Positions 1 to 64,000 of a stretch of 64,000 nt of DNA are shown here, piece by piece (the first letter of the stretch is position 1; every line of letters starts with the position of its first letter). Both the position numbers and the translations under genes were made by a program. The stretch spans positions 124,001-188,000 of the forward strand of contig JAFTVE010000013.1 in assembly GCA_017465905.1 (NCBI GenBank), read 5' to 3'. The stretch comes from Bacteroidaceae bacterium (GTDB lineage: Bacteria > Bacteroidota > Bacteroidia > Bacteroidales > Bacteroidaceae). The notes beneath the pieces were generated by a model. That model was not told the origin of the DNA. It was given only the letters and a program-made list of their open reading frames with translations, and did not search any database.

Positions 1-665
1 ATGTAGCGCGAGGTCTCCTCGACGAGCCAGAGGTCCATCGCACGTGTGACACCCTGCTTCTCCAACCGACGTGATATCCCACTCTGCCCGGCGTTATAGC
101 TGGCAGCAACAGTCATCCAATCACCATAGAGAGCATACGACTCCTTCAGGTATTCACAAGCAGCGCGTGTGGCTTTCTCCACATTGTAGCGTTCGTCAAT
201 GTTGACATTCACCTCAAGACCATACTCACGTCCCGTTGCTTGCATGAACTGCCATAGACCAGCAGCTCCTGCAGGCGATTTTGCTGTGGGGCTAAGGTTG
301 CTCTCGATGACCATCAAGTATTTGAGGTCGTCGGGCACACCACACTCCTTGAGTATGGGTTCCACGATAGGGAAATATCTGTTTGCCCGCTTTATCATGA
401 GTAATGTCGTTTGGTGCGAGTAGGTGAAGGCTGTAATCTCGCGGTCCATACGTTCACGCAGATCAGCTCGGTTGAGGCGTATGACCTCATCGGCAAATTT
501 CACCTCGGCGGGCACCTCAGGAACAACAGCCAATGCCGCTACTTGGGATTGTGGCAGCTCCTTGTCGGAGAGTTGCTGGTGGCTCATCAGTAAGGGAATT
601 GATGCCCCAAATCCCATGAGCAAGGCTGCGCTCAAGGTCTTGTGTAGTATCTTTTTACCATTCAT
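1..665 (-). CDS. Lytic transglycosylase, SLT domain (3' end cut by window)
   Basis: Reverse-strand reading from ATG at 665 runs open to base 1 (221 residues seen). After a signal-anchor-like N-terminus (about residues 5-28) comes a lysozyme-like SLT domain: IESNLSPTAKSPAGAAGLWQ near residues 120-138 carries the catalytic Glu (E121) and the GLWQF motif, and AASYNAGQSG follows near 188-196. This is the MltD-like family that cleaves the MurNAc-GlcNAc bond of peptidoglycan in the periplasm to give 1,6-anhydro ends. MltD proteins usually carry C-terminal LysM repeats; that part would lie beyond the window. Divergent from the transglutaminase lipoprotein. The family is clear; the exact subfamily is inferred. 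Confidence 0.88.
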   Translation of the reverse strand, partial: MNGKKILHKTLSAALLMGFGASIPLLMSHQQLSDKELPQSQVAALAVVPEVPAEVKFADEVIRLNRADLRERMDREITAFTYSHQTTLLMIKRANRYFPIVEPILKECGVPDDLKYLMVIESNLSPTAKSPAGAAGLWQFMQATGREYGLEVNVNIDERYNVEKATRAACEYLKESYALYGDWMTVAASYNAGQSGISRRLEKQGVTRAMDLWLVEETSRY

Positions 666-818
666 CGTTTTTTTATTTCTTTCTATGGCGCAAAGTTACG
701 TATAAAAGAGCGAAAAATAAAGTTTGTTGATAGTTTTCACATTTATGATAGAATCATTCGAAATCTGATATGCTGCTATTTTTATGAAACAAGATGCTTT
801 TTTTCCAACGAGAATCTA

Positions 819-826
819 TATCTTTG
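819..826 (+). promoter_or_regulatory. -7 promoter box of the transglutaminase lipoprotein gene
   Basis: TATCTTTG fits the Bacteroidetes -7 consensus TAnnTTTG and lies 28 bases before the chosen ATG at 854. No convincing -33 TTTG is seen. Confidence 0.55.
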
Positions 827-853
827 CAACGAATTTATAAACATACAGTACCT

Positions 854-2110
854 ATGAGAAAACATTATCTCCTATTGGCCTTGTGTGCAAGCACTTTACT
901 ATTTTCATGCAACAAAGGCAATGAAGCAGAAACAGTTCAGGACAACAGTGTTGTGGAGGATGAATATGTTATTACCCGCACCTTTGCCGAACCAGACGAT
1001 GCGGTTAATCTTGACAGACCCAGCTACGACAACAACTATCGATTGCGCAAACTCTTGGAGGCTGCGGGGCCTGGCATCATCCAATCGTTGGGAACAATTA
1101 ATATCACCAACGAGCAATATGATGAAATTGCCGAGTTTGCCACAGAGTTGACCAAATCGTATACTACGCAAATGCAGAAATATAACACTCTCTTCAATTG
1201 GGTAGTTAGGAACATCAAATATGAATTCAACGACAACGACCCCTATGCCGTGTTCAAGAACCGGAAGGCTGTCTGTCAAGGTTATTCAAACCTCCTGACT
1301 GTCATGTGCTATTCGCAAGGCATACCAACTATGGTAGTCAACGGATTTCTTATCGACCCGTATTACGGCGAATTGGGACACGCATGGGTATACACCTGCC
1401 CCGACAGCGTTTGGACAGTAAGTGACCCCACCAATAATCGGACTTTCGAGATGAAGAAAACGGCAAATTATAAGCATCTATCGCCCAAGCAGGCAGACAT
1501 TGACCTCTTTATGGACGATGTCGCTATTTACAATTTCCAGGATTTCTCTCTCAACATCAAGGAGATACACACAGGCAAGAATCCCTTCACCGTACCCTAC
1601 AGCGTCAATGGGTTCGTAATCACTTCATTTAACCCTATAGCAGAACTTCCGGAAGAGATTACCGAGATTTATATCGGGCAGAATATTAATACTCTGGGGA
1701 ATGCCGACGATAACAATGTAGGCCTTGTCAGTAAAGGGATCTTTCTGCAAGCCGCATACGTAGATGAAAACAACAAGACCTTAATGGACCATAAAGGCAT
1801 CGTTTACAAACGCAATGATGGCAACCCTTTACTTTATTATATACCTGGTGCCATGACATTTGTAGAATTGCTTCCCATGGAAGTTGTCGGGAAAAACACA
1901 ATATACAGCCACATGAATGTGGAGGAGATTTATTTCCCCGAGGGTACCAAGCGAATCGAGAGCTTTGCCATCGAGAATTGCCCAAAGCTGAAACGCATCT
2001 ATATCCCCACAGATGCCGAGATTGCCAAGGATGCCTTGTATAACATACCCAACCAAGTGGATATCGTACGTGGCGCGCCCAGCGGCATCACTAACATTAC
2101 GATGGACTAA
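854..2110 (+). CDS. Transglutaminase-like lipoprotein with C-terminal leucine-rich repeat segment
   Basis: The start at 854 gives a lipoprotein signal peptide with lipobox LFSC (C19); the longer reading from 794 would begin upstream of the -7 box and is rejected. A transglutaminase-like core carries Cys in KAVCQGYS (C141), His in GHAWV (H176) and Asp in VSDPTNN (D191), the usual triad. These domains occur in Bacteroidales surface lipoproteins as proteases or cross-linking enzymes. The last about 80 residues (MNVEEIYFPEGTKRIESFAI, then LKRIYIP) look like BspA-type LRR_5 repeats, suggesting protein binding at the surface. Substrate unknown. A terminator follows, so it is probably monocistronic. 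Confidence 0.8.
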   Translation: MRKHYLLLALCASTLLFSCNKGNEAETVQDNSVVEDEYVITRTFAEPDDAVNLDRPSYDNNYRLRKLLEAAGPGIIQSLGTINITNEQYDEIAEFATELTKSYTTQMQKYNTLFNWVVRNIKYEFNDNDPYAVFKNRKAVCQGYSNLLTVMCYSQGIPTMVVNGFLIDPYYGELGHAWVYTCPDSVWTVSDPTNNRTFEMKKTANYKHLSPKQADIDLFMDDVAIYNFQDFSLNIKEIHTGKNPFTVPYSVNGFVITSFNPIAELPEEITEIYIGQNINTLGNADDNNVGLVSKGIFLQAAYVDENNKTLMDHKGIVYKRNDGNPLLYYIPGAMTFVELLPMEVVGKNTIYSHMNVEEIYFPEGTKRIESFAIENCPKLKRIYIPTDAEIAKDALYNIPNQVDIVRGAPSGITNITMD

Positions 2111-2134
2111 AACAGTTCCCATACAATAGAAAAG

Positions 2135-2180
2135 ATGCGGCAAAGAGGCCCGAAAAGAGGGTTTCTTGCCGCATTTCTTT
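2135..2180 (+). terminator. Intrinsic terminator after the transglutaminase gene
   Basis: Arms ATGCGGCAA (2135-2143) and TTGCCGCAT (2166-2174) pair perfectly and are followed by a T-rich stretch (TTCTTTT). Confidence 0.65.
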
Positions 2181-2200
2181 TACAATGAGATTTTTTTGAG

Positions 2201-2208
2201 TAATTTCG
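2201..2208 (+). promoter_or_regulatory. -7 promoter box of ychF
   Basis: TAATTTCG (TAnnTTCG variant), 29 bases before the ychF ATG. No clear -33 element was found. Confidence 0.45.
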
Positions 2209-2237
2209 CACCCGAATTAATAAAATAAGAAATAGTT

Positions 2238-3341
2238 ATGGCACTACAATGTGGTATAGTGGGACTTCCCAATGTGGGCAAGTCGACCCTTTTCAACTGC
2301 TTGTCAAACGCTAAGGCACAGGCGGCAAACTTCCCCTTCTGTACAATCGAACCCAATGTGGGCGTCATCACGGTGCCCGACGACCGACTCACCAAGTTGG
2401 CCGAGCTGGTGCATCCGGGACGTATCGTACCCACCACTGTGGAGATTGTTGATATTGCTGGTCTCGTGAAGGGTGCAAGCAAGGGCGAGGGATTGGGCAA
2501 CAAGTTCCTGGCCAATATCCGTGAGACTGACGCCATCATCCACGTGCTCCGCTGCTTCGACGATGATAATGTGACCCACGTGGACGGTTCCGTAGACCCC
2601 GTGCGCGACAAGGAGATTATCGATGCCGAGCTGCAGATCAAGGACCTCGAGACCATAGAACAGCGCATACAGAAAGTGCAGAAGCAGGCTACCACAGGTG
2701 GCGACAAGCAGGCCAAGTTGCAATACGAGGTGCTGTGCAAGTACCGCGACGCATTGGTACAGGGCAAGTCGGCTCGCAGTGTATCCTTTGACACCAAGGA
2801 TGAGCAGAAAGCTGCCAAGGAGCTCTTCCTCCTGACTTCGAAGCCGGTGCTGTATGTTTGCAACGTTGACGAGGGCAGTGCCATCAATGGCAACAAATAT
2901 GTGGAACAGGTGCGTGAGGCCATCAAGGAGGAAAATGCCGAGCTGCTCATCGTAGCGGCCAAGACCGAGGCCGACATCGCAGAACTGGATACCTACGAAG
3001 ACCGTCAGATGTTCCTTGCCGAGGTGGGACTCGAGGAGTCGGGCGTGGCACGCCTCATAAAGGCTGCTTATGCATTGCTCGACCTCGAAACATTCATCAC
3101 TGCAGGTGAAATGGAGGTGAAAGCATGGACCTACCGCAAGGGTTGGAAGGCTCCACAGTGTGCCGGTGTCATCCACACCGACTTCGAGAAGGGCTTCATC
3201 CGTGCCGAGGTCATCAAGTACGACGACTACATCAAATATGGATCCGAGGCTGCTGTGCGTGAGGCTGGAAAGCTCTCCGTGGAAGGCAAGGAATATATCG
3301 TGCAGGATGGCGACATCATGCACTTCAGATTTAACGTATAA
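2238..3341 (+). CDS. ychF: Ribosome-associated ATPase YchF (Obg-like ATPase)
   Basis: 367 residues, normal for YchF (about 363). P-loop GLPNVGKS at residues 9-16, a coiled-coil insert (LETIEQRIQKVQKQ) in the middle, and a C-terminal TGS domain ending in the characteristic DGDIMHFRFNV. YchF is a universally conserved P-loop protein that hydrolyses ATP rather than GTP, binds ribosomes and dampens oxidative-stress responses. The start MALQCGIVGLPNVGKSTLFN matches the family N-terminus. lgt follows after 5 bases, so the two are probably co-transcribed and then stopped by the terminator at 4220-4250. Confidence 0.97.
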   Translation: MALQCGIVGLPNVGKSTLFNCLSNAKAQAANFPFCTIEPNVGVITVPDDRLTKLAELVHPGRIVPTTVEIVDIAGLVKGASKGEGLGNKFLANIRETDAIIHVLRCFDDDNVTHVDGSVDPVRDKEIIDAELQIKDLETIEQRIQKVQKQATTGGDKQAKLQYEVLCKYRDALVQGKSARSVSFDTKDEQKAAKELFLLTSKPVLYVCNVDEGSAINGNKYVEQVREAIKEENAELLIVAAKTEADIAELDTYEDRQMFLAEVGLEESGVARLIKAAYALLDLETFITAGEMEVKAWTYRKGWKAPQCAGVIHTDFEKGFIRAEVIKYDDYIKYGSEAAVREAGKLSVEGKEYIVQDGDIMHFRFNV

Positions 3342-3346
3342 AAGAC

Positions 3347-4162
3347 ATGATTACCTGGAATCCCCCTCTTGGCATTGGCCCGATACGTTTCTACGCCCTC
3401 TTCTGGATGATAGGACTCGCAGGTGCCTACTTCGTAGTACAGAAACTCTACAAGGATCAAAAGATAAAGGAAGAGCAGTTTGAGCCTTTGTTCTTTTATT
3501 GCTTCTTCGGCATCCTCATCGGTTCGCGCTTGGGCCACTGCCTGTTCTATGAACCAGCCTACTATTTGGCCGATTTTCCTCGTTTCATCGAGATGCTCCT
3601 GCCTATCCGCTTCACGGATTCGGGCGTGCGCCTTATCGGTTATCAGGGACTGGCTAGTCATGGAGGCACCCTGGGACTGATGATAGCCCTGTGGCTCTAT
3701 GTGCGCAAGTACAAGGTGCCCTTGTGGACGGTGCTCGACAATATTGCCATTGCCACACCTGTGACTGCCTGCTGCATCCGCCTGGGCAATCTGATGAATT
3801 CCGAGATTATTGGGCGTCCTACAGGTGGTGACTTCGGATTCATCTTCACACAGGTTGACATGCTTCCGCGCCATCCGGCTCAGCTCTATGAAGCTATCGC
3901 CTATGCCCTGTTCGGACTCATCAGCTGGTATATCTACAAGCGTATGCCCCGTAAAGTAGGCACAGGCTTCTTCTTTGGCTACTGCCTCACTACCATCTTT
4001 ACCTTCCGCTTCTTCGTGGAGTTCTTCAAGGAGGTACAGTCCGACTTCGAGGTAGGCATGCCGCTCGATATGGGCCAGCTCCTCAGCATCCCCTTCGTCG
4101 TGCTTGGCGTATGGTGTATGGTATATAGTATGAAGAAGGAGGGACGCACTCAAAAAAGATGA
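3347..4162 (+). CDS. lgt: Prolipoprotein diacylglyceryl transferase
   Basis: 271 residues with about seven hydrophobic membrane segments. The Lgt signature is seen as RLGNLMNSEIIG, together with an early arginine/histidine region (GSRLGHCLFYEP) and DMLPRHPAQLYEA before the last helices. Lgt moves diacylglycerol from phosphatidylglycerol to the lipobox cysteine of prelipoproteins at the inner membrane, the first step of lipoprotein maturation. Many lipoproteins in this window depend on it. Directly downstream of ychF. Confidence 0.96.
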   Translation: MITWNPPLGIGPIRFYALFWMIGLAGAYFVVQKLYKDQKIKEEQFEPLFFYCFFGILIGSRLGHCLFYEPAYYLADFPRFIEMLLPIRFTDSGVRLIGYQGLASHGGTLGLMIALWLYVRKYKVPLWTVLDNIAIATPVTACCIRLGNLMNSEIIGRPTGGDFGFIFTQVDMLPRHPAQLYEAIAYALFGLISWYIYKRMPRKVGTGFFFGYCLTTIFTFRFFVEFFKEVQSDFEVGMPLDMGQLLSIPFVVLGVWCMVYSMKKEGRTQKR

Positions 4163-4219
4163 TTGCAGCATAAATGATCGGAGCCTCTTATCGAGAGGTG
4201 CAAATGATAGTATATACAC

Positions 4220-4250
4220 AAAAAGTGTCGATGAAATCGGCACTTTTTGT
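4220..4250 (+). terminator. Intrinsic terminator after lgt
   Basis: AAAAAGTG (4220-4227) pairs with CACTTTTT (4241-4248); the stem continues inward through TCGAT/ATCGG. It lies 58 bases after the lgt stop and could act in both directions. Confidence 0.7.
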
Positions 4251-4332
4251 TGTTTATTGTGGCAGATAAATATTTGTTTTGTGGTCAAGGGGCGAATTGT
4301 GTGGTTGGCATGTACGCGAAAAAGCGGAGATT

Positions 4333-4364
4333 TTTGGGTAGTAAGAAAACTATTTTTACCTTTG
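4333..4364 (+). promoter_or_regulatory. Promoter of fabG
   Basis: -33 TTTG at 4333-4336 and -7 TACCTTTG at 4357-4364 with a 20-base spacer fit the Bacteroidetes consensus. Transcription would start near 4370, so the 22-bp repeat array falls in the untranslated leader. Confidence 0.65.
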
Positions 4365-4392
4365 CACCAACAACAGACATTTTCGCCTTGCT

Positions 4393-4489
4393 GAAAAAGA
4401 TTTTTCACACCTATGAAAAACTTTTTTCACACCTATGAAAATAATTTATCAGGCCTGTGAAAAAGTTTTTTCGTCAAGGCGAAAAAGTT
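4393..4489 (+). repeat. 22-bp tandem dyad array in the fabG leader
   Basis: G-starting units begin at exactly 4393, 4415, 4437 and 4459, with a partial fifth at 4481. Each opens with GAAAA, and an A-tract/T-tract dyad such as TGAAAAAGATTTTTCA straddles each unit boundary; the rest of the unit is CACACCTAT in units 1-2 and diverged in units 3-4. A period of 22 bp is about two DNA turns, so the sites would face the same side of the helix. Function unknown: operator array, bend or leader RNA structure are all possible. Confidence 0.8.
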
Positions 4490-4504
4490 AAAAAGACAAA
4501 CGTT

Positions 4505-5254
4505 ATGAGAAAAATGTTAGAAGGAAAAGTGGCACTCGTTACAGGTGCTTCGCGTGGCATAGGTAAGGCCGTTGCCCTGCGCTTTGCTGCCGAAGGTGCT
4601 GCCATTGCATTCACGCACGTGACTCCCAGTGCAGCAGCCGAGCAGACCGAGCAGGAGATTGCCGCATTGGGCGTGAAGGTAAAGCGTTATGTGGCCGACG
4701 CAGCCGACTATGCCGCTACCGAGGCTCTTGTGGCCGATGTGGTGAAGGAGTTTGGACGTATCGACATCCTTGTAAACAACGCGGGTATCACGCGCGACAC
4801 CTTGCTTATGCGCATGAGCGAGCAGCAGTGGGACGAGGTAATCTCGGCCAACCTGAAGTCGGCATTCAACTTCTGCCGTCTCTGCACACCTGTCATGATG
4901 CGCCAGCGTAGCGGTAGCATCATCAACATGTCGTCCGTAGTGGGCGTACACGGCAATGCCGGGCAGTGCAACTATGCAGCCTCGAAAGCAGGCATCATCG
5001 GCCTCACCAAAAGCATCGCTGCCGAGATGGGGTCGCGTGGTGTACGTGCCAACGTGATAACACCGGGATTCATCAATACCGACATGACGGGTAAGCTCAG
5101 CGAAGAGTTGCGTGCCGAGTGGGCCAAGCAGATACCTCTGCGCCGTGCTGGCGAGGGTGAGGATATCGCAGGTGCCGCCCTCTTCCTGGCTTCGGACCTC
5201 GCGGCCTATGTCACCGGACAGGTGTTGCAGGTCGATGGCGGAATGGCAATGTAG
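4505..5254 (+). CDS. fabG: 3-oxoacyl-[ACP] reductase
   Basis: 249 residues from ATG 4505 (a start at 4457 would begin inside the repeat array; 4514 is also possible). Classical short-chain dehydrogenase: TGASRGIG at 13-20 (NADPH binding), NNAG at 91-94, catalytic S144, Y157 and K161 in SSVVG and YAASK, and C-terminal VLQVDGGMAM. FabG reduces 3-oxoacyl-ACP in each fatty-acid elongation cycle in the cytosol. It stands alone here rather than in a fab operon; the leader repeat array is unusual for a housekeeping gene. The high similarity of SDR enzymes leaves a small chance of another substrate. Confidence 0.92.
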   Translation: MRKMLEGKVALVTGASRGIGKAVALRFAAEGAAIAFTHVTPSAAAEQTEQEIAALGVKVKRYVADAADYAATEALVADVVKEFGRIDILVNNAGITRDTLLMRMSEQQWDEVISANLKSAFNFCRLCTPVMMRQRSGSIINMSSVVGVHGNAGQCNYAASKAGIIGLTKSIAAEMGSRGVRANVITPGFINTDMTGKLSEELRAEWAKQIPLRRAGEGEDIAGAALFLASDLAAYVTGQVLQVDGGMAM

Positions 5255-5477
5255 CTTAATTTGCTATTTGACGATTTACTATTTACTATTTATTGGGAGA
5301 ACTTGGCAGTTCTATAGTTTCGATATCGCAACAAGCGAGAATTGTATAATAGTTAAATCGTAAATCAATAGTAAATCGTAAATTAACTAATGTTGAAGTT
5401 GCTATGCTCGGCAGAGTCTGCAGGCAGTCTTTGCTCTCGCTTAATCGCAACTTTGTAAAATTGTAAATAGGAAGGAG

Positions 5478-6281
5478 ATGAATCTAAACATTATAGTTTT
5501 GGCCAAGCAGGTGCCTGACACACGCAACGTGGGTAAGGATGCCATGAATGCCGACGGCACAATCAACCGTGCGGCACTACCTGCAATCTTCAATCCCGAG
5601 GATCTGAATGCCTTGGAGCAGGCCTTGCGCCTCAAGGAACAGTATCCCGGTACTACGGTCAAGGTGCTCACCATGGGCCCGCCCCGTGCGGCAGAGATTG
5701 TGCGCGAAGGCATGTTTCGCGGTACTGACGGTGGCTACTTGCTCACCGATCGCGCCTTTGCCGGTGCCGACACCTTGGCTACATCGTATGCCCTCTCTAC
5801 AGCTATCCGCAAGATAGGCGAGTACGACATCATCATCGGAGGCCGTCAGGCTATCGATGGCGACACCGCTCAGGTAGGTCCGCAGGTGGCCGAGAAGTTG
5901 GGACTCACCCAGATAACCTATGCCGAGGAGATACTCAAGGTGGAGGATGGCCGCATCACCGTGAAGCGCCACATCGATGGAGGCGTCGAGACCGTTGAGG
6001 GGCCCCTGCCTATCGTCATCACCGTCAATGGCTCGGCAGCACCCTGCCGCCCGCGCAATGCCAAGTTGCTGATGACCCACAAGAATGCCGTGATTACCGA
6101 GTGGAGCGTGGCCGACATCGATGGCGATGTAGCACAGTGCGGCCTCTCGGGCTCACCCACCAAGGTGAAGGCCATACAGAACATCGTGTTCAAGGCCAAG
6201 GAGAGCAAGGCTATGGGCGACACCGATGCAGAGATTGAGAACTTGATTGTGGAACTGGTGGAGAACCATACAATTGGATAA
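5478..6281 (+). CDS. etfB: Electron transfer flavoprotein beta subunit
   Basis: 267 residues beginning MNLNIIVLAKQVPDT, the typical ETF-beta N-terminus, with IGGRQAIDGDTAQVGPQ (AMP/nucleotide loop). A purine-rich GGAAGGAG directly abuts the ATG. EtfB and EtfA form the heterodimer that passes electrons from acyl-CoA dehydrogenases. Followed after 3 bases by etfA and then by acyl-CoA dehydrogenase, a frequent Bacteroidales arrangement. The 223-bp upstream gap is AT-rich with repeated TATTTACT-like words; no convincing promoter was found. Confidence 0.95.
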   Translation: MNLNIIVLAKQVPDTRNVGKDAMNADGTINRAALPAIFNPEDLNALEQALRLKEQYPGTTVKVLTMGPPRAAEIVREGMFRGTDGGYLLTDRAFAGADTLATSYALSTAIRKIGEYDIIIGGRQAIDGDTAQVGPQVAEKLGLTQITYAEEILKVEDGRITVKRHIDGGVETVEGPLPIVITVNGSAAPCRPRNAKLLMTHKNAVITEWSVADIDGDVAQCGLSGSPTKVKAIQNIVFKAKESKAMGDTDAEIENLIVELVENHTIG

Positions 6282-6284
6282 AAC

Positions 6285-7307
6285 ATGAACAACCTATTCG
6301 TATACTTAGAATTACAGGAAGATAGCCGCGTGGCAGAGGTGAGCCTCGAACTGCTCACCAAGGGACGCTCGCTGGCTACCCAGCTCGGCTGTCGCTTGGA
6401 GGCTGTGGCTGCAGGCTGCAACCTCGAAGGCATTGCCGCACAGGTGATGCCCTATGGTGTAGACGTGCTCCATCTGTTCGATGCCGAGGGACTCTATCCC
6501 TACACCTCATTGCCTCACACTTCAGTGTTGGTCAACCTCTTCAAGGAGGAGCAGCCGCAGATCGCCCTGATGGGTGCTACCGTTATCGGACGTGACCTCG
6601 GTCCGCGTGTATCATCGGCCCTTCATAGTGGCCTCACCGCCGACTGCACGGCCCTCGAGATTGGTGAGCACGACGACAAGAAAGCAGGCAAGCATTACGA
6701 GGGTCTGCTCTACCAGATTCGTCCTGCCTTTGGTGGCAATATCGTGGCCACCATCGTCAATCCTGAGAACCGTCCGCAGATGGCTACCGTGCGTGAGGGT
6801 GTGATGAAGAAGGAACTCTTCGATGCCAACCATCAAGGCGAGATCGTCCGTCACGACGTGGCCAAGTATGTGCCCGACACCGACTATGTGGTGAAGGTCA
6901 TCGAACGCCACGTGGAGCGGGCCAAGCACAACCTCAAGGGAGCACCCATCGTGGTGGCCGGAGGCTATGGCGTAGGCTCGCGCGAGAACTTCCAACTCCT
7001 CTTCGACCTGGCCAAGGAATTGCATGGCGAGGTAGGTGCCAGCCGTGCTGCCGTGGATGCCGGCTTTGCCGACCACGACCGTCAGATTGGTCAGACCGGT
7101 GTCACCGTGCGTCCCAAGCTCTACATCGCCTGCGGCATCAGCGGGCAGATACAGCATATCGCCGGCATGCAGGAGAGCTCCATGATTATCTCCATCAACA
7201 GCGACCCTAACGCTCCCATCAACACCATCGCCGACTATGTCATCACCGGTCGCGTAGAGGATGTGGTACCCAAAATGATTAAGTATTATAAGAAGAATAG
7301 TAAATGA
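6285..7307 (+). CDS. etfA: Electron transfer flavoprotein alpha subunit
   Basis: 340 residues. The C-terminal FAD-binding domain is clear: VVAGGYGVGSRENFQLLFDL, then GQTGVTVRPKLYIACGISGQ and IQHIAGMQESSMIISINSD, the standard ETF-alpha signature. With EtfB it carries electrons between the downstream acyl-CoA dehydrogenase and a quinone- or ferredoxin-linked acceptor. Tight spacing to etfB (3 bases) indicates one transcript. Downstream, 138 bases with GGAGATAAA repeats separate it from the dehydrogenase. Confidence 0.95.
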   Translation: MNNLFVYLELQEDSRVAEVSLELLTKGRSLATQLGCRLEAVAAGCNLEGIAAQVMPYGVDVLHLFDAEGLYPYTSLPHTSVLVNLFKEEQPQIALMGATVIGRDLGPRVSSALHSGLTADCTALEIGEHDDKKAGKHYEGLLYQIRPAFGGNIVATIVNPENRPQMATVREGVMKKELFDANHQGEIVRHDVAKYVPDTDYVVKVIERHVERAKHNLKGAPIVVAGGYGVGSRENFQLLFDLAKELHGEVGASRAAVDAGFADHDRQIGQTGVTVRPKLYIACGISGQIQHIAGMQESSMIISINSDPNAPINTIADYVITGRVEDVVPKMIKYYKKNSK

Positions 7308-7312
7308 TTTGT

Positions 7313-7436
7313 GGAGATAAAGGGAGATAAATGGAGATAGATGCCAAATGTACCGTACGCGGTGTACCAAACTATTGGCCTTTTATCTCCCAAAGAACGA
7401 AGTGATATCTCCCTCTAACTCCCTTTAACTCCTTTA
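7313..7436 (+). repeat. GGAGATAAA direct repeats with inverted partner
   Basis: Three 10-base units of the form GGAGATAaa-N occur from 7313 to about 7341, and the complementary TTTATCTCC, TATCTCCC and ACTCCCTTT words occur at 7381-7430. In the etf transcript the two halves could fold into a long imperfect hairpin between etfA and the acyl-CoA dehydrogenase gene. Confidence 0.55.
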
Positions 7437-7445
7437 ATAATAACT

Positions 7446-9155
7446 ATGGCCAACTTTTATACCGACAGTCCGGAACTCAAGCATTACTTGAACCATCCGT
7501 TGATGAAGCGCATCGTGGAGCTCCGCGAACGCGACTTCGCAGAAAAAGACCAATACCCCTATGCTCCTCAGGACCACGAGGATGCTATGGACAACTATGA
7601 TAAGGTACTCGAGATCATCGGTGAGATATGTGGCGATATCATTGCCGCCAATGCCGAGGGTGTAGACCACGAAGGTCCCGTTTGCGAGAACGGGCGCGTG
7701 CGCTATGCCTCAGGTACCGATATCAATATGGATGCCTGCCGCAAGGCCGGACTCATGGGCATGGCTATGCCCCGCCGCTTTGGTGGACTCAACTTCCCCA
7801 GTGTGCCCTACATGATTGCAGCCGACATGGTGAGCCGTGCCGATGCTGGCTTCGAGAACCTGTGGGCCCTGCAGGATTGTGCTGAGACCATCTATGAGTT
7901 TGGCAGCGAGGAGCAGAAACAGCACTATATCAGCCGCGTATGTGCCGGCGAAACCATGAGTATGGACCTCACCGAGCCCGATGCTGGCTCCGACCTCCAG
8001 AGCGTACAGCTCAAGGCCACCTATAGCGAGGCCGACGGTTGCTGGTACCTCAACGGTGTGAAGCGCTTCATCACCAACGGCGACAGCGACATACACCTCG
8101 TGCTTGCCCGCTCCGAAGAGGGCACCAGGGATGGCCGCGGCCTCTCCATGTTCATCTACGACAAGCGTAACGGTGGTGTCACCGTACGCCGCATCGAGAA
8201 CAAGATGGGCATCAAGGGTAGCCCCACCTGCGAACTTGTATACAAGAACGCCAAGGCCGAGCTCTGTGGTGAGCGCCGCCTCGGACTCATCAAATATGTG
8301 ATGGCACTGATGAACGGTGCCCGTCTCGGCATCGCTGCCCAGGCTGTAGGCATCTCGCAGGCCGCCTATGAGGAGGCACTCTCCTATGCCCGCGACCGCC
8401 GTCAGTTTGGCAAGGCCATCATCGAGATGGCGCCCGTAGCCGAGATGATAAGCAACATCAAGGCCAAGCTCGACGCTGCACGCACCATCCTCTATCAGAC
8501 CTCACGCTACGTCGATATCTACAAGGCGCTCGACGATATCAGCAAGGAGCGCAAGCTCACCCCCGAGGAGCGCAAGGAGCAGAAGTACTACGCCAAGATG
8601 GCCGATGCCTTCACACCCCTCTCAAAGGGTCTTGGCAGTGAGTTCTGCAACCAGAACGCTTACGACTGCATCCAGGTGCACGGCGGCTCAGGCTTTATGA
8701 AGGACTATGCTTGCGAGCGCATCTACCGCGATGCCCGCATCACCAGCATCTACGAGGGCACCACTCAGCTGCAGGTGGTGGCAGCCATCCGCTACGCCAC
8801 CTCAGGCTTCTATGCGAATGCGATGAAGGAGTTTGCCCAGTGGGAAGTATCATCTGAGATGGCGCCGCTCAAGGCACGTCTCGATGCTATGGCCGCCCGC
8901 TACGAGGAGGCTGTGGCCACCGTCACCGGTCACGAGTCGCAAGAGCTTATCGACCTCACCGCCCGCCGCCTTGTCGAGATGGCCGGCTACATCATCATGG
9001 GCTACCTGCTCTTGCAGGATGCTACGGCCAATGCCGAGCTCTTCGCCACCTCGGCCAACGTTTTCGTGCGCTGGGCCGAAGCCGAAGTAGACAAGCACGC
9101 CGGCTACATCAGCCGCATCACTGTGGATGAACTTGCCTACTATCGCAAAGCATAA
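7446..9155 (+). CDS. Acyl-CoA dehydrogenase, long form
   Basis: 569 residues, longer than the usual about 380. The core is canonical: MSMDLTEPDAGSDLQSVQLK (171-190), the FAD contacts RDRRQFGK, VHGGSGFMKDYACERIYRDA, and IYEGTTQLQ with the catalytic Glu (E437). The extra length is a hydrophilic insert near 365-385 and a helical C-terminal extension after about 450, seen in the Bacteroidetes members of the family. It oxidises an acyl-CoA to the enoyl-CoA, or reduces it in reverse, with EtfAB as partner. Substrate chain length cannot be read from the sequence. Confidence 0.93.
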   Translation: MANFYTDSPELKHYLNHPLMKRIVELRERDFAEKDQYPYAPQDHEDAMDNYDKVLEIIGEICGDIIAANAEGVDHEGPVCENGRVRYASGTDINMDACRKAGLMGMAMPRRFGGLNFPSVPYMIAADMVSRADAGFENLWALQDCAETIYEFGSEEQKQHYISRVCAGETMSMDLTEPDAGSDLQSVQLKATYSEADGCWYLNGVKRFITNGDSDIHLVLARSEEGTRDGRGLSMFIYDKRNGGVTVRRIENKMGIKGSPTCELVYKNAKAELCGERRLGLIKYVMALMNGARLGIAAQAVGISQAAYEEALSYARDRRQFGKAIIEMAPVAEMISNIKAKLDAARTILYQTSRYVDIYKALDDISKERKLTPEERKEQKYYAKMADAFTPLSKGLGSEFCNQNAYDCIQVHGGSGFMKDYACERIYRDARITSIYEGTTQLQVVAAIRYATSGFYANAMKEFAQWEVSSEMAPLKARLDAMAARYEEAVATVTGHESQELIDLTARRLVEMAGYIIMGYLLLQDATANAELFATSANVFVRWAEAEVDKHAGYISRITVDELAYYRKA

Positions 9156-9268
9156 GAGATTCTTACTGCATACTTCAACGTTGTTGTCTGGCATCATAAA
9201 AAAAAGCTGCAGCGATGGATTTTGCCGTGTAGCGTGCAGACGTTTCTCATGGGGTGATGAGCGTGGCC

Positions 9269-9308
9269 AAAAAAGAAGCAGGCCCCCCGCTGCATTAGGG
9301 CCTGCTTC
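9269..9308 (-). terminator. Intrinsic terminator of the korAB operon
   Basis: GAAGCAGGCCC (9275-9285) pairs with GGGCCTGCTTC (9298-9308). On the minus strand the stem is followed by CTTTTTT, about 104 bases after the korB stop. It also lies downstream of the plus-strand acyl-CoA dehydrogenase but has no T-tract on that side. Confidence 0.75.
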
Positions 9309-9411
9309 GACGTAAGATGTGAGTTGTAAGATTATCGCAGCGGTATTCTTTTAAGTTTCTAAGTTTCTAAGTTTTTGAGTTGCCATCTGGATGGCACCCT
9401 AAACCATCAAC

Positions 9412-10419
9412 CTACTTTACTTCCCAAGTGTCGTTGGTGAGGAGCAGTTCTTCAAAGGTGTGGTAGGCCTTCTTCTCCTTCACTTCGGCAATCTGCGCTT
9501 CCACTGCCTCATCGTAGGTGGGAGCCTCCACATCACGGATGACACCGAGGGCAATGGGGAAGTCGGGACCTTCCATCAGCGCCAACTTGAGCTGCAGGGT
9601 GTTGTCCTCACAGTGAGCATCGTGTACGAGGATGTCGTCGATGGTCACACCATTCTCACCAATCTTTACCACCTTGAGGCCAAAGCCCTCCTGCATGAGT
9701 CCGTACTCGTTGTTGACACCGAACACCATAGGCTGGCCATGGCGCAGGTAAATGGCGTTCTTGGCACGTCCCTCCTTGTTGTACACGCTGTCGTGGGTAC
9801 CATCGTTGAAGATGACGCAGTTTTGCAGTATCTCACACACCGAAGCACCCTTATGGGCGTGGGCAGCCTTGAGTATTTCTACGGTGCCGGGAGCGTCGGT
9901 CGCCACGGCACGGGCAAAGAAGTGGCCACGGGCACCGAAGCAGAGCTCGGCAGGGCGGAAGGGATCCTCGACCGTACCGTAGGGACTTGACTTGCTCACG
10001 AAGCCGCGCGGACTTGTGGGCGAGTACTGTCCCTTGGTGAGACCGTAGATGCGGTTGTTGAGCAATATCATGTTGAGGTTGATATTGCGGCGATTGGCAT
10101 GGATGAAGTGGTTGCCACCGATGGCGAGGCCGTCGCCATCGCCGCTTACCTGCCACACAGAAAGCTCGGGGTTGGCCACCTTGCAGCCTGTGGCGATGGC
10201 AGCAGCACGTCCGTGGATGGTGTTCATGCCATAGGTATTCATGTAGTGGGGCAAGCGACTCGAACATCCGATACCAGATATCACGGCGATATTGTGCGGA
10301 GCTACGCCTATCTCGGCCATAGCCTTGTGGAGTGATGCGAGGAAGAAGTGGTCACCGCAGCCAGGGCACCAGCGCGGCTGACCTTTCTTGTAATCTTGTG
10401 CTGTATATTTTATTTCCAT
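9412..10419 (-). CDS. korB: 2-oxoglutarate (2-oxoacid):ferredoxin oxidoreductase, beta subunit
   Basis: 335 residues. RWCPGCGDHFFL near residues 17-28 and the thiamine-diphosphate motif SGDGDGLAIGGNHFIHANRR are diagnostic. The beta subunit binds TPP and a 4Fe-4S cluster and works with KorA to decarboxylate a 2-oxoacid to acyl-CoA while reducing ferredoxin; in Bacteroidales the enzyme often runs in reverse in a reductive partial TCA cycle. It starts 4 bases after the korA stop. The exact 2-oxoacid is inferred from similarity to KorB-type proteins. Confidence 0.92.
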   Translation of the reverse strand: MEIKYTAQDYKKGQPRWCPGCGDHFFLASLHKAMAEIGVAPHNIAVISGIGCSSRLPHYMNTYGMNTIHGRAAAIATGCKVANPELSVWQVSGDGDGLAIGGNHFIHANRRNINLNMILLNNRIYGLTKGQYSPTSPRGFVSKSSPYGTVEDPFRPAELCFGARGHFFARAVATDAPGTVEILKAAHAHKGASVCEILQNCVIFNDGTHDSVYNKEGRAKNAIYLRHGQPMVFGVNNEYGLMQEGFGLKVVKIGENGVTIDDILVHDAHCEDNTLQLKLALMEGPDFPIALGVIRDVEAPTYDEAVEAQIAEVKEKKAYHTFEELLLTNDTWEVK

Positions 10420-10423
10420 AGTG

Positions 10424-12274
10424 TTACTCCTCCATCATTTTGGTGAATACGTTGATAAGTTGGTTTGTGGAGAAGGGCTGTCCTTTCACCTCGTTGTACT
10501 GGCAAGGTGAGAATCGGTCGACCTTCATGCGTAGCCACGCAGCCAGCTGGCCCGAGTTCTGCTCGGCCACCACCACCTTAGGATACTTGCGCAGCACCTC
10601 AGCGGTGTTCTTGGGCAGCGGGTTGATGTACTTGAAGTGGGCGAGAGCTACCTTCTTGCCTGTGGCACGCATCTCGTCTATGGCAGCATGGAGATGTCCA
10701 TAGGTACCACCGAAGCCAACAATGAGCAGTTCGGCATCCTCGGCGTCGCCCTCTACCACGAGGTCGGGTACGGGGATGGCATCTATCTTCTGCTGGCGCA
10801 GACGGGTCATCAGGTCGTGGTTCTCGGGATCGGTAGAGATGGCGCCTGTCTTGTTGTCCTTCTCCAAGCCACCGAGGATATGCTGGAATCCTTCGCGTCC
10901 GGGTACAGCCCAGTAACGCACGCCATTCTCCTCCTGACGCTGATAGGGAGTCCATGTTCCTTTCAGCTCTTCAGGCACGTAGGGAGGATTGATGGCAGGA
11001 TATTCAGCCAGATTGGGCAGGCGGAAAGCGCCCGAGCCATTAGCCACGAAAGCATCGGTGAGCAGCACCACGGGAGTCATGTGCTCCAGGGCAATCTTAC
11101 AGGCCATGTAGGCTGCATCGAAGCAGTCGGTGGGCGATGTGGCTGCCAACACTGGCATGGGCGATTCGCCGTTACGGCCAAAGAGCACCTGCAGCAGGTC
11201 GGTCTGCTCCGACTTAGTGGGCAATCCGGTAGCGGGACCTCCGCGTTGTACGTCAAGTACCACGAGCGGAAGCTCCATGATGACGGCGAGGTTCATTGCC
11301 TCGGACTTGAGGCAGATGCCGGGTCCAGAGGTAGATGTCACGGCCAAAGCGCCAGCAAAAGAAGCACCTACCGCCGATGCGCATCCGGCAATCTCGTCTT
11401 CGCACTGTACGGTGGTCACGCCCAGCGACTTGTGCTTTGACAGTTCGTGCAACACATCGGTAGCCGGAGTGATGGGGTATGAGCCCAGATAGAGCTTCAA
11501 GCCAGCCTTCTCGGCGGCTGCGATGAAGCCGTATGCTGTAGCTTTGTTGCCCGTGATGTCCATATAGCGTCCAGGCACCTTGTGCTTGGTCTCCACGCGG
11601 TATACGTTGGTTGCCAAGCTGTGGGTGTTGTGTCCATAGTCGTAGCCGGCCTGTATCACCTTGATGTTGGCCTCTGCCAATGCGGGTTTCTTGGCAAACT
11701 TTTCGCGCAGATAGTTGAATGCCACGTTGAGGTCGCGGTCGAAGAGCCAGCACACGAGGCCGAGGGCAAACATGTTGCGGCACTTGAGCACCGCCTTGGG
11801 TTCCATACCGCTGTCGGCGAGGCAGTCCTTCACCATCTGTGTGATGGGGCATGCCACTACGCGGTCGGCATCGATGTTCATCTCTGCCAAGGGGTCCTCG
11901 GTGGCGAATGCGGCCTTTTTCAGGTCGGCTGGGCCGAACGAGTCGGTATCTATAATAATGGTAGCGTCGGGCTTGGCATAGCGGTACTGTGTCTTCAGCG
12001 CGGCAGCATTCATGGCTACCAGCACGTCGCACAGGTCACCGGGGGTATACACCTTGCCCGAACCGATATGTACTTGGAATCCCGACACGCCCGTAAGGCT
12101 TCCTTGCGGGGCACGTATGTCGGCCGGATAGTCGGGGAAGGTACAAATGTCGTTACCTACGGTAGCCGATACGGTGGAGAAGATGTTTCCCGCCAGCTGC
12201 ATACCGTCGCCCGAGTCGCCGGAGAAGCGCACGATTACCTCGTCGCGCTCTTTTACGATGATTTGTTCGCTCAT
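10424..12274 (-). CDS. korA: 2-oxoglutarate (2-oxoacid):ferredoxin oxidoreductase, fused gamma-alpha subunit
   Basis: 616 residues from ATG 12274 (MSEQIIVKERDEV); the 22-residue extension to 12340 is not family-like. The N-terminal gamma domain (about 1-190) has RFSGDSGDGMQLAG; the alpha domain carries YPITPATDVLHELS and GGPATGLPTKSEQTDLLQ. This gamma-alpha fusion is standard for the KorA type. It precedes korB in one minus-strand operon ended by the hairpin at 9269-9308. Divergent from msrA. Confidence 0.93.
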   Translation of the reverse strand: MSEQIIVKERDEVIVRFSGDSGDGMQLAGNIFSTVSATVGNDICTFPDYPADIRAPQGSLTGVSGFQVHIGSGKVYTPGDLCDVLVAMNAAALKTQYRYAKPDATIIIDTDSFGPADLKKAAFATEDPLAEMNIDADRVVACPITQMVKDCLADSGMEPKAVLKCRNMFALGLVCWLFDRDLNVAFNYLREKFAKKPALAEANIKVIQAGYDYGHNTHSLATNVYRVETKHKVPGRYMDITGNKATAYGFIAAAEKAGLKLYLGSYPITPATDVLHELSKHKSLGVTTVQCEDEIAGCASAVGASFAGALAVTSTSGPGICLKSEAMNLAVIMELPLVVLDVQRGGPATGLPTKSEQTDLLQVLFGRNGESPMPVLAATSPTDCFDAAYMACKIALEHMTPVVLLTDAFVANGSGAFRLPNLAEYPAINPPYVPEELKGTWTPYQRQEENGVRYWAVPGREGFQHILGGLEKDNKTGAISTDPENHDLMTRLRQQKIDAIPVPDLVVEGDAEDAELLIVGFGGTYGHLHAAIDEMRATGKKVALAHFKYINPLPKNTAEVLRKYPKVVVAEQNSGQLAAWLRMKVDRFSPCQYNEVKGQPFSTNQLINVFTKMMEE

Positions 12275-12405
12275 TGTTTTATTTATAAGTGTGAAAATAC
12301 TGGCTGCAAATTTCGGCATTTTTGCTGAATAATGAAACACATTGCTTCATTATTTACAATATTTGCAGTAAACCTGTAGAATCGTTAAAAAAAATATAGT
12401 GAGCT

Positions 12406-12436
12406 TTTGCGATTTACTTGTTTATCACTATATTTG
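12406..12436 (+). promoter_or_regulatory. Promoter of msrA
   Basis: -33 TTTG at 12406-12409 and -7 TATATTTG at 12429-12436, spacer 19. The leader to ATG 12464 would be about 20 bases. Confidence 0.7.
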
Positions 12437-12463
12437 CGAAAGATAGCAAAATAGTATTGATTT

Positions 12464-12949
12464 ATGAGAAAAGAACAAGCCATTTTTGCCGCCGGTTGCT
12501 TTTGGGGTGTACAGTATCAGCTGCAACGCATGCCGGGTGTGTTGACCACCTCTGTAGGCTATATCGGAGGCCCTGAGGAGAACCCTATATATGCCGATGT
12601 GAAGGCTCACCGCACTCACCACGTCGAGGCGGTATGGGTGGAGTATGATGCCGAGGTGGTGAGCTATGAGGCGTTGTGCAAACTGTTCTTCGAGATTCAC
12701 GACCCAGCACAGACCGATGGCATAGGACCCGATATAGGTCCGCAGTATCGCAGCCAGATATTCTTCCTCGACGATGATCAGCGTCAGACTGCTGAAGAGG
12801 TAATAGCTCTCTTGCGCAGCAAAGGGTATGAAGTGAATACCGCGCTGCGCCCAGCAGAACGCTTCTGGCATGGCGAGGAGTATCATCAGGACTACTACAA
12901 CAAGACGGGCGATGAACCCTACTGCCACATCCGCACGAAGAAGTTCTGA
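12464..12949 (+). CDS. msrA: Peptide methionine-S-sulfoxide reductase
   Basis: 161 residues. GCFWG at 11-15 holds the catalytic Cys (C12), followed by the family motifs VGYIGG and YHQDYYNK near the end. MsrA repairs methionine-S-sulfoxide in oxidised proteins with thioredoxin as reductant. No MsrB domain is fused. No signal peptide, so cytosolic. It stands alone between the divergent korAB operon and the xylan block. Confidence 0.96.
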   Translation: MRKEQAIFAAGCFWGVQYQLQRMPGVLTTSVGYIGGPEENPIYADVKAHRTHHVEAVWVEYDAEVVSYEALCKLFFEIHDPAQTDGIGPDIGPQYRSQIFFLDDDQRQTAEEVIALLRSKGYEVNTALRPAERFWHGEEYHQDYYNKTGDEPYCHIRTKKF

Positions 12950-12997
12950 TACTCTGCTCTTAGATAGGAACAGTAAATTTCTCCATAATAATACGCT

Positions 12998-14695
12998 ATG
13001 AAAACACGCCTGTCATTGCTTGCAACCACAGCTACGGTATGTATGCTGTCTTGTGTGCAAGCCCCTGTGCCCGATGCGGGTATAGCCCTTTTTGGTGGCT
13101 TCTCTTACTCAGGTGCAGACACCTGTTACACCCATCATCCGCTCACCGAGGAGAATGCCTTCTACAATCCTATCCTACCCGGTTGGTACTCCGACCCCAG
13201 TGTCTGCACCAATGGCAAGGGCGATTACTTCCTGGTGACCTCCACCTTCAGTTACTATCCTGGTGTACCCATCTTTCATAGTCGCGACTTGATGCATTGG
13301 GAGCAGGTGGGGCATGTACTCGACCGCCCCAGCCAGTTGCGCAACCTACCGCCCCAGCATGTGAGCGGCGGTATCTTTGCTCCTGCCATTGAGTATAACC
13401 CTCATAACGAGACCTACTATATGGTGACCACCAATGTAGGATGGGGTAACTTCTTCGTCACCACGAAGGACCCCTTTGGGGAATGGTCTGAGCCAATACG
13501 CCTGCCGACGGTAGGTGGTATCGACCCCTCTTTCTTCTTCGATGACGACGGACGCGCCTATATCGTGAACAATGACGACGCACCCGACCGCAAGGCCGAG
13601 TATGACGGACACCGCACGATACGTATTCAGGAGTTCGACCCTGCCACCAACCGCACTGTCGGCGATCGCAAGATTTTGGTCAACAAGGGAGCCCGTCCCG
13701 AGGATAACCCTATATGGATTGAGGGTCCTCACATGTACAAGATTAACGGTAAGTACTATCTCATGTCGGCCGAGGGAGGTACAGGAGGTTGGCACTCCGA
13801 AGTCATCTTCCGTAGCGATTCCCCCATGGGACCCTTCGAACCGTGGGAGAAGAATCCTATCCTCACTCAGCGCCATCTCGACCATAAGCGTTCCTATCCT
13901 ATCACCTGTGCCGGACATGCTGACCTCGTGCAGGCCAAAGAGGGCGATTGGTGGGCTGTGTTCTTGGCTTGTCGCCCCATTGAAAACAAGTTTGAGAACC
14001 TCGGACGCGAAACCTTCATCATGCCCGTAAAGTGGAGCGACGATGGATTCCCTTATATGACCCAGGGCGACGATATAGTGCCTCTCATCGTGCATCGCGA
14101 TGGTGTGAAGCGTCAGGATGGGTATGCTACTGCGGGCAACTTTACCCACACCGATGAGTTTGCCGATACGCTGCTTGCACAGGATTGGCACACCCTGCGC
14201 GGTCCTGCCACAGAGCACTACTCGCTCACTGCCGTACCGGGCTACCTCGCCTTGAAGTGTGCTCCCAAGCTCTCCACCGAGCGGGGTACACCTGCCTTCG
14301 TGGGACGCCGCATGCAACACCATGCCTTCGAGAGCAGCACGGATATGCTCTTCGCCCCTGCCGACACGCTTGAGCGAGCTGGTATGGTACTTTTCAAGGA
14401 CGAGACCCATCAGTATCTTTTCATCGTAGGCTACGATGGCACCAATAAGTATATCTCATTGGAGAAAGTTGGCCGACAGGGCACTGAAGCCCTTGCCCGG
14501 CATGCTCTGACAGAGCAGAGCCCTGCCATCACGCTGAAGGTAGTATCTGACGGCAAACACTATGCCTTCCACTACGCTACGAAGAAAGGACGCTGGCAGA
14601 CCCTCGCCGAGGAGGTCGATGCCGCCCATCTCTCTACAGCCCGTGCCGGAGGTTTCACCGGTAGTTTGATAGGTCTGTATGCAACCAACAAATGA
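12998..14695 (+). CDS. GH43 beta-xylosidase / arabinofuranosidase lipoprotein
   Basis: 565 residues with a lipoprotein signal (MLSC, C19). The GH43 five-bladed propeller shows the general base Asp in GWYSDPSVC (D66), the pKa-modulating Asp in GGIDPSFFF (D176) and the general acid Glu in WIEGPHMYK (E242). The region after about residue 375 is a beta-sandwich like the C-terminal domain of GH43 beta-xylosidases. It would remove xylose or arabinose from xylo-oligosaccharides at the cell surface or periplasm. It heads a three-gene xylan block (GH43, GH10, CE6-GH43) with gaps of 7 and 24 bases. Confidence 0.92.
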
Positions 14696-14702
14696 GAAAG
14701 AT

Positions 14703-15812
14703 ATGAAGAAACTACTCTCCATTATACTCTGCAGCACCGCTTTGCTTGGCGCATGCGGTACCCACAAGGCCAGTGAGCCCACGCTCAAGTCGGCATTGGC
14801 CGACAAGTTCTACATCGGCACTGCACTCAACAGCTGGCAGGTGGCAGGGCGCGATTCCAATATCACAGATATCGTCACTCGCCACTTCAACGCCATCGTG
14901 GCTGAGAACTGTATGAAGAGCGAGTCGCTGCAGCCACGCGAAGGAGAATTCCGCTTCCGCCAGGCCGATGAGTTTGTCGCTTTTGGCGAGCGCCACGGCA
15001 TGCATATCACTGGGCACTGTCTGATATGGCATTCGCAGCTTCCCCGTTGGTTTTGTACCGATGAAGAGGGCAATAATGTGAGTCCCGAGCTATTGCGCCA
15101 GCGTATGAAGACCCACATCAGTACTGTTGTCGGGCGTTACAAGGGGCGCGTCAAGGGATGGGATGTCGTGAATGAAGCCATCATGGAGGATGGCTCGTAC
15201 CGTAAGAGCAAGTTCTACGAGATCCTGGGTGAGGAGTTTATTCCCCTCGCCTTCCAGTATGCCCATGAGGCCGATCCGGAGGCAGAACTCTATTACAATG
15301 ACTACAATATGTTCCACGCAGGCAAGCGTGAGGCAGTATGCCGTCTGGTGCGCCAGCTCAAGGAGCGTGGCCTGCGCATCGACGCAGTAGGCATGCAAGG
15401 ACATATCGACATGCAGTACCCCTCGCTGGAGGAGTTTGAAGCCAGCATCAATGCCTATGCCGATGCAGGGGTAAAGGTGATGATTACCGAGTTTGATATG
15501 AGCGCCCTTCCTTCACCGTGGCAGTCGGCCAACCTCAGTGATACACTGAGCTACGAGCAGCGCATGAATCCCTATGTGGATGGCCTGCCCGATTCCATCT
15601 CTGCCCAGTGGAACGCCCGCATGATGGAGTACATGCAACTCTTCATCCGCCATGCCGACGACATTACTCGTGTCACCACCTGGGGTGTCACCGATGGCAA
15701 CTCATGGAAGAACGGTTTCCCCATCCGTGGGCGCACCGATTATCCCCTCTTCTTCGACCGCCAATACCGTCCCAAGCCCTTTGTGGAGGAACTGATTAAA
15801 AGCAAGAAGTGA
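14703..15812 (+). CDS. GH10 endo-1,4-beta-xylanase lipoprotein
   Basis: 369 residues from ATG 14703, which gives a lipoprotein signal with LLGAC (C18); the upstream ATG at 14679 overlaps the GH43 gene. GH10 landmarks: CMKSESLQP (70-78), [11 protein letters not shown] (104-114), acid/base Glu in WDVVNEA (E158), GMQGHID (230-236) and nucleophile Glu in ITEFDMS (E263). Cleaves internal beta-1,4 xylosidic bonds of xylan. Co-transcribed with the flanking GH43 and CE6-GH43 genes. Confidence 0.96.
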
Positions 15813-15836
15813 CAAATCTTTAATTTCAATACTTGT

Positions 15837-18197
15837 ATGAAACACCTCAGCTACATTTTCGCCTTGTTGGTGGCATTGGCGACTACCACGCCTCTTCAGG
15901 CACAGGAGACTGCGCAGCCGGATGAGAATTTCCATATATACCTCTGTTTCGGGCAGTCAAATATGGAGGGATGTGGCCCCATAGAGGTGCAGGACACGAT
16001 GGACATCAGCGACCGTTTCCTGATGATGGCAGCGGTGGATATGCCTCAGCTTGGGAGGGTACGCGGAGAATGGTATAGGGCTGTTCCGCCGCTTACCGTG
16101 CCATACGGTGGATTGAGTCCTGCCGACTATTTCGGGCGTACCATGCTGGAGAACCTTCCCCAAGAGGTCAGGGTGGGCATCATCAACGTAGCAGTAGGCG
16201 GATGCAAGATAGAGCTGTTCGATGAGGATGTTTGCTCTGATTACCTCAAAGATCAGCCCGATTGGCTCAAGCAGAAGGCTCGCGACTACGACAACCACCC
16301 CTACCAGCGACTGATAACACTGGCTCGTCAGGCGCAAAAGGAGGGTGTCATCAAGGGCATACTGCTGCATCAGGGTGAGTCGAACACGGGTGACAAGGAA
16401 TGGCCCCATAAGGTGAAGAAGGTGTATGATCGTATGTTGGTCGACCTGGGACTCTCGGCCGAAGAGGTGCCCCTGCTCGCAGGTGAGGTGATACATGCAT
16501 CGCAGCAGGGTGCCTGTGCATCGATGAATGAGATTATCGCTACGTTGCCCGAGGTGATACCTACTGCACATGTCATCTCGTCGGATGGGTGCGCTTCGTC
16601 CAGCGATAAGCTGCATTTCACCTCCGAAGGCTACCGTATGTTGGGACGACGCTATGCCCATACGCTCCTCTGCCATAATTATCGCAAGCAGGAGGGCACC
16701 TATCGCAATCCAATCCTCTATGCTGATGTCCCCGATATGTCGGTATGCTTCGACGGCAGCCACTACTATATGGTGAGCACTACCATGCACCTTATGCCTG
16801 GTGCTCCCATCATGCGCTCGGCCGATATGCAGCATTGGGAGACCGTGAGCTACCTTTATCCTCGCATTGACGATGGTGACCGCTACGACCTTATCGGTGC
16901 AACGGCCTATGGACAGGGCCAGTGGGCATCCTCGATACGCTATCATGAGGGTAAGTTCTACGTCTGGTTCAGTGCTAACGGCCATCCCTGGCGTGGATTC
17001 GTATATACGGCGGACGATGCTGCCGGTCCATGGACACTGCATTCGCGTCCGCCTCATCACCACGACGGCTCACTGCTCTTCGATGATGACGGTAGGGTAT
17101 ACCTTTACCATGGTACAGGACAGCTCACTGAGTTTGCCCCCGACCTGAGCGGCCCGCTGTCCGGAGGCATTGACATGACTGTCTTTGAGCGCGATGCCGA
17201 CGAACGAGGTCTTCTAGAGGGTAGCTCGGCTTTCAAGCATAATGGCAAGTACTACCTGATGATGATATCTATGGACTGGGGTATCCCTGGCCGTGTACGC
17301 CGCGAGGTGTGTTACCGTGCCGACAAGATTACTGGTCCCTACGAGAAGAGGGTGATTCTGGAGACTCCCTTCGAGGAGTATGGCGGTGTAGGGCAAGGAT
17401 GTATCGTGCAGGGGCATGGAGGCCGCTGGCATGGACTTATCTTTCAGGATCGCGACGGAGTGGGGCGTGTGCCCTGTCTGATGCCCTGTACGTGGATTGA
17501 TGGTTGGCCCATCTTGGGTGACGAGCATGGGCGCATCCCTAATGACACAACGCTCGGCTATACGGTGATGAGGGGTATCTGCGGTTCCGACGACTTTGAC
17601 GGCAAGGAGCTGTCGCTCTACTGGCAATGGAACCATAATCCCATTGATGAGGCCTGGTGTCTTACCGCACGGCGTGGTGCTCTGCGGCTTACGACTGCCC
17701 GCGTGGTCGAAAACCTCTTTGTGGCACCCAACACGCTGACACAGCGTATGGTGGGGCCATCTTGCAGCGGTACCGTATGCCTTGATGTACGTCGTATGCT
17801 CGATGGCGACCGTGCAGGATTGGCTGCGCTCAATGGTGATAGCGGAGTACTCACTGTCGAGCAGGAGGAAGGCGAGCGGAGCATCGTGGTGAGCGAGCAG
17901 CGCTCACGATTTGGTGAGAATCGCGCAATCATAGGTGTCGATACCGTAGAGCTCGCACGTATCCCCCTGAAACGTAACAAGGTGTACCTGCGTATCGACG
18001 GTACTTTTGGTAAGCCGCGCGATTTGGCTACTTTCTCGTATAGTACCGACGGCAAGCGTTTCATCCCGTTAGGGCGTGCTGTAAGGATGAGTTTTGACTA
18101 TCGCCGCATGTTCATGGGTAGCAAGTTTGCCATCTTCAATTACGCCACAAAAGAGACGGGTGGCTACGTGGATGTGCTCGACTTCAAGTACGAGTAG
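15837..18197 (+). CDS. Two-domain acetyl xylan esterase (CE6-like) / GH43 enzyme
   Basis: 786 residues with a signal peptide ending near QAQ (23). Residues about 33-280 form an SGNH-type esterase of the CE6/DUF303 kind: nucleophile Ser in CFGQSNMEG (S41), HQGESN at 178-183 and Asp/His in SDKLHF (D257, H260). From about 287 a GH43 domain starts with YRNPILYADVPDMSV (general base D300) and has FDDDGRVYLYHG, with a beta-sandwich tail. Joining deacetylation and debranching in one secreted chain fits acetylated glucuronoarabinoxylan. Third gene of the xylan block. Confidence 0.9.
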   Translation: MKHLSYIFALLVALATTTPLQAQETAQPDENFHIYLCFGQSNMEGCGPIEVQDTMDISDRFLMMAAVDMPQLGRVRGEWYRAVPPLTVPYGGLSPADYFGRTMLENLPQEVRVGIINVAVGGCKIELFDEDVCSDYLKDQPDWLKQKARDYDNHPYQRLITLARQAQKEGVIKGILLHQGESNTGDKEWPHKVKKVYDRMLVDLGLSAEEVPLLAGEVIHASQQGACASMNEIIATLPEVIPTAHVISSDGCASSSDKLHFTSEGYRMLGRRYAHTLLCHNYRKQEGTYRNPILYADVPDMSVCFDGSHYYMVSTTMHLMPGAPIMRSADMQHWETVSYLYPRIDDGDRYDLIGATAYGQGQWASSIRYHEGKFYVWFSANGHPWRGFVYTADDAAGPWTLHSRPPHHHDGSLLFDDDGRVYLYHGTGQLTEFAPDLSGPLSGGIDMTVFERDADERGLLEGSSAFKHNGKYYLMMISMDWGIPGRVRREVCYRADKITGPYEKRVILETPFEEYGGVGQGCIVQGHGGRWHGLIFQDRDGVGRVPCLMPCTWIDGWPILGDEHGRIPNDTTLGYTVMRGICGSDDFDGKELSLYWQWNHNPIDEAWCLTARRGALRLTTARVVENLFVAPNTLTQRMVGPSCSGTVCLDVRRMLDGDRAGLAALNGDSGVLTVEQEEGERSIVVSEQRSRFGENRAIIGVDTVELARIPLKRNKVYLRIDGTFGKPRDLATFSYSTDGKRFIPLGRAVRMSFDYRRMFMGSKFAIFNYATKETGGYVDVLDFKYE

Positions 18198-18203
18198 GCA
18201 GCT

Positions 18204-19427
18204 TTAGCGATAGATTAGTGTGGTAAGGTTGGTGGGTGTGAACAGCTCATTGGCGATGTTCCACAGCTCCTGAGCCGTGAGAGCCTCGATGCGGCGGTAC
18301 AATGCCTCGGAGCCTTCATATGTGTTATGGTGCAGATAGGTCTTGGCCATGCCGAGTGCCATGCTTTCGAAGTTGTCGGATGCTACGCTCACCTGCCCTA
18401 TTAGTTGTTTCTTGGCAGCTGCAAGCTGTAAGGTGGTAAGCGGGTGTTCGCGCAGGCGGCGCAACTCGTTCTGTACGAGACTGATGCAACGGTCTATGTC
18501 GTGTGTGTCTGTGCCAAAGTATATGCTGAATACTCCCGTGTCGGTATAGCTTGCCAGGTTGCTCTCTACATTGTACACGAGTCCCGAATGCTCGCGCAGG
18601 GCCAGGTTGAGGCGACTGTTCATGCCGGGCCCGCCCAACATGTTGTTGAGTAGGTATAGACCCGTGCGACGACGATCCGAGGCCGGGTAGGCGGCACAGC
18701 CAATCATTACATGGGCCTGATGAGTGTGGCGCTGTATCTCCAGCTCGCGGGGCTGGTAGGGCAGTGGGGAAACACGCCCGCTATTGACTACACCGGTAGG
18801 AATATCGGCGGTGAGCCGTTCGGCCCATCCTACAATACGGGAGAAGGGGATATTGCCATAAACGAAGAGTACGGCATTGGCGGGGTGGTAGTAGCGGTCC
18901 ACAAAGCTACGGCCGCTCTGTGTGCCGAAGCGTTTGAGGTTGGCTGGGGTGCCCAAGATATTGTGTCCCAGTGGATGATTAGGGAAGAGCGTGCTCTCGA
19001 AATCATCAAAGATGAGTTCGGCAGGGTTGTCTTCATAGCTCTCTATCTCTTCGAGGATGACACCACGCTCCTTATCGGCCTCGTGTTGCGGAAAGGTGCT
19101 GTGGAAGACGATGTCGGTGAGCAGTTCAAGAGCCCGGGCAAAGTCCTTCTTCAGAAAAGCCGAGTACACCACCGTCTCTTCCTTGTTGGTGAAAGCATTG
19201 AGGTCGCCACCTACATTCTCCATGCGGTTGAGGATGTGCCATGCGCGACGCTTCGTGGTTCCTTTGAAGAGCATGTGCTCCACGAAGTGGGCAAGACCCG
19301 CTTCATCGGGCTGCTCATCGCGTGTGCCGGCATCAATGGCATAGCCGCAGTAGGCAACAGCTGTGGGCGAGGGGGTGTGTATGATGCGCAAGCCGTTAGG
19401 TAGTGTAGTGGTGTTATATGGTTTCAT
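18204..19427 (-). CDS. M16 family zinc metallopeptidase (processing-peptidase-like)
   Basis: 407 residues from ATG 19427 (MKPYNTTTLPNGLRIIHTPS); longer readings upstream overlap the divergent promoter. The inverted zinc motif HFVEH is at 47-51 and the distal acidic region is KEETVVYSAFLKKDF. Two M16 halves are present (active N half, then the GGPGMNSRLNLALREHSGLVY segment of the C half), matching the single-chain PqqL/YmxG type of about 410 residues. Probably cytosolic or periplasmic peptide degradation; no clear signal peptide. Divergent from the LOG gene with only 55 bases between start codons. Confidence 0.93.
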   Translation of the reverse strand: MKPYNTTTLPNGLRIIHTPSPTAVAYCGYAIDAGTRDEQPDEAGLAHFVEHMLFKGTTKRRAWHILNRMENVGGDLNAFTNKEETVVYSAFLKKDFARALELLTDIVFHSTFPQHEADKERGVILEEIESYEDNPAELIFDDFESTLFPNHPLGHNILGTPANLKRFGTQSGRSFVDRYYHPANAVLFVYGNIPFSRIVGWAERLTADIPTGVVNSGRVSPLPYQPRELEIQRHTHQAHVMIGCAAYPASDRRRTGLYLLNNMLGGPGMNSRLNLALREHSGLVYNVESNLASYTDTGVFSIYFGTDTHDIDRCISLVQNELRRLREHPLTTLQLAAAKKQLIGQVSVASDNFESMALGMAKTYLHHNTYEGSEALYRRIEALTAQELWNIANELFTPTNLTTLIYR

Positions 19428-19470
19428 GAATCTTTTGCTTTGTGTCGGCAAAGATACGGCTTTTTTTTCG

Positions 19471-19478
19471 TATCTTCG
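19471..19478 (+). promoter_or_regulatory. -7 box giving a near-leaderless LOG transcript
   Basis: TATCTTCG (TAnnTTCG) ends 4 bases before the ATG at 19483, so transcription would start at or next to the start codon. Confidence 0.5.
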
Positions 19479-19482
19479 CACC

Positions 19483-20046
19483 ATGAAAGCGAAACATCCC
19501 CTCTCCGTTGCTGTATTCTGCTCGGCAGCGACTGATATAGCTCCTGAGTACTTCGAACAAACAGCCAAGCTTGGACGTTGGATAGGCGCCCAGGGCTGGC
19601 GCCTTGTGTATGGTGGCGCCAGCTTAGGACTGATGGATTGTGTGGCTCGTGCAGCCAAGGAGACTGGGGCTAAGGTGACAGGTGTGGTACCCGACAAGTT
19701 GGTGGAACGCGGTATTGTATCGCCGCTGCTCGATGAGACTATCCATGTACACAGCTTGGGAGAACGTAAGGAGGTGATGCTACGTGAGAGTGATCTTTTC
19801 ATAGCCTTGCCCGGTGGGCTGGGTACACTCGACGAGGTGTTCCACGTGTTGGGCGAGAGTAGCATTGGTTATCACAACAAGCCCGTAGTGCTGTATAATA
19901 TGGGTGGATGCTGGAACTCCCTGTGTGCTATGCTCGACGACCTTCGTCATCAGGGCCTTCTGCGACACGACCTCACAGGGCGTCTTGTAGTTGCCAACTC
20001 ATGCGAGGAGCTGTTCTCCGAGTTGTTGCGACACGCTGAGCGCTAA
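19483..20046 (+). CDS. LOG family protein (TIGR00730-type nucleotide phosphoribohydrolase)
   Basis: 187 residues from ATG 19483. Rossmann-like fold with the LOG signature: YGGASLGLMDCVARAA, then ERKEVMLRESDLFIALPGG and GTLDEVF, giving the PGGxGTxxE motif. Proteins of this family cleave cytokinin-type or other nucleoside 5'-monophosphates to base and ribose-5-phosphate; the bacterial role is often nucleotide salvage. A longer start at 19363 overlaps the divergent M16 gene and its promoter and is rejected. A PfkB kinase follows after 36 bases. Confidence 0.93.
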   Translation: MKAKHPLSVAVFCSAATDIAPEYFEQTAKLGRWIGAQGWRLVYGGASLGLMDCVARAAKETGAKVTGVVPDKLVERGIVSPLLDETIHVHSLGERKEVMLRESDLFIALPGGLGTLDEVFHVLGESSIGYHNKPVVLYNMGGCWNSLCAMLDDLRHQGLLRHDLTGRLVVANSCEELFSELLRHAER

Positions 20047-20082
20047 CCCCCTCGAGTAATGCTAATATAAATAAAAAACAAT

Positions 20083-21006
20083 ATGCGAAAGATTATCGGT
20101 ATAGGAGAGACTATTCTCGACATCCTCTTCAAGAACAATCAGGCTGCCACATCAGTGCCTGGAGGCTCTACATTCAACTCTATGATATCGCTCGGGCGTG
20201 TGGGGCTTCCCTCATGCTTCGTCAGCGAGATTGGTGACGATAGGGTAGGCGGCATAGTCCGTTCGTTCCTTAGCGACAATGGAGTTGACGACCGTTACCT
20301 CACTGAGTACCCTGAGCGTAAGTCGCCCATATCGCTTGCCTTCCTCGACGACCATAATAACGCCACCTACTCCTTCTATAAGGAGCCCTTCGGAAAGCGT
20401 ACCGACTGGCTGTGTCCCACAATAGGGCACGACGACATCGTCCTTTTTGGCTCCTACTATGCCCTCGATCCCAATATGCGCTATAAGGTGACAGCTCTGC
20501 TCGATGAGGCTCGTAACGCAGGTGCCATCATCTATTACGACGTTAATTTCCGCCGTAATCATGCAGGAGAGGCCATCAAGCTTATGGGAACCGTTATCGA
20601 GAATCTCGAGTATGCCGATATCGTACGTGGCTCCGATGAGGACTTCTCTGTCCTCTACCACATTGACGAGGGTGCCAAGGTGTTCAAGGATAAGGTTGAC
20701 TTCTACTGTCCGCGCCTCATTTACAGCCGTGGAGCGCAGGGGGTCGAATTGTATAGTCGTACCCTCACCAAGCGCTATCTCATAGAGCCTATCATTCCGG
20801 TGAGTACCATTGGTGCAGGTGACAATCTCAATGCCGGCATCCTTTATGGTATCATACGCAACCGGATTCGCCGCGACGACCTCGACCACCTTACCGAACG
20901 TGACTGGGACGACGTTATCCGTTGCGGTCTCCGCTTCAGTGCCGATACCTGTATGCATACCGACAATTACATCAGCCGCGAGTTTGCTGAGACATTAGAT
21001 AGATAA
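20083..21006 (+). CDS. PfkB family carbohydrate kinase
   Basis: 307 residues. Ribokinase fold: N-terminal PGGSTFNSMISLGRVGLPSC, which is the family's first signature, and C-terminal STIGAGDNLNAGILYG with the catalytic base Asp of GAGD. It would phosphorylate a sugar (fructokinase-like) or nucleoside with ATP in the cytosol. The substrate cannot be chosen from sequence alone. Probably co-transcribed with the LOG gene. Confidence 0.9.
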   Translation: MRKIIGIGETILDILFKNNQAATSVPGGSTFNSMISLGRVGLPSCFVSEIGDDRVGGIVRSFLSDNGVDDRYLTEYPERKSPISLAFLDDHNNATYSFYKEPFGKRTDWLCPTIGHDDIVLFGSYYALDPNMRYKVTALLDEARNAGAIIYYDVNFRRNHAGEAIKLMGTVIENLEYADIVRGSDEDFSVLYHIDEGAKVFKDKVDFYCPRLIYSRGAQGVELYSRTLTKRYLIEPIIPVSTIGAGDNLNAGILYGIIRNRIRRDDLDHLTERDWDDVIRCGLRFSADTCMHTDNYISREFAETLDR

Positions 21007-21042
21007 CAAGAATCTGCAGTACAAACATTATAATACACGACA

Positions 21043-23031
21043 ATGCGAACTTTTGAAGAACTGGGTGTGATGCCCGAGATATGCGAAGCCATCAGCGAAC
21101 TGGGATTCGTGCAACCCATGCCCGTGCAGGAAGAGGTGATACCCTATCTGCTGGGCAATGGCAATGATGTGGTGGCGCTGGCACAGACAGGTACTGGCAA
21201 GACGGCAGCGTTCGGACTGCCCATCATACAGAAGGCCGACCCTACCCTGCCTTATGCGCAGGCACTCATCCTGAGTCCTACCCGCGAGCTATGCCTGCAG
21301 ATTGCCGATGACCTTGCCGCCTTCTCCAAGTATGTGGAGGGACTGCGCGTGGTACCCATGTATGGCGGCACCTCCATAGAAAACCAGATACGTAACGTGC
21401 GTCGCGGCGTACACATCATCGTGGCCACACCGGGCCGCCTCATCGACCTCATGGAGCGTGGCGTGGTGGACCTCTCCACCGTGCGCGATGTTGTGCTCGA
21501 CGAGGCCGACGAGATGCTCAATATGGGCTTCACCGACAGCATCAACCGCATCCTCGAGGATGTGCCTGCCGACCGCAACACACTGCTCTTCTCCGCCACC
21601 ATGAGCAAGGAGATTGCCGCTATTGCCAAGAATTACCTCACCGATGCCCACGAAATCGTGATAGGCAACAAGAACGAGGGTGCCAAGAACGTGAACCACG
21701 TATACTATATGGTGCACGCGAAGGACAAATACCTCGCCCTGAAGCGTATCGTCGACTACTACCCCCATATCTATGGCATCGTATTCTGCCGCACCCGTAT
21801 GGAGACGCAGGAGATAGCCGACAAGCTCATCCAGGACGGCTACAATGCCGATGCCCTGCACGGCGAACTGTCGCAACAGCAGCGCGACCTCACGATGCAG
21901 AAGTTCCGCAAGCGCCGCATCCAGCTCCTTGTAGCCACCGACGTGGCAGCACGCGGACTTGATGTGGACGACCTCACCCACGTCATCAACTACGGCCTGC
22001 CCGACGACACGGAGAACTACACCCACCGTAGCGGGCGCACCGGACGTGCCGGCAAGCGAGGCACCTCCATCGCCATCATCAACCTACGCGAGCGCGGCCG
22101 CATGCGCGAGATTGAGAAGGTCATCGGCAAGGAGTTCGTCAAGGGAACCCTGCCCACAGGCAAGGAGATTTGCGAAAAGCAGCTGTGGAAGGTGATTGAC
22201 GACATCGAGAAGACCGAGGTCAACGAAGCCGAGATAGCCGAGTTCCTTCCCGCCATATACCGCAAACTCGACTGGCTGGACAAGGAAGACATCATACGCC
22301 GCGTGGTGACCCGTGAGTTTGGCCGGTTCGTGGAATACTACAGCAATGCCCCCGAACCGGAGGCGGTCGTAGAAAGAAGTCAACGGACAAAAGACAACAG
22401 ACAACGGACAAAAGGCGAGGACGGGCCACGCCAACGCCGTGAAAAGGGCGATGGCCCCCGCAAGGCAGAGAAGGGCTATGTACGCTTCTTCGTGAACCGC
22501 GGCAAGCGCGACGGATTCTATGCCTCGCAAATCATCGATCTGGTGAACCGCCACGTGCGCCACGAGCGCATCGAGATGGGGCGCATCGACCTGATGCAGA
22601 ACTTCTCCTTCTTCGAGGTGCCCGAGCGTCAGGCCGACACGGTGACACGCGCCCTGAGCCACGCCCACGTGAACGGACAACACATCGTGGTGGAGCCTGC
22701 AGGAGAGGAGCAGCCTCCCCTAACCCCTCCCAAGGAGGGGGACTTCAAGCCTCGTGAAAAGAAAGGGCGCAAAGCTGATGAATTCACAGACGGCTTTGCC
22801 CGATTCGAGAAGAAGAACAAGAATCGCAATCCGCAAGGTCCTGCCCCCTCCGGGGGAGCTAAAGGCAGCCGCACCAAGCCCTCACGCGAAGAGCGCGGCT
22901 ACACCAGCAAGCGCGGTCCCATGAGGAAGGACGACTGGAAGCAATTCTTCCAGCACGACAACGACCTGCGCGGTCCCGAACCCGACTTCTCGGAAGAGGG
23001 CTGGGCACGACGCAAGCCGAAGAAGAAATAG
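21043..23031 (+). CDS. DEAD-box RNA helicase with DbpA-type RNA-binding domain
   Basis: 662 residues. Q motif (GFVQPMPVQ), Walker A AQTGTGKT at 47-54, PTRELC, DEAD in VLDEADEML, SAT, and HRSGRTGRAG. After the helicase core (about 1-375) lies a variable segment, then a DbpA-like RNA-binding domain (YVRFFVNRGKRDGFYASQII to about 545), then a basic tail. Likely acts in ribosome assembly or cold adaptation. The variable linkers are odd: 22375-22420 is a repetitive CAACGGACAAAAGACAACAG-type tract, and 22713-22741 encodes PPLTPPKEG from a dispersed palindrome. Confidence 0.95.
   Translation: MRTFEELGVMPEICEAISELGFVQPMPVQEEVIPYLLGNGNDVVALAQTGTGKTAAFGLPIIQKADPTLPYAQALILSPTRELCLQIADDLAAFSKYVEGLRVVPMYGGTSIENQIRNVRRGVHIIVATPGRLIDLMERGVVDLSTVRDVVLDEADEMLNMGFTDSINRILEDVPADRNTLLFSATMSKEIAAIAKNYLTDAHEIVIGNKNEGAKNVNHVYYMVHAKDKYLALKRIVDYYPHIYGIVFCRTRMETQEIADKLIQDGYNADALHGELSQQQRDLTMQKFRKRRIQLLVATDVAARGLDVDDLTHVINYGLPDDTENYTHRSGRTGRAGKRGTSIAIINLRERGRMREIEKVIGKEFVKGTLPTGKEICEKQLWKVIDDIEKTEVNEAEIAEFLPAIYRKLDWLDKEDIIRRVVTREFGRFVEYYSNAPEPEAVVERSQRTKDNRQRTKGEDGPRQRREKGDGPRKAEKGYVRFFVNRGKRDGFYASQIIDLVNRHVRHERIEMGRIDLMQNFSFFEVPERQADTVTRALSHAHVNGQHIVVEPAGEEQPPLTPPKEGDFKPREKKGRKADEFTDGFARFEKKNKNRNPQGPAPSGGAKGSRTKPSREERGYTSKRGPMRKDDWKQFFQHDNDLRGPEPDFSEEGWARRKPKKK
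22713..22741 (+). repeat. Half-copy of the GGCCTCC palindromic element inside the helicase gene
   Basis: GCCTCCCCTAACCCCTCCC followed by AAGGAGGGGG forms the left arm and hairpin of the element seen complete at 29033-29123 and 29453-29537. It is translated in frame as PPLTPPKEGD in the C-terminal linker. A related palindrome (CCCCCTCCGGGGGAGC) occurs at 22844-22859 in the same linker. Confidence 0.8.
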
Positions 23032-23072
23032 CGTTGCAAAGCAAAGGCAGGCTCCGTGGGGCCTGCCTTTAT

Positions 23073-23543
23073 TCATTCTATTACCTGACACTTGAGATTA
23101 CCGGGCACGTAGGAGATATGTATCCAGCGGCCGTCGCCCTCCCAAATGAGCTGGGTGAACTTGATGCGCCCCTCCTGCTGCATCTTCTGTATCATCTTGA
23201 ACAGCTTGCGGTGGTCGGTCCTGTTGCCCGCAATAATATCGGCTGCACAGCCGAGGATGTGGTGGCTGTTCTTCACGCCACCCACCAGGGCGTTGAGCTG
23301 CTTGCAGCGGTAGCCACTACTGATCACGATAGGCTCGCCCCACGCCTCGCGTATAGGGTCTAATAACTGGTCAACTAATACGTGCAGCAGGTGGTATGCA
23401 CATTTCGATGGGCGGTTGTCGATGCCCTCGCGCAGCGCCGTGGCGCTGGCGGTGAGCTCTTGTATAGAAAAATATGAGGCCTCCCCCCTGCCCCTCCCAA
23501 GGAGGGGAGATTCAGGCTTCGCGGTAGTGTTTGATGTTGTCAT
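23073..23543 (-). CDS. M15-type peptidase (D-Ala-D-Ala carboxypeptidase / endolysin-like)
   Basis: 156 residues. The Peptidase_M15_3 fold shows PIVISSGYRC, NSHHILGCAADI (zinc His and Asp) and RWIHISY (last zinc His). Such proteins cleave peptidoglycan peptides and occur both as phage endolysins and in Bacteroidales clusters with HU and smalltalk genes, as here. Residues about 9-22 (AKPESPLLGRGRGEAS) are translated from the left arm of a dispersed palindrome, and the ATG itself lies within the element at 23478-23624. A real start further in (around residue 25) cannot be excluded. Confidence 0.85.
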   Translation of the reverse strand: MTTSNTTAKPESPLLGRGRGEASYFSIQELTASATALREGIDNRPSKCAYHLLHVLVDQLLDPIREAWGEPIVISSGYRCKQLNALVGGVKNSHHILGCAADIIAGNRTDHRKLFKMIQKMQQEGRIKFTQLIWEGDGRWIHISYVPGNLKCQVIE

Positions 23544-23624
23544 GGCTCTTTCTTATAGTTATGGTAAGTGATTTGCAGCGATGCCCGTAGCCCCCTCTCC
23601 TTGGGAGAGGGATGGGGTGAGGCC
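23478..23624. repeat. GGCCTCC palindromic element with expanded core (copy E2)
   Basis: Left arm GGCCTCCCCCCTGCCCCTCC plus AAGGAGGGG (23478-23507), core containing TTCGCGG and GCGATGCC words, right arm CCCCTCTCCTTGGGAGAGG ending GTGAGGCC (23617-23624). The 5' end of the M15 gene lies in the core and left arm. Confidence 0.8.
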
Positions 23625-23711
23625 TCACTTTACGCGATAAGTGTGAGTGCGCTGCCGAGTAGCAGCAGCGCACGGAACAATGTACTCATAGTCCACACAT
23701 TTAATTGTCAA

Positions 23712-23816
23712 TTAAGCAGTGCAGGAGGCTACGCCCAAGGCACCAGCCAGGGCGGTGAGTACGGTGATTACGATTTTAAGGATTTGTTTCCAGTTGATTT
23801 GAGTTTTTGAGTTCAT
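23712..23816 (-). CDS. Smalltalk-type small membrane protein
   Basis: 34 residues: begins MNSKTQINWKQILKIVITVL and continues with a hydrophobic TALAGALGVA stretch and a terminal SCTA. This fits the short Bacteroidetes 'smalltalk' family: a W-K-x-I-L-K-I start, one transmembrane helix and a small tail. It lies between an HU gene and the M15 gene, as in many Bacteroidales genomes, and a close relative follows the second HU gene at 44732-44821. Function unknown. Below common ORF length cut-offs, so easily missed. Confidence 0.8.
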   Translation of the reverse strand: MNSKTQINWKQILKIVITVLTALAGALGVASCTA

Positions 23817-23817
23817 A

Positions 23818-23912
23818 AGTTTTTTAGTTTTTTAGTTTTTAAGTTTATGAGTTGGTGAGTACTGGAGTCTGTCATCTGACAAACTTAAAAACTCACCAAC
23901 TCAAAAACTCAC
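23818..23912. repeat. AGTTTTTAAGTTT / GAGTTGGTGAGT inverted repeat between smalltalk and HU
   Basis: GAGTTGGTGAGT (from 23849) is matched by ACTCACCAACTC (23894-23905), and AGTTTTTAAGTTT by AAACTTAAAAACT. The RNA would fold into a long AT-rich hairpin between the HU stop and the smalltalk start, possibly a weak terminator that lowers smalltalk expression. Confidence 0.55.
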
Positions 23913-23920
23913 TTTACTCC

Positions 23921-24337
23921 TTACACCTCCGCGGCGATGCGGTTCAGCGAGAGCTTGCTGGCAATCTCCTTCTTCAGCGCCACCTCGGGGCGGAAGAGGA
24001 TGCGGTGGCCCTTGATCATCGAGGAGGGAGTGAAGTCACTGGCAGCCATCGTGTCCTGCGAGAAACACTTGCTCTGCAGCGAGATCTGGAATCGGCCCAG
24101 GTCCTCGAGCACTACGGCACGGCCGGCGAGCAGCGCCTTGGTGATGTAGGGCTTGATGACGGCCAGCACGGCCTGTGCATCGGGCTTGGTCACGGTGGTG
24201 GAGAAGCTGATGTCTTCGGCCAGCTCGTCGAAGGTGTAGTCATTGGTCTTGATGGCACGGCACGCATAGTAGGTGGTACCTTCCACGGCATTCTTGCCGG
24301 GGTTCTTACATTTTCTTACAGCATAGTTTACGCTCAT
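23921..24337 (-). CDS. HU-family DNA-binding protein (Bacteroidales long form)
   Basis: 138 residues from ATG 24337 (MSVNYAVRKCKNPGKNAVEG); the reading from 24370 translates the palindromic element and is rejected. The HU-like core contains VVLEDLGRFQISLQSKCFS and FTPSSMIKGHRILFRPE. Longer than E. coli HU (90) because of an N-terminal extension, as in the HU genes next to smalltalk in this order. Probably a nucleoid-type DNA bender. A paralogue with the same architecture lies at 44821-45234. A palindromic element begins 12 bases upstream of the start. Confidence 0.85.
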   Translation of the reverse strand: MSVNYAVRKCKNPGKNAVEGTTYYACRAIKTNDYTFDELAEDISFSTTVTKPDAQAVLAVIKPYITKALLAGRAVVLEDLGRFQISLQSKCFSQDTMAASDFTPSSMIKGHRILFRPEVALKKEIASKLSLNRIAAEV

Positions 24338-24348
24338 AGTAGTAGGGT

Positions 24349-24542
24349 GGCCTCCCCCAACCCCTCCCAAGGAGGGGCTTTCCCGTCATCGCGGAACAGG
24401 GAGGACTTTTTTTAGGTTAATGGTTTAGGTTAATGATTCACAGTGCGCACTTGCCTCGTTTTCTCCTCTCCTATGGTTCGGAACTATGCAGTTCGCGCGA
24501 TGCCTGCAAGCCCCTCTCCTTGGGAGAGGCGGGGGAGAGGCC
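24349..24542. repeat. GGCCTCC palindromic element with long core (copy E3)
   Basis: Left arm GGCCTCCCCCAACCCCTCCC plus AAGGAGGGG with GTCATCGCGGAAC (24349-24397), right arm GTTCGCGCGATGCCTGCAAG, then CCCCTCTCCTTGGGAGAGG and terminal GAGAGGCC (24535-24542). About 95 bp of unrelated AT-richer sequence, including two GGTTAATG words, separates the two halves. It forms the region upstream of the HU gene. Confidence 0.8.
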
Positions 24543-24636
24543 CCCTTTATTTACACTGCAAAGTTACGACCTCCGCCCCCTCTCATAGTACCGCGGGAGT
24601 CACCCTGCGAAAAAGGAAAAACAAATGCTCAGGACA

Positions 24637-24668
24637 TTTGCTTTTCTCGCCGATTTTTCGTATCTTTA
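24637..24668 (+). promoter_or_regulatory. Promoter of the DUF4248-like gene
   Basis: -33 TTTG at 24637-24640, 20-base spacer, -7 TATCTTTA at 24661-24668 (one mismatch to TAnnTTTG); leader of about 35 bases to ATG 24711. Confidence 0.6.
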
Positions 24669-24710
24669 CATAATAATAATCAGTGATTTATCCTTTTGAT
24701 TCTTAAGTCT

Positions 24711-24953
24711 ATGAAACCATTTTTCGATGATGATGAGGAGCGCACCGCCGTGCGTTCCTACACGAAGGGCGAACTGGCACGAATGTATTCGCCCGGTGCC
24801 AAGTATGAGAGTGCCATCCGCATGCTCAACCGCTATCTGCATCGCTGCCGTGGCTTGCTCGACGAGCTTATGGCCATGGGCTACCGCCCCGATGACCGCC
24901 GCTTTACGCGGCCTCAGGTGCAACTGATCTTCGAATACTTGGGGGAGCCGTAG
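24711..24953 (+). CDS. DUF4248-like small protein
   Basis: 80 residues from ATG 24711. KGELARMYSPGAKYESAIRM followed by a helical segment and RPDDRRFTRPQVQLIFEYLG at the end is the pattern of the DUF4248 family (about 75-85 residues, a probable winged or helix-turn-helix DNA-binding fold), found beside HU, smalltalk and DUF3987 genes in Bacteroidales. Strongly charged, no signal peptide. Probably a small regulator of the surrounding cluster, but this is inference. Confidence 0.7.
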   Translation: MKPFFDDDEERTAVRSYTKGELARMYSPGAKYESAIRMLNRYLHRCRGLLDELMAMGYRPDDRRFTRPQVQLIFEYLGEP

Positions 24954-24960
24954 GGGGGGA

Positions 24961-25125
24961 AGAGGGAATTGCTAACGGTGATCAGGGTTATTAGGGGCGA
25001 TTAGGGTAATTAGAGGTGATTAAGGGCAATTAAGGGCTGGTAGAGGCAGTTCTGGCCAGAAACATTACTGGCCCCTAATGACCTCTAATAACCGTTAATT
25101 GCCTTTACCAGTCCTTGCCAGCCAG
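24961..25125. repeat. Palindromic TTAGGGG-type array A
   Basis: Left part: words such as ATTAGGGGCG, ATTAGGGTA, ATTAGAGGTG and ATTAAGGGC succeed each other about every 10 bases. Then a core GGCAGTTCTGGCCAGAA (25044-25060, with perfect palindrome TTCTGGCCAGAA), then the inverse CCCCTAATG, CTCTAATAA, GTTAATTGCC words. The 43-base segment 25037-25079 recurs with one mismatch at 25855-25897 on the other side of the four-helix-bundle gene. Confidence 0.85.
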
Positions 25126-25129
25126 CCCG

Positions 25130-25678
25130 CTAATACCCTCTTCTCTCCTTTCTCACTCGTGTGAGCTTCTCGCGGAATCCGCCCTCTTGGGTGAAGCGTT
25201 CTGCTATAGTCTGCAGGTATTTGTATAGCAGGTAGTCGTTCTGTTTGATGAGTACGATGGCGAGGTTGGCGATGGTCTCGTCGCCGCGTGTAGCGGCGAG
25301 CTCCATCCAATAGGCAACATCGCAATGTTCGCGCCCGATGCGCTGTGCTGCAGCCAGTTCCTTGCTTCCCTGTTCCCATTGTCGCAATCCCCTCACACGC
25401 AAGTAGTCCTCGTAATCGGCGAGGAGCTCCAGTGCGCTGGCCTTAGCCACATTGAACAGCTTCAGCTCTGTCTCCACCGAGGTAGCACCGGCTGTATACC
25501 CCTCCACGATATTCTGCTTTGCCGACCGTGCCGCCTGCACCATCTGGTCGATGGTGCGGTCACCCCTCTTGAGGTAGCGTTCCGCAAAGAGGTAGGTGAG
25601 ATCATAGATAATCATGGATTTCTGATAACAGATAAGCTCCTCTATCTTCTTGCTGCCACGGTTGGGGATGATGTTCAT
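25130..25678 (-). CDS. Four-helix-bundle protein (S23/IVP-like, with suffix domain)
   Basis: 182 residues. LICYQKSMIIYDLTYLFAER, then DQMVQAARSAKQNIVEGY, SVETELKLFNVAKASALELL and the closing DYEDYLRVRG match the four-helix-bundle family of 23S rRNA intervening-sequence proteins and Avd. The extended C-terminus after about residue 115 fits the form with an extra 'suffix' domain. Avd binds nucleic acid and the reverse transcriptase of diversity-generating retroelements, but no reverse transcriptase is present here. The gene is bracketed by nearly identical palindromic arrays (A and B), suggesting that gene and repeats travel together. Function unknown. Confidence 0.82.
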   Translation of the reverse strand: MNIIPNRGSKKIEELICYQKSMIIYDLTYLFAERYLKRGDRTIDQMVQAARSAKQNIVEGYTAGATSVETELKLFNVAKASALELLADYEDYLRVRGLRQWEQGSKELAAAQRIGREHCDVAYWMELAATRGDETIANLAIVLIKQNDYLLYKYLQTIAERFTQEGGFREKLTRVRKERRGY

Positions 25679-25773
25679 GGTTGATAGCGATTGGTTGTGA
25701 AAATGCTCTTGATCATTGCAAATATAGGTAATTATCTGTTACTTGCAGCCTCGCGTGGGAGTTTTTTTAAGAT

Positions 25774-25984
25774 TGGGGGGGATTTTTTGGGGGGGAATCA
25801 GGGGTTATTAAGGGAAATTAGGGGCTATTAGGGGTAATTAGGGGCGATTAAGGGCTGGTAGAGGCAGTTCTGGCCAGAAACACTACTGGCCCCTAATAAC
25901 CCCTAATCGCCTTTAATTCCCTGCAGTGAGTGGCATCCCCTAATAGCCCCTACCTGCCCCTAATCTCCCCTAATCCCCATCACC
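25774..25984. repeat. Palindromic TTAGGGG-type array B
   Basis: G-rich half (GGGGTTATTA, AATTAGGGGCTATTAGGGG, with about 10-base spacing), the same core as array A (CTGGTAGAGGCAGTTCTGGC to TACTGGCCCCTAAT, 25855-25897), then a C-rich half of CCCCTAAT words reaching 25980. The last 25 bases overlap the 3' end of the coiled-coil gene on the minus strand. Confidence 0.85.
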
Positions 25985-26589
25985 TTCTTCATCACCGACG
26001 CCACGTCGTAGTGGCGGTGGTAGGTGGCTGCAGGCACCTTGTGGGCGAGCGAGGGCCAGTGCTCGAAGGGCTTCTCGAAGATGGTGCCTGCGATGGCCTT
26101 CAGCGAGCTGAGCTTGAGCGGTACACGCATCTTGTCCATGCCGCGGGCCGTCATGACCTTCACGAACTGCGTGTACCCTGCGGGGTAGTCGAGATGGTCC
26201 ACCAGGATGCGGTATATGCCCCACCACTGGCGCCCCATGGTGATGAGCGGCTCGCCGTTGTTGTCGGTCATGGCCATGAGCTCGGCGATGGCGGCATCCA
26301 CGCGCACCTCCTCCTCGCTGCCTGCATGCTCCTCATACATGTAGAGCAAGCGTTGCATGCTTTCGCAGCGGTCGAGCAGTTCGTCGTAGCTGCGCTGCCA
26401 CTCCGCGACATCGGTCTTCAGCTCATCGATGATGCGGCCCTGATGGGACACCTGTGCCTCGGCCAGCTCCCGCCGCGAGCGTTCCATATGCAGCTCGTCC
26501 TGCTGCGAGCGTATGGTCTGCTGCAGCTGGGCAATGTCGCGCTCGTGGCGCAGGTCGGCGAAACTCTTGGTCGGGGCAGTCTTTTTCAT
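25960..26589 (-). CDS. Coiled-coil protein of unknown function
   Basis: 209 residues, family not recognised. Residues 15-90 are strongly charged and heptad-like (RHERDIAQLQQTIRSQQDEL, then ERSRRELAEAQ), a probable coiled coil. The second half (about 95-205) is a compact domain with ITMGRQWWGIYRILVDHLDY and HWPSLAHKVPAATYHRHYDV. No signal peptide or membrane segment. The final residues GIRGD and the stop are read from a TTAGGGG array, so the natural C-terminus may have been altered by the repeat. Minus strand between array B and the DUF3987 gene. Possibly part of the mobile locus. Confidence 0.6.
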   Translation of the reverse strand: MKKTAPTKSFADLRHERDIAQLQQTIRSQQDELHMERSRRELAEAQVSHQGRIIDELKTDVAEWQRSYDELLDRCESMQRLLYMYEEHAGSEEEVRVDAAIAELMAMTDNNGEPLITMGRQWWGIYRILVDHLDYPAGYTQFVKVMTARGMDKMRVPLKLSSLKAIAGTIFEKPFEHWPSLAHKVPAATYHRHYDVASVMKKVMGIRGD

Positions 26590-26699
26590 GGCGATAAGGG
26601 TTAATCAATCAATCAATTGAGGTCGAACAGGAAGATGTGCTGCAAAGGTATATAATATTCCCCAATCGGCCACATCTGCAGGAGCGAAAAATACAGTGC

Positions 26700-26727
26700 A
26701 AAAGCGAGCTTTTTTTGGCTCGCTTTT
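26700..26727. terminator. Perfect AT-tract hairpin, possible bidirectional terminator
   Basis: AAAAGCGAGC (26700-26709) and GCTCGCTTTT (26718-26727) pair perfectly around a loop of T's. The flanking genes are divergent, so it may instead end an unseen small RNA. Confidence 0.5.
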
Positions 26728-26821
26728 ACCCTTGCCGAAGGCTCAAAATCGGAAAGCAAACCCGAAAGCAGACTTCCCCCCACAACCCTTTGAGAAGTGC
26801 CCCCACATGCCTAACTTTGCA

Positions 26822-26883
26822 CTACCCCTAATGCCCCCTAATAGCCCCTAATAGCCCTTAATATCCCCTAATCCCCCCTAACA
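26822..26883. repeat. CCCCTAAT array C
   Basis: CCCCTAATG, CCCCTAATAG, CCCCTAATAG, CCCTTAATAT and CCCCTAATCC words follow each other every 10-11 bases; same repeat type as arrays A and B but only the C-rich half is present. It lies in the 621-bp gap between the coiled-coil gene and the DUF3987 gene. Confidence 0.75.
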
Positions 26884-26904
26884 AAAAAAACCCATGAACA
26901 CTCC

Positions 26905-27090
26905 CAAAAACGCCTATCCCTTTTTCAGAAATCGCCTATCCCATTTTGCAGAATCGCACTTGCCTTTTCTGAAAATCGCCTATGCGATTTTCGGCTCTTG
27001 CCGCTGCGGCATCGGGTATTGGATATTCCCGCGCGTTTCCGCCATTGCGCTGCCAGTGGCATGGTTACCTTCGGTCGGCAGGCGAACTTT
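26905..27090 (+). repeat. Dispersed repeat copy 1 with four 22-bp dyad units
   Basis: Four exact 22-base units: 26905-26926, 26927-26948, 26949-26970 and 26971-26992. The last is a perfect dyad with arms GAAAATCGC and GCGATTTTC around CTAT; the others keep CGCCTATCCC or CGCACTTGCC centres. A shared tail with CGGCATCGGGTATTGGATAT and GGTTACCTTCGGTCGGCAGG ends at GCGAACTTT (27090). A near-identical copy lies at 63626-63811 and a shorter diverged one at 45295-45338. Confidence 0.85.
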
Positions 27091-27121
27091 GCTAACGTGC
27101 TGTATTGTAGCTGATTGATGG

Positions 27122-27151
27122 TAGTTAGTGGCGTTGACGCCACTTCTTAAC
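27122..27151 (+). repeat. Left 30-bp inverted repeat of the DUF3987 gene
   Basis: TAGTTAGTGGCG (27122-27133) to GCCACTTCTTAAC (ending 27151), with an internal palindrome GTGGCGTTGACGCCAC. It is repeated in inverted orientation at 28722-28751, differing only at the two central bases. Exactly 31 bases outside each copy lies a GCGAACTTT box pointing the same way relative to the repeat. Confidence 0.85.
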
Positions 27152-27210
27152 TCTTTTTTCTGACAAACCTTAAGTAAATATCGACATAACCTTTTAATCT
27201 ACATTGCTTT

Positions 27211-28752
27211 ATGAATACGCAAGAAATCATCCCACTTCTTGGCCAGCTCGATGGCCCGAAGCCTACACTGGAAGAGTTGAACACCTATGTTGACGATGCC
27301 GGTCATCGCCTTCCCCGGCCACTCGACCAGACCTTCTTCGACCGCCTGCCACCCCTCATCACCGATGTGCTGGCACACTATGCCACTTCCCCCATGCGCA
27401 TCCAGCAGCTGCTGGCCTTGCTCACCCTCATGGGCACGGTGACCATCCACTGCCGCGTGAGGCACGACAACCGCTACTACGGTACGGCACTCATGACGCT
27501 CATCTTTGGCTCTCCCGCCTCGGGCAAGGGTAGCATCACCGACCTGCTCCCCTTGGTGCAGGGTATCGACCGCAAGGTGCGGGCCGACAGCCGCCGCGAC
27601 ATACGCCGTGCCCAACGTCTCATCGAGGTGCAGCGCCTCAAACGCCAACGCATGGGCCGTAGCCGCGACATGAATGAGGCCGACATCGAGCGTGCCGTCA
27701 TGAGCGAAGACGATATCGAGGTGCCCATGCCCCGCTGCCATATGATAGCCGACAACATCACCGTGCCTGCCATGCTGCAATACCTCAAGGGCTATGAGCC
27801 GCATGCCCCCTTGCTCGCTGCCAGCGAGCTGCTCACCATCGTGCAGCAGGCCAAGACCGACTTTGGCAACATGCGCGACCTGCTCCTGCGTGCCTTCCAC
27901 GAGGAGCCCATGAGCTATGCCATCAAGACCGGGCATGAGAGCATCTACCTGGAGCATGTGCGCCTGGGTGTACTGCTCAGCGGCACCTACGACTCGCTGC
28001 GCCTGTTCATGCCCACCGTGAGCGACGGCCTGCCCTCGCGCTTCCTCTTCTATGAGACCCCCAGCAACACCGCGTGGCGCACGGCGATGACACCCGATGA
28101 GAGTGCGGCGTTCAACACCACGCTGCGTCATACGGCAGGCGTCTTCGACAGCTTGCATGGCCTGCTCACCCGCTACGACAACAGCCACGAGGCCACCCCA
28201 CGCCCCACGCTTGTGCTCACGGCCATGCAGGAGGAGTATCTGGAGCATGCCTTCAGCGAGATGAACGACTGGTATCTGGGTTACACCGCCAGCGAAGAGA
28301 TACTCTCGGCTGTGCGCCGCCGCATCATCGATGCCAAGCGCATCATCATGCTGCTCTCCCTGTTGCGTGCCTACCATCGCCACGACTCGTGGGACGAGGC
28401 ATTGGCATCGCCCCATATCGTGGCCGATGACGACGACATCGACACCACCCTCATGCTTGTCGACTATCTCATGCGCCACAGCGTGGCGGCCTTCCGTCTC
28501 ATACAGCCCCACCGCCCCGACGACGACCTCCCCGAGGAGTTCACCCCCATGCTCCATCTCGACATGCTGCCATCTACCTTCACTACGGCCGAGGCCATAG
28601 ACGTGGGCAAGCACGGCGCCTTGTCGGAGAGCGCCACCAAGCGTCGCATCCGAAACTGGGCCAATGCGAAGTTTATCAAAAAGTTAGAACGCGGAAAATA
28701 TGCCAAGTGTATGCAAAAACAGTTAAGAAGTGGCGTTGACGCCACTAACTAA
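27211..28752 (+). CDS. DUF3987-like P-loop ATPase (primase/helicase-like)
   Basis: 513 residues. Walker A GSPASGKGS at 100-108 lies in a DUF3987-like core (about 40-400) with PRCHMIADNITVPAMLQYL and RLGVLLSGTYDSLRLFMPTV, the family's ATPase region. DUF3987 proteins occur in replication modules of plasmids, phages and integrated elements, next to primase-like proteins, as here. The C-terminal LRSGVDATN is encoded within the right 30-bp inverted repeat. Downstream is a DUF6371-like zinc-finger protein, probably in the same transcript. Role in replication of a mobile element is inferred. Confidence 0.78.
   Translation: MNTQEIIPLLGQLDGPKPTLEELNTYVDDAGHRLPRPLDQTFFDRLPPLITDVLAHYATSPMRIQQLLALLTLMGTVTIHCRVRHDNRYYGTALMTLIFGSPASGKGSITDLLPLVQGIDRKVRADSRRDIRRAQRLIEVQRLKRQRMGRSRDMNEADIERAVMSEDDIEVPMPRCHMIADNITVPAMLQYLKGYEPHAPLLAASELLTIVQQAKTDFGNMRDLLLRAFHEEPMSYAIKTGHESIYLEHVRLGVLLSGTYDSLRLFMPTVSDGLPSRFLFYETPSNTAWRTAMTPDESAAFNTTLRHTAGVFDSLHGLLTRYDNSHEATPRPTLVLTAMQEEYLEHAFSEMNDWYLGYTASEEILSAVRRRIIDAKRIIMLLSLLRAYHRHDSWDEALASPHIVADDDDIDTTLMLVDYLMRHSVAAFRLIQPHRPDDDLPEEFTPMLHLDMLPSTFTTAEAIDVGKHGALSESATKRRIRNWANAKFIKKLERGKYAKCMQKQLRSGVDATN
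28722..28751 (-). repeat. Right 30-bp inverted repeat of the DUF3987 gene
   Basis: Inverted copy of 27122-27151: GTTAAGAAGTGGCG (from 28722) to GCCACTAACTA (28751). 28 of 30 bases match; the central dinucleotide differs. It overlaps the last codons of the DUF3987 gene, and a GCGAACTTT box on the minus strand lies 31 bases further out (28783-28791). Confidence 0.85.
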
Positions 28753-28838
28753 GGTAAAGCGTCTGACCTGCAATGAATTACAAAAGTTCGCTCCCCGAAC
28801 TTTCCATCAACTGTCATCCCCAAACTCAAAAACTCGAT

Positions 28839-29846
28839 ATGCGTTACCGATTAGCCACCTACCGCGAGTGCAAGGCACACCGCGAATGGAACACCACCTG
28901 CCCTTCGTGCGGGCGCCGTGGCAAGTTCTCCCCCTACATCGACACCGCGACCATGCGCCCCGTCGACGACCGCCAATGCGGCCGCTGCAACCGCCTCTCC
29001 AACTGCGGATACCACCTGCCGCCGAGGATGCTGGCCTCCCCCAATCCCCTCCCGAAGAGGGGGCTTGCAGAGTCCGCGATGTCTGCAGCTCCCTCCCTTC
29101 GGGGGAGGGCGGGGGGAGAGGCCGCATTTTATGAGAAGATGCGCCGCGCCTGCGAGCAGTCGCAGCCCTGGGGCAGCCATCTGGTGACCTGGCTGCGCAC
29201 CCGCTTCCCTCGCGAGCAGGTGGCCGCCGCACTGAAGCGCTACCGCGTGGGCGGCACACCCGACGGAACCACCCTCTGGTGGCAGATCGACGAGCAGGGA
29301 CGCGTGCACACCGGAAAGGCCATGCAGTATAATCCCCTTACAGGACACCGCGTGAAGGAGCAAGGATTCCCTGTCAACTGGGCACACCGCATGCGCCTCT
29401 ATGGCGAGCCGTCCGAACTGGTGGTGGAGCAATGCCTGTTTGGAGAACATTTGGCCTCCCCCCTGCCCCTCCCAAGGAGGGGTGACTCGAACACCGCGAT
29501 GCAAGATTCCCCTCCCTGGGAGGGGTTAGGGGAGGCCCCCCTTTGTCTTGTCGAAAGCGAGAAGACCGCCCTCATCATGAGTTTGATAAAGCCCGACTGC
29601 GTGTGGCTCGCCACCGGCGGCAAGGCAAACTTCAAGGAGTCGATGCTCGCGCCCCTGCTCGGCCACGAGGTCGCCGTATACCCCGATGCCGATGCCCTCA
29701 CGGATTGGTACGCCCGCGCCGTGGGGATGAACCGCACCCTCGGCACACGCCTCCACATCCCCACCTGGTACTACGACCTGATGAACCACGACGAAGCACG
29801 CCGCGCAGGATGGGACCTGGCGGACGTTATTTTGTGGAAAGAGTGA
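28839..29846 (+). CDS. DUF6371-like zinc-finger protein with Toprim-like half, carrying two repeat insertions
   Basis: 335 residues from ATG 28839 (MRYRLATYRECK); an earlier ATG at 28773 lies in the inverted-repeat region. CPSCGRRGKFSPYID (C21, C24) with CGRCNRLSNCGYH (C47, C50, C56, H59) forms a primase-type zinc finger, and LVESEKTALIMSL with ATGGKANF resembles the Toprim/primase half of DUF6371 proteins. Two dispersed palindromes are translated in frame as residues about 65-95 (PNPLPKRGLAES...) and about 205-233 (PLPLPRRGDSNT...), between the zinc finger, middle and Toprim-like parts. No stop is introduced. Whether the protein still works is unknown. Confidence 0.72.
   Translation: MRYRLATYRECKAHREWNTTCPSCGRRGKFSPYIDTATMRPVDDRQCGRCNRLSNCGYHLPPRMLASPNPLPKRGLAESAMSAAPSLRGRAGGEAAFYEKMRRACEQSQPWGSHLVTWLRTRFPREQVAAALKRYRVGGTPDGTTLWWQIDEQGRVHTGKAMQYNPLTGHRVKEQGFPVNWAHRMRLYGEPSELVVEQCLFGEHLASPLPLPRRGDSNTAMQDSPPWEGLGEAPLCLVESEKTALIMSLIKPDCVWLATGGKANFKESMLAPLLGHEVAVYPDADALTDWYARAVGMNRTLGTRLHIPTWYYDLMNHDEARRAGWDLADVILWKE
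29033..29123. repeat. Complete GGCCTCC palindromic element inside the DUF6371 gene (copy E4)
   Basis: 91 bases: terminal GGCCTCCCCC and GGGGAGAGGCC, inner hairpins CCCCTCCCGAAGAGGGGG and CCCTCCCTTCGGGGGAGGG, and a core CTTGCAGAGTCCGCGATGTC followed by TGCAG. The whole element is an imperfect palindrome. Confidence 0.88.
29453..29537. repeat. Complete GGCCTCC palindromic element inside the DUF6371 gene (copy E5)
   Basis: 85 bases: GGCCTCCCCCCTG, hairpin CCCCTCCCAAGGAGGGG, core with ACCGCGATGCAAG, hairpin CCCCTCCCTGGGAGGGG, end GGGGAGGCC. Same design as E4 at a second in-frame position of the same gene. Confidence 0.88.
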
Positions 29847-29883
29847 AGATACTCACGCTCATAGCAAAAAGCTCAAGTATTCT

Positions 29884-29908
29884 CCGTATCTTTGCAAAAA
29901 AGATACGG
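29884..29908 (+). promoter_or_regulatory. Promoter -7 box inside a perfect 10-bp inverted repeat
   Basis: -7 TATCTTTG at 29887-29894 lies within CCGTATCTTT (29884-29893) and its inverse AAAGATACGG (29899-29908), spaced by 5 bases, ending 2 bases before the ATG at 29911. A repressor bound here would cover the start site; the RNA would form a hairpin next to the start codon. Confidence 0.6.
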
Positions 29909-29910
29909 AC

Positions 29911-30711
29911 ATGAATATAAAAAAGACTCTCTCGATCGTAGGATGTGGCAAACTGGGCAGTATCGTTGCCGATGCCATCCGCAATGGAATCCTCTCTGAA
30001 TATGAACTTATTGGAGTGTACTCCCGTACCCGTAGCAAGGCCGAGGCCTTGGCTGCACGCATGGCATGCGACAAGCAGGCACCTGCTGTGTGCGACAGCA
30101 TCGGTGAGTTGCTTGCCCTGAAGCCTGACTACATCGTGGAGGCTGCTTCGCCTGCAGCCATGCGCGAACTTGCCCTGCCGGCCCTGCGTGGCGGCTCCTC
30201 GGTGGTGACACTCTCCATCGGCGCTTTTGCCGATGATGCCTTCTATGCCGAGGTGATGCAGACGGCCAAGGCCTGCGGCACACATGTCTATGTGGTGTCG
30301 GGTGCGACCGGTGGCTTCGATGTGCTGCAAACGGCTACATTGATGGGCGGGGCTACGGCACGCTTCTTCAACGAGAAGGGTCCCAATGCCTTGCGTGGCA
30401 CGGCTGTATACGACGAGTCCCTGCAGACCGAGCAACGCACCGTGTTCACCGGTACAGCCAAGGAGGCAATAGCCATGTTCCCCACCAAGGTGAATGTGAC
30501 CGTAGCTGCTTCACGTGCCTCGGTAGGCCCAGAGCAGATGCATGTGACCATGCAGTCGACTCCCGGATTCGTGGGCGACACCCAACGGGTGGAAATCAAG
30601 AATGAGCAGGTGCATGCGGTCATTGATGTCTACAGCGCCACTGCCGAGATTGCAGGATGGTCGGTAGTGAGCACACTGCTCAATATTGCCTCGCCGATAG
30701 TGTTTATTTGA
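29911..30711 (+). CDS. L-aspartate dehydrogenase-like NAD(P) enzyme
   Basis: 266 residues. Rossmann motif GCGKLGSIVADA at 11-22, then the conserved VEAASPAAMRELALPALRGG and VVSGATGGFDVLQTATLMGG of the aspartate dehydrogenase family (NadX-like, DUF108), and a C-terminal GFVGDTQRVEI segment. Such enzymes convert L-aspartate to iminoaspartate (NAD synthesis) or ammonia and oxaloacetate. It is convergent with the following operon and overlaps the end of the D-2-hydroxyacid dehydrogenase-like gene by 8 bases. Family clear; physiological role inferred. Confidence 0.85.
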   Translation: MNIKKTLSIVGCGKLGSIVADAIRNGILSEYELIGVYSRTRSKAEALAARMACDKQAPAVCDSIGELLALKPDYIVEAASPAAMRELALPALRGGSSVVTLSIGAFADDAFYAEVMQTAKACGTHVYVVSGATGGFDVLQTATLMGGATARFFNEKGPNALRGTAVYDESLQTEQRTVFTGTAKEAIAMFPTKVNVTVAASRASVGPEQMHVTMQSTPGFVGDTQRVEIKNEQVHAVIDVYSATAEIAGWSVVSTLLNIASPIVFI

Positions 30712-31630
30712 GATACTCCCGGATGTTGTTCAGCACCTTCTCGCTCAGGCGGTCAAAGGCCTGGCGGGTTCGGCCGGTAGAGACATCGACGCATCGCACC
30801 TTAGGATGGCCGAGCAGATGACGGCCACCCAAGGCCCCTACGGTATCGCAATAGAGGCGGTTGTCGCCACCATCGAGCCACTGCAACAGTGCCGGCTCGT
30901 CCCATGCAGGCGACAGGCCGGTGTTGAACAGCACCTTGTGGTTGCCCAGATGCTGCATCTCCTCTTCGTGCAGGAGCACCGTATTCTTGTTGAGGCAGCA
31001 GAAGACAACCTCGCTCCACTCCAGTAACTCGGGCAGCGGCATGTAGCTGTAGCCCTTTTCCTTGGCAGCAGGCTTCTCGCCTCGGGCAAAATAGGCGATG
31101 TCGGCACCGAAGAAATGCATGGCATCGGCAATCATTCCACCCGACTTGCCAAGTCCCACGACACCCACCTTGAGTCCGGTGATTTCGCGGGGCATGCCCT
31201 CCCAAGGCTCTTCGCCGAAGCCGTGGAGCAGGCGCACCAGCTCGCTTGTCACATACTCGACAACACCCTCGTCGCCATAATCCCGAATACCGGTAACAGT
31301 GATGCCATGGGCCTCGGCGTAGCGGATATCTACATTGGCACTCTCGGGCGAATAGAGCGAGCAGCACATACCCACATATTTGATATGGGGGCATTGCGCC
31401 ATGATCTCGGCAGTGAGTGTTGAGGTATAGCTCAGCAGCACGGCATCGGCATCATCTATGCGCCTCACAATCTCTGCAGCATCTGCAGGGATGTCTTCGT
31501 GGAGCACAACCTCTTGGGCATAGTCATATAGCTTCCTCTCCGCTGACGGGATGAGGCTTACGGGTTCAATGGCAACAAGTTTTCTGAACATGGGATATTG
31601 CATATTAATGGTTTGTAAGAACTGTTTCAC
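30704..31630 (-). CDS. D-2-hydroxyacid dehydrogenase-like protein with altered catalytic residues
   Basis: 308 residues from GTG 31630, which overlaps the sulfatase stop by 4 bases (GTGA); ATG 31603 or 31591 (MFRKLVAIEP) are alternatives. The NAD-binding domain is clear (LKVGVVGLGKSGGMIADAMH). The catalytic Arg (usually NTSRG) is replaced in FNTGLSPAW, and neither the usual Glu nor the PHxxG His is visible near the C-terminus, so it may not act as a normal dehydrogenase. Last gene of the fucP-sulfatase operon. Confidence 0.75.
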   Translation of the reverse strand: MKQFLQTINMQYPMFRKLVAIEPVSLIPSAERKLYDYAQEVVLHEDIPADAAEIVRRIDDADAVLLSYTSTLTAEIMAQCPHIKYVGMCCSLYSPESANVDIRYAEAHGITVTGIRDYGDEGVVEYVTSELVRLLHGFGEEPWEGMPREITGLKVGVVGLGKSGGMIADAMHFFGADIAYFARGEKPAAKEKGYSYMPLPELLEWSEVVFCCLNKNTVLLHEEEMQHLGNHKVLFNTGLSPAWDEPALLQWLDGGDNRLYCDTVGALGGRHLLGHPKVRCVDVSTGRTRQAFDRLSEKVLNNIREYLK

Positions 31631-33156
31631 TCGGGCAGCGTTACCTGGAACAGGTCGCTATGCGTATGCTCGCGCATGATGATGGCCTTCATCTCGTTCA
31701 CCTTCTCAGGATATTGATCGGCCAGGTCGTGGTCTTCGTGGATGTCGGCAGCAAGGTTATAGAGGTGGCACTTGCCATTCTGCACAACCAGCTTCCAGTC
31801 CTCCATGCGCAGTGCCATCATATTGGTCTCATGGAACTCCCAATACAGGAAGTCGTGCTTCTGCTGCTTGCCCTCGTCAAGCAGGGTAGGGGCGAAGGAG
31901 ATGCCGTCAAAGTAATCGACGTCCAGCGCCTTGTTGCTGTATCGCTCCACATAGTTGTCGATACCTGCTACCTCGCACAGCGTGGGCATGAGGTCATAGA
32001 ATGCCAACTGATGGCTGCTGACACCGGGCTCAATCTGCCCTGGCCACCAAGCGATGAAGGGTACTCTGATGCCGCCCTCTGTCGTCGAGCGCTTGGTACC
32101 GCGCAGCAGACGCTGGGTGTTGAAGAAGTTGGGGTCGGCACCCCCCTCGGTATGCGGTCCGTTGTCGCTGGTGAAGAATACCAGCGTGTTCTCGTCCATC
32201 CCCTTCTCGCGAAGCAGCGCCAGAATCTCGCCCACATACGTGTCCAGGCGAGTGACCATGGCTGCAAACTGTGCATGGGCACAATCCGTCGGGTTGTAGC
32301 GCGAGCCGGCATCGCCGCCATAGCTCCTCTCCGGAGTCATGCTGCCAAGGTAGCTGTGCAGGATCGAGTCCTCGGGCTGTGCCAGCTCGGCATGAGGAAG
32401 GGTATAGGTGAGAATGCCGAAGAAGGGCTTCCCGGGTGTCTGCTTGGCTATCCATTCCATCGCCCTGCGGTGTACCATGTCGGCCGAATAGTCCTTGCGC
32501 TTCTTGTACTCATTGCCATGCATGGGGTAGGCGATATTGTTCTCAAGCACCTCACGCCTTACGGCCGTGTCGCCCGCTGCCCGGCTATAGGCATTGAGGA
32601 AGTTGGGATAGTACAGATGAGCCTGGAACTGGCACATGAAGCCGTAATACTCATCTATTCCCCTCTTGTCGGGAGTCGACTCAGAACCCTCATAGCCACC
32701 GGCCCACTTGCCAAACATGCCTGTCGTGTAGCCGTTGTCGCGCATTATCTCGGGCAGGATGACATGGGCGGGGTCGTAGGGTTCCTGACCGGTTTGTATG
32801 GGGTCCTGATTGTTGCCATAGAGGGTGCTGCCTATGCGGTATTCCCTGTTGCCACGTACCTTGGTGTGTCCTGTGTGCTGTCCGGTCATGAAGGACGCAC
32901 GCGAGGGAGCGCTGACAGGGCTTCCGGCATAGGCCTGGGTAAAGCGTATGCCCTCGGCAGCCATGCGGTCGAGGTGGGGTGTACGGATATATTGTTGTCC
33001 ATAACAGCCTACATCGGCATAACCAAGGTCGTCGCACATTATATATATTATATTCGGCTGACTGGCAGCAGGAGCATTCTTGTCGGCATCTTGGGCTTGT
33101 AGGGATGCGGTTGCTAACAACCCACATCCAAGGTAAAGCAGGCGGTCGTTATTCAT
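31627..33156 (-). CDS. Secreted sulfatase (S1 family, serine type)
   Basis: 509 residues with a signal peptide (about 1-21, ending LQAQ). Metal-binding MCDDLGYADVGCYG, and the modification motif SAPSRASFMTG, where Ser (not Cys) would be turned into formylglycine, so an anaerobic Ser-type maturase would be needed (none in the window). Downstream VFFTSDNGPHTEGG is typical. It removes sulfate esters from host or algal glycans. Located just downstream of fucP, which points to a sulfated, fucose-containing glycan such as mucin. Confidence 0.92.
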   Translation of the reverse strand: MNNDRLLYLGCGLLATASLQAQDADKNAPAASQPNIIYIMCDDLGYADVGCYGQQYIRTPHLDRMAAEGIRFTQAYAGSPVSAPSRASFMTGQHTGHTKVRGNREYRIGSTLYGNNQDPIQTGQEPYDPAHVILPEIMRDNGYTTGMFGKWAGGYEGSESTPDKRGIDEYYGFMCQFQAHLYYPNFLNAYSRAAGDTAVRREVLENNIAYPMHGNEYKKRKDYSADMVHRRAMEWIAKQTPGKPFFGILTYTLPHAELAQPEDSILHSYLGSMTPERSYGGDAGSRYNPTDCAHAQFAAMVTRLDTYVGEILALLREKGMDENTLVFFTSDNGPHTEGGADPNFFNTQRLLRGTKRSTTEGGIRVPFIAWWPGQIEPGVSSHQLAFYDLMPTLCEVAGIDNYVERYSNKALDVDYFDGISFAPTLLDEGKQQKHDFLYWEFHETNMMALRMEDWKLVVQNGKCHLYNLAADIHEDHDLADQYPEKVNEMKAIIMREHTHSDLFQVTLPE

Positions 33157-33177
33157 TGTTATAATCTATATTCCTTA

Positions 33178-34473
33178 TTATTTGTTCTTGCTGCTCGCAT
33201 ACCAGCCATACCAAGCCACTGTAGCGAAGCAGATGAGCGGCAGCGCAAATGAGGCATTCACGGCAGGCAGTCCGGCCACTGTACCCAGGTCGATGATGCT
33301 ACCCTGCATGGGAGGCATGATAGCTCCGCCCACAATGGCCATCACGAGGAAGGCCGCACCCAGCGTGGTGTCCTCGGCATTTACATCTTCGAGCGCAATG
33401 CCATAGATCGTGGGGAACATAAGGCTCATGAATCCACTCACAGCTATCAGGCAGTAAAGACCGGCCAGTCCCTCAATGAAGATGGTACCCAACGTGGCAA
33501 GGCAAGCTCCGATGCCGAAGAAGAAGAGCAGGCGGCGCGAGTTGACATATTTCATGAGGAAGGTGCTGATGAAGCGCGAGGTGAGGAATAGCGCCATGGC
33601 GCAGATATTGTAGGTCTGTGCTGTAGCCTTGTCGATACCCAAGTGGTCGGCATATTGTATGATGAAGGTCCACACCATAATCTGTGCCGCTACGTAGAAC
33701 ATCTGTGCAACCACACCGCTACGGTATATCTTGTTGTTCCATAGGCGCGACAGTGTTACACTGGCCTTCACCTTCACCCCCTGGCCACGTGTCTGCGGAA
33801 TCTTGGTGACAGCGATGATGATGAACACCACTACTACCAGCAGGCCCAACATCACGTAGGGGTCGCGTATGGCAGCAAGGTCGTGGAGACGGATGTCTGC
33901 CTTCTCAGCCTCGCTCAGCGAGTGGAAGATAACCTCTCCTGCTGCATCGCGACGGTCCGAGATAAGGTTGGGGAGCACAACGAGGGCTGCCACAGCCATG
34001 CCCGACAGCGAGCCCATGGGGTTGAATGCCTGAGCCAGATTGAGGCGGCGAGTAGATGTCTTCTGGTCGCCCAACGAGAGTATCAGAGGGTTGGCGGTAG
34101 TCTCCAGGAAGGCGAGGCCAAAGGTGAGCACATAGAGCGATACGCAGAAGAAGGCAAAGCTCTGATAAGCTGCGGCAGGGATAAACATGAATGCTCCCAC
34201 GGCATAGAGAGCCAGACCCAGCAGGATGCCGCTCTTGTAGCTATACTTGCGTATGAACAGTGCTGCGGGAACAGCCATTGTAGCATAGCCGCCATAGAAG
34301 GCAAATTGCACGAGCGATGCCTTGGCTGCAGACAGTTCCATCAGTGTCTGGAATGCTGCTACCATGGGATTGGTGATGTCATTCGCAAATCCCCATAGAG
34401 CAAATAACGAGGTGATTAGGATGAAGGGAACGAGGAAACGTCTCTCTACCAGTTGAGGTTTTGTGTTGTTCAT
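33178..34473 (-). CDS. fucP: L-fucose:proton symporter, MFS family
   Basis: 431 residues with about 12 membrane segments. FALWGFANDITNPMVAAFQ at the N-terminus and GLAFLETTANPLILSLGDQK are the FucP family hallmarks (Asp and Glu in the first and fourth helices). Imports L-fucose, or a related sugar, with protons across the inner membrane. Heads a minus-strand operon with a sulfatase and a dehydrogenase-like gene. No fucose isomerase or kinase lies nearby, so the sugar could also be another hexose of this transporter family. Confidence 0.85.
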   Translation of the reverse strand: MNNTKPQLVERRFLVPFILITSLFALWGFANDITNPMVAAFQTLMELSAAKASLVQFAFYGGYATMAVPAALFIRKYSYKSGILLGLALYAVGAFMFIPAAAYQSFAFFCVSLYVLTFGLAFLETTANPLILSLGDQKTSTRRLNLAQAFNPMGSLSGMAVAALVVLPNLISDRRDAAGEVIFHSLSEAEKADIRLHDLAAIRDPYVMLGLLVVVVFIIIAVTKIPQTRGQGVKVKASVTLSRLWNNKIYRSGVVAQMFYVAAQIMVWTFIIQYADHLGIDKATAQTYNICAMALFLTSRFISTFLMKYVNSRRLLFFFGIGACLATLGTIFIEGLAGLYCLIAVSGFMSLMFPTIYGIALEDVNAEDTTLGAAFLVMAIVGGAIMPPMQGSIIDLGTVAGLPAVNASFALPLICFATVAWYGWYASSKNK

Positions 34474-34641
34474 AATATCATAGTTTGCTTATTTTATGCA
34501 AAAATAAGCGAAAAGTGTCAGACTGCCAAATTAATCGGTAATTAGGGGCTATGCCAGGAGATGCGTATGTGGATTTGGCATTTCGCCCGACTTGTGTATC
34601 TTTAGCTTGCATATAGCAGCAGGAAATTAGGCTACGCCTCG

Positions 34642-34716
34642 GATTGCTTGCGCTTGGCTCGTCCAAGAATGCTTGCGCTTGGCTCGTCCAAGAATGCTTG
34701 CGCCTGGCTTGTCCAA
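34642..34716 (+). repeat. Three 25-bp tandem repeats upstream of tRNA-Arg
   Basis: Units at 34642-34666, 34667-34691 and 34692-34716, each GAATGCTTGCGCTTGGCTCG plus TCCAA (unit 1 has one change, unit 3 two). Together with the tRNA promoter they fill the 306-bp gap between fucP and tRNA-Arg, which holds no gene. Confidence 0.85.
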
Positions 34717-34732
34717 GAAATACTCAAATAAA

Positions 34733-34764
34733 TTTGATATTTCGCTCGCCTTGCACTAATTTTG
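34733..34764 (+). promoter_or_regulatory. Promoter of tRNA-Arg
   Basis: -33 TTTG (34733-34736), 20-base spacer, -7 TAATTTTG (34757-34764), 15 bases before the tRNA. Confidence 0.7.
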
Positions 34765-34779
34765 CAGTGAATTTCAGGC

Positions 34780-34851
34780 GCCCTCGTAGTTCAATGGATA
34801 GAACGTGGCTCTCCTAAAGCTAAAATATGAGTTCGATTCTCATCGGGGGTA
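34780..34851 (+). tRNA. tRNA-Arg (CCT)
   Basis: Cloverleaf: acceptor GCCCTCG with CGGGGGT, D arm GTTCAATGGATAGAAC, anticodon stem TGGCT/AGCTA with loop CTCCTAA (anticodon CCT, reads AGG), T arm GTTCGATTCTC. The 3' CCA is not encoded. Repeats of TTGGAAATT follow at 34853-34885. Confidence 0.93.
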
Positions 34852-34964
34852 CTTGGAAATTGGAAATTAAAAATTGGAAATTAACCATCCGGCAGGTAAC
34901 TTTTATTTTTCATCTTTCAACTCGTAATACATAACTCAAAACACATAACTCAAAACTCAAACAC

Positions 34965-36473
34965 ATGTTTATAAACTTTACCGGTTACCATTTGGTGGAA
35001 GAGTACCACAAATGGAAGAAAGAAAAAAGAGACCAAGGGGTTAACAAACCTTTGGCGAAAATCATCAAGTTGGCAGTGGTCATTGCCGTAACTGTCACCA
35101 TCTGGCTGTTGCCGACATCGGCATTCGGTATCGAGGGACTCACCGTGGTGGAGCAGCGTATCATTGGTGTATTCGCTTTCGCTACACTGATGTGGGTGCT
35201 CGAAGCCATCCCCGCATGGAGCACCTCGCTCATCGTAGTAGCGCTGCTGCTGTTCTCGGTGTCGGACAGTGCGCTGAAGCCTCTCGTGACGGGTTATAAT
35301 CCCGAGGAGCTGGGCACAGTACTCAAGTATCAGGATATCCTGCACTGCTTTGCCGACCCCATCATCATGCTCTTCATCGGTGGATTTATGCTCGCCATTG
35401 CTGCTACTAAGTATGGGCTCGATGCCAAGATCGCCAAGGTGCTGCTGAAACCCTTCGGCACTCAGTCACGCTTCGTGTTGCTCGGCTTCATCGTGGTGAC
35501 AGGTCTGTTCTCCGCCTTCATCAGTAATACGGCTACAGCGGCCATGATGCTTGCCTTCCTGGCTCCCGTATTGAAGGCGCTCCCTGCCGACGGTAAGGGT
35601 AAGATAGGCCTTGCACTCGCTATCCCCGTAGCGGCCAATATCGGCGGTATGGCAACGCCTATCGGTACACCTCCCAACGGTATCGTGCTCAAGTACCTCG
35701 AGCCTATGGGCCTGGGTATGGGCTTCGGTGAGTGGATTGCCTTCATGGGCCCAATCACCATAGTGCTGCTCCTCATCTCATGGGTGATCTTGCTCAAGCT
35801 GTTCCCCTTCAAGCAGAAGACCATCGTGCTCGATATCCCCGATAACTCACAGAAGGGCTGGCGCACGACATTGGTATACATCACCTTCTTTGCCACCATC
35901 GTGATGTGGCTGTTCGACAAGAACCTGGGCCTCAAGACCAACGCCGTGGCTATGCTCCCCGTAGCTGTGTTCTGCGCAACGGGTATCATCACCAAGCGTG
36001 ACCTCGAGCAAATCAGCTGGTCAGTGCTTTGGATGGTAGCCGGTGGCTTCGCCCTCGGCGTGGCGCTCAACAAGTCGGGCTTGGCACAGCACATGATCGA
36101 TGCTATACCGTTCGGCTCATGGTCGCCGCTGGTTGTCGTCATCGGCTCAGGTCTGCTGTGCTATGCGATGGCCAACTTCATCTCTCACACCGCTACGGCT
36201 GCACTCCTCGTGCCCATCCTTGCAGTGGTAGGTGAGAGCATGTCTACCGCGCTGGGTCCTGTAGGTGGCGTGGCTACCTTGCTCGTGGGCGTAGCTATTG
36301 CTTCATCAGTGGGTATGGTGCTTCCCATCAGTACACCTCCCAATGCCTTGGCATATGCTACGGGGCTCATCGAACAGAAGAATATGGTCAAGGTAGGCCT
36401 TATCATGGGCGTTGCAAGCTTGCTCGTAGGCTATGTGGTACTCATCCTCTTGGGTACCAACGGACTACTCTGA
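34965..36473 (+). CDS. DASS/SLC13 family anion (dicarboxylate) transporter
   Basis: 502 residues, about 11-12 membrane segments. The two inverted repeats show the hairpin signatures FISNTATAAMMLAFLAPV and FISHTATAALLVPIL, plus GGMATPIGTPPNGIVLK and LPISTPPNALAYA. These transporters take up dicarboxylates, citrate or sulfate with sodium. The first hairpin has the usual SNT; the second has SHT, a change at the sodium/substrate site whose effect is unknown. Single gene closed by a strong terminator. Confidence 0.9.
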   Translation: MFINFTGYHLVEEYHKWKKEKRDQGVNKPLAKIIKLAVVIAVTVTIWLLPTSAFGIEGLTVVEQRIIGVFAFATLMWVLEAIPAWSTSLIVVALLLFSVSDSALKPLVTGYNPEELGTVLKYQDILHCFADPIIMLFIGGFMLAIAATKYGLDAKIAKVLLKPFGTQSRFVLLGFIVVTGLFSAFISNTATAAMMLAFLAPVLKALPADGKGKIGLALAIPVAANIGGMATPIGTPPNGIVLKYLEPMGLGMGFGEWIAFMGPITIVLLLISWVILLKLFPFKQKTIVLDIPDNSQKGWRTTLVYITFFATIVMWLFDKNLGLKTNAVAMLPVAVFCATGIITKRDLEQISWSVLWMVAGGFALGVALNKSGLAQHMIDAIPFGSWSPLVVVIGSGLLCYAMANFISHTATAALLVPILAVVGESMSTALGPVGGVATLLVGVAIASSVGMVLPISTPPNALAYATGLIEQKNMVKVGLIMGVASLLVGYVVLILLGTNGLL

Positions 36474-36498
36474 TAACGAACGCATATTCCTCCAGATA

Positions 36499-36539
36499 AA
36501 TAGCCTGCCATCCTATCGATGGCAGGCTATTGTTTTTTT
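36499..36539 (+). terminator. Strong intrinsic terminator after the DASS transporter gene
   Basis: 14-bp perfect stem AATAGCCTGCCATC / GATGGCAGGCTATT (36499-36512, 36518-36531), 5-base loop, then GTTTTTTT. Confidence 0.92.
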
Positions 36540-36693
36540 GCACAGGCTTCTTAATGCTGTACCCACATGTCCTCTACTCTGTGTGATGCTCTTCGGTGAC
36601 CCTAGAAAAGATGATATCGTGTTGCTTTAGGCGCCCTTTGGTTGCTCAGAAAATGAGAAAGGTAGATAATCAACGATTATCCACCTTTTCTTG

Positions 36694-36775
36694 TACCCAG
36701 ACCCGGGGTCGAACCGGGATGGGTTGCCCCACTGGTGTTTGAGACCAGCGCGTCTACCGATTCCGCCATCTGGGC
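36694..36775 (-). tRNA. tRNA-Leu (CAA)
   Basis: Minus-strand cloverleaf with acceptor GCCCAGA / TCTGGGT, D arm GGCGGAATCGGTAGACGC, anticodon stem-loop TGGTCTCAAACACCA (anticodon CAA), a variable arm GTGGGGCAACCCA as in class II tRNAs, and T arm GGTTCGACCCC. CCA not encoded. Confidence 0.95.
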
Positions 36776-36916
36776 ATTGCACACTGTTTGTGAATGCGAG
36801 TGCAAAGATAACACTTTTTTTTGAATCTACAAGTAAGCTGTTCCGTTTTTTATAGAATATGCTTGATTTTTTATTGCAGACAGGCTATAAAACCGCTCTT
36901 TTCAGATAGAAGGGGG

Positions 36917-36956
36917 AGAAAAAAGAGGAGAAAGTGCCTTATGGCGCTTTCTCCTC
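36917..36956 (-). terminator. Intrinsic terminator of secDF
   Basis: GAGGAGAAAGTGCC (36925-36938) and GGCGCTTTCTCCTC (36943-36956) around TTAT; on the minus strand followed by TTTTTTCTC. 35 bases after the secDF stop. Confidence 0.85.
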
Positions 36957-36990
36957 AAATCAGAGTTTAATTGTTCCACTAATCAAGCTC

Positions 36991-39975
36991 TTATTTCTTT
37001 TCAATAGCTTTCTTATCCTTCTTGTTCATCACGAGGTATGCCATCGGAGCAGCGAAGAAGAGTGAAGAACAGGTACCGTATACAACACCGAGAATCATGG
37101 CGAAGGCGAAGCTACGGATGCTCTCACCACCGAGGAAGAAGATGAAGAGCAATACGAGCAAGGTCGTCAGTGAGGTGTTGATGGTACGAGCCAATGTGGT
37201 GTTGAGCGAATCGTTGAAGAGTTGCTTCTTGTCACGCTTGGGATAGAGTCCGAAGAACTCACGGATACGGTCGAAAATAACCACCTTGTCATTGATAGAG
37301 TAACCGATAGCGGTCAAGATAGCACCGATAAAGGTCTGGTCAACGTCCATAGAGAAGGGCAGGATACCGTGGAGCAGTGAGTAGGTACCCATGATGAGCA
37401 CTACGTCGACTACAAGGGCGATAACTGAACCAACACTATATGCTACGTTACGGAAACGAATCAAGATGTAGATGAAGATAGCAATCCATGCAAGTACCAC
37501 TGACCAGATAGCACCACGAAGGATATCGGAAGCCATGCTCGGACCTACCTTCTGTGAACTGATGATAGAGCCACCGTAGTGGTTGTCGCGGTCGATGAAT
37601 ACATCATAGGTAAGGTCGCTGCTGAGCAACTTGGCATCCATGAATGCTTCGTAAAGGAACTGCTCGATCTCAGCGTCGATATCCTGAGCATCATCATTGA
37701 TACGGTAGTTGGTACTGATACGTACGGTCTGGCCATCGCTACCAAGGGCGATTACTGATACCGAAGCATCCTCGCCAATCTTGTCGGCCAATACCTCACG
37801 AATCTGCTCAGGCTCAACCTGCTGCTCGAACTTAACTGTGAAGTTGCGGCCACCGGTGAAGTCGATACTTGAACTCAAGCCACGGATACCGAGTGATACG
37901 AGGCTGATGAGGATAGCAGCACCAAACACCATGAATGAGGTCTTGTATGCACCCATGAAGTTGAACTTCGGAGCACGCATCCACTTCTCAGAGAGAGGAG
38001 TTACGAAAGTGAGGTTTGTCCACTTCTCCTTGCCAAGACGCCACTCGTAAACGAGACGTGTCACGAACACAGCGGTGAAGAATGAGCAAACGATACCGAT
38101 AATCAATGTGGTGGCAAAACCACGGATAGGACCTGTACCGAAGTTGAAGAGGATGATACCTGTAATAATAGAGGTAATGTTAGAGTCGAAGATGGCTGAG
38201 AAGGCATTCTTGTAACCATCGGTGAGTGCCTGCTTCACAGTCTTACCAGCACGAAGCTCTTCCTTGGTACGCTCATAGATAAGCACGTTGGCATCGACAG
38301 CCATACCGAGGGTGAGCACCATACCGGCGATACCTGACATGGTAAGAGCGGCCTGGAATGAAGCCAAGATACCAAGTGTGAAGAAGAAGTTGAGGATCAG
38401 TGCGCAGTTGGCCACCATACCAGGGATGATGCCATAGATAGCACACATGTAAATCATCAAGGCGATGAAAGCCACCACAAATGAAAGGATACCCTGCTGG
38501 ATTGACTTTTGGCCAAGTGAAGGACCAACGATGTCTTCCTGTACGATCTTAGCCGGGGCAGGCATCTTACCTGACTTGAGCACGTTGGCCAAGTCCTTGG
38601 TGTCTTCCTGTGTGAACTGACCGGTAATCTGTGACTGGCCACCGGTAATCTCGTTCATTACGTTAGGGGCACTATAGATGTAACCGTCAAGGGCAATAGC
38701 GATGGGCTTATTGATGTTCTGCTTGGTGAGCTGTGCCCAACGACGTGCACCGTCAGAGTTCATGGTCATTGATACGCTAGGACGGCCGTTGCTGTCATAG
38801 TCGTCAGTAGCTGATACGATGACATCGCCTTCGAGCGGAGCGCGACCATTGCGCTGTGTTGACTTGATAGCATAGAGCTCAAAGATCTTACCATCCTCAT
38901 CGATAGCCTTCACACCCCACATGAGCTTGAGGTCGCGAGGCAACAGTTCTTTTACCTCGGCGCGAGCAAGGTACTCGTCGATCTGCTTCATGTCGCGGCT
39001 GTGGGCATAACCAACCACACAACCTTGATTCTGCATTACCTGGAGGATAGAAAGCAAGGGATTCTCCTTCTTTGCCTGTGCTACAGCTGCAGCATCAGCA
39101 GCGCTCTGTGCGTTGTCGCCTGTGAGGCCTGAAAGGTCAACAGACTCCTCTTCGGCAGCAGCTTCCTCAGTAGCTTCAGCTGCGGGCTCGGCTGTTTCCT
39201 CTGTAGGATTCTCCAAAGCGACGATGTCGCGCAACTTGGCATCGGCTGCAGCGAGGAAAGGAGCTACCTCAGCAGAGGTGTATGTCTCCCAGAACTCAAG
39301 ATTTGCAGAACCCTGGAGCAACTTTCTTACACGCTCGGGCTCCTTAACGCCAGGAAGCTCAATCATGATGCGACCCATGCTACCCTCAAGCTCCTGAATA
39401 TTGGGCTGGGCAACACCGAAGCGGTCGATACGTGTACGGAGCACGTTGAATGAGTTGGCAATGGCAGCATCCACCTCGGCACGCAACACAGCTTCTACCT
39501 CAGCATCGGTGCTCTTGGTGTTCACCTTGTCCTTAAGCTGCTGAGTAGCGAAGAGCTCAGCGAGTGTGCCGTCGGGCTTCTGGTTCTTATACTCCTTAAT
39601 AAATAAGGTGATGAAATCACTGTTGCTGCTTGCAGCCTGCTTGCTGGCATTGGCTACAGCATTTACGAAAGCCTCATCGGTCTTGTGGTCGGCCAAAGCC
39701 TTTACTACATCGGGAACAGAAACCTCGAGGATAACGTTCATACCTCCCTTGAGGTCGAGGCCGAGACCGATACCCATCTCACGTGCCTGCTTGTAGGTGT
39801 AGACACCGAGATAGACCTTCTTGTTCATGATTGAATCGATGTACACCGATTCGCCTCCCGCATATTGTGCAGCCTTCTTCTCATGATGGCTTGTCACAAA
39901 AGTGAAGGAAAGGTAAAATGCGCACACTACAGTGAGCAATACCGCAATCGTTTTTACAAATCCTTTGTTTTGCAT
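36991..39975 (-). CDS. secDF: Protein translocase subunit SecDF (fused)
   Basis: 994 residues. SecD half (about 1-620): GLGLDLKGGMNVILEVSVPD, a large periplasmic domain with an acidic Ala/Glu-rich insert (AEPAAEATEEAAAEEE), then the six-helix unit with LTLGMAVDANVLIYERTKEE. SecF half (about 680-990): SSIDFTGGRNFTVKFEQ and IGYSINDKVVIFDRIRE. SecDF uses the proton gradient to help export through SecYEG. The fused form is typical of Bacteroidetes. Flanked by its own promoter and terminator. Confidence 0.97.
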   Translation of the reverse strand: MQNKGFVKTIAVLLTVVCAFYLSFTFVTSHHEKKAAQYAGGESVYIDSIMNKKVYLGVYTYKQAREMGIGLGLDLKGGMNVILEVSVPDVVKALADHKTDEAFVNAVANASKQAASSNSDFITLFIKEYKNQKPDGTLAELFATQQLKDKVNTKSTDAEVEAVLRAEVDAAIANSFNVLRTRIDRFGVAQPNIQELEGSMGRIMIELPGVKEPERVRKLLQGSANLEFWETYTSAEVAPFLAAADAKLRDIVALENPTEETAEPAAEATEEAAAEEESVDLSGLTGDNAQSAADAAAVAQAKKENPLLSILQVMQNQGCVVGYAHSRDMKQIDEYLARAEVKELLPRDLKLMWGVKAIDEDGKIFELYAIKSTQRNGRAPLEGDVIVSATDDYDSNGRPSVSMTMNSDGARRWAQLTKQNINKPIAIALDGYIYSAPNVMNEITGGQSQITGQFTQEDTKDLANVLKSGKMPAPAKIVQEDIVGPSLGQKSIQQGILSFVVAFIALMIYMCAIYGIIPGMVANCALILNFFFTLGILASFQAALTMSGIAGMVLTLGMAVDANVLIYERTKEELRAGKTVKQALTDGYKNAFSAIFDSNITSIITGIILFNFGTGPIRGFATTLIIGIVCSFFTAVFVTRLVYEWRLGKEKWTNLTFVTPLSEKWMRAPKFNFMGAYKTSFMVFGAAILISLVSLGIRGLSSSIDFTGGRNFTVKFEQQVEPEQIREVLADKIGEDASVSVIALGSDGQTVRISTNYRINDDAQDIDAEIEQFLYEAFMDAKLLSSDLTYDVFIDRDNHYGGSIISSQKVGPSMASDILRGAIWSVVLAWIAIFIYILIRFRNVAYSVGSVIALVVDVVLIMGTYSLLHGILPFSMDVDQTFIGAILTAIGYSINDKVVIFDRIREFFGLYPKRDKKQLFNDSLNTTLARTINTSLTTLLVLLFIFFLGGESIRSFAFAMILGVVYGTCSSLFFAAPMAYLVMNKKDKKAIEKK

Positions 39976-40069
39976 TTTGTTAGTTATTTTATTTTGTTAT
40001 TTGTTTTTACGGTTTGTGAGAAACTATAAAATAATGGCAATAAAATCAAAACAGTTTCTAACAAGGGTG

Positions 40070-40077
40070 CAAATATA
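40070..40077 (-). promoter_or_regulatory. -7 box of secDF
   Basis: Minus-strand TATATTTG, about 95 bases before the secDF ATG. The leader contains complementary AGAAACT/AGTTTCT ends (40018-40060) that could form a hairpin. Confidence 0.5.
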
Positions 40078-40173
40078 GGACTTTTTTTCTCAACAGACGA
40101 TTTATTAGGCAATTATTTGCATTTTTAGCCCCATTTTATAGCATTTCAGAGGGGTCAGAGAGAGTTTTCGCAG

Positions 40174-41265
40174 CTATTTTGCCTTTTTCAAATAGCAAGA
40201 TATCGGATAATGGTCCGAAACCTGAACCGAACGGTCTACAGCACAACGATATGCATCGAGGCTTTGTGAATGGAGAATATGATCTATGCGATAAAAGAGT
40301 TTGTTGCGGTTGTAGCTGATACCCGGACCATTACCGCTTTGCACAAAGGCATCGTCAAGTTCTTCAGCGAACAGGGTACGGGAATAGGAGATGGGCGAGT
40401 CATTGAAATCGCCACAGACAACGACGTAGGGCGAGGTCTGCTTGCGCACATCGGCCAAAAGGGTCTGTGCCTGTGATGCCCGCAAAGAGGCGGCATCGCG
40501 CAGTTTCTTCACCAGCACCTTGAGCCCTTCGTCCTTGAGGCTTTCCTTGGGCTTAGTCAACATCTGTTCGTAGATGTTCTTATTCGTGTCATCCAGGCTG
40601 TTCGACTGCAAATGACAGTTATACACCACCAGAGTATCCGTATCGTGCAAAATATGATACCTTGCACAGCCATTGCCAGTAGAGTTCAGATCAAAATGCT
40701 CAACGTCCAATATCGGATATTTCGAGAAGCAACAGAGATAACGGGAATCGGCCTCAGACATTCCAGAGACCAGATAGGAGCGATAGGGATAGTCGGCAAG
40801 CAAGGCCTTCGCCTGCTTATTTGTCTTCAGCGGTTGGAAAGGAAATTCCTGCAGGCAGATAATATCGGCTCCGCTTGCTTCCAGATAGGTTATGATGGGA
40901 TTATCTTTATTCGCATTGCTAGCAGTCAGGTTCGAACTGAGGATATTAAACGAAAGCAACTTGATGCTCCCTTCTGGCGGATTGTTTTTCCCAAAATTAA
41001 TCGGTGAAAAGGCGCGAATTTGCGAAAAGCACAGGAGGAAAGCTGCCAACGATACCAGCATATAACGCCTATACAGGATGAGCCATGCCACAAGAAAAGC
41101 AACATTGGCTGCCAATACCCACGGGAAGGCCAAACCGGCCAGTGAGAGTAACGGGAACTGCTCGGGCGAGATTAGCGGGCTATAGGCACAGCACACGAGA
41201 AGCAGGGCCGCCAGCACATTGACGACAAGGAGCGGAAGCAGAAGAATCTTGTATAATCTCCTCAT
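40174..41265 (-). CDS. Endonuclease/exonuclease/phosphatase family membrane protein
   Basis: 363 residues. Three hydrophobic segments at the N-terminus (about 5-90), then an EEP domain: LLSFNILSSN, ICLQEFP (catalytic Glu), VVCGDFNDSP (metal site) and VSDHYPI (catalytic Asp-His) at the end. Such membrane-anchored EEP proteins are common in Bacteroidales; substrates may be phospholipids, phosphodiesters or nucleic acids outside the cytosol. It overlaps the upstream rhomboid gene by 4 bases (ATGA), so three genes form one minus-strand operon. Confidence 0.88.
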   Translation of the reverse strand: MRRLYKILLLPLLVVNVLAALLLVCCAYSPLISPEQFPLLSLAGLAFPWVLAANVAFLVAWLILYRRYMLVSLAAFLLCFSQIRAFSPINFGKNNPPEGSIKLLSFNILSSNLTASNANKDNPIITYLEASGADIICLQEFPFQPLKTNKQAKALLADYPYRSYLVSGMSEADSRYLCCFSKYPILDVEHFDLNSTGNGCARYHILHDTDTLVVYNCHLQSNSLDDTNKNIYEQMLTKPKESLKDEGLKVLVKKLRDAASLRASQAQTLLADVRKQTSPYVVVCGDFNDSPISYSRTLFAEELDDAFVQSGNGPGISYNRNKLFYRIDHILHSQSLDAYRCAVDRSVQVSDHYPISCYLKKAK

Positions 41266-42170
41266 CGCTTGCTCGCTTCAAAAAGTTTGCGCTTTTCCTC
41301 CTCGCTGAGGCTGCTATACCCCGACATCTTCAGTTTCTCGAGTATGCGGTCAATCTCGTCCGTGCGCTCTTTCTTCTGGGCATTATAGGCATAGTCAGCC
41401 TTGCGCCCGTTTGCGGTGGTGTTGTTGACATGCACCTTCATCTTTGGCTTGCGCTTGCGTTCATGCTTGTCAAAGAGTCGAGCCACGCTATCCATACACA
41501 CATTAGCCCAATGAGTAATGTCGTAACCCTTGCCAAGCCCCTTCACGAACCACCATCCGGCCAAAGCTCCACCCAGATGGGCCAGATGACCTCCGGCATT
41601 GTCGGACCCCACATAGAGTATATCGAAAAGTACGATGAAAAGGGCAAAAAACTTCAGTTTCACAGGGCCGATGAACATAAGGTTTATCTTGTAATCGGGC
41701 TCACGCACGGCAGTAGCAACGGCCACAGCCAATACCGAAGCAGAGGCGCCAACCAATGTTGCACTATAGAGCTGTCCGCTAAAGACTGGGAATAGGTTAT
41801 AAGCCAAAATGTAGCATAGGCCGCCCATGAGGCCACCCACAACATAAAGTCCCCGCAGATGCTTCGACGAGAAGAAGTAGAGGAACAGCTTGCCAAACCA
41901 GTATAACCACAGCATATTGCCCAGCAGATGCCAGATGCCTGCGTGCATGAACATATAGGTGATTATCGTCCAGGGACGACGCAACAGCTGCAGCAAATCA
42001 GCAGGAAGATATAGGTCACGCAAGATATGCCCTACATTGATGTTAAAAAGTCCCAGCACCACCGACAGCAGTATGCCCAGCACGAATACGGCTACGTTGA
42101 TATAGATCAGGCGAACAACAATGTTCCCTTGCTTGAATGTCTGTTTCAGATCATCAATAATACCTGCCAT
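41262..42170 (-). CDS. Rhomboid intramembrane serine protease with C-terminal extension
   Basis: 302 residues. Six-helix rhomboid core: MFMHAGIWHLLGNMLWLYWF, catalytic Ser in VGASASVLAV and catalytic His in HLAHLGGALAG. After about residue 215 a cytosolic tail ends in a short helical domain (DEIDRILEKLKMSGYSSLSE) common in Bacteroidetes rhomboids. Cleaves membrane proteins within the bilayer; substrate unknown. It overlaps the second rhomboid gene by 17 bases. Confidence 0.94.
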   Translation of the reverse strand: MAGIIDDLKQTFKQGNIVVRLIYINVAVFVLGILLSVVLGLFNINVGHILRDLYLPADLLQLLRRPWTIITYMFMHAGIWHLLGNMLWLYWFGKLFLYFFSSKHLRGLYVVGGLMGGLCYILAYNLFPVFSGQLYSATLVGASASVLAVAVATAVREPDYKINLMFIGPVKLKFFALFIVLFDILYVGSDNAGGHLAHLGGALAGWWFVKGLGKGYDITHWANVCMDSVARLFDKHERKRKPKMKVHVNNTTANGRKADYAYNAQKKERTDEIDRILEKLKMSGYSSLSEEEKRKLFEASKR

Positions 42171-42873
42171 AGCCTCCTCCCTTCTTATGCCAATACATAA
42201 TGAGCAGGAATCCGAAGATCATGCCGCCGAGGTGTGCAAAATGGGCTACTCCGTCATTGCTCATGATACCCATGCCCAGTTCAATGACAAAATAACCTAT
42301 GATAAGCCACTTTGCCTTAATAGGCATAGGCAATGGGAAGATGAATATCTCCTGATTGGGGAACAGCATACCGAAAGCCATCAAGATGGCATATACGGCT
42401 CCCGAGGCTCCTACCGTAGGCACACTGATGATCCGCTGGCATAGGGCCACCCACTGTTCGGCCGGGCGCGTCGTCCCATTAATAGGTATTGAGGCATCAG
42501 ACGGGAAAGTGAGAAACTGCGCCATGTCTTTCATCACGGGCAGGAACTCAAAATACTGAGTCGCCTCCTGCACCAGGCCAGCACCGATGCCACACAACAC
42601 ATAGTAGAGCAGGAAACGCTGAGAGCCCCACACCGTCTCCAATATGCGGCCAAACATCCATACGGCAAACAGGTTAAAGAAGATATGCTCAAAACCCGAA
42701 TGCATGAACATATAGGTAAAGAGCTGGTATAGCCTGAACTTCTCAGATTCAAAATAATGAAGCCCCAACACATCGTTCAGATTGATGCCATACTTTTCAG
42801 CCACGATGGCTGCAAAGAAACATAGGATGTTGATGATTATGAGGTTCTTCGTTACCGGTGGGGTATTATTCAT
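42154..42873 (-). CDS. Rhomboid intramembrane serine protease
   Basis: 239 residues from ATG 42873 (MNNTPPVTKNL). Core motifs MFMHSGFEHIFFNLFAVWMF, catalytic Ser in VGASGAVYAIL and His in HFAHLGGMIFGF. A longer loop between helices (about 105-150) contains DASIPINGTT. First gene of the rhomboid-rhomboid-EEP operon. The two rhomboids are clearly different in sequence, so this is an old duplication rather than a recent one. Confidence 0.94.
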   Translation of the reverse strand: MNNTPPVTKNLIIINILCFFAAIVAEKYGINLNDVLGLHYFESEKFRLYQLFTYMFMHSGFEHIFFNLFAVWMFGRILETVWGSQRFLLYYVLCGIGAGLVQEATQYFEFLPVMKDMAQFLTFPSDASIPINGTTRPAEQWVALCQRIISVPTVGASGAVYAILMAFGMLFPNQEIFIFPLPMPIKAKWLIIGYFVIELGMGIMSNDGVAHFAHLGGMIFGFLLIMYWHKKGGGYGRYY

Positions 42874-43032
42874 TTCAACACTTTTTATAAAAAACGTGTA
42901 AAAGTACGCATTTTCTTGCATTCAGCCGACAAAAACAGCCATATTAAATGCTTTTTTCGTTTTTTTAAGGGATATCAGCATATACCACAATCTCGCAACC
43001 CCGATTTTATAGAATAATTGCAGAAAAAGTAT

Positions 43033-43040
43033 TATCTTCG
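43033..43040 (+). promoter_or_regulatory. -7 box of prfB
   Basis: TATCTTCG, 20 bases before the prfB ATG at 43061. Confidence 0.6.
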
Positions 43041-43060
43041 CGCCGCAAATAGAAAGACAG

Positions 43061-44176
43061 ATGATTACACTTGACCAACTGAAGGACATTAAGGAGCGCA
43101 CCGAGGCGCTCAACCGCTACCTCGCCATAGAAGATAAACTGATACAGGTGGAGGAGGAGCAGCTGCGTACGCAGGCTCCTGGATTCTGGGACGATGCCAA
43201 GAAGGCAGAGGCGCAAATGAAAAAAGTGAAGGACCTGCAATCGTGGATTGAAGGCTACAAGCAGGTGAAGAGCCTCGCCGATGAGGTGGAGGTGGCCTTC
43301 GAGTTCTGCAAGGATGAGCTTATCACCGAAGAGGAGCTGGACGCTGCCTACAACACAGCTCTCGAGGCCATCGAGGCATTGGAATTGAAGAACATGCTGC
43401 GCGAGGAGGCCGACAATATGGACTGTGTACTCAAGATCAACTCAGGGGCCGGAGGTACCGAGGCTCAGGACTGGGCGTCGATGCTGATGCGTATGTATAT
43501 GCGTTGGGCCGAGGCCAACAATTACAAGCTGCGCGTATCGAACCTGCAGGACGGCGACGAGGCCGGCATCAAGACGGTGACTATGGAGCTGGAGGGCCCC
43601 TTTGCCTACGGATACCTCAAGGGCGAGAATGGGGTACATCGCCTCGTGCGTGTGTCGCCCTATAATGCTCAAGGCAAGCGTATGACCTCGTTTGCATCGG
43701 TATTCGTGACACCGCTCATCGATGACAGCATCGAGATAGAAATCAACCCCGCCCTGCTCTCATGGGATACTTTCCGAAGCGGTGGCGCCGGTGGACAGAA
43801 TGTCAACAAGGTGGAGTCGGGCGTTCGCCTGCGCTATCAATATACCGACCCCTACACCGGTGTGCAGGAGGAGATTATGATTGAAAATACCGAGACGCGC
43901 GACCAACCCAAGAACAAGGAGAATGCGCTGCGTCTGCTCCGCTCACAGCTTTACGACCGTGAACTTCAGCATCGTATGGAGGAGCAGGCCAAGGTGGAGG
44001 CTGGTAAGAAAAAGATCGAGTGGGGCTCGCAGATTCGCAGCTACGTGTTTGATGACCGTCGCGTCAAGGACCACCGCACAGGACATCAGACCTCTGATGT
44101 CAATGGCGTGATGGATGGTAAGATTGACGGTTTCATCAAGTCGTACCTCATGTCAAATTCTTCCGAGGAGGAGTGA
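43061..44176 (+). CDS. prfB: Peptide chain release factor 2
   Basis: 371 residues. GGQ loop in RSGGAGGQNVNKVESGVRLR for peptide release, and the codon-recognition segment reads VSPYNAQGKRMTSFASV, with SPY where E. coli RF2 has SPF. Recognises UAA/UGA. The coding region is open from its ATG with no in-frame UGA near codon 26, so there is no programmed +1 frameshift, unlike in E. coli. The stop overlaps the ATG of the CYTH gene (TGATG). Confidence 0.97.
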   Translation: MITLDQLKDIKERTEALNRYLAIEDKLIQVEEEQLRTQAPGFWDDAKKAEAQMKKVKDLQSWIEGYKQVKSLADEVEVAFEFCKDELITEEELDAAYNTALEAIEALELKNMLREEADNMDCVLKINSGAGGTEAQDWASMLMRMYMRWAEANNYKLRVSNLQDGDEAGIKTVTMELEGPFAYGYLKGENGVHRLVRVSPYNAQGKRMTSFASVFVTPLIDDSIEIEINPALLSWDTFRSGGAGGQNVNKVESGVRLRYQYTDPYTGVQEEIMIENTETRDQPKNKENALRLLRSQLYDRELQHRMEEQAKVEAGKKKIEWGSQIRSYVFDDRRVKDHRTGHQTSDVNGVMDGKIDGFIKSYLMSNSSEEE

Positions 44177-44649
44177 TGCAGGAGATAGAACGCAAGTTTC
44201 TCGTTACCGGCGACAGCTATCGCGCCTTGGCCTACGACAAGTCGGAGATTCTACAAGGTTATATCTGCAGCGGACATGGGCATACGGTACGTGTGCGCAC
44301 TCGTGGCGACAAGGGATACCTCACCATCAAGGGCCCCTCGACGGATGGCATAAGCCGTTTCGAGTGGGAGAAGGAGATTACCTTGCAGGATGCTCGCGAA
44401 CTCTTCACGCTCTGCCGTGCCGGCCGCATAGAGAAGACACGCTATCTCGTACACAACGGAGAGCACATCGTCGAGGTGGATGAGTTTCACGGCGAGAATG
44501 AGGGGCTGGTATTTGCCGAGATAGAGCTTTCCCGTGTCGACGAACCATTTCTTCGTCCCTCATTCCTTGGTGAAGAGGTCACCGGCAATCCGCGCTATTA
44601 CAACGCCTACATCAGCAAGCATCCCTTCTCTACTTGGGAGAAAGAATAG
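44176..44649 (+). CDS. CYTH domain triphosphatase-like protein
   Basis: 157 residues from ATG 44176, overlapping the prfB stop. Starts MQEIERKFLV, with the CYTH ExExK metal motif (EIERK), then VRVRTRGDKGYLTIKG and EVDEFHGENEGLVFAEIEL. CYTH enzymes form a tunnel that binds organic or inorganic triphosphate with Mg; small bacterial ones are mostly inorganic triphosphatases. The coupling to prfB by stop/start overlap suggests co-translation. Confidence 0.93.
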   Translation: MQEIERKFLVTGDSYRALAYDKSEILQGYICSGHGHTVRVRTRGDKGYLTIKGPSTDGISRFEWEKEITLQDARELFTLCRAGRIEKTRYLVHNGEHIVEVDEFHGENEGLVFAEIELSRVDEPFLRPSFLGEEVTGNPRYYNAYISKHPFSTWEKE

Positions 44650-44675
44650 GCGAGAAATGCCACTGTGTTCGCGTT

Positions 44676-44728
44676 CATGAGTTTTTTAAGTTTGCAAGTC
44701 GTGTTAGTCCTCAAACTTAAAAACTCAA
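44676..44728. repeat. GAGTTTTTTAAGTTTG hairpin after smalltalk 2
   Basis: GAGTTTTTTAAGTTTG pairs with CAAACTTAAAAACTC, about 20 bases apart. It lies between the convergent ends of the CYTH gene and the smalltalk gene and may end both transcripts. A similar AT-rich repeat lies at the first smalltalk locus. Confidence 0.55.
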
Positions 44729-44731
44729 ACA

Positions 44732-44821
44732 TCACACCATCGCCGAGATACCCAGTGCCCCGGCCAAGGCAGTGAGCACGGCAATGATGATTTTGATGAT
44801 CTGCTTCCAGTCGGGTCTCAT
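44732..44821 (-). CDS. Smalltalk-type small membrane protein
   Basis: 29 residues: starts MRPDWKQIIKIIIAVL, continues TALAGALGIS, ends AMV. Same design as the protein at 23712-23816 (W-K-Q-I, one hydrophobic helix with TALAGALG). Its ATG overlaps the stop of the HU gene (TAATG), so the two are translationally coupled. Function unknown. Confidence 0.8.
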   Translation of the reverse strand: MRPDWKQIIKIIIAVLTALAGALGISAMV

Positions 44822-45234
44822 TACTCCTCAGTCAATCTATGCAGCTGGATACCGCTGGCAATGTCGTTCTTGAGGCCCTTCTCGGGACGGAAGATAATCT
44901 TGTGTCCCTTGATCATCATCGAAGGAGAGAAGTCGCTGGCAGACATCGTATTCTGTGAGAAACACTTGCTCTGGATGGTCACCTGCAGGCGGCCGAGGTC
45001 CTGCAACACCACTACCTGACCGCCAAGCAGCGCACGGGTGATGAAGGGCTTGATGCTGGCGAGCACAGCCATCGCATCGGCCTTGGTAACGGTAGTGGAG
45101 TAAGAGATGTCCGAAGCCAAGTCATCGAACGTGTAGTCAGAGGTTTTCTGAGCCTTGTTTGAATAATAGGTGGTACCCTCAACGGCATTCTTGCCAGGGT
45201 TCTTGCAACGTGAAATTTTGTAGTTTATAGCCAT
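44821..45234 (-). CDS. HU-family DNA-binding protein (Bacteroidales long form)
   Basis: 137 residues. Paralogue of the HU protein at 23921-24337: both have KNPGKNAVEGTTYY near the N-terminus, the FITRALLGGQVVVLQDLGRL / YITKALLAGRAVVLEDLGRF equivalents, and a MIKGHKIIFRPE-like segment. Presumed DNA bender. It carries a downstream-coupled smalltalk gene and has a diverged 22-bp-period repeat about 60 bases upstream. Confidence 0.88.
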   Translation of the reverse strand: MAINYKISRCKNPGKNAVEGTTYYSNKAQKTSDYTFDDLASDISYSTTVTKADAMAVLASIKPFITRALLGGQVVVLQDLGRLQVTIQSKCFSQNTMSASDFSPSMMIKGHKIIFRPEKGLKNDIASGIQLHRLTEE

Positions 45235-45294
45235 AGTAAACGTGTGATTTAGGGGTTAAACAATACTTTTTGGTCATGAGAACGCACCAAACAG

Positions 45295-45338
45295 CCCTTT
45301 TTCGCAAAATGCACCGTCGTTTCACGAAATAGCCTATG
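45295..45338. repeat. Diverged copy of the 22-bp dyad repeat upstream of HU 2
   Basis: CCCTTTTTCGCAAAATGCAC, then CGTCGTTTCACGAAATAGCC and TATG align with copy 3 (CCCTTTTCGCAGAATCGCAC, then GAAAATCGCCTATG) with the same spacing. The remainder of the 45235-45477 gap holds CTGTGGTAACTGTG-like direct repeats (45413-45441). Confidence 0.6.
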
Positions 45339-45477
45339 TAACATCCTCATAACCAAGGCTTTAAGGCCTTCTAGCAGGCATTTTGAGGCTATTTTTTTAC
45401 AAGCCAAACCCAACTGTGGTAACTGTGTCTGTGGCAACTGTGGCGTGCCAGGATTTTGCGGGGTGGGAAAGAAGTGT

Positions 45478-45485
45478 TATCTTCG
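45478..45485 (+). promoter_or_regulatory. -7 box of the WbqC-pdxB operon
   Basis: TATCTTCG; transcription would start near 45492, which makes ATG 45523 a more natural start than ATG 45499. Confidence 0.55.
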
Positions 45486-45522
45486 CAGCCGAAATGGAAT
45501 GAAAAAAAACGGCAAGTGCGAA

Positions 45523-46152
45523 ATGGACGTGTTACTCTCATCGGCCTATCTGGCCCCCATACAATACTACACCAAGCTGCTGCAGTGCCAGGGCAATGCC
45601 TACATCGAGGCCTGCGACAGCTACCTGAAGCAGACCTACCGCAACCGATGCGTGATAGTGGATGCCAACGGACCGTTGGCGCTCACCGTTCCTACGGAGA
45701 AGCTCGATACCGACAAGTGCCTGATGCGCGACATACGCATCAGCGACCACGGCAACTGGCGCCACAGGCACTGGAATGCCCTGGAGGCAGCCTACAGGCA
45801 TACACCCTTCTTCCTCTATTATGAGGACGACTTCCGCCCGTTCTATGAGCAGAAGATAGAGTTCCTCTACGACTTCAACATGAGGCTGACGCAGCTCGTG
45901 TGCCAGCTGATAGGCATCGACACCCCGCTACTCCCCACCACCAGATATGGAGATGCGGGCACAGTGACCGACCTGCGCGAGAGCATCCATCCGAAGAGGC
46001 CGTGGACAACCGACAAAGCATTTGCACCAAAGGAATATTACCAGGTATTCAAGGATAAACACGGGTTCATAGCCAATATGAGTATCGTAGATCTCCTGTT
46101 CAATATGGGCCCCGAAAGCATACTGATATTGAATGAAAGTTATAGTAGATGA
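45523..46152 (+). CDS. WbqC family protein
   Basis: 209 residues from ATG 45523 (MDVLLSSAYLAPIQYYTKLL). This is the WbqC-like family: N-terminal APIQYYTKLLQ, then DSYLKQTYRNRCVIVDANGP, HRHWNALEAAYRHTPFFLYY and a C-terminal IHPKRPW segment. Some members sit in O-antigen or capsule loci and may act in sugar transfer, but the biochemistry is not settled. Overlaps pdxB by 20 bases, so the two are co-transcribed. Confidence 0.88.
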   Translation: MDVLLSSAYLAPIQYYTKLLQCQGNAYIEACDSYLKQTYRNRCVIVDANGPLALTVPTEKLDTDKCLMRDIRISDHGNWRHRHWNALEAAYRHTPFFLYYEDDFRPFYEQKIEFLYDFNMRLTQLVCQLIGIDTPLLPTTRYGDAGTVTDLRESIHPKRPWTTDKAFAPKEYYQVFKDKHGFIANMSIVDLLFNMGPESILILNESYSR

Positions 46153-47173
46153 CAAGATCCCCTACATCCGCGAGGCACTGGCCCTGATGGGCGTGGATGC
46201 GGTGTATGTGCCGGGGGCCCGTATGGACAGGGCCCTGGTGTGTGATGCCGATGCGCTCATCGTGCGCACCCGTACACAGTGCAATGCCAGTCTGCTTGAG
46301 GGGAGCAGGGTGAGGTTCATTGCTACGGCAACCATCGGGCACGACCATATTGATGCCGACTATTGCGCAGCGCGGGGTATACGCTGGGTCAATGCACCGG
46401 GATGCAATGCAGCTTCGGTGAGGCAGTATGTGCAGTCGGCCCTGCTGTTGCTGCAGCGCGACCGGGGGCTGAGGCTGTCCGGCGCTACGATAGGTGTCGT
46501 GGGAGTGGGCAATGTGGGGCGGCTTGTGGCTGAGATGGCCCGTTCGTGGGGCATGCGCGTGCTCCTGTGTGACCCTCCACGTGCCGAGCGAGGCGAATCG
46601 GGTTTCGTCCCGTTGGAAAGGATTGCCGGGGAGGCCGACGTCGTAACGCTGCACACGCCATTGACCTATGGCGGGAAGTACCCCACCTTTCATCTGGCCG
46701 ATGAGGAGTTCTTCGGGTCGTTGCAGCGCAAGCCCTATTTTATAAATACATCGCGGGGTGAGACTACGGATACGCCGGCGCTGCTTCGGGCCCTTGAGCG
46801 TGGCGATGTGGCAGGGTGCGTCATCGACGTATGGGAGCATGAGCCACTTATCGACCGCAGGCTCCTTGACCGTTGCTATATCGGTACACCCCATATCGCA
46901 GGCTACTCGGCCGACGGCAAGGCAAATGCCACCCGCATGGCACTCGAGGCGCTCGCCAGCCATTTCCATTTGGGTGAGGTGCCAAGCATTACGCCTCCTC
47001 CCCCGGCCGAGACGGTCCTGTACTCGACAAGCCTTTCTGCAGCCTTGTTGCAGATATATGACCCGACCAGGGACTGTCGGGCTCTACGTGATCATCCCGA
47101 GAACTTTGAGCAGCTGCGTGGCGATTATCCCTTGCGGCGCGAGCAGCAGGCCTATACGATAGAGATTGTGTAG
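46133..47173 (+). CDS. pdxB: Erythronate-4-phosphate dehydrogenase
   Basis: 346 residues. N-terminal MKVIVDDKIPYIREAL is the PdxB signature, followed by NAD motif IGVVGVGNVGRLVAEMA, catalytic Arg in NTSRGETTDTPALL and His in GTPHIAGYSADGKA; the C-terminal PdxB dimerisation domain follows. Second step of the DXP-dependent pyridoxal-phosphate pathway. In contrast to the dehydrogenase-like gene at 30704-31630, the catalytic residues are intact. Confidence 0.93.
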   Translation: MKVIVDDKIPYIREALALMGVDAVYVPGARMDRALVCDADALIVRTRTQCNASLLEGSRVRFIATATIGHDHIDADYCAARGIRWVNAPGCNAASVRQYVQSALLLLQRDRGLRLSGATIGVVGVGNVGRLVAEMARSWGMRVLLCDPPRAERGESGFVPLERIAGEADVVTLHTPLTYGGKYPTFHLADEEFFGSLQRKPYFINTSRGETTDTPALLRALERGDVAGCVIDVWEHEPLIDRRLLDRCYIGTPHIAGYSADGKANATRMALEALASHFHLGEVPSITPPPPAETVLYSTSLSAALLQIYDPTRDCRALRDHPENFEQLRGDYPLRREQQAYTIEIV

Positions 47174-47192
47174 GGAGTGGACAGTAAGTTTT

Positions 47193-47234
47193 CCAACCTT
47201 ATGGTTGGATATTAAGAAATATTATGTACTTTTG
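47193..47234 (+). promoter_or_regulatory. Promoter of the beta-barrel gene with an inverted repeat at -33
   Basis: -7 TACTTTTG (47227-47234) and a TTG at 47205-47207, spacer 19. The inverted repeat CCAACC-TTAT-GGTTGG (47193-47208) covers the -33 region; it could be an operator or a remnant of a terminator for pdxB. Confidence 0.55.
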
Positions 47235-47261
47235 CACAGATTAACTTAAAAAAACACGAGT

Positions 47262-48014
47262 ATGAAGAAGATTACATCTATGGCCATTATGGTAATGGCA
47301 CTTTTCGTAGCTGTTCCTGCACAAGCACAGTTCAGCTGGGGTATCAAGGGTGGTGTAAACCTGGTCAGCAATGATTTGTCAAACTTGTCAGGCATCGTGC
47401 AGGACAAGGCACAGATCATGAACAAGGATAACTACACCGGATTCTTTATCGGTCCCAAGGCCGAGCTCCGCGTGCCCATCCTCGGATTCGGCATCGAGGC
47501 CGCTGCCCTCTATTCACAGAAGGGCATGAGCGTAGGCGATAATGAGACTTTCAAGCAGAATAGCTTCCAGATTCCTTTGAACATCAAGTACAGCTTTGGA
47601 CTGGGCAATGTAGCCAATGTGTTTATTGCAGCAGGTCCGGAGTTTGGTTTCAACGTGGGTGAAACTACCAAGGTATTCAACAATGTTCAGTTCGACGATG
47701 TGACAGGTGTTACTGCAGGTGATGTCTCTGCCTATGTGCTGGAGAAGTCCACGCTGAGCATCAACATCGGCTTGGGTGCCACGTTGCTCAACCATCTTCA
47801 AGTTGCCCTCAACTATAATATGCCTTGGGGTAAGACTGGAGAGTTCCAATATATCGATGCCTCAGAGATTGAGAATGCCGAGAACTTGAAGAATGGTCAG
47901 AACATTTCAATCAATGCGTTCGAGAAGCTGAGCGGCACTATAGACAAGGCCAAGCAGGCCACCGCAAATATCAAGGCCGGAACAGTACAGGTCTCAGTAG
48001 CTTACCTGTTCTAA
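47262..48014 (+). CDS. Outer-membrane beta-barrel (porin-like) protein
   Basis: 250 residues with a signal peptide ending AQAQ (23). Alternating amphipathic strands (FSWGIKGGVNLVSND, FFIGPKAELRVPILGFGIEA, FGLGNVANVFIAAGPEFGFN) and a terminal aromatic residue (VSVAYLF) mark an 8-10-stranded barrel of the OMP_b-brl_2/PorT-like family. No specific function can be given. Has its own promoter and terminator. Confidence 0.88.
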   Translation: MKKITSMAIMVMALFVAVPAQAQFSWGIKGGVNLVSNDLSNLSGIVQDKAQIMNKDNYTGFFIGPKAELRVPILGFGIEAAALYSQKGMSVGDNETFKQNSFQIPLNIKYSFGLGNVANVFIAAGPEFGFNVGETTKVFNNVQFDDVTGVTAGDVSAYVLEKSTLSINIGLGATLLNHLQVALNYNMPWGKTGEFQYIDASEIENAENLKNGQNISINAFEKLSGTIDKAKQATANIKAGTVQVSVAYLF

Positions 48015-48037
48015 TGTAAGAATACATAAAAAAAGGG

Positions 48038-48069
48038 AAAGAGGAGGTAGCATTATCTCCTCTTTTTTT
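48038..48069 (+). terminator. Intrinsic terminator after the beta-barrel gene
   Basis: AAAGAGGAG (48038-48046) with CTCCTCTTT (48057-48065) and a run of T's to 48069. Confidence 0.8.
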
Positions 48070-48103
48070 GGTGTAAATTTGCTGTCCCGAACATTCTTTT
48101 TTG

Positions 48104-48111
48104 TAACTTCG
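48104..48111 (+). promoter_or_regulatory. -7 box giving a near-leaderless priA transcript
   Basis: TAACTTCG ends 7 bases before the priA ATG at 48119. Confidence 0.5.
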
Positions 48112-48118
48112 CACAACA

Positions 48119-50593
48119 ATGCAATGCTACGTTGACGTCATACTGCCCCTCCCGCTGGCCGATAGCTACACCTATCTGCTGCCAGAGGCATATGCCGAGG
48201 CAGTGACGACAGGCAGTAGGGTAGTAGTGCAGTTTGGCCCTAAGCGTTACTATACGGCCATTGTCATGCGCAAGCATACAGAGAAGCCACAAGGCGACTA
48301 TGAGCTGAAGGAGGTGAGCGAGGTGCTTGATTATGCACCTGTCATACAGCCACTGCAACTGAAGCTGTGGAGGTGGATTGCCGATTATTACATGTGCTCC
48401 GTAGGCGATGTCTATAAAGCAGCACTGCCCTCGGGACTGAAAATCGAGAGCGAGACGATAGTAGAGCTTAGCGATGACTTTGTGGCCGAGACACCACTGC
48501 GCGGCAAGGAACAGCAGGTGATGGACGCATTGCTCCTCAACCCCAAGCAGCGAGTGCAGCAACTAGCCAAGAGCTGTGGCCTTAAGAATAGCATGCAGGT
48601 CATTAAGTCCTTGTTGGACAGGGAGGCTATCCGTGTCGACGAGGCTATGCGTCAAGGGTATAAGCCTAAGAGTGAGGCCTACATACGCCTGTGTGATGCT
48701 TATCGCTCAGAGCCGGCATTGAATCAGGTGCTGGCAGCTCTCAAACGTGCCGTCAAGCAACAGCAACTCCTGCTGTGCATGCTTGGGCTGATGGGAGGCG
48801 AGGGGCAGGATGGTGCATACACAAAGGGTGTCCCACGCGGTGTGTTGCTTAAAGAGAGTGGCATGAGTGCTACTGTGCTCAATGCACTTATAGCAAAAGG
48901 TGTTGTTGAAACCTATGCCGTAGAGATAGGCCGTCTGAACACTTCCGACACTGCCCCTACGGCCAAGAGCCTGATACCGCTCAGCCCTCATCAGCAAGAT
49001 GCGTTTGACGCAGTTGTTGCTTCGTGGACCAGCCACGATGTGTGTCTGCTCCATGGTGTCACCTCAAGCGGAAAGACAGAAGTATATATCCATCTTATCA
49101 ACGAGCAGCTCAAGCAGGGACGGCAGGTACTCTATCTTGTGCCAGAGATTGCCCTCACACAGCAGATGACCGATCGCCTGCGCCGTGTCTTTGGTTCACG
49201 CCTGGGGGTATATCACTCCAAGTTCTCCGATGCCGAGCGCGTGGAAATATGGCATAAGCAACTCTCCGATACTCCCTATGATGTAGTGCTCGGGGTACGC
49301 TCGTCGGTCTTTCTCCCCTTTCAGAATCTTGGACTTGTCATTGTAGACGAGGAGCACGAGACCACATACAAGCAGCAAGAGCCCCCGCCGCGCTACCATG
49401 CCCGCAGCGTCGCAGTGATGCTTGCAGCCTATCACAAGGGTAAGGTCCTGCTCGGCACAGCCACACCCTCGATGGAGAGCTATTACAATGCCCGGAACGG
49501 CAAGTACGGACTGGTGCAGATGACCGAGCGCTTCGGACATGTACAGCTTCCCCATATCGAGGTGGTAGACCTCAAGGAAGAGTACCGCAAGAAACGCATG
49601 TATGGCCCCTTCTCCACGCTCCTGCACGATGCCATCTCCGATGCCCTCTCGCAAGGCCGCCAGGTCATCCTCTTCCAGAACCGTCGCGGCTATGCCCCCA
49701 TGCTTGAGTGTAGTGCATGCGGTTGGGTGCCACGTTGTGACCGTTGCGACGTGAGTCTGACCTATCATCGGGGAATGCACCAGCTCATATGCCACTATTG
49801 CGGCAATATATACAATGTCCCCATCAAATGCCCGTTGTGTGGAGGAAAGGCGTTTGGCAAGCATGGCATGGGCACCGAACGCATCGAAGAGGAGGTCAAC
49901 CGCTACTTCCCCAAAGCCCGTGTCGCCCGCATGGATCTTGACACTACACGCACCAAAAGCGCCTATGAACGTATATTGGCCGATTTTGATGAAGGAAAGA
50001 CCGATGTGCTTATCGGGACGCAGATGATCTCCAAGGGACTTGACTTTGACAACGTGCATGTGGTGGGCATCATGAATGCCGATACCATGCTCAACTTCCC
50101 TGACTTCCGTGCCTACGAACGCTCCTTCCAGCTGATGGCACAGGTCGCTGGTCGTGCCGGACGGCGTGGCGAGCAGGGATTGGTGGTGCTGCAGACACGC
50201 AATGTAGACCTGCCCGTTATCCGCCAGGTCATGGAACACGACTATGCTACTCTCTATACCGACCAGATGGCCGAGCGCGACCTTTTCCGTTATCCACCAT
50301 TCTGCCGGCTGATATATATATACGTCAAGGGCCGGGATGAGGCCACTGTAGGCCATGCAGCCGATGCCGTCGCACAAGGCCTGCGCCACTGTTTCGGTAC
50401 TCGCGTGCTTGGACCTGAACCTCCTGCTGTAGCCCGTGTGCAAGGGCTTCATATACGCAAACTCATGCTTAAGGCCGAGCCTGCGCTGGGTGTATCACAA
50501 GTAAGGCATTACTTGCATCAGGTGCAGCAGACCATTGCGGATCAAGGCCTGCTCCATGGAGTGACGCTGTATTACGACGTGGACCCGTATTGA
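48119..50593 (+). CDS. priA: Primosomal replication protein N' (PriA helicase)
   Basis: 824 residues. N-terminal 3'-DNA-end-binding domain (YVDVILPLPLADSYTYLLPE), Walker A GVTSSGKTEVY, DEEH box VDEEHETTYKQ, a zinc-binding insert with CSACGWVPRCDRC and CHYCGNIYNVPIKCPLC, and motif GRAGRRGEQG. PriA recognises stalled forks and loads the replicative helicase. Single gene, convergent with the pgpH-like gene downstream. Confidence 0.97.
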   Translation: MQCYVDVILPLPLADSYTYLLPEAYAEAVTTGSRVVVQFGPKRYYTAIVMRKHTEKPQGDYELKEVSEVLDYAPVIQPLQLKLWRWIADYYMCSVGDVYKAALPSGLKIESETIVELSDDFVAETPLRGKEQQVMDALLLNPKQRVQQLAKSCGLKNSMQVIKSLLDREAIRVDEAMRQGYKPKSEAYIRLCDAYRSEPALNQVLAALKRAVKQQQLLLCMLGLMGGEGQDGAYTKGVPRGVLLKESGMSATVLNALIAKGVVETYAVEIGRLNTSDTAPTAKSLIPLSPHQQDAFDAVVASWTSHDVCLLHGVTSSGKTEVYIHLINEQLKQGRQVLYLVPEIALTQQMTDRLRRVFGSRLGVYHSKFSDAERVEIWHKQLSDTPYDVVLGVRSSVFLPFQNLGLVIVDEEHETTYKQQEPPPRYHARSVAVMLAAYHKGKVLLGTATPSMESYYNARNGKYGLVQMTERFGHVQLPHIEVVDLKEEYRKKRMYGPFSTLLHDAISDALSQGRQVILFQNRRGYAPMLECSACGWVPRCDRCDVSLTYHRGMHQLICHYCGNIYNVPIKCPLCGGKAFGKHGMGTERIEEEVNRYFPKARVARMDLDTTRTKSAYERILADFDEGKTDVLIGTQMISKGLDFDNVHVVGIMNADTMLNFPDFRAYERSFQLMAQVAGRAGRRGEQGLVVLQTRNVDLPVIRQVMEHDYATLYTDQMAERDLFRYPPFCRLIYIYVKGRDEATVGHAADAVAQGLRHCFGTRVLGPEPPAVARVQGLHIRKLMLKAEPALGVSQVRHYLHQVQQTIADQGLLHGVTLYYDVDPY

Positions 50594-50633
50594 TCCTCAA
50601 GACACCAATCCTAAGACCGCTTCCTGCCCCTCC

Positions 50634-52661
50634 CTATCGCTTAAGCTCAGGGTAGCTGATGCGTGTGTGGTACACGGTGCGGAGCTTCTCCTTGAACACG
50701 TTTTTGATGTCGGTGATGTCCTTGAATGTTATGGGACACTCCTTGAAGTGCCCTTCTGCCACTTGCCCGTCCACCACACGGTCCACCAAGTTGCCAATAC
50801 TCTCCTCCGTATACTCAGGCAGACTGCGTGAGGCAGCCTCTACGGCATCGGCCATCATGAGAATGGCTGTCTCCATGGAGAATGGTTCAGGCCCTGGGTA
50901 GGTGAAGATGCTCTCATCGACCTCCTCATTGGGGTGCTCGTTCTTGTAGGAGATGTAGAAGTATTTTGCTTTGCTGCAACCATGATGGGTAGCGATGAAA
51001 TCCTTGATGGCAGCTGGCAGGGCATGCTTCTCGGCCATGCGGAGTCCGTCCGTTACGTGGTTGATAATGATTCTTGCGCTTTGCTCATAGGGGAGGCAAG
51101 CGTGAGGGTTGGTGTTACCCTGATTCTCGGTAAAGAACACGGGATTCTCCATCTTGCCGATGTCATGATACATGGCACCCGTACGCACCAGCAGACTGCT
51201 GGCACCTACCTTCTGTGCCGCTGCAGCAGCAAGGTTCGACACCTGTATGGAGTGTTGGAATGTGCCGGGAGCAGCCTCGGAAAGCTGGCGCAACAGCTTG
51301 ATGTTGAAGTTGGAGAGCTCCATGAGGGTAACGTCGGAGGTGAAGCGGAAGAGCTTCTCATAGAGCAACATCAATGGATAGGTAAAGAGCAACAGCACTC
51401 CATTGAGCAGGAAGTGTATATACATACGCTTGTTGAACATGGCAAACGTACTCTTCGTGATGAGCTCGTAGCCGAAAAACACAAGGCAGTAGCAGGCAAC
51501 CACCACCAAGGCCACGCGGAAAATCTGTACACGCTCGGTGAGCTCGGTAAGCGAGTATATGGCAGCGATACCGGCTATGAGCTGCAGCAGCACGAATATG
51601 TAGGGGTCAGGAACGATGAGTGAGATGATGAGAGTAATGAAGGTATGGGTGATGAAGGCAGTACGCGAATCGAGGAAGATATTGATCATCACCGGTGCCA
51701 TTGCCAGGGGGATAATCATGAGCGCTCCTCCATTATCGAGTATCCACGATGTGATGGCCGGGAAGATGGTCAGCTGCGTCAGGAGGAAAAGCAGCTTATT
51801 GCGCTCCATGAGATAGTTGCGGCGATAGTTGAAGAGATACATCACATAACCTCCGATGAGCAGTACGATGAGCAGCACCTGCCCGATGAAGGTCATCTGT
51901 ATGCCACGTTCGTCGACACGCTTGTTCAGCTCCTGCTGGTACGATAGCAGTGTCTGGTAATGATCCTCGTCGACCATGTCGCCTGCTCCGATAATCTTCT
52001 GGTCCTTTTGTATCACCTTGCTGGTAAGCGATATCGTCTCTAACGCTTCGCTTAAGGCCGCTTCAGATTTCGCCTCGTCGTAATGCAGATTAGGCTGTAT
52101 GTAGTCGTTGAGATTACAGTTCTGCAGCGCATGGCGTCCCCACAATGTAGTGTCGGTGCTCATGATATACTCATAGGCCTGCTGCACGGTGTAGAGCTCG
52201 TCGACGGGCCTTGGCGTAGCCACATTCTGCTTGATGAGCATGATGTTGCTGATGCTGTCGGCTTGCAGGCGGTCGAGGTCGTTGCTGCTGATAATGCCAT
52301 GACTATACAGCTCGGCAAGCCTTTTGCTCACCTGACGGCTCAGTTTGGAGCTTACGAGCAGATACAGCTCCTGCTTGTAGGCAGCCTCAAAGGCACTCTG
52401 GGCCTCGCTGCCTTGGTTGATGTCCAATGTGTAGTAGGGACGCTGGGCTGATACTACAGCGGCGCGTTCCTCTTGCAATGCTTTCTCGCTCTTGTATACA
52501 GCAAAGCTGAAGGCAGAGGTCAATTGTTCATGACGCCAAGGCTCGCCCTCAGTAAAGTTAAGGCTTACTGCCTCCTTACGCGGCAGGAAAACGCTTATGA
52601 TGATCGTGGCTGCTACGAATGCGGCAGCGATGAACAAATATGATTTTGTAGTCTGTTTCAT
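50634..52661 (-). CDS. PgpH-like membrane HD phosphodiesterase
   Basis: 675 residues from ATG 52661 (MKQTTKSYLFIAA). One N-terminal helix, an extracytoplasmic 7TMR-HDED domain (about 30-270), seven membrane helices (about 275-450), and a cytosolic HDIG domain with AMYHDIGKMENPVFF and IATHHG. Members of this family (PgpH) hydrolyse c-di-AMP. Whether this one does so is inferred from architecture. Divergent from gltX. Confidence 0.92.
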   Translation of the reverse strand: MKQTTKSYLFIAAAFVAATIIISVFLPRKEAVSLNFTEGEPWRHEQLTSAFSFAVYKSEKALQEERAAVVSAQRPYYTLDINQGSEAQSAFEAAYKQELYLLVSSKLSRQVSKRLAELYSHGIISSNDLDRLQADSISNIMLIKQNVATPRPVDELYTVQQAYEYIMSTDTTLWGRHALQNCNLNDYIQPNLHYDEAKSEAALSEALETISLTSKVIQKDQKIIGAGDMVDEDHYQTLLSYQQELNKRVDERGIQMTFIGQVLLIVLLIGGYVMYLFNYRRNYLMERNKLLFLLTQLTIFPAITSWILDNGGALMIIPLAMAPVMINIFLDSRTAFITHTFITLIISLIVPDPYIFVLLQLIAGIAAIYSLTELTERVQIFRVALVVVACYCLVFFGYELITKSTFAMFNKRMYIHFLLNGVLLLFTYPLMLLYEKLFRFTSDVTLMELSNFNIKLLRQLSEAAPGTFQHSIQVSNLAAAAAQKVGASSLLVRTGAMYHDIGKMENPVFFTENQGNTNPHACLPYEQSARIIINHVTDGLRMAEKHALPAAIKDFIATHHGCSKAKYFYISYKNEHPNEEVDESIFTYPGPEPFSMETAILMMADAVEAASRSLPEYTEESIGNLVDRVVDGQVAEGHFKECPITFKDITDIKNVFKEKLRTVYHTRISYPELKR

Positions 52662-52735
52662 AACATAGCACACTAAAACGGCGCAAATTACGAAAAATCT
52701 TTGACATCTCCTATTTTTGTTCTAAGATTTTGTCG

Positions 52736-52743
52736 TACCTTTG
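52736..52743 (+). promoter_or_regulatory. -7 box of gltX
   Basis: TACCTTTG, about 40 bases before the gltX ATG. TTTG words at 52716-52719 and 52729-52732 lie upstream but not at ideal spacing. Confidence 0.55.
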
Positions 52744-52782
52744 CAGTAAGACAATTAAGAATAGAGAATTAACATTGACTAT

Positions 52783-54312
52783 ATGACCGAAAGAAGAGTA
52801 AGAGTGCGCTTCGCACCCAGTCCTACGGGACCCTTGCATATCGGCGGTGTGCGCACTGCCCTGTACAACTACCTGTTTGCCCGCCAGCATGGGGGCGACT
52901 TCATCTTCCGCATCGAGGATACTGACTCAAACCGCTTCGTGCCCGGTGCCGAGGAATACATCATCGAGTCGTTCCAGTGGCTCGGCCTCGCCTTTGACGA
53001 GGGCGTGGGCGTTGGTGGCGATCATGGTCCCTACCGCCAGTCGGAGCGTCGCGACATCTACAAGAAGTATGTGCAGCAACTGCTCGAGAATGGCAAGGCC
53101 TACATGGCGTTTGATACCCCCGAGGAGCTGGAGGCCAAGCGCAGCGAGATTGCCAATTTCCAGTACGACGCCACCACCCGCATGCAGATGCGCAACTCGC
53201 TCTCGCTCCCCAAGGAGGAGGTTGATGCGCTGCTCGCCGCGGGTCACCAGTATGTGGTGCGTTTCCTCATCGAGCCGGGTGTGGAGGTACACGTGCACGA
53301 CCTCATCCGTGGCGAGGTAGTGATCAACTCTTCGGTGCTCGACGACAAGGTGCTCTACAAGAGTGCCGACGAACTGCCCACCTACCACTTGGCCAACATC
53401 GTTGACGACCACCTCATGGAGGTTTCACATGTCATCCGTGGCGAAGAGTGGCTACCCTCAGCACCGCTCCACGTGTTGCTCTATCAAGCTTTCGGTTGGG
53501 AAGACACCATGCCCACTTTCGCCCACCTGCCCTTGCTGCTCAAGCCCGAGGGTAACGGCAAACTGAGCAAGCGCGACGGCGACCGATTGGGATTCCCTGT
53601 GTTCCCCCTCGAGTGGCACGATCCCAAGACGGGCGATATCTCATCGGGCTACCGTGAGAAGGACTATCTGCCCGAGGCCGTCATCAACTTCCTTGCCCTC
53701 CTCGGCTGGAATCCCGGTAACGACCAGGAGAAGATGACGCTCGACGAGATGGTGCAGCTCTTCGACCTCTCGCGCTGCTCCAAGGCCGGTGCCCGCTTCG
53801 ACTATAAGAAACTTGTGTGGTTCAACCACGAATATATCCTCTCCAAGGACGATGCCGACATTGCTGCCCTCTTTGAGCCTATGCTGCGCGAGCGTGGTAT
53901 CGATGAGCCTATGGAGCGTATCATCAAGGTGGTGTCGCTCATGAAGGGCCGCGTCAACTTCGTACACGAGCTGTGGGACACCTGCTGCTACTTCTTCCAG
54001 GCTCCCGAGGCCTACGACGAGAAGTCGCTCAAGAAATGGTGGAAAGAGCCTGCCGTGGCATCCACCTATGTGCGCGAATTGTGCGATTTCATCGAGAACA
54101 GCCCTGTCTTTGCCGGTGCCGAACTGGAACCCCTCGTGATGGAATGGATTGCATCCAAGGAATGGCCTGTGGGCAAGGTGATGAACGCCTTCCGTGTAAC
54201 CCTCGTGGGTGCTGCCGTAGGACCCCATATCTTCGAACTCACCGACTATATCGGCAAGGAGGAGACCCTGCGTCGTGCACGCCGTGCATTGGAGCTCCTT
54301 CCCGAGGCTTAA
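52783..54312 (+). CDS. gltX: Glutamyl-tRNA synthetase
   Basis: 509 residues. Class I motifs: [20 protein letters not shown] (HIGH box as HIGG) and [10 protein letters not shown] (KMSKS box), both standard for GltX, plus the helical anticodon-binding domain. Charges tRNA-Glu. Bacteroidetes genomes also have glutaminyl-tRNA synthetase, so no statement on tRNA-Gln mischarging can be made. Monocistronic between its promoter and the hairpin at 54351. Confidence 0.97.
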
Positions 54313-54350
54313 GAAGATTCTAATACATAGCATACTATATGCATATTTAG

Positions 54351-54384
54351 AGTGGCAAGGTATTTGGGTATCTTGCCACTTTTC
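54351..54384 (+). terminator. Intrinsic terminator after gltX
   Basis: AGTGGCAAG (54351-54359) pairs with CTTGCCACT (54372-54380), then TTT. Confidence 0.75.
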
Positions 54385-54490
54385 GTATAGGGGTATACCA
54401 GTCGAGGCCTTGCGCGTGCCTTTTTATGTTTGTGACGTTTTTTTTGTACGCTTTTTCGACGTAAGTATAGCATATACCGCAAAAAATATG

Positions 54491-54498
54491 TATTTTCG
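54491..54498 (+). promoter_or_regulatory. -7 box of the dut operon
   Basis: TATTTTCG (TAnnTTCG), 27 bases before the dut ATG. Confidence 0.5.
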
Positions 54499-54524
54499 CA
54501 AGATAAATGTAAAAGTGATAAAAG

Positions 54525-54956
54525 ATGAAAGTTCAGATAATTAATCGTGGGCATCACGCCCTACCGGCATACGCCACAGCCCTGTCGGCTGGGATGGACT
54601 TGAGAGCCAATCTTGATGAACCCATTGTGCTCAAGCCCCTGCAACGCTGTTTGGTGCCTACGGGACTCTTCCTTGCCCTGCCTGAAGGGTATGAGGCGCA
54701 GGTGCGTCCACGTAGTGGATTGGCCCTGAAGAAGGGTGTCACGGTGCTCAACTCGCCCGGAACGGTCGATGCCGACTATCGCGGCGAAGTGGGAGTCATA
54801 CTGATAAACCTCTCGGCCGAGGATTTTGTCATTGAGGATGGCGAGCGCATAGCACAGATGGTGATTGCACGCCATGAGCAGGTGACGTGGGAAGAGGTAG
54901 AGATACTCTCGGAGACGGAGCGAGGAGCCGGTGGATTTGGACATACGGGAGTGTAA
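54525..54956 (+). CDS. dut: dUTP diphosphatase
   Basis: 143 residues. The five trimeric dUTPase motifs appear in order: [45 protein letters not shown] and the C-terminal [10 protein letters not shown] arm. Converts dUTP to dUMP and pyrophosphate, keeping uracil out of DNA. First gene of a conserved Bacteroidetes run dut, TPR protein, DUF4292, EnvC-like. Confidence 0.96.
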
Positions 54957-54999
54957 TCGGTGTTCTCCTTTGGGAGAAAAAGGAAGATAGAAGGAACTA

Positions 55000-56784
55000 A
55001 TGGAGATATATACCAACAGTCGAATTGTGCGGAAGGGGCTACGGCTTCTGACCGTATGGGTGGTGCTCTTGTGCGGATTATTGTTCGTAGCGTGCGGTAC
55101 GGCACGTAAGGCAACGGTGACACCCGATGAAGGCGTGACGCTTTCCGTGGAGGAGCAGCGGAGGTATGAGTATTACTACCTGGAGGCTGTGCGTTTGGAA
55201 CAGCAGGGAAAGTTCGATGAGGCTTTCGAGATGCTGCAGCACTGCTTGAGCATCTGTCCCGATGCACCATCGGCCCTATATAAGGCGTCTACTTACTACT
55301 TCTACCTCAACCGCAAGGACATGGCGTTGGAGGCACTATTCAAGGCTGTCGAGGGTGATCCGGACAATTATTGGTATCGCCAGACGCTGGCCTCGTACTA
55401 TCAGTCGAATCAAGAATACGAAAAGGCCATTGCCGTCTTGGAGGAGATGCAACCACTGTTTCCCAAGCGAAATGGCGAGCTGCTGTCGGCATTGGTGGGG
55501 CTATATAGCCATACGCAGAAGTACGACAAGGTGGTGGATGCGCTGGAACGCCTCGAACTGCTGATGGGAAAGACCGAGGCTATCAGTCTGGAGAAGTCGC
55601 GCAACTACCTGCTCATGGGAAATAAGGAGAGGGCTTTCGGGGAGATCGAGGCTTTGGCTTCCGAGTATCCCGAGAACAGCAACTATAGGGTGATACTGGC
55701 CAGTGTGTATATGGAGCATGGACGTGCCGAAGATGCCTTGCCGCTGTTACAGACCGTGCTGGCCGACGAACCGGACAATGGTCAGGCCAAGATAGCCCTT
55801 GTGCAGTACTATAAGCAGATGGCCGATACGACAGGGTATTACACCATGATAGACTCTGTGCTGATGTCGGCCTCGGTGGATGATGACACCAAGGTGAAGA
55901 TGATGGCCCAGCTAATCGTGGACAAGACGGACACGACTTATGTGGTGGAGCTGTTCGAGCGAGTCATGCAACAGCCTCAGCGCTCGGCAAAAATCGGACA
56001 TCTGTGTGTGCAGTATATGCTGAGTATAGGACAGCCCGAGGAGCGGGTGCAACCCATACTGCACCGCATGCTTGAGGCCGAGCCCGATCATGTGCCTGCC
56101 CGGCTGCAACTGCTCTCCTACGCAGCCAAGCGCAACGACCTGCAAGAGGTGGTGGAGGTGTGCTCCAAGGCAATCGAATACAGTCCCGAGGTGCTCGACT
56201 TCTACTACTACCGGGCAATAGGGCTCTACCAGCTGGGAATGAAGGAGGAGGCCTTGGCTACCTACCGTAAGGCTACACAGCAGATCACAAGCGGGAGCAA
56301 CACGGAGATGGTGTCGGACATATACACCGCTATGGGCGACCTGTACCACGAGGAGGGGAATCCCGAACAGGCATACCTCTGCTATGACTCAGCTCTGGTG
56401 TATAATCCGTCGAACATTCTTGTGCTGAACAACTATGCCTACTTCCTCTCCGAGGAGGACAAGGAGTTGGAGAAGGCCGAGCAGATGAGTCTGCGCACAA
56501 TCAAGGCCGAGCCCAACAATGCCACCTACCTTGACACCTATGCATGGATCCTTTATAAGCAAGAGCGCTATAGCGAAGCGCACGGATACATCGAGCAGGC
56601 TTTGGCTGCCGACTCGGTGCCGAGCGATGTGTTGTATGAGCATGCGGGCGACATCTGCTATCGGTTGGGCAATGTGGAGCAGGCTGTGGAATATTGGAAG
56701 CAGGCCCTCGACCTGCAGCGTAAGGCCGAGGCGGTGGATGAGAAACTGACGAGAAAAATCAAACTAAAAAAGATAATTGAATAA
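55000..56784 (+). CDS. TPR-repeat lipoprotein
   Basis: 594 residues. N-terminal hydrophobic segment with lipobox-like FVAC (C32). From about residue 50 tetratricopeptide repeats fill the chain (for example EAVRLEQQGKFDEAFEMLQH, then NYWYRQTLASYYQSNQEYEK and YTAMGDLYHEEGNPEQAYLC). Such scaffolds mediate protein contacts in the periplasm or outer membrane. Its position before DUF4292 and EnvC-like genes suggests a cell-envelope or division role, which is inferred. Confidence 0.88.
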   Translation: MEIYTNSRIVRKGLRLLTVWVVLLCGLLFVACGTARKATVTPDEGVTLSVEEQRRYEYYYLEAVRLEQQGKFDEAFEMLQHCLSICPDAPSALYKASTYYFYLNRKDMALEALFKAVEGDPDNYWYRQTLASYYQSNQEYEKAIAVLEEMQPLFPKRNGELLSALVGLYSHTQKYDKVVDALERLELLMGKTEAISLEKSRNYLLMGNKERAFGEIEALASEYPENSNYRVILASVYMEHGRAEDALPLLQTVLADEPDNGQAKIALVQYYKQMADTTGYYTMIDSVLMSASVDDDTKVKMMAQLIVDKTDTTYVVELFERVMQQPQRSAKIGHLCVQYMLSIGQPEERVQPILHRMLEAEPDHVPARLQLLSYAAKRNDLQEVVEVCSKAIEYSPEVLDFYYYRAIGLYQLGMKEEALATYRKATQQITSGSNTEMVSDIYTAMGDLYHEEGNPEQAYLCYDSALVYNPSNILVLNNYAYFLSEEDKELEKAEQMSLRTIKAEPNNATYLDTYAWILYKQERYSEAHGYIEQALAADSVPSDVLYEHAGDICYRLGNVEQAVEYWKQALDLQRKAEAVDEKLTRKIKLKKIIE

Positions 56785-56785
56785 T

Positions 56786-57610
56786 ATGACGAAGAGCAAA
56801 TACTTGTATCTACTCTCTGCCATAGTATTGGCATTGATGGTGACCTCTTGCCGCACAGGGCGTATTGCCGATAAGGGTGTAGTGAAAAAAGTCCAACAGA
56901 ACGAACAGTTGCTTCCCTTGGCACAGCCCCATGAACGATTCACCGACCTGACCGCACGAACATCGGTCACCATCGACTACAACCAGCGCCCCATCAGCCT
57001 GAAGGGTCGTCTGCGTATGAGACGCGATGAGGTAGTGCAGCTGACCTTCACGGCACTCGGCATAGTGGAGGTGGCCATGATTGAGTTTACCCCACAGGAG
57101 ATTTGTGTCATCGACAGGGTGAACAAGAAGTACGTGAAGTTCGACTATTCGTCAGGAGTGCTCAGCAGCATAGGACTCAACTTTGCTACCATACAGGCAC
57201 TGTTCTGGAACCGTATCTTTATCCCAGGCAGGGAGAAGGCTTGGGAGCAGTTGGTCAGCTTCGAAGTAGAGCCACTGGGTACGCAACAATGCCTGCGGCC
57301 ATCCTCGCAGCGTATGCTTAAGAGCTATTTCTATACCGACACTGAGTTTCGCCAGCTGCAGCAGACCCGACTGAGACTGCAGGACTATGAAGCTGTGTGG
57401 CAATACGATATGTTTAACAGCTTGGATATATATACCTTCCCCTCTGTTTTCGACATCTCCATCTCGGGAGGTACGCAGACTGTAGGCATGCACATTGCTC
57501 TCAGTAATATCTCCTATTTGGACAAGGATTGGCAGGCCGGAACTAACCTTTCACGATATACACAAGTGACGATAGAGGACATGTTGTCTATCCTAAACGT
57601 GCTGAAATGA
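56786..57610 (+). CDS. DUF4292 lipoprotein
   Basis: 274 residues from ATG 56786 (MTKSKYLYLLSA), 1 base after the TPR stop. Lipobox TSC near residue 17. The body (SVTIDYNQRPISLKGRLRMR, VQLTFTALGIVEVAMIEFTP, FDISISGGTQ) matches DUF4292, a beta-rich family in Bacteroidetes that resembles LolA/LolB-type lipid-binding folds. Function unproven; the fold suggests lipoprotein or lipid handling in the envelope. Overlaps the EnvC-like gene by 4 bases. Confidence 0.82.
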   Translation: MTKSKYLYLLSAIVLALMVTSCRTGRIADKGVVKKVQQNEQLLPLAQPHERFTDLTARTSVTIDYNQRPISLKGRLRMRRDEVVQLTFTALGIVEVAMIEFTPQEICVIDRVNKKYVKFDYSSGVLSSIGLNFATIQALFWNRIFIPGREKAWEQLVSFEVEPLGTQQCLRPSSQRMLKSYFYTDTEFRQLQQTRLRLQDYEAVWQYDMFNSLDIYTFPSVFDISISGGTQTVGMHIALSNISYLDKDWQAGTNLSRYTQVTIEDMLSILNVLK

Positions 57611-58869
57611 GGCTTTTCTACTGTTTCATATTGTTTCTGAATTTGTGTGCCTTTGCCTACGGACAGACCAATCCGAAGGTGAAGGAGATGCGGGCGAAGC
57701 GCGATCAGATAGAGCAGCAAATCTCTGACTCGAAGCAGCTGTTGTCGTCCACACAGAAGGATGTCGATGGACAGCTGGCGCAACTGTCGGCATTGACGGC
57801 ACAGATCAAGAAACAGAAGCAGTTTGTCGACCGTCTGGATGCCGACATCAAATCCATTGATAAGGAGCTGCAGACAATCGAGATGACTCTGGAGACCTTG
57901 CAGAGGGAGCTTGAGGCACGACGCGGACACTATGCCAAGGCCCTACAGCTGATGACCCATAAGAATACGTTTGAGAACCGCCTGATGTTCCTCCTCTCGG
58001 CAGAGACATTCAATCAGATGTTTCGCCGCATGCGCTATTTGCGTGAGTACTCCAACTTCCAGCGTAAGCAGGGAGAACTGTTGATGGAGCAGCAGCAGGA
58101 ATTGGATAACAAGCGAAAAGAACTGGAAAACACGCGCGAAGAGAAGAAGGGACTGCTTGCCAAGCGGATGGAGGAGAAGAAGGTACTTGACCGCCAGGAG
58201 GCTGAGCAAAGAAAACTCCTCAACACACTGAAACGTAAGCAGACCGATATACGCAACCGCATAGCCAAGCAGCAGCGTGAGCGCAACAGGCTGAACGACG
58301 AGATTGACCGCATCATTGAGGCCGAGTTGGCAGCACAGGAGGAGGCACAGCGCAAGAAGCAGAGCGGAACGGCCGCCCCCCTCCCGAAAGAAAAGAAGGA
58401 CGCGAAAGTGATGCCTGCATATAATGAGAATGCTGCTGACAGGAAGCTGTCCGGTTCGTTCGAGAGCAACAAGGGACGCCTCCCTGTTCCCGTCACCGGC
58501 CCCTATCTGCTGACCTCACACTATGGCGTCAACTACGTGGAGGGACTGAAGAACGTAAAATTCAACAACCACGGTATCGACATACGCGGCAAGCAGAACT
58601 GCAGCGCTCGTGCTATCTTCGACGGTACGGTGTCATTCATCTTTGAACATCCTCAGATACAGGGTTCCTACATCGTGATGATACGCCACGGGCAGTATAT
58701 ATCGGCCTACTTCAACCTGACCAACCTGAAGGTGAAGAAGGGCGACAAGGTCAAGATAAATGAACCGATAGGCCTTGTCCGGGCCGATGCTTCGGGGAAC
58801 TATACCATGCAGTTCCAGTTGCGTAAGGACAAGACACGGCTCAACCCCGAGCAATGGTTGGCACTATAA
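57607..58869 (+). CDS. EnvC-like peptidoglycan amidase activator (degenerate LytM/M23 domain)
   Basis: 420 residues: signal peptide (about 1-19), long coiled coil (about 25-260, rich in KRKELENTREEKKG-like heptads), then a LytM domain. The metal residues are altered: the HxxxD motif reads NNHGIDI (the His is shifted) and the YxHL motif reads YFNL (His to Asn). Degenerate LytM proteins such as EnvC activate amidases that split daughter cells rather than cleaving peptidoglycan themselves. Last gene of the dut run. Confidence 0.88.
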   Translation: MRLFYCFILFLNLCAFAYGQTNPKVKEMRAKRDQIEQQISDSKQLLSSTQKDVDGQLAQLSALTAQIKKQKQFVDRLDADIKSIDKELQTIEMTLETLQRELEARRGHYAKALQLMTHKNTFENRLMFLLSAETFNQMFRRMRYLREYSNFQRKQGELLMEQQQELDNKRKELENTREEKKGLLAKRMEEKKVLDRQEAEQRKLLNTLKRKQTDIRNRIAKQQRERNRLNDEIDRIIEAELAAQEEAQRKKQSGTAAPLPKEKKDAKVMPAYNENAADRKLSGSFESNKGRLPVPVTGPYLLTSHYGVNYVEGLKNVKFNNHGIDIRGKQNCSARAIFDGTVSFIFEHPQIQGSYIVMIRHGQYISAYFNLTNLKVKKGDKVKINEPIGLVRADASGNYTMQFQLRKDKTRLNPEQWLAL

Positions 58870-58907
58870 CAACTCCTACAGTAAAAAACAATAAACAATG
58901 TAATATT

Positions 58908-60902
58908 ATGAAGCGCTTTTTCTTTTATCAATTTCTCGTAGTCTGCTCTGCCTTGCTGATGGCACAGCCCCGCTACTCGGATTCTCTCGTCAAAGAGAAA
59001 CTCAATCGCGGTTTGGTCGTCATCAAGCAGGGACCCAAGGAGGCTTTTGTGACATGGCGATACCTCGAGACCGACCCGAAGGATATTGCCTTTGACCTCT
59101 ACAGGAATGGGGAGAGAATCAACAAGAAACCCATCACCGAGGCCACCTGTTATCTCGATGCCCAGCTCCCCGAGGGAGACGTGAGCTATGAGGTACGTCC
59201 GCGAAACAGCAAGGAGGCTGCTTCAGGAACCTATACGTTGCAGGCTCAGGCTCCCGTAGGATACCTTGAGATACCGCTCTACTATCCGCAAGGGGGCGTT
59301 ACTCCCGATGGCCGCTCCTACTCCTATTCGGCTGGTGATGCCTGCATCGGCGATGTCGACGGCGACGGTGAGTATGAGATAATACTCAAGTGGGACCCCT
59401 CGAACGCCCACGACAATGCGCATGACGGATACACCGGCAATGTGCTCTTCGACTGCTACCGCCTTACGGGTGAGCGCCTTTGGCGTATCGACCTGGGTCC
59501 CAATATCCGTGCCGGAGCACACTATACTCAGTTTATGGTGTATGACCTCAATGGCGACAACAAGGCCGAGGTGGTTATGCGCACTTCTGATGGCACCGTT
59601 GACGGACTGGGACATATTATCGGAGATGCCTTTGCCGACTACCGTCTCGTGGGTGATACCGCTGCTGCACGCCGACGTCAGAGCCAGGCTCAGCAGATGT
59701 GGCAGGTTGACAATCGCGACCGCTTCGAGCGACGCTCCCTGCCCGATAGCGTGACACGTCGTCAGATTCCGAACAATGACCGCCGCAGACGTATGCCCAC
59801 TCCCGCCATGCAGGGGCGCATCATCAATGGCAATGAGTTTCTTACCGTGTTCTCAGGACTTACCGGTGAGGCATTGCACACCATTGATTATGTACCCTCG
59901 CGCGGTAATGTGGAGGACTGGGGCGACAATAGGGCCAACCGCTCGGACCGCTTCCTGGCCTGTGTGGCATACCTTGATGGAGTGCACCCCTCTGTCGTGA
60001 TGTGCCGTGGTTATTACACCCGTGCCGTATTGGCAGCCTTTGATTGGGATGGCGAGAAGCTGACTCAGCGATGGGTCTTCGATTCCTATCAGCCCGAGTG
60101 GAAAGCCTATTCAGGTCAAGGCAACCACAACCTCCGTGTGGGAGATGTTGATGGCGACGGATGCGACGAGATCGTATATGGCTCATGTACTATTGATCAC
60201 GATGGCCGCGGACTATACTCTACAGGGCTCGGTCATGGCGATGCCCTTCACATGACAGCTTTCTATCCCGATAGCGCTTCGCTTCAGGTATGGGCCTGCC
60301 ATGAAAACCGACGCGATGGTTCTACATTGCGCGATGCCCGCACTGGCCGTATCATACATCAGTATCCCAGTGGCGAGGATGTGGGACGCTGCATGGCTGC
60401 CGACATCGACCCGCGTCACCCCGGTGTAGAGATGTGGAGCCTTGCCTCAGGAGGAATACGTAACTTGGCAGGCGAGGTGACAGCCCCGCGTGTAAAGGGA
60501 CTCTCTACCAATATGGCTGTGTGGTGGGACGGTGATTTGCTGCGCGAACTCCTTGATGGTACTCGCGTGAGCAAGTATGACTGGGAAGTGGATACCTGCC
60601 GTGTGTTGGCACAGTTCGACGGCTGCTCACGCATCAATGGCACCAAGTCCAATCCTTGCGTACATGCCGATATCTTGGGAGATTGGCGCGAGGAGGTGCT
60701 TGTGCGCACTCAGGACAACACTGCTTTGCGTCTCTACGTATCTACCATCCCCACGCCCTATCGCTTGCATACCTTCCTGCACGACCCCGTGTACCGCATC
60801 AGTATAGCTACGCAGAATGTTGCTTACAATCAGCCCACTCAGCCTGGATTCTATGTCGGTAGCGATGTGCACGGTGAGTTCCGCGGAAGTTACATCCCTT
60901 GA
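58908..60902 (+). CDS. PL11 rhamnogalacturonan lyase
   Basis: 664 residues from ATG 58908, with a signal peptide (MKRFFFYQFLVVCSALLMAQ). An N-terminal fibronectin-like domain (about 25-110) is followed by an eight-bladed propeller with repeated calcium sites (GDVDGDGEYEIILKWDP, YDLNGDNKAEVVMRTSDG, GDVDGDGCDEIVYGS), the PL11 pattern. It cleaves the rhamnose-galacturonic acid backbone of pectin (RG-I) by beta-elimination. A linker near 265-305 is rich in Gln/Arg. rhaM lies 44 bases downstream. Confidence 0.93.
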   Translation: MKRFFFYQFLVVCSALLMAQPRYSDSLVKEKLNRGLVVIKQGPKEAFVTWRYLETDPKDIAFDLYRNGERINKKPITEATCYLDAQLPEGDVSYEVRPRNSKEAASGTYTLQAQAPVGYLEIPLYYPQGGVTPDGRSYSYSAGDACIGDVDGDGEYEIILKWDPSNAHDNAHDGYTGNVLFDCYRLTGERLWRIDLGPNIRAGAHYTQFMVYDLNGDNKAEVVMRTSDGTVDGLGHIIGDAFADYRLVGDTAAARRRQSQAQQMWQVDNRDRFERRSLPDSVTRRQIPNNDRRRRMPTPAMQGRIINGNEFLTVFSGLTGEALHTIDYVPSRGNVEDWGDNRANRSDRFLACVAYLDGVHPSVVMCRGYYTRAVLAAFDWDGEKLTQRWVFDSYQPEWKAYSGQGNHNLRVGDVDGDGCDEIVYGSCTIDHDGRGLYSTGLGHGDALHMTAFYPDSASLQVWACHENRRDGSTLRDARTGRIIHQYPSGEDVGRCMAADIDPRHPGVEMWSLASGGIRNLAGEVTAPRVKGLSTNMAVWWDGDLLRELLDGTRVSKYDWEVDTCRVLAQFDGCSRINGTKSNPCVHADILGDWREEVLVRTQDNTALRLYVSTIPTPYRLHTFLHDPVYRISIATQNVAYNQPTQPGFYVGSDVHGEFRGSYIP

Positions 60903-60946
60903 TAATTCCTTTATATAGTAATACTAACCTATAAAATCTAAGACAA

Positions 60947-61261
60947 ATGAAAAGAGAAGCTTTTAAGATGTTCCTCAAGCCCGGTTGCGAAGAGGAGTAT
61001 GAACGTCGTCATGCAGCCATTTGGCCCGAATTGAAGAACCTGTTGTCAGAGAACGGAGTATACGACTACTCAATCTATTGGGACAAGGATACCAACATCC
61101 TTTTTGCATGCCAGAAGGTGAAAGGCGAAGGTGGTTCACAAGATATGGGCGATAACCCGATTGTTCAGAAGTGGTGGGACTACATGGCCGACATCATGGA
61201 AACGAATCCTGATAACTCTCCTGTATCCATTCCTTTGCCAGAGCTTTTCTATATGGAGTAA
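60947..61261 (+). CDS. rhaM: L-rhamnose mutarotase
   Basis: 104 residues, the normal size. MKREAFKMFLKPGCEEEYERR with a conserved His soon after, and YSIYWDKDTNILFACQKV, match RhaM. It speeds the alpha/beta interchange of L-rhamnose. Right after an RG-I lyase, it links pectin breakdown to rhamnose use; rhaA, rhaB and a transporter are not in the window. Confidence 0.95.
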   Translation: MKREAFKMFLKPGCEEEYERRHAAIWPELKNLLSENGVYDYSIYWDKDTNILFACQKVKGEGGSQDMGDNPIVQKWWDYMADIMETNPDNSPVSIPLPELFYME

Positions 61262-61279
61262 TGGTGGCCAAACTCCGTT

Positions 61280-61354
61280 TTGTCATTCTGAACGCAGTGA
61301 AGAATCTCTGACAAGTACTGATTATGAGATTCTTCGCTACGCTCAGAATGACAA
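61280..61354. repeat. TCATTCTGA...TCAGAATGA inverted repeat
   Basis: Arm TTGTCATTCTGAACGCAGTG plus AAGAATCTC (61280-61308) and its near-inverse GAGATTCTTCGCTACGCTCA plus GAATGACAA (61326-61354), 17 bases apart. This is a repeat type seen between genes in many bacteria of this phylum. It may double as a terminator between the convergent rhaM and queG. Confidence 0.75.
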
Positions 61355-61394
61355 GTAGAAAGTAAACTATTGGTGTCTGTATTTTGACACACTT

Positions 61395-62327
61395 TCATTC
61401 TTGACCATCCTTAGATACTGCAATATTGCGGGTAAGCCCATCATAGCCTGCTCGCTCTATTGCACTCCCTCCGAACAGCTCCTTGTAGCGCTCCGGTGTC
61501 AATGCGTGCCAGTCTGCCATAGTGAGTGAGGCTATCTCCTCGTTCATGGCAAAGGCATCCTCTGTGGTCGCCACAGCCTTGCTGTTGTGTGGACACACCT
61601 GTTGGCAGGTGTCACACCCATATATCCTATTCCCTAATTTCCCTATGGCTTCTGCCGGCAGAGGTCCTCTATGTTCGATGGTGAGGTACGAGAGGCAATG
61701 GCGGCAGTCAATACCTTCCGTAGTAAGTGCCCCTGTGGGGCAAGCCTTCAGGCAACGGTTACAGCCTTCACAAACCTTCACGTGCTGAGGTTCGATATGC
61801 TCGGTTGTCTCGACCTCTGCATCAATTGCCAGCACCCCCAAGAAGCAGTAGCTCCCCTGCCCGGGGATGATAAGGGTGCGGTTACGCCCAATAAAGCCCA
61901 GCCCTGCCTTCACCGCCCAATAGCGCTCAAGCAGCGGAGCCGTGTCGCAGAAGGCACGCCCCTTGACATCAGGCACGAGGGTACGGATGTAGGCAAGCAG
62001 CTGGTGCAACTTGTCCTTCACCACGCGGTGATAGTCCGCTCCATAGGCATAGTAGGCTATCTGGTAGCCCTCCTTAGGCAGTAGCCGCTGAGGATAATAG
62101 TTCAGCGCCACGACGATGAGCGTACGGCATCCAGGCACCAACAGCGTGGGGTCGAGGCGCAGCTCGCGGTTACGCTCCATATACCCCATCTCGGCGTGGT
62201 AGCCCTGCCCTGTCCAACGGTCAAGGACCTGCACAGTCTCCTCCTCGACGGGCTCCGCCTTGGCAAAGCCACAGGCGGTAAATCCAAGGCGCAAGGCCTC
62301 CTGCTCTATACGCTGTCTCATATACAT
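61395..62327 (-). CDS. queG: Epoxyqueuosine reductase
   Basis: 310 residues from ATG 62327 (MYMRQRIEQEALRLGFTACG). Ferredoxin-type 4Fe-4S motifs CEGCNRCLKACPTGA and CDTCQQVCPHN, and the QueG region GFIGRNRTLIIPGQGSYCFLG. QueG reduces epoxyqueuosine in tRNA to queuosine with a B12 cofactor. The upstream extension to 62426 overlaps the neighbouring gene and is rejected. Confidence 0.95.
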   Translation of the reverse strand: MYMRQRIEQEALRLGFTACGFAKAEPVEEETVQVLDRWTGQGYHAEMGYMERNRELRLDPTLLVPGCRTLIVVALNYYPQRLLPKEGYQIAYYAYGADYHRVVKDKLHQLLAYIRTLVPDVKGRAFCDTAPLLERYWAVKAGLGFIGRNRTLIIPGQGSYCFLGVLAIDAEVETTEHIEPQHVKVCEGCNRCLKACPTGALTTEGIDCRHCLSYLTIEHRGPLPAEAIGKLGNRIYGCDTCQQVCPHNSKAVATTEDAFAMNEEIASLTMADWHALTPERYKELFGGSAIERAGYDGLTRNIAVSKDGQE

Positions 62328-62373
62328 CCTTTTCTCAGATGCGAAGATACATAAAATAATCGACTCATCTCTA

Positions 62374-63474
62374 TCACTTCTTCTCCAGCAGTTCCTTCGG
62401 GTAGTTGATGAGGTATTTCCTGCCATTGGCGAGGGTTACCATGGCCAGCTCGTCGAAGTTATTACAAGCGCGGGTAAATCTACCATACTTATAATTGGTG
62501 AACACTTTACCCCACATGCTCAGTCCGCGACAGGTGCGCGGGCGCTGAAACCAAATGAACTGCTTTGCGTATGTAGTAGAAGGTTCCAGCTCTTTCCTGG
62601 TCACATATTGTATGCTTTCTATGTTATCCAGTACTATTGTCTTTTGGTGCGAAGACAACAATATTGTAATCCTGTCTGCCCCTATTCTGATATGCTTGAC
62701 AGTCTCTATTATCATACTTATCCCGAAAGGCAGCAATAGGAAAATAGTAACAAGGAGCAAAAAGAGAAATTCGATAAACATCCCTGCGGACAGAAGGGCG
62801 ATAAGGGCAATAAATGCAGAGGTGATGGATATTACAGCTAAAACGCGCCCTACTCTCCACTTTAGATTCAGCTTAGGCTTATAGACGTGTATGTCTGGCG
62901 TTTGCCCGAACAGCTCCTTGGGGTAGTTGATGAGGTATTTCTTGTCGTTGGCGAGGGTCACCATGGCCAGTTCGTCGAAGTTGACGCAGTATTGGGTGAA
63001 CTCGCCGTATCGTTTGCTACGATGGTGGGCCTTTCTTATAGACATGCCGTCTTCATAATCGTCATCGTCCCAGTGTTCTATGCCGATTTCCTCTAGTAAT
63101 TCTCTCGTAACATACTCGATTTTTATAACATACCTGAGCGTGGTCTTGCCAATAAGCCTGATTAATGTTATCTTGTCAGACTCTATCTCTATGCAACGGA
63201 TTTTTCTGAAAAAAGGGATTGCCCATGGCACTGACAGGAGAAGGAATATTACACCGAGTGCAATCAAAGAAAGGTAAACTTTGAGGCTGGCGGTGTGCCC
63301 TGCACTTATATGGCTTACTACAGGAATAAAAAAGTCTTTAATGTACAGACGGCCGAGAACCCCAATAAGGAACAATGCTAAAAGGAGTTCCCCTATTCCA
63401 TGAAGGCAGTATCTGAAACTCCACCTGAATGTATATCTGTTCGCCTTTTTCGCTCCGCTTTTGTCGTATCCCAT
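62374..63474 (-). CDS. Membrane protein with two duplicated [2 TM + PH-like] halves, unknown function
   Basis: 366 residues from ATG 63474 (MGYDKSGAKKANRYTFRWSF). Two parallel halves: each has two hydrophobic helices (about 22-90 and 210-260) and then a beta-rich segment ending in nearly the same words, NFDELAMVTLANDKKYLINY and NFDELAMVTLANGRKYLINY, then PKEL. The layout resembles bacterial PH-like (DUF304-type) membrane proteins, but no family is recognised with confidence. No neighbours suggest a role. Confidence 0.7.
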   Translation of the reverse strand: MGYDKSGAKKANRYTFRWSFRYCLHGIGELLLALFLIGVLGRLYIKDFFIPVVSHISAGHTASLKVYLSLIALGVIFLLLSVPWAIPFFRKIRCIEIESDKITLIRLIGKTTLRYVIKIEYVTRELLEEIGIEHWDDDDYEDGMSIRKAHHRSKRYGEFTQYCVNFDELAMVTLANDKKYLINYPKELFGQTPDIHVYKPKLNLKWRVGRVLAVISITSAFIALIALLSAGMFIEFLFLLLVTIFLLLPFGISMIIETVKHIRIGADRITILLSSHQKTIVLDNIESIQYVTRKELEPSTTYAKQFIWFQRPRTCRGLSMWGKVFTNYKYGRFTRACNNFDELAMVTLANGRKYLINYPKELLEKK

Positions 63475-63508
63475 ATCGCTGTAGTGTCGCAAATGTTTTT
63501 GTCAAATG

Positions 63509-63516
63509 CAAATATA
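63509..63516 (-). promoter_or_regulatory. -7 box of the duplicated membrane protein gene
   Basis: Minus-strand TATATTTG, 35 bases before ATG 63474. Confidence 0.5.
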
Positions 63517-63625
63517 GCAATAATCCATTACTTGCCGCGTAGCGCGGACGATTTTTATATAATAAGGGTCATAAAGAGCTATTAAGGGCTTCGCGGAGTG
63601 GCTGGGGTATATGTATAATCTTGTA

Positions 63626-63811
63626 GAAAAATCGCACCTGCCATTATGAAAAAACGCCTATCCCTTTTCGCAGAATCGCACTTGCCATTTATGAAAATCG
63701 CCTATGCGATTTTCGGCCCCTGCCGCCGCGGCATCGGGTACTGGATATCCCGCACGTTCCTTCCCCTGCACTGCGAGTGGTAGGGTTACCTTCGGTCGGC
63801 AGGCGAACTTT
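63626..63811 (+). repeat. Dispersed repeat copy 3 with 22-bp dyad units
   Basis: Units at 63626-63647, 63648-63669, 63670-63692 (23 bases) and 63693-63714; the last is the same perfect dyad (arms GAAAATCGC and GCGATTTTC) as in copy 1. The tail CGGCATCGGGTACTGGATAT to GGTTACCTTCGGTCGGCAGG ends GCGAACTTT as in copy 1. The 63475-63963 gap holds this, a promoter and the repeat below. A 45-codon reading frame (MKKRLSLFAESHLPF...) spans it but is not called a gene. Confidence 0.85.
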
Positions 63812-63853
63812 CACTCCTCAACACCTAATTAAATTAAACCACTAAACATTTCT

Positions 63854-63904
63854 GTGTCATCCCGAGCGGCGCGAGGGATCTCTCACTCCGCTTCGAGATG
63901 ACAC
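63854..63904. repeat. GTGTCATCCCGAGCG inverted repeat
   Basis: GTGTCATCCCGAGCG with GGGATCTC, then GAGATGACAC; the two halves are near-inverses. A relative of the TCATTCTGA repeat type common between genes. Confidence 0.65.
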
Positions 63905-63963
63905 TAAACTCCTAATCAAATAGGGATATCATATTAACGGAGATGCGCTCTACCCATTGATTC

Positions 63964-64000
63964 TCACTCAAAGACTTTGAACTCATATCCCTCGCTCTTC
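63964..64000 (-). CDS. Possible 3' end of a gene beyond the window
   Basis: Minus-strand codons read KSEGYEFKVFE followed by TGA at 63964-63966. A plausible C-terminus, but only 11 codons are visible and a second frame also stays open, to about 63918. Weak support. Confidence 0.25.
   Translation of the reverse strand, partial: KSEGYEFKVFE

Follow-up and report, generated by a model that had tools for sequence, protein, structure and literature searches.

Palindromic elements in frame in a DUF6371 gene of Bacteroidaceae share their ends with a DUF559-family nuclease

Introduction

Palindromic DNA lodged within bacterial reading frames is already on record in two guises. The palindromic elements of Rickettsia stand in frame in unrelated genes and add a short peptide to the product, as reported (PMC10969869), and some REPs of several bacteria lie in genes and encode 20-30 aa, their tags being GTAG or CGTC (PMC3733652). 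In the REP/BIME arrangement with RAYT, single hairpins and inverted doublets occur together with an enzyme gene bracketed by repeats.

The enzyme met in the present work belongs to DUF559, which we take to be the same family as COG2852. Nucleases of COG4636, another family of the same PD-(D/E)XK superfamily, have been proposed as selfish elements; the accessible text of that proposal reports no mobile-element association for them and makes no mention of COG2852 (PMC551604). A repeated segment of Legionella that carries a transposase and DUF559 acts as a recombination hotspot and, unlike the elements described here, has no palindromic ends named in the part of the report at hand (PMC12308824). 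In the literature searched, outside which lie bioRxiv preprints and most subscription journals, we found no DUF559 tied to palindromic ends.

The locus considered here, from a Bacteroidaceae genome, touches on both of these subjects. Its elements resemble REP/BIME with RAYT in that hairpins occur singly or as inverted doublets and the repeats also enclose a gene for an enzyme, and differ in that this enzyme is predicted to be a PD-(D/E)XK nuclease in place of the Y1 HUH transposase. They would form a separate class of element if mobilisation by DUF559 were proven.

Two palindromic elements within one reading frame

The window, i.e., the whole stretch of 64,000 nucleotides that was analysed, spans positions 124001-188000 of contig C48 in G000, a 2.84-Mb draft assembly of 54 contigs. 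A DUF3987 gene in it is followed by a gene that holds two palindromic elements:

28773..29846, plus strand: host gene, Zn_ribbon_16 and DUF6371, 357 aa (Pfam, ORF, homologue alignment)
29033..29123, plus strand: E4, double-hairpin palindromic element, in frame between zinc ribbon and DUF6371; core GCC..GGC of 89 nt
29453..29537, plus strand: E5, double-hairpin palindromic element, in frame directly before the VESEK motif; core GCC..GGC of 83 nt

By its VESEK and PDADA motifs, the host is presumably a TOPRIM-primase-like protein. Pfam places Zn_ribbon_16 at 24-87 and the best stretch of DUF6371 from 136, with E4 in between; the positions of loops in this protein are deduced from such domain borders and from homologues. 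The first-pass annotation had described E4 and E5 as complete GGCCTCC...GGAGGCC palindromes that keep the frame, add no stop and give about 31 and 29 extra residues at apparent domain borders. The coordinates of both elements, the continuity of the 357-aa frame across them and their setting (E4 between the two domains, E5 immediately ahead of the conserved VESEK motif) are borne out. The termini hold for the 85-nt E5 and fail for the 91-nt E4, whose right end is GGAGAGGCC and whose termini do not form a perfect pair; likewise, E5 encodes 29 residues as claimed, and E4 encodes 30. By our own reading, E4 would take the place of a native linker and E5 that of about 10 residues, neither being a plain addition.

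Each element consists of two inverted hairpin halves of about 46 nt, joined at a CGCGATG centre, and a common subtype of the half-element reads GGCCTCCCCCTGCCCCTCCCAAGGAGGGGTGAYTCAGACATCGC. Peptides such as LFGEHLASPLPLPR and GLGEAPLCLVESEK span the junctions of host and element. Folded as single-stranded DNA, E4 reaches a z of -3.19 and E5 reaches -4.85 and -5.07 on its two strands, with none of 200 dinucleotide shuffles equally good for either element. Rfam returned four matches in 22000-31000, all under the gathering score, of which mir-513 and whalefall-1 lie on E5.

A dispersed family of half-elements

Further members of the same family, hereafter family A, lie upstream in the window:

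22710..22755, plus strand: E1, single half-element, in frame in a long ORF with 558 aa before it and 91 aa after it; the ORF is presumably a DEAD-box helicase
23477..23522, plus strand: E2 left half, by our own reading at the start of a minus-strand gene that we take to be peptidase-like
23579..23624, minus strand: E2 right half; the E2 halves flank 56 nt
24347..24392, plus strand: E3 left half, upstream of a minus-strand gene, presumably HU-like
24498..24543, minus strand: E3 right half; the E3 halves flank 105 nt

The sequence between the E2 halves, as between the E3 halves, is short and holds no nuclease. Across the window's genome, BLAST with the E5 85-mer gave 34 matches at E<=1, in some cases on the two strands of a single place. 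With a covariance model of the half-element there were at least 38 matches at E<=1 and at least 34 at E<=0.01, these being lower bounds with 150 of 940 and 150 of 926 candidates scored; the model was built from 28 halves of G000 itself, which match by construction. By our own grouping the matches fall at 28 places. At 17 of these the element lies in a frame that continues for at least 53 aa on both sides (15 of 24 if the four places with E>0.01 are omitted), and the other 11 show no such continuing frame.

By our own count, family-A DNA recurs in 14 different G000 genes. Pfam confirms as hosts the DUF6371 gene, with E4 and E5, and a DUF4922-SpoIID gene, with three places. The remaining hosts, as far as their motifs allow us to assume, are an activase, two near-identical M15 peptidases, the DEAD helicase of E1, an alpha-2-macroglobulin, a 5'-nucleotidase, a ferredoxin, a Clp ATPase, RimO, an RNase H and a response regulator; one further gene with an in-frame element is unnamed. 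In placing a palindrome in frame in unrelated protein genes (17 of 28 places, 14 genes), the family is like the Rickettsia palindromic elements; it differs in residing in another host phylum, and the likeness is one of description and not of compared sequences.

Four copies at unlinked sites, namely those of E5, HemW, activase and M15, agree in a core of exactly 83 nt, and all 10 complete coding copies have core lengths of 2 mod 3, as being in frame requires. The compact form therefore seems to move as a unit. Around these 10 copies no direct flank match exceeds 4 nt, and the 4 nt concerned (GGCC) belong to the ends.

Different inserts at the same sites in related genomes

Since the added peptides occupy variable linkers and domain borders, one may ask if they are ordinary low-complexity linkers, or G/C-rich hairpins that are neither mobile nor inserted. 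The first-pass annotation had named normal protein regions as the alternative to insertion, and an alignment with nine homologues of the DUF6371 protein contradicts it: four (L028, L006, L009 and L010) do not have the E5 segment and five (L002-L005 and L012) carry other, unrelated segments at its site. The former homologues are distant and the latter closer. L004 has another palindrome family at the E5 site, the repeat nature of the segment having been checked for this one of the five, and L002 has the same family as L004 at the E4 site. The dispersal of copies, with the same DNA in 14 genes of G000 and also outside such frames, and the other inserts at the same loops in relatives speak against native linkers, which we regard as a highly improbable explanation.

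Two further loops were read across genomes. That of HemW (13 genomes) holds a family-A element in G002, G004 and G007, a AACTTTCATC heptamer repeat in G000, G001, G013 and partly G010, and an ordinary linker in the others. That of SpoIID (16 genomes) is more varied: a nuclease-bearing element, taken up in the next section, is found in five (G000, G002, G004 and G007 with A ends, G006 with other ends); G001 shows just the ends, fused; an A/T-rich element with inverted heptamers occupies the loop of G013, G014 and G008, and one hairpin from a different family that of G016, G009 and G003; the loops of G012 and G010 are degenerate or repeat-like; and nothing was recognised in G015 and G005. Permissive loops thus hold different inserts in different species.

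Among the loops read, which are hypervariable and often occupied by another repeat, no clean pre-insertion site was found, and no movement of the element was observed in the genomes compared. The DUF559 domain within UvrA of G017 is absent from G016, G009 and G003 (96-99% aa), with no clean target readable: the loop there holds other short sequence, which is repeat-like in G016 and G003. Nor was a clean target readable in the loops of HemW, RimO, activase, A2M, Clp, RNase H and ferredoxin; at RimO, several species share what seems to be the remnant of a decayed copy.

Family-A or related hairpins are themselves interrupted by a repeat like QPKVDARRGQSQG at L198, L286/L316 and G000:C44:48416-48494, and other sequence interrupts L100, the SpoIID element of G002, at its right end; hence, the elements nest.

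A DUF559 nuclease enclosed by the same ends

In G000 (C8:53112-53588), a DUF559 domain lies in frame between two element ends inside a SpoIID-like gene, matching PF04480 with 103.7 bits (gathering cut-off 20.6, E 6e-30). The Rickettsia-type in-frame palindromic insertion proposed at first, which the homologue alignment supports, is thus part of the picture, the same ends enclosing DUF559 nuclease elsewhere in the genome and in the genus. To our knowledge, the Rickettsia elements have no enzyme of their own, and they differ from the present ones in that here the same ends enclose DUF559, which can lie inside the host protein. As this is seen in the same genome and in the genus, the element gains a candidate enzyme.

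The genus yields 24 DUF559 matches in 14 of 19 genomes; with two weak ones in frames of about 980 aa (L086 and L094) set aside, 22 loci were counted. Eight lie inside a host protein (SpoIID five times, DegT aminotransferase twice, and UvrA), two are fused to the start of a gene, at the N-terminus, and 12 are free-standing. One of the free-standing genes (L088) holds a stop, and the SpoIID matches of G002 and G007 have one stop each, near an end, so that the integrity of some carrier genes is in doubt. All 22 aligned rows contain the motif DF..E-x-DG..H, and a search by sequence with a Bacteroidota DUF559 found the solved relative 3hrl; DUF559 is predicted to be a Vsr-like PD-(D/E)XK nuclease. 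Between G000 and G002 the SpoIID-fused nuclease has a Ka/Ks of 0.20 (host flanks 0.29 and 0.02), which shows purifying selection for the one usable pair, the others being saturated at synonymous sites.

An endonuclease domain in frame inside conserved host proteins recalls inteins with homing endonucleases, which differ from these elements with their hairpin ends and dispersed nuclease-less copies; no Hint or splicing domain was matched by Pfam in the eight fusion proteins, some of them cut by locus ends (limits 1e-3 and 1e-5). Like MITEs, the compact copies are short, have inverted ends, lack a gene and occur alongside less frequent relatives that code for an enzyme; they are set apart by the nature of that enzyme, a DUF559-family nuclease, and perhaps by their target sites, no duplication being seen beyond the GGCC of the ends in the 10 copies. 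Placement of the nuclease between two CGCG copies was considered and rejected: of the five SpoIID elements, only that of G006 has CGCG at both inner borders.

The ends recur around the nuclease throughout the genus. Flanking inverted repeats exceed all 200 shuffles at 20 of the 22 loci, and at the other two, L079 and L084 (the UvrA case), they do not rise above the maximum of 200 shuffles. An inverted-repeat score of at least 20 is reached at 20 of 22 loci versus 12 of 504 random positions drawn from 43 genus loci, and one of at least 27 at 15 of 22 versus 0 of 504. Several end families exist, and they diverge along with the nuclease: nuclease distance and end distance are correlated (Mantel r 0.61; none of 5000 permutations as high), the 22 loci not being independent, as five share the SpoIID site and two pairs a common locus by descent. 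Nearest nucleases that are at most 0.27 apart have ends at most 0.43 apart, and in 11 same-genome pairs nucleases at least 0.37 apart have ends 0.66-0.88 apart; some nearest nucleases (L074, L079 and L082) have unlike ends. In G011, the ends of DUF559 have 21-22 of 22 nt in common with the compact elements that occupy the E5 site of the DUF6371 gene in G011 and the E4 site of that in G013.

This correlation of ends and nuclease bears on the proposal that REP/RAYT- or Rickettsia-type palindromes are moved by an HUH or other enzyme, DUF559 being a passenger, or a gene for repair or defence, that can bear to be flanked by hairpins. The solo halves, doublets and enzyme-bearing units do recall the way in which REP, BIME and RAYT are arranged, REPs within genes that encode 20-30 aa are on record (PMC3733652), and a Caulobacter DUF559 protein has been proposed for mismatch repair (PMC12907096). 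Against it stand, besides the correlation, the outer ends of the halves. Inspection by eye showed GCCTC among the first bases of 27 of 28 halves (ACCTC in L048), GTAG or CGTC at the outer end of none of the 28, and CGTC further inside in two; both this missing tag and the 17 of 28 G000 places in continuing frames separate family A from REP/RAYT. Moreover, Y1_Tnp is present in 7 of 19 genus genomes, and under the pattern used the eight Y1 loci examined contain no family-A half. A Y1 transposase bracketed by family-A repeats was not found in these eight, with flanks of up to about 1.5 kb, and RAYT was rejected as the mover, since neither the Y1 protein of G000 (L067, 339 aa) nor the other seven loci have a family-A half; this search for a mover covered Y1_Tnp. 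We consider the proposal of another mover, with DUF559 as a passenger, distinctly unlikely.

In our reading, E4 and E5 are probably copies, devoid of the nuclease, of a mobile element that has palindromic ends, encodes DUF559 and would work in the manner of the Rickettsia elements and REP-RAYT with another enzyme. The full element would consist of a hairpin end, a DUF559 (Vsr-like PD-(D/E)XK) nuclease and an inverted hairpin end. Because the G/C-rich ends are poor in stop codons, a copy with a net length divisible by three would lengthen the host protein instead of breaking it, and in-frame copies would persist in loops and at domain borders, as in the DUF6371 gene. DUF559 would cut at the ends or at targets and so move both full and nuclease-less copies, the compact ones being presumably derived through loss of the nuclease. 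The data directly support the dispersed family with its ends, the enclosed nuclease in the same genome and open reading through both ends in hosts, along with purifying selection on one fused nuclease, the co-divergence of ends and nuclease and the different inserts in the same loops of relatives; mobilisation by DUF559 we infer from comparing sequences.

The nuclease is located at the junction between the halves of a compact copy, as would also be the case if the compact palindromes were older and moved otherwise, and DUF559 were a homing parasite that entered their centres, each nuclease tuned to one palindrome family. Co-divergence of ends and nuclease would agree with such homing, as would the large excess of nuclease-free halves (34 halves versus one DUF559 in G000) and a weak match to the PADLOC homing-endonuclease model (E 0.0047). 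We retain this account because a nuclease that had entered a compact palindrome would produce an identical pattern. It is at odds with the greater number of halves in nuclease-bearing genomes, a trend that relatedness confounds: genomes with an A-ended DUF559 (the close relatives G000, G002, G004 and G007) have, in ascending order of count, 30, 34, 57 and 66 halves versus 0-39 in 15 others (exact p 0.001), in a grouping set after the data were seen and with a model trained on G000. Exceptions to the trend are G010 (28 halves, no DUF559 match) and G006 (39 halves, other ends). Homing also needs another mover, and the eight Y1 transposase candidates of the genus whose loci were examined have no family-A half nearby; on balance, we judge it unlikely.

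DUF559 elements beyond the genus

DUF559 is present in 170 of 296 Bacteroidota genomes. Pfam places it within leucyl-tRNA synthetase (L153 and L156), methionine synthase MetH (L161) and HsdR (L158), and behind a GATase_5 domain (L167). A wider set of 42 loci (30 from Bacteroidota, 12 from plasmids) comprised 33 measurable ones and nine in which the script found no motif. At 18 of the 33 the ends exceed all 200 shuffles, including L158, L167 and loci from Azospirillum, Sphingomonas and Deinococcus. At the other 15 they do not rise above the maximum of 200 shuffles: LeuRS L153 and L156, MetH L161, L152, L163 and L166, together with L173, L177, L178, L221, L222, L224, L227, L229 and L230. At the LeuRS and MetH loci the ends may be worn or absent. 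One end family of Sphingomonas was located at 46 places, which are distributed over 11 plasmid records. For Deinococcus, the record itself contains a single occurrence of the ends, and a search of phage DNA with the Deinococcus DUF559 gene gave no match and was uninformative.

These observations lead us to propose, tentatively and as something near an even call, that DUF559 nucleases are the enzymes of a widespread bacterial class of hairpin-ended mobile elements in reading frames, riding inside UvrA, LeuRS and MetH, and that many of the G/C-rich palindromes repeated in Bacteroidota and in certain other phyla are their nuclease-less offspring and one source of new protein loops. This points to selfish DNA of a kind that has received little attention and that enlarges proteins from the inside. 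If true, protein-invading palindromes would gain a candidate enzyme, the presence of DUF559, a common nuclease of largely unknown role, inside conserved enzymes would be explained, and annotators would be warned off reading low-complexity peptides such as PLPLPRRG and SPLLGRGRGEA as native protein. The origin of such elements also becomes testable, given that the nuclease is small, that its ends are defined and that the loops of relatives are in some cases occupied and in others not.

In Sphingomonas parapaucimobilis (L225, 1424-1900), a DUF559 element lies between two transhydrogenase subunit genes, and its right end may be the ribosome binding site of the next gene.

Other repeats in the window

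The window contains several other repeats. Intergenic A/T-rich inverted heptamer repeats of the GAGTTTTT/AAAACTCA type occupy 23800-23911; similar heptamer elements lie in frame in the HemW, SpoIID and Clp loops of relatives and may constitute another family that invades proteins. The DUF3987 gene is bracketed by a 44-nt inverted repeat (GTGGCGTTGACGCCAC; 27122-27165 and 28708-28751, 86% complementary) that contains an inner hairpin and whose right copy encodes the last residues of the DUF3987 protein. Inverted arrays of a CCCCTAATNN decamer (25783-25844 and 26825-26886) surround a minus-strand ORF of 209 aa that has no Pfam match, and a palindrome, TTGTCATTCTGAACGCAGTGAAGAATCTC..., with arms 90% complementary, lies at 61280-61354. 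Finally, a direct repeat of about 185 nt links 26906-27090 with 63628-63811, 36.7 kb apart, the copies being 84-85% identical in two blocks.
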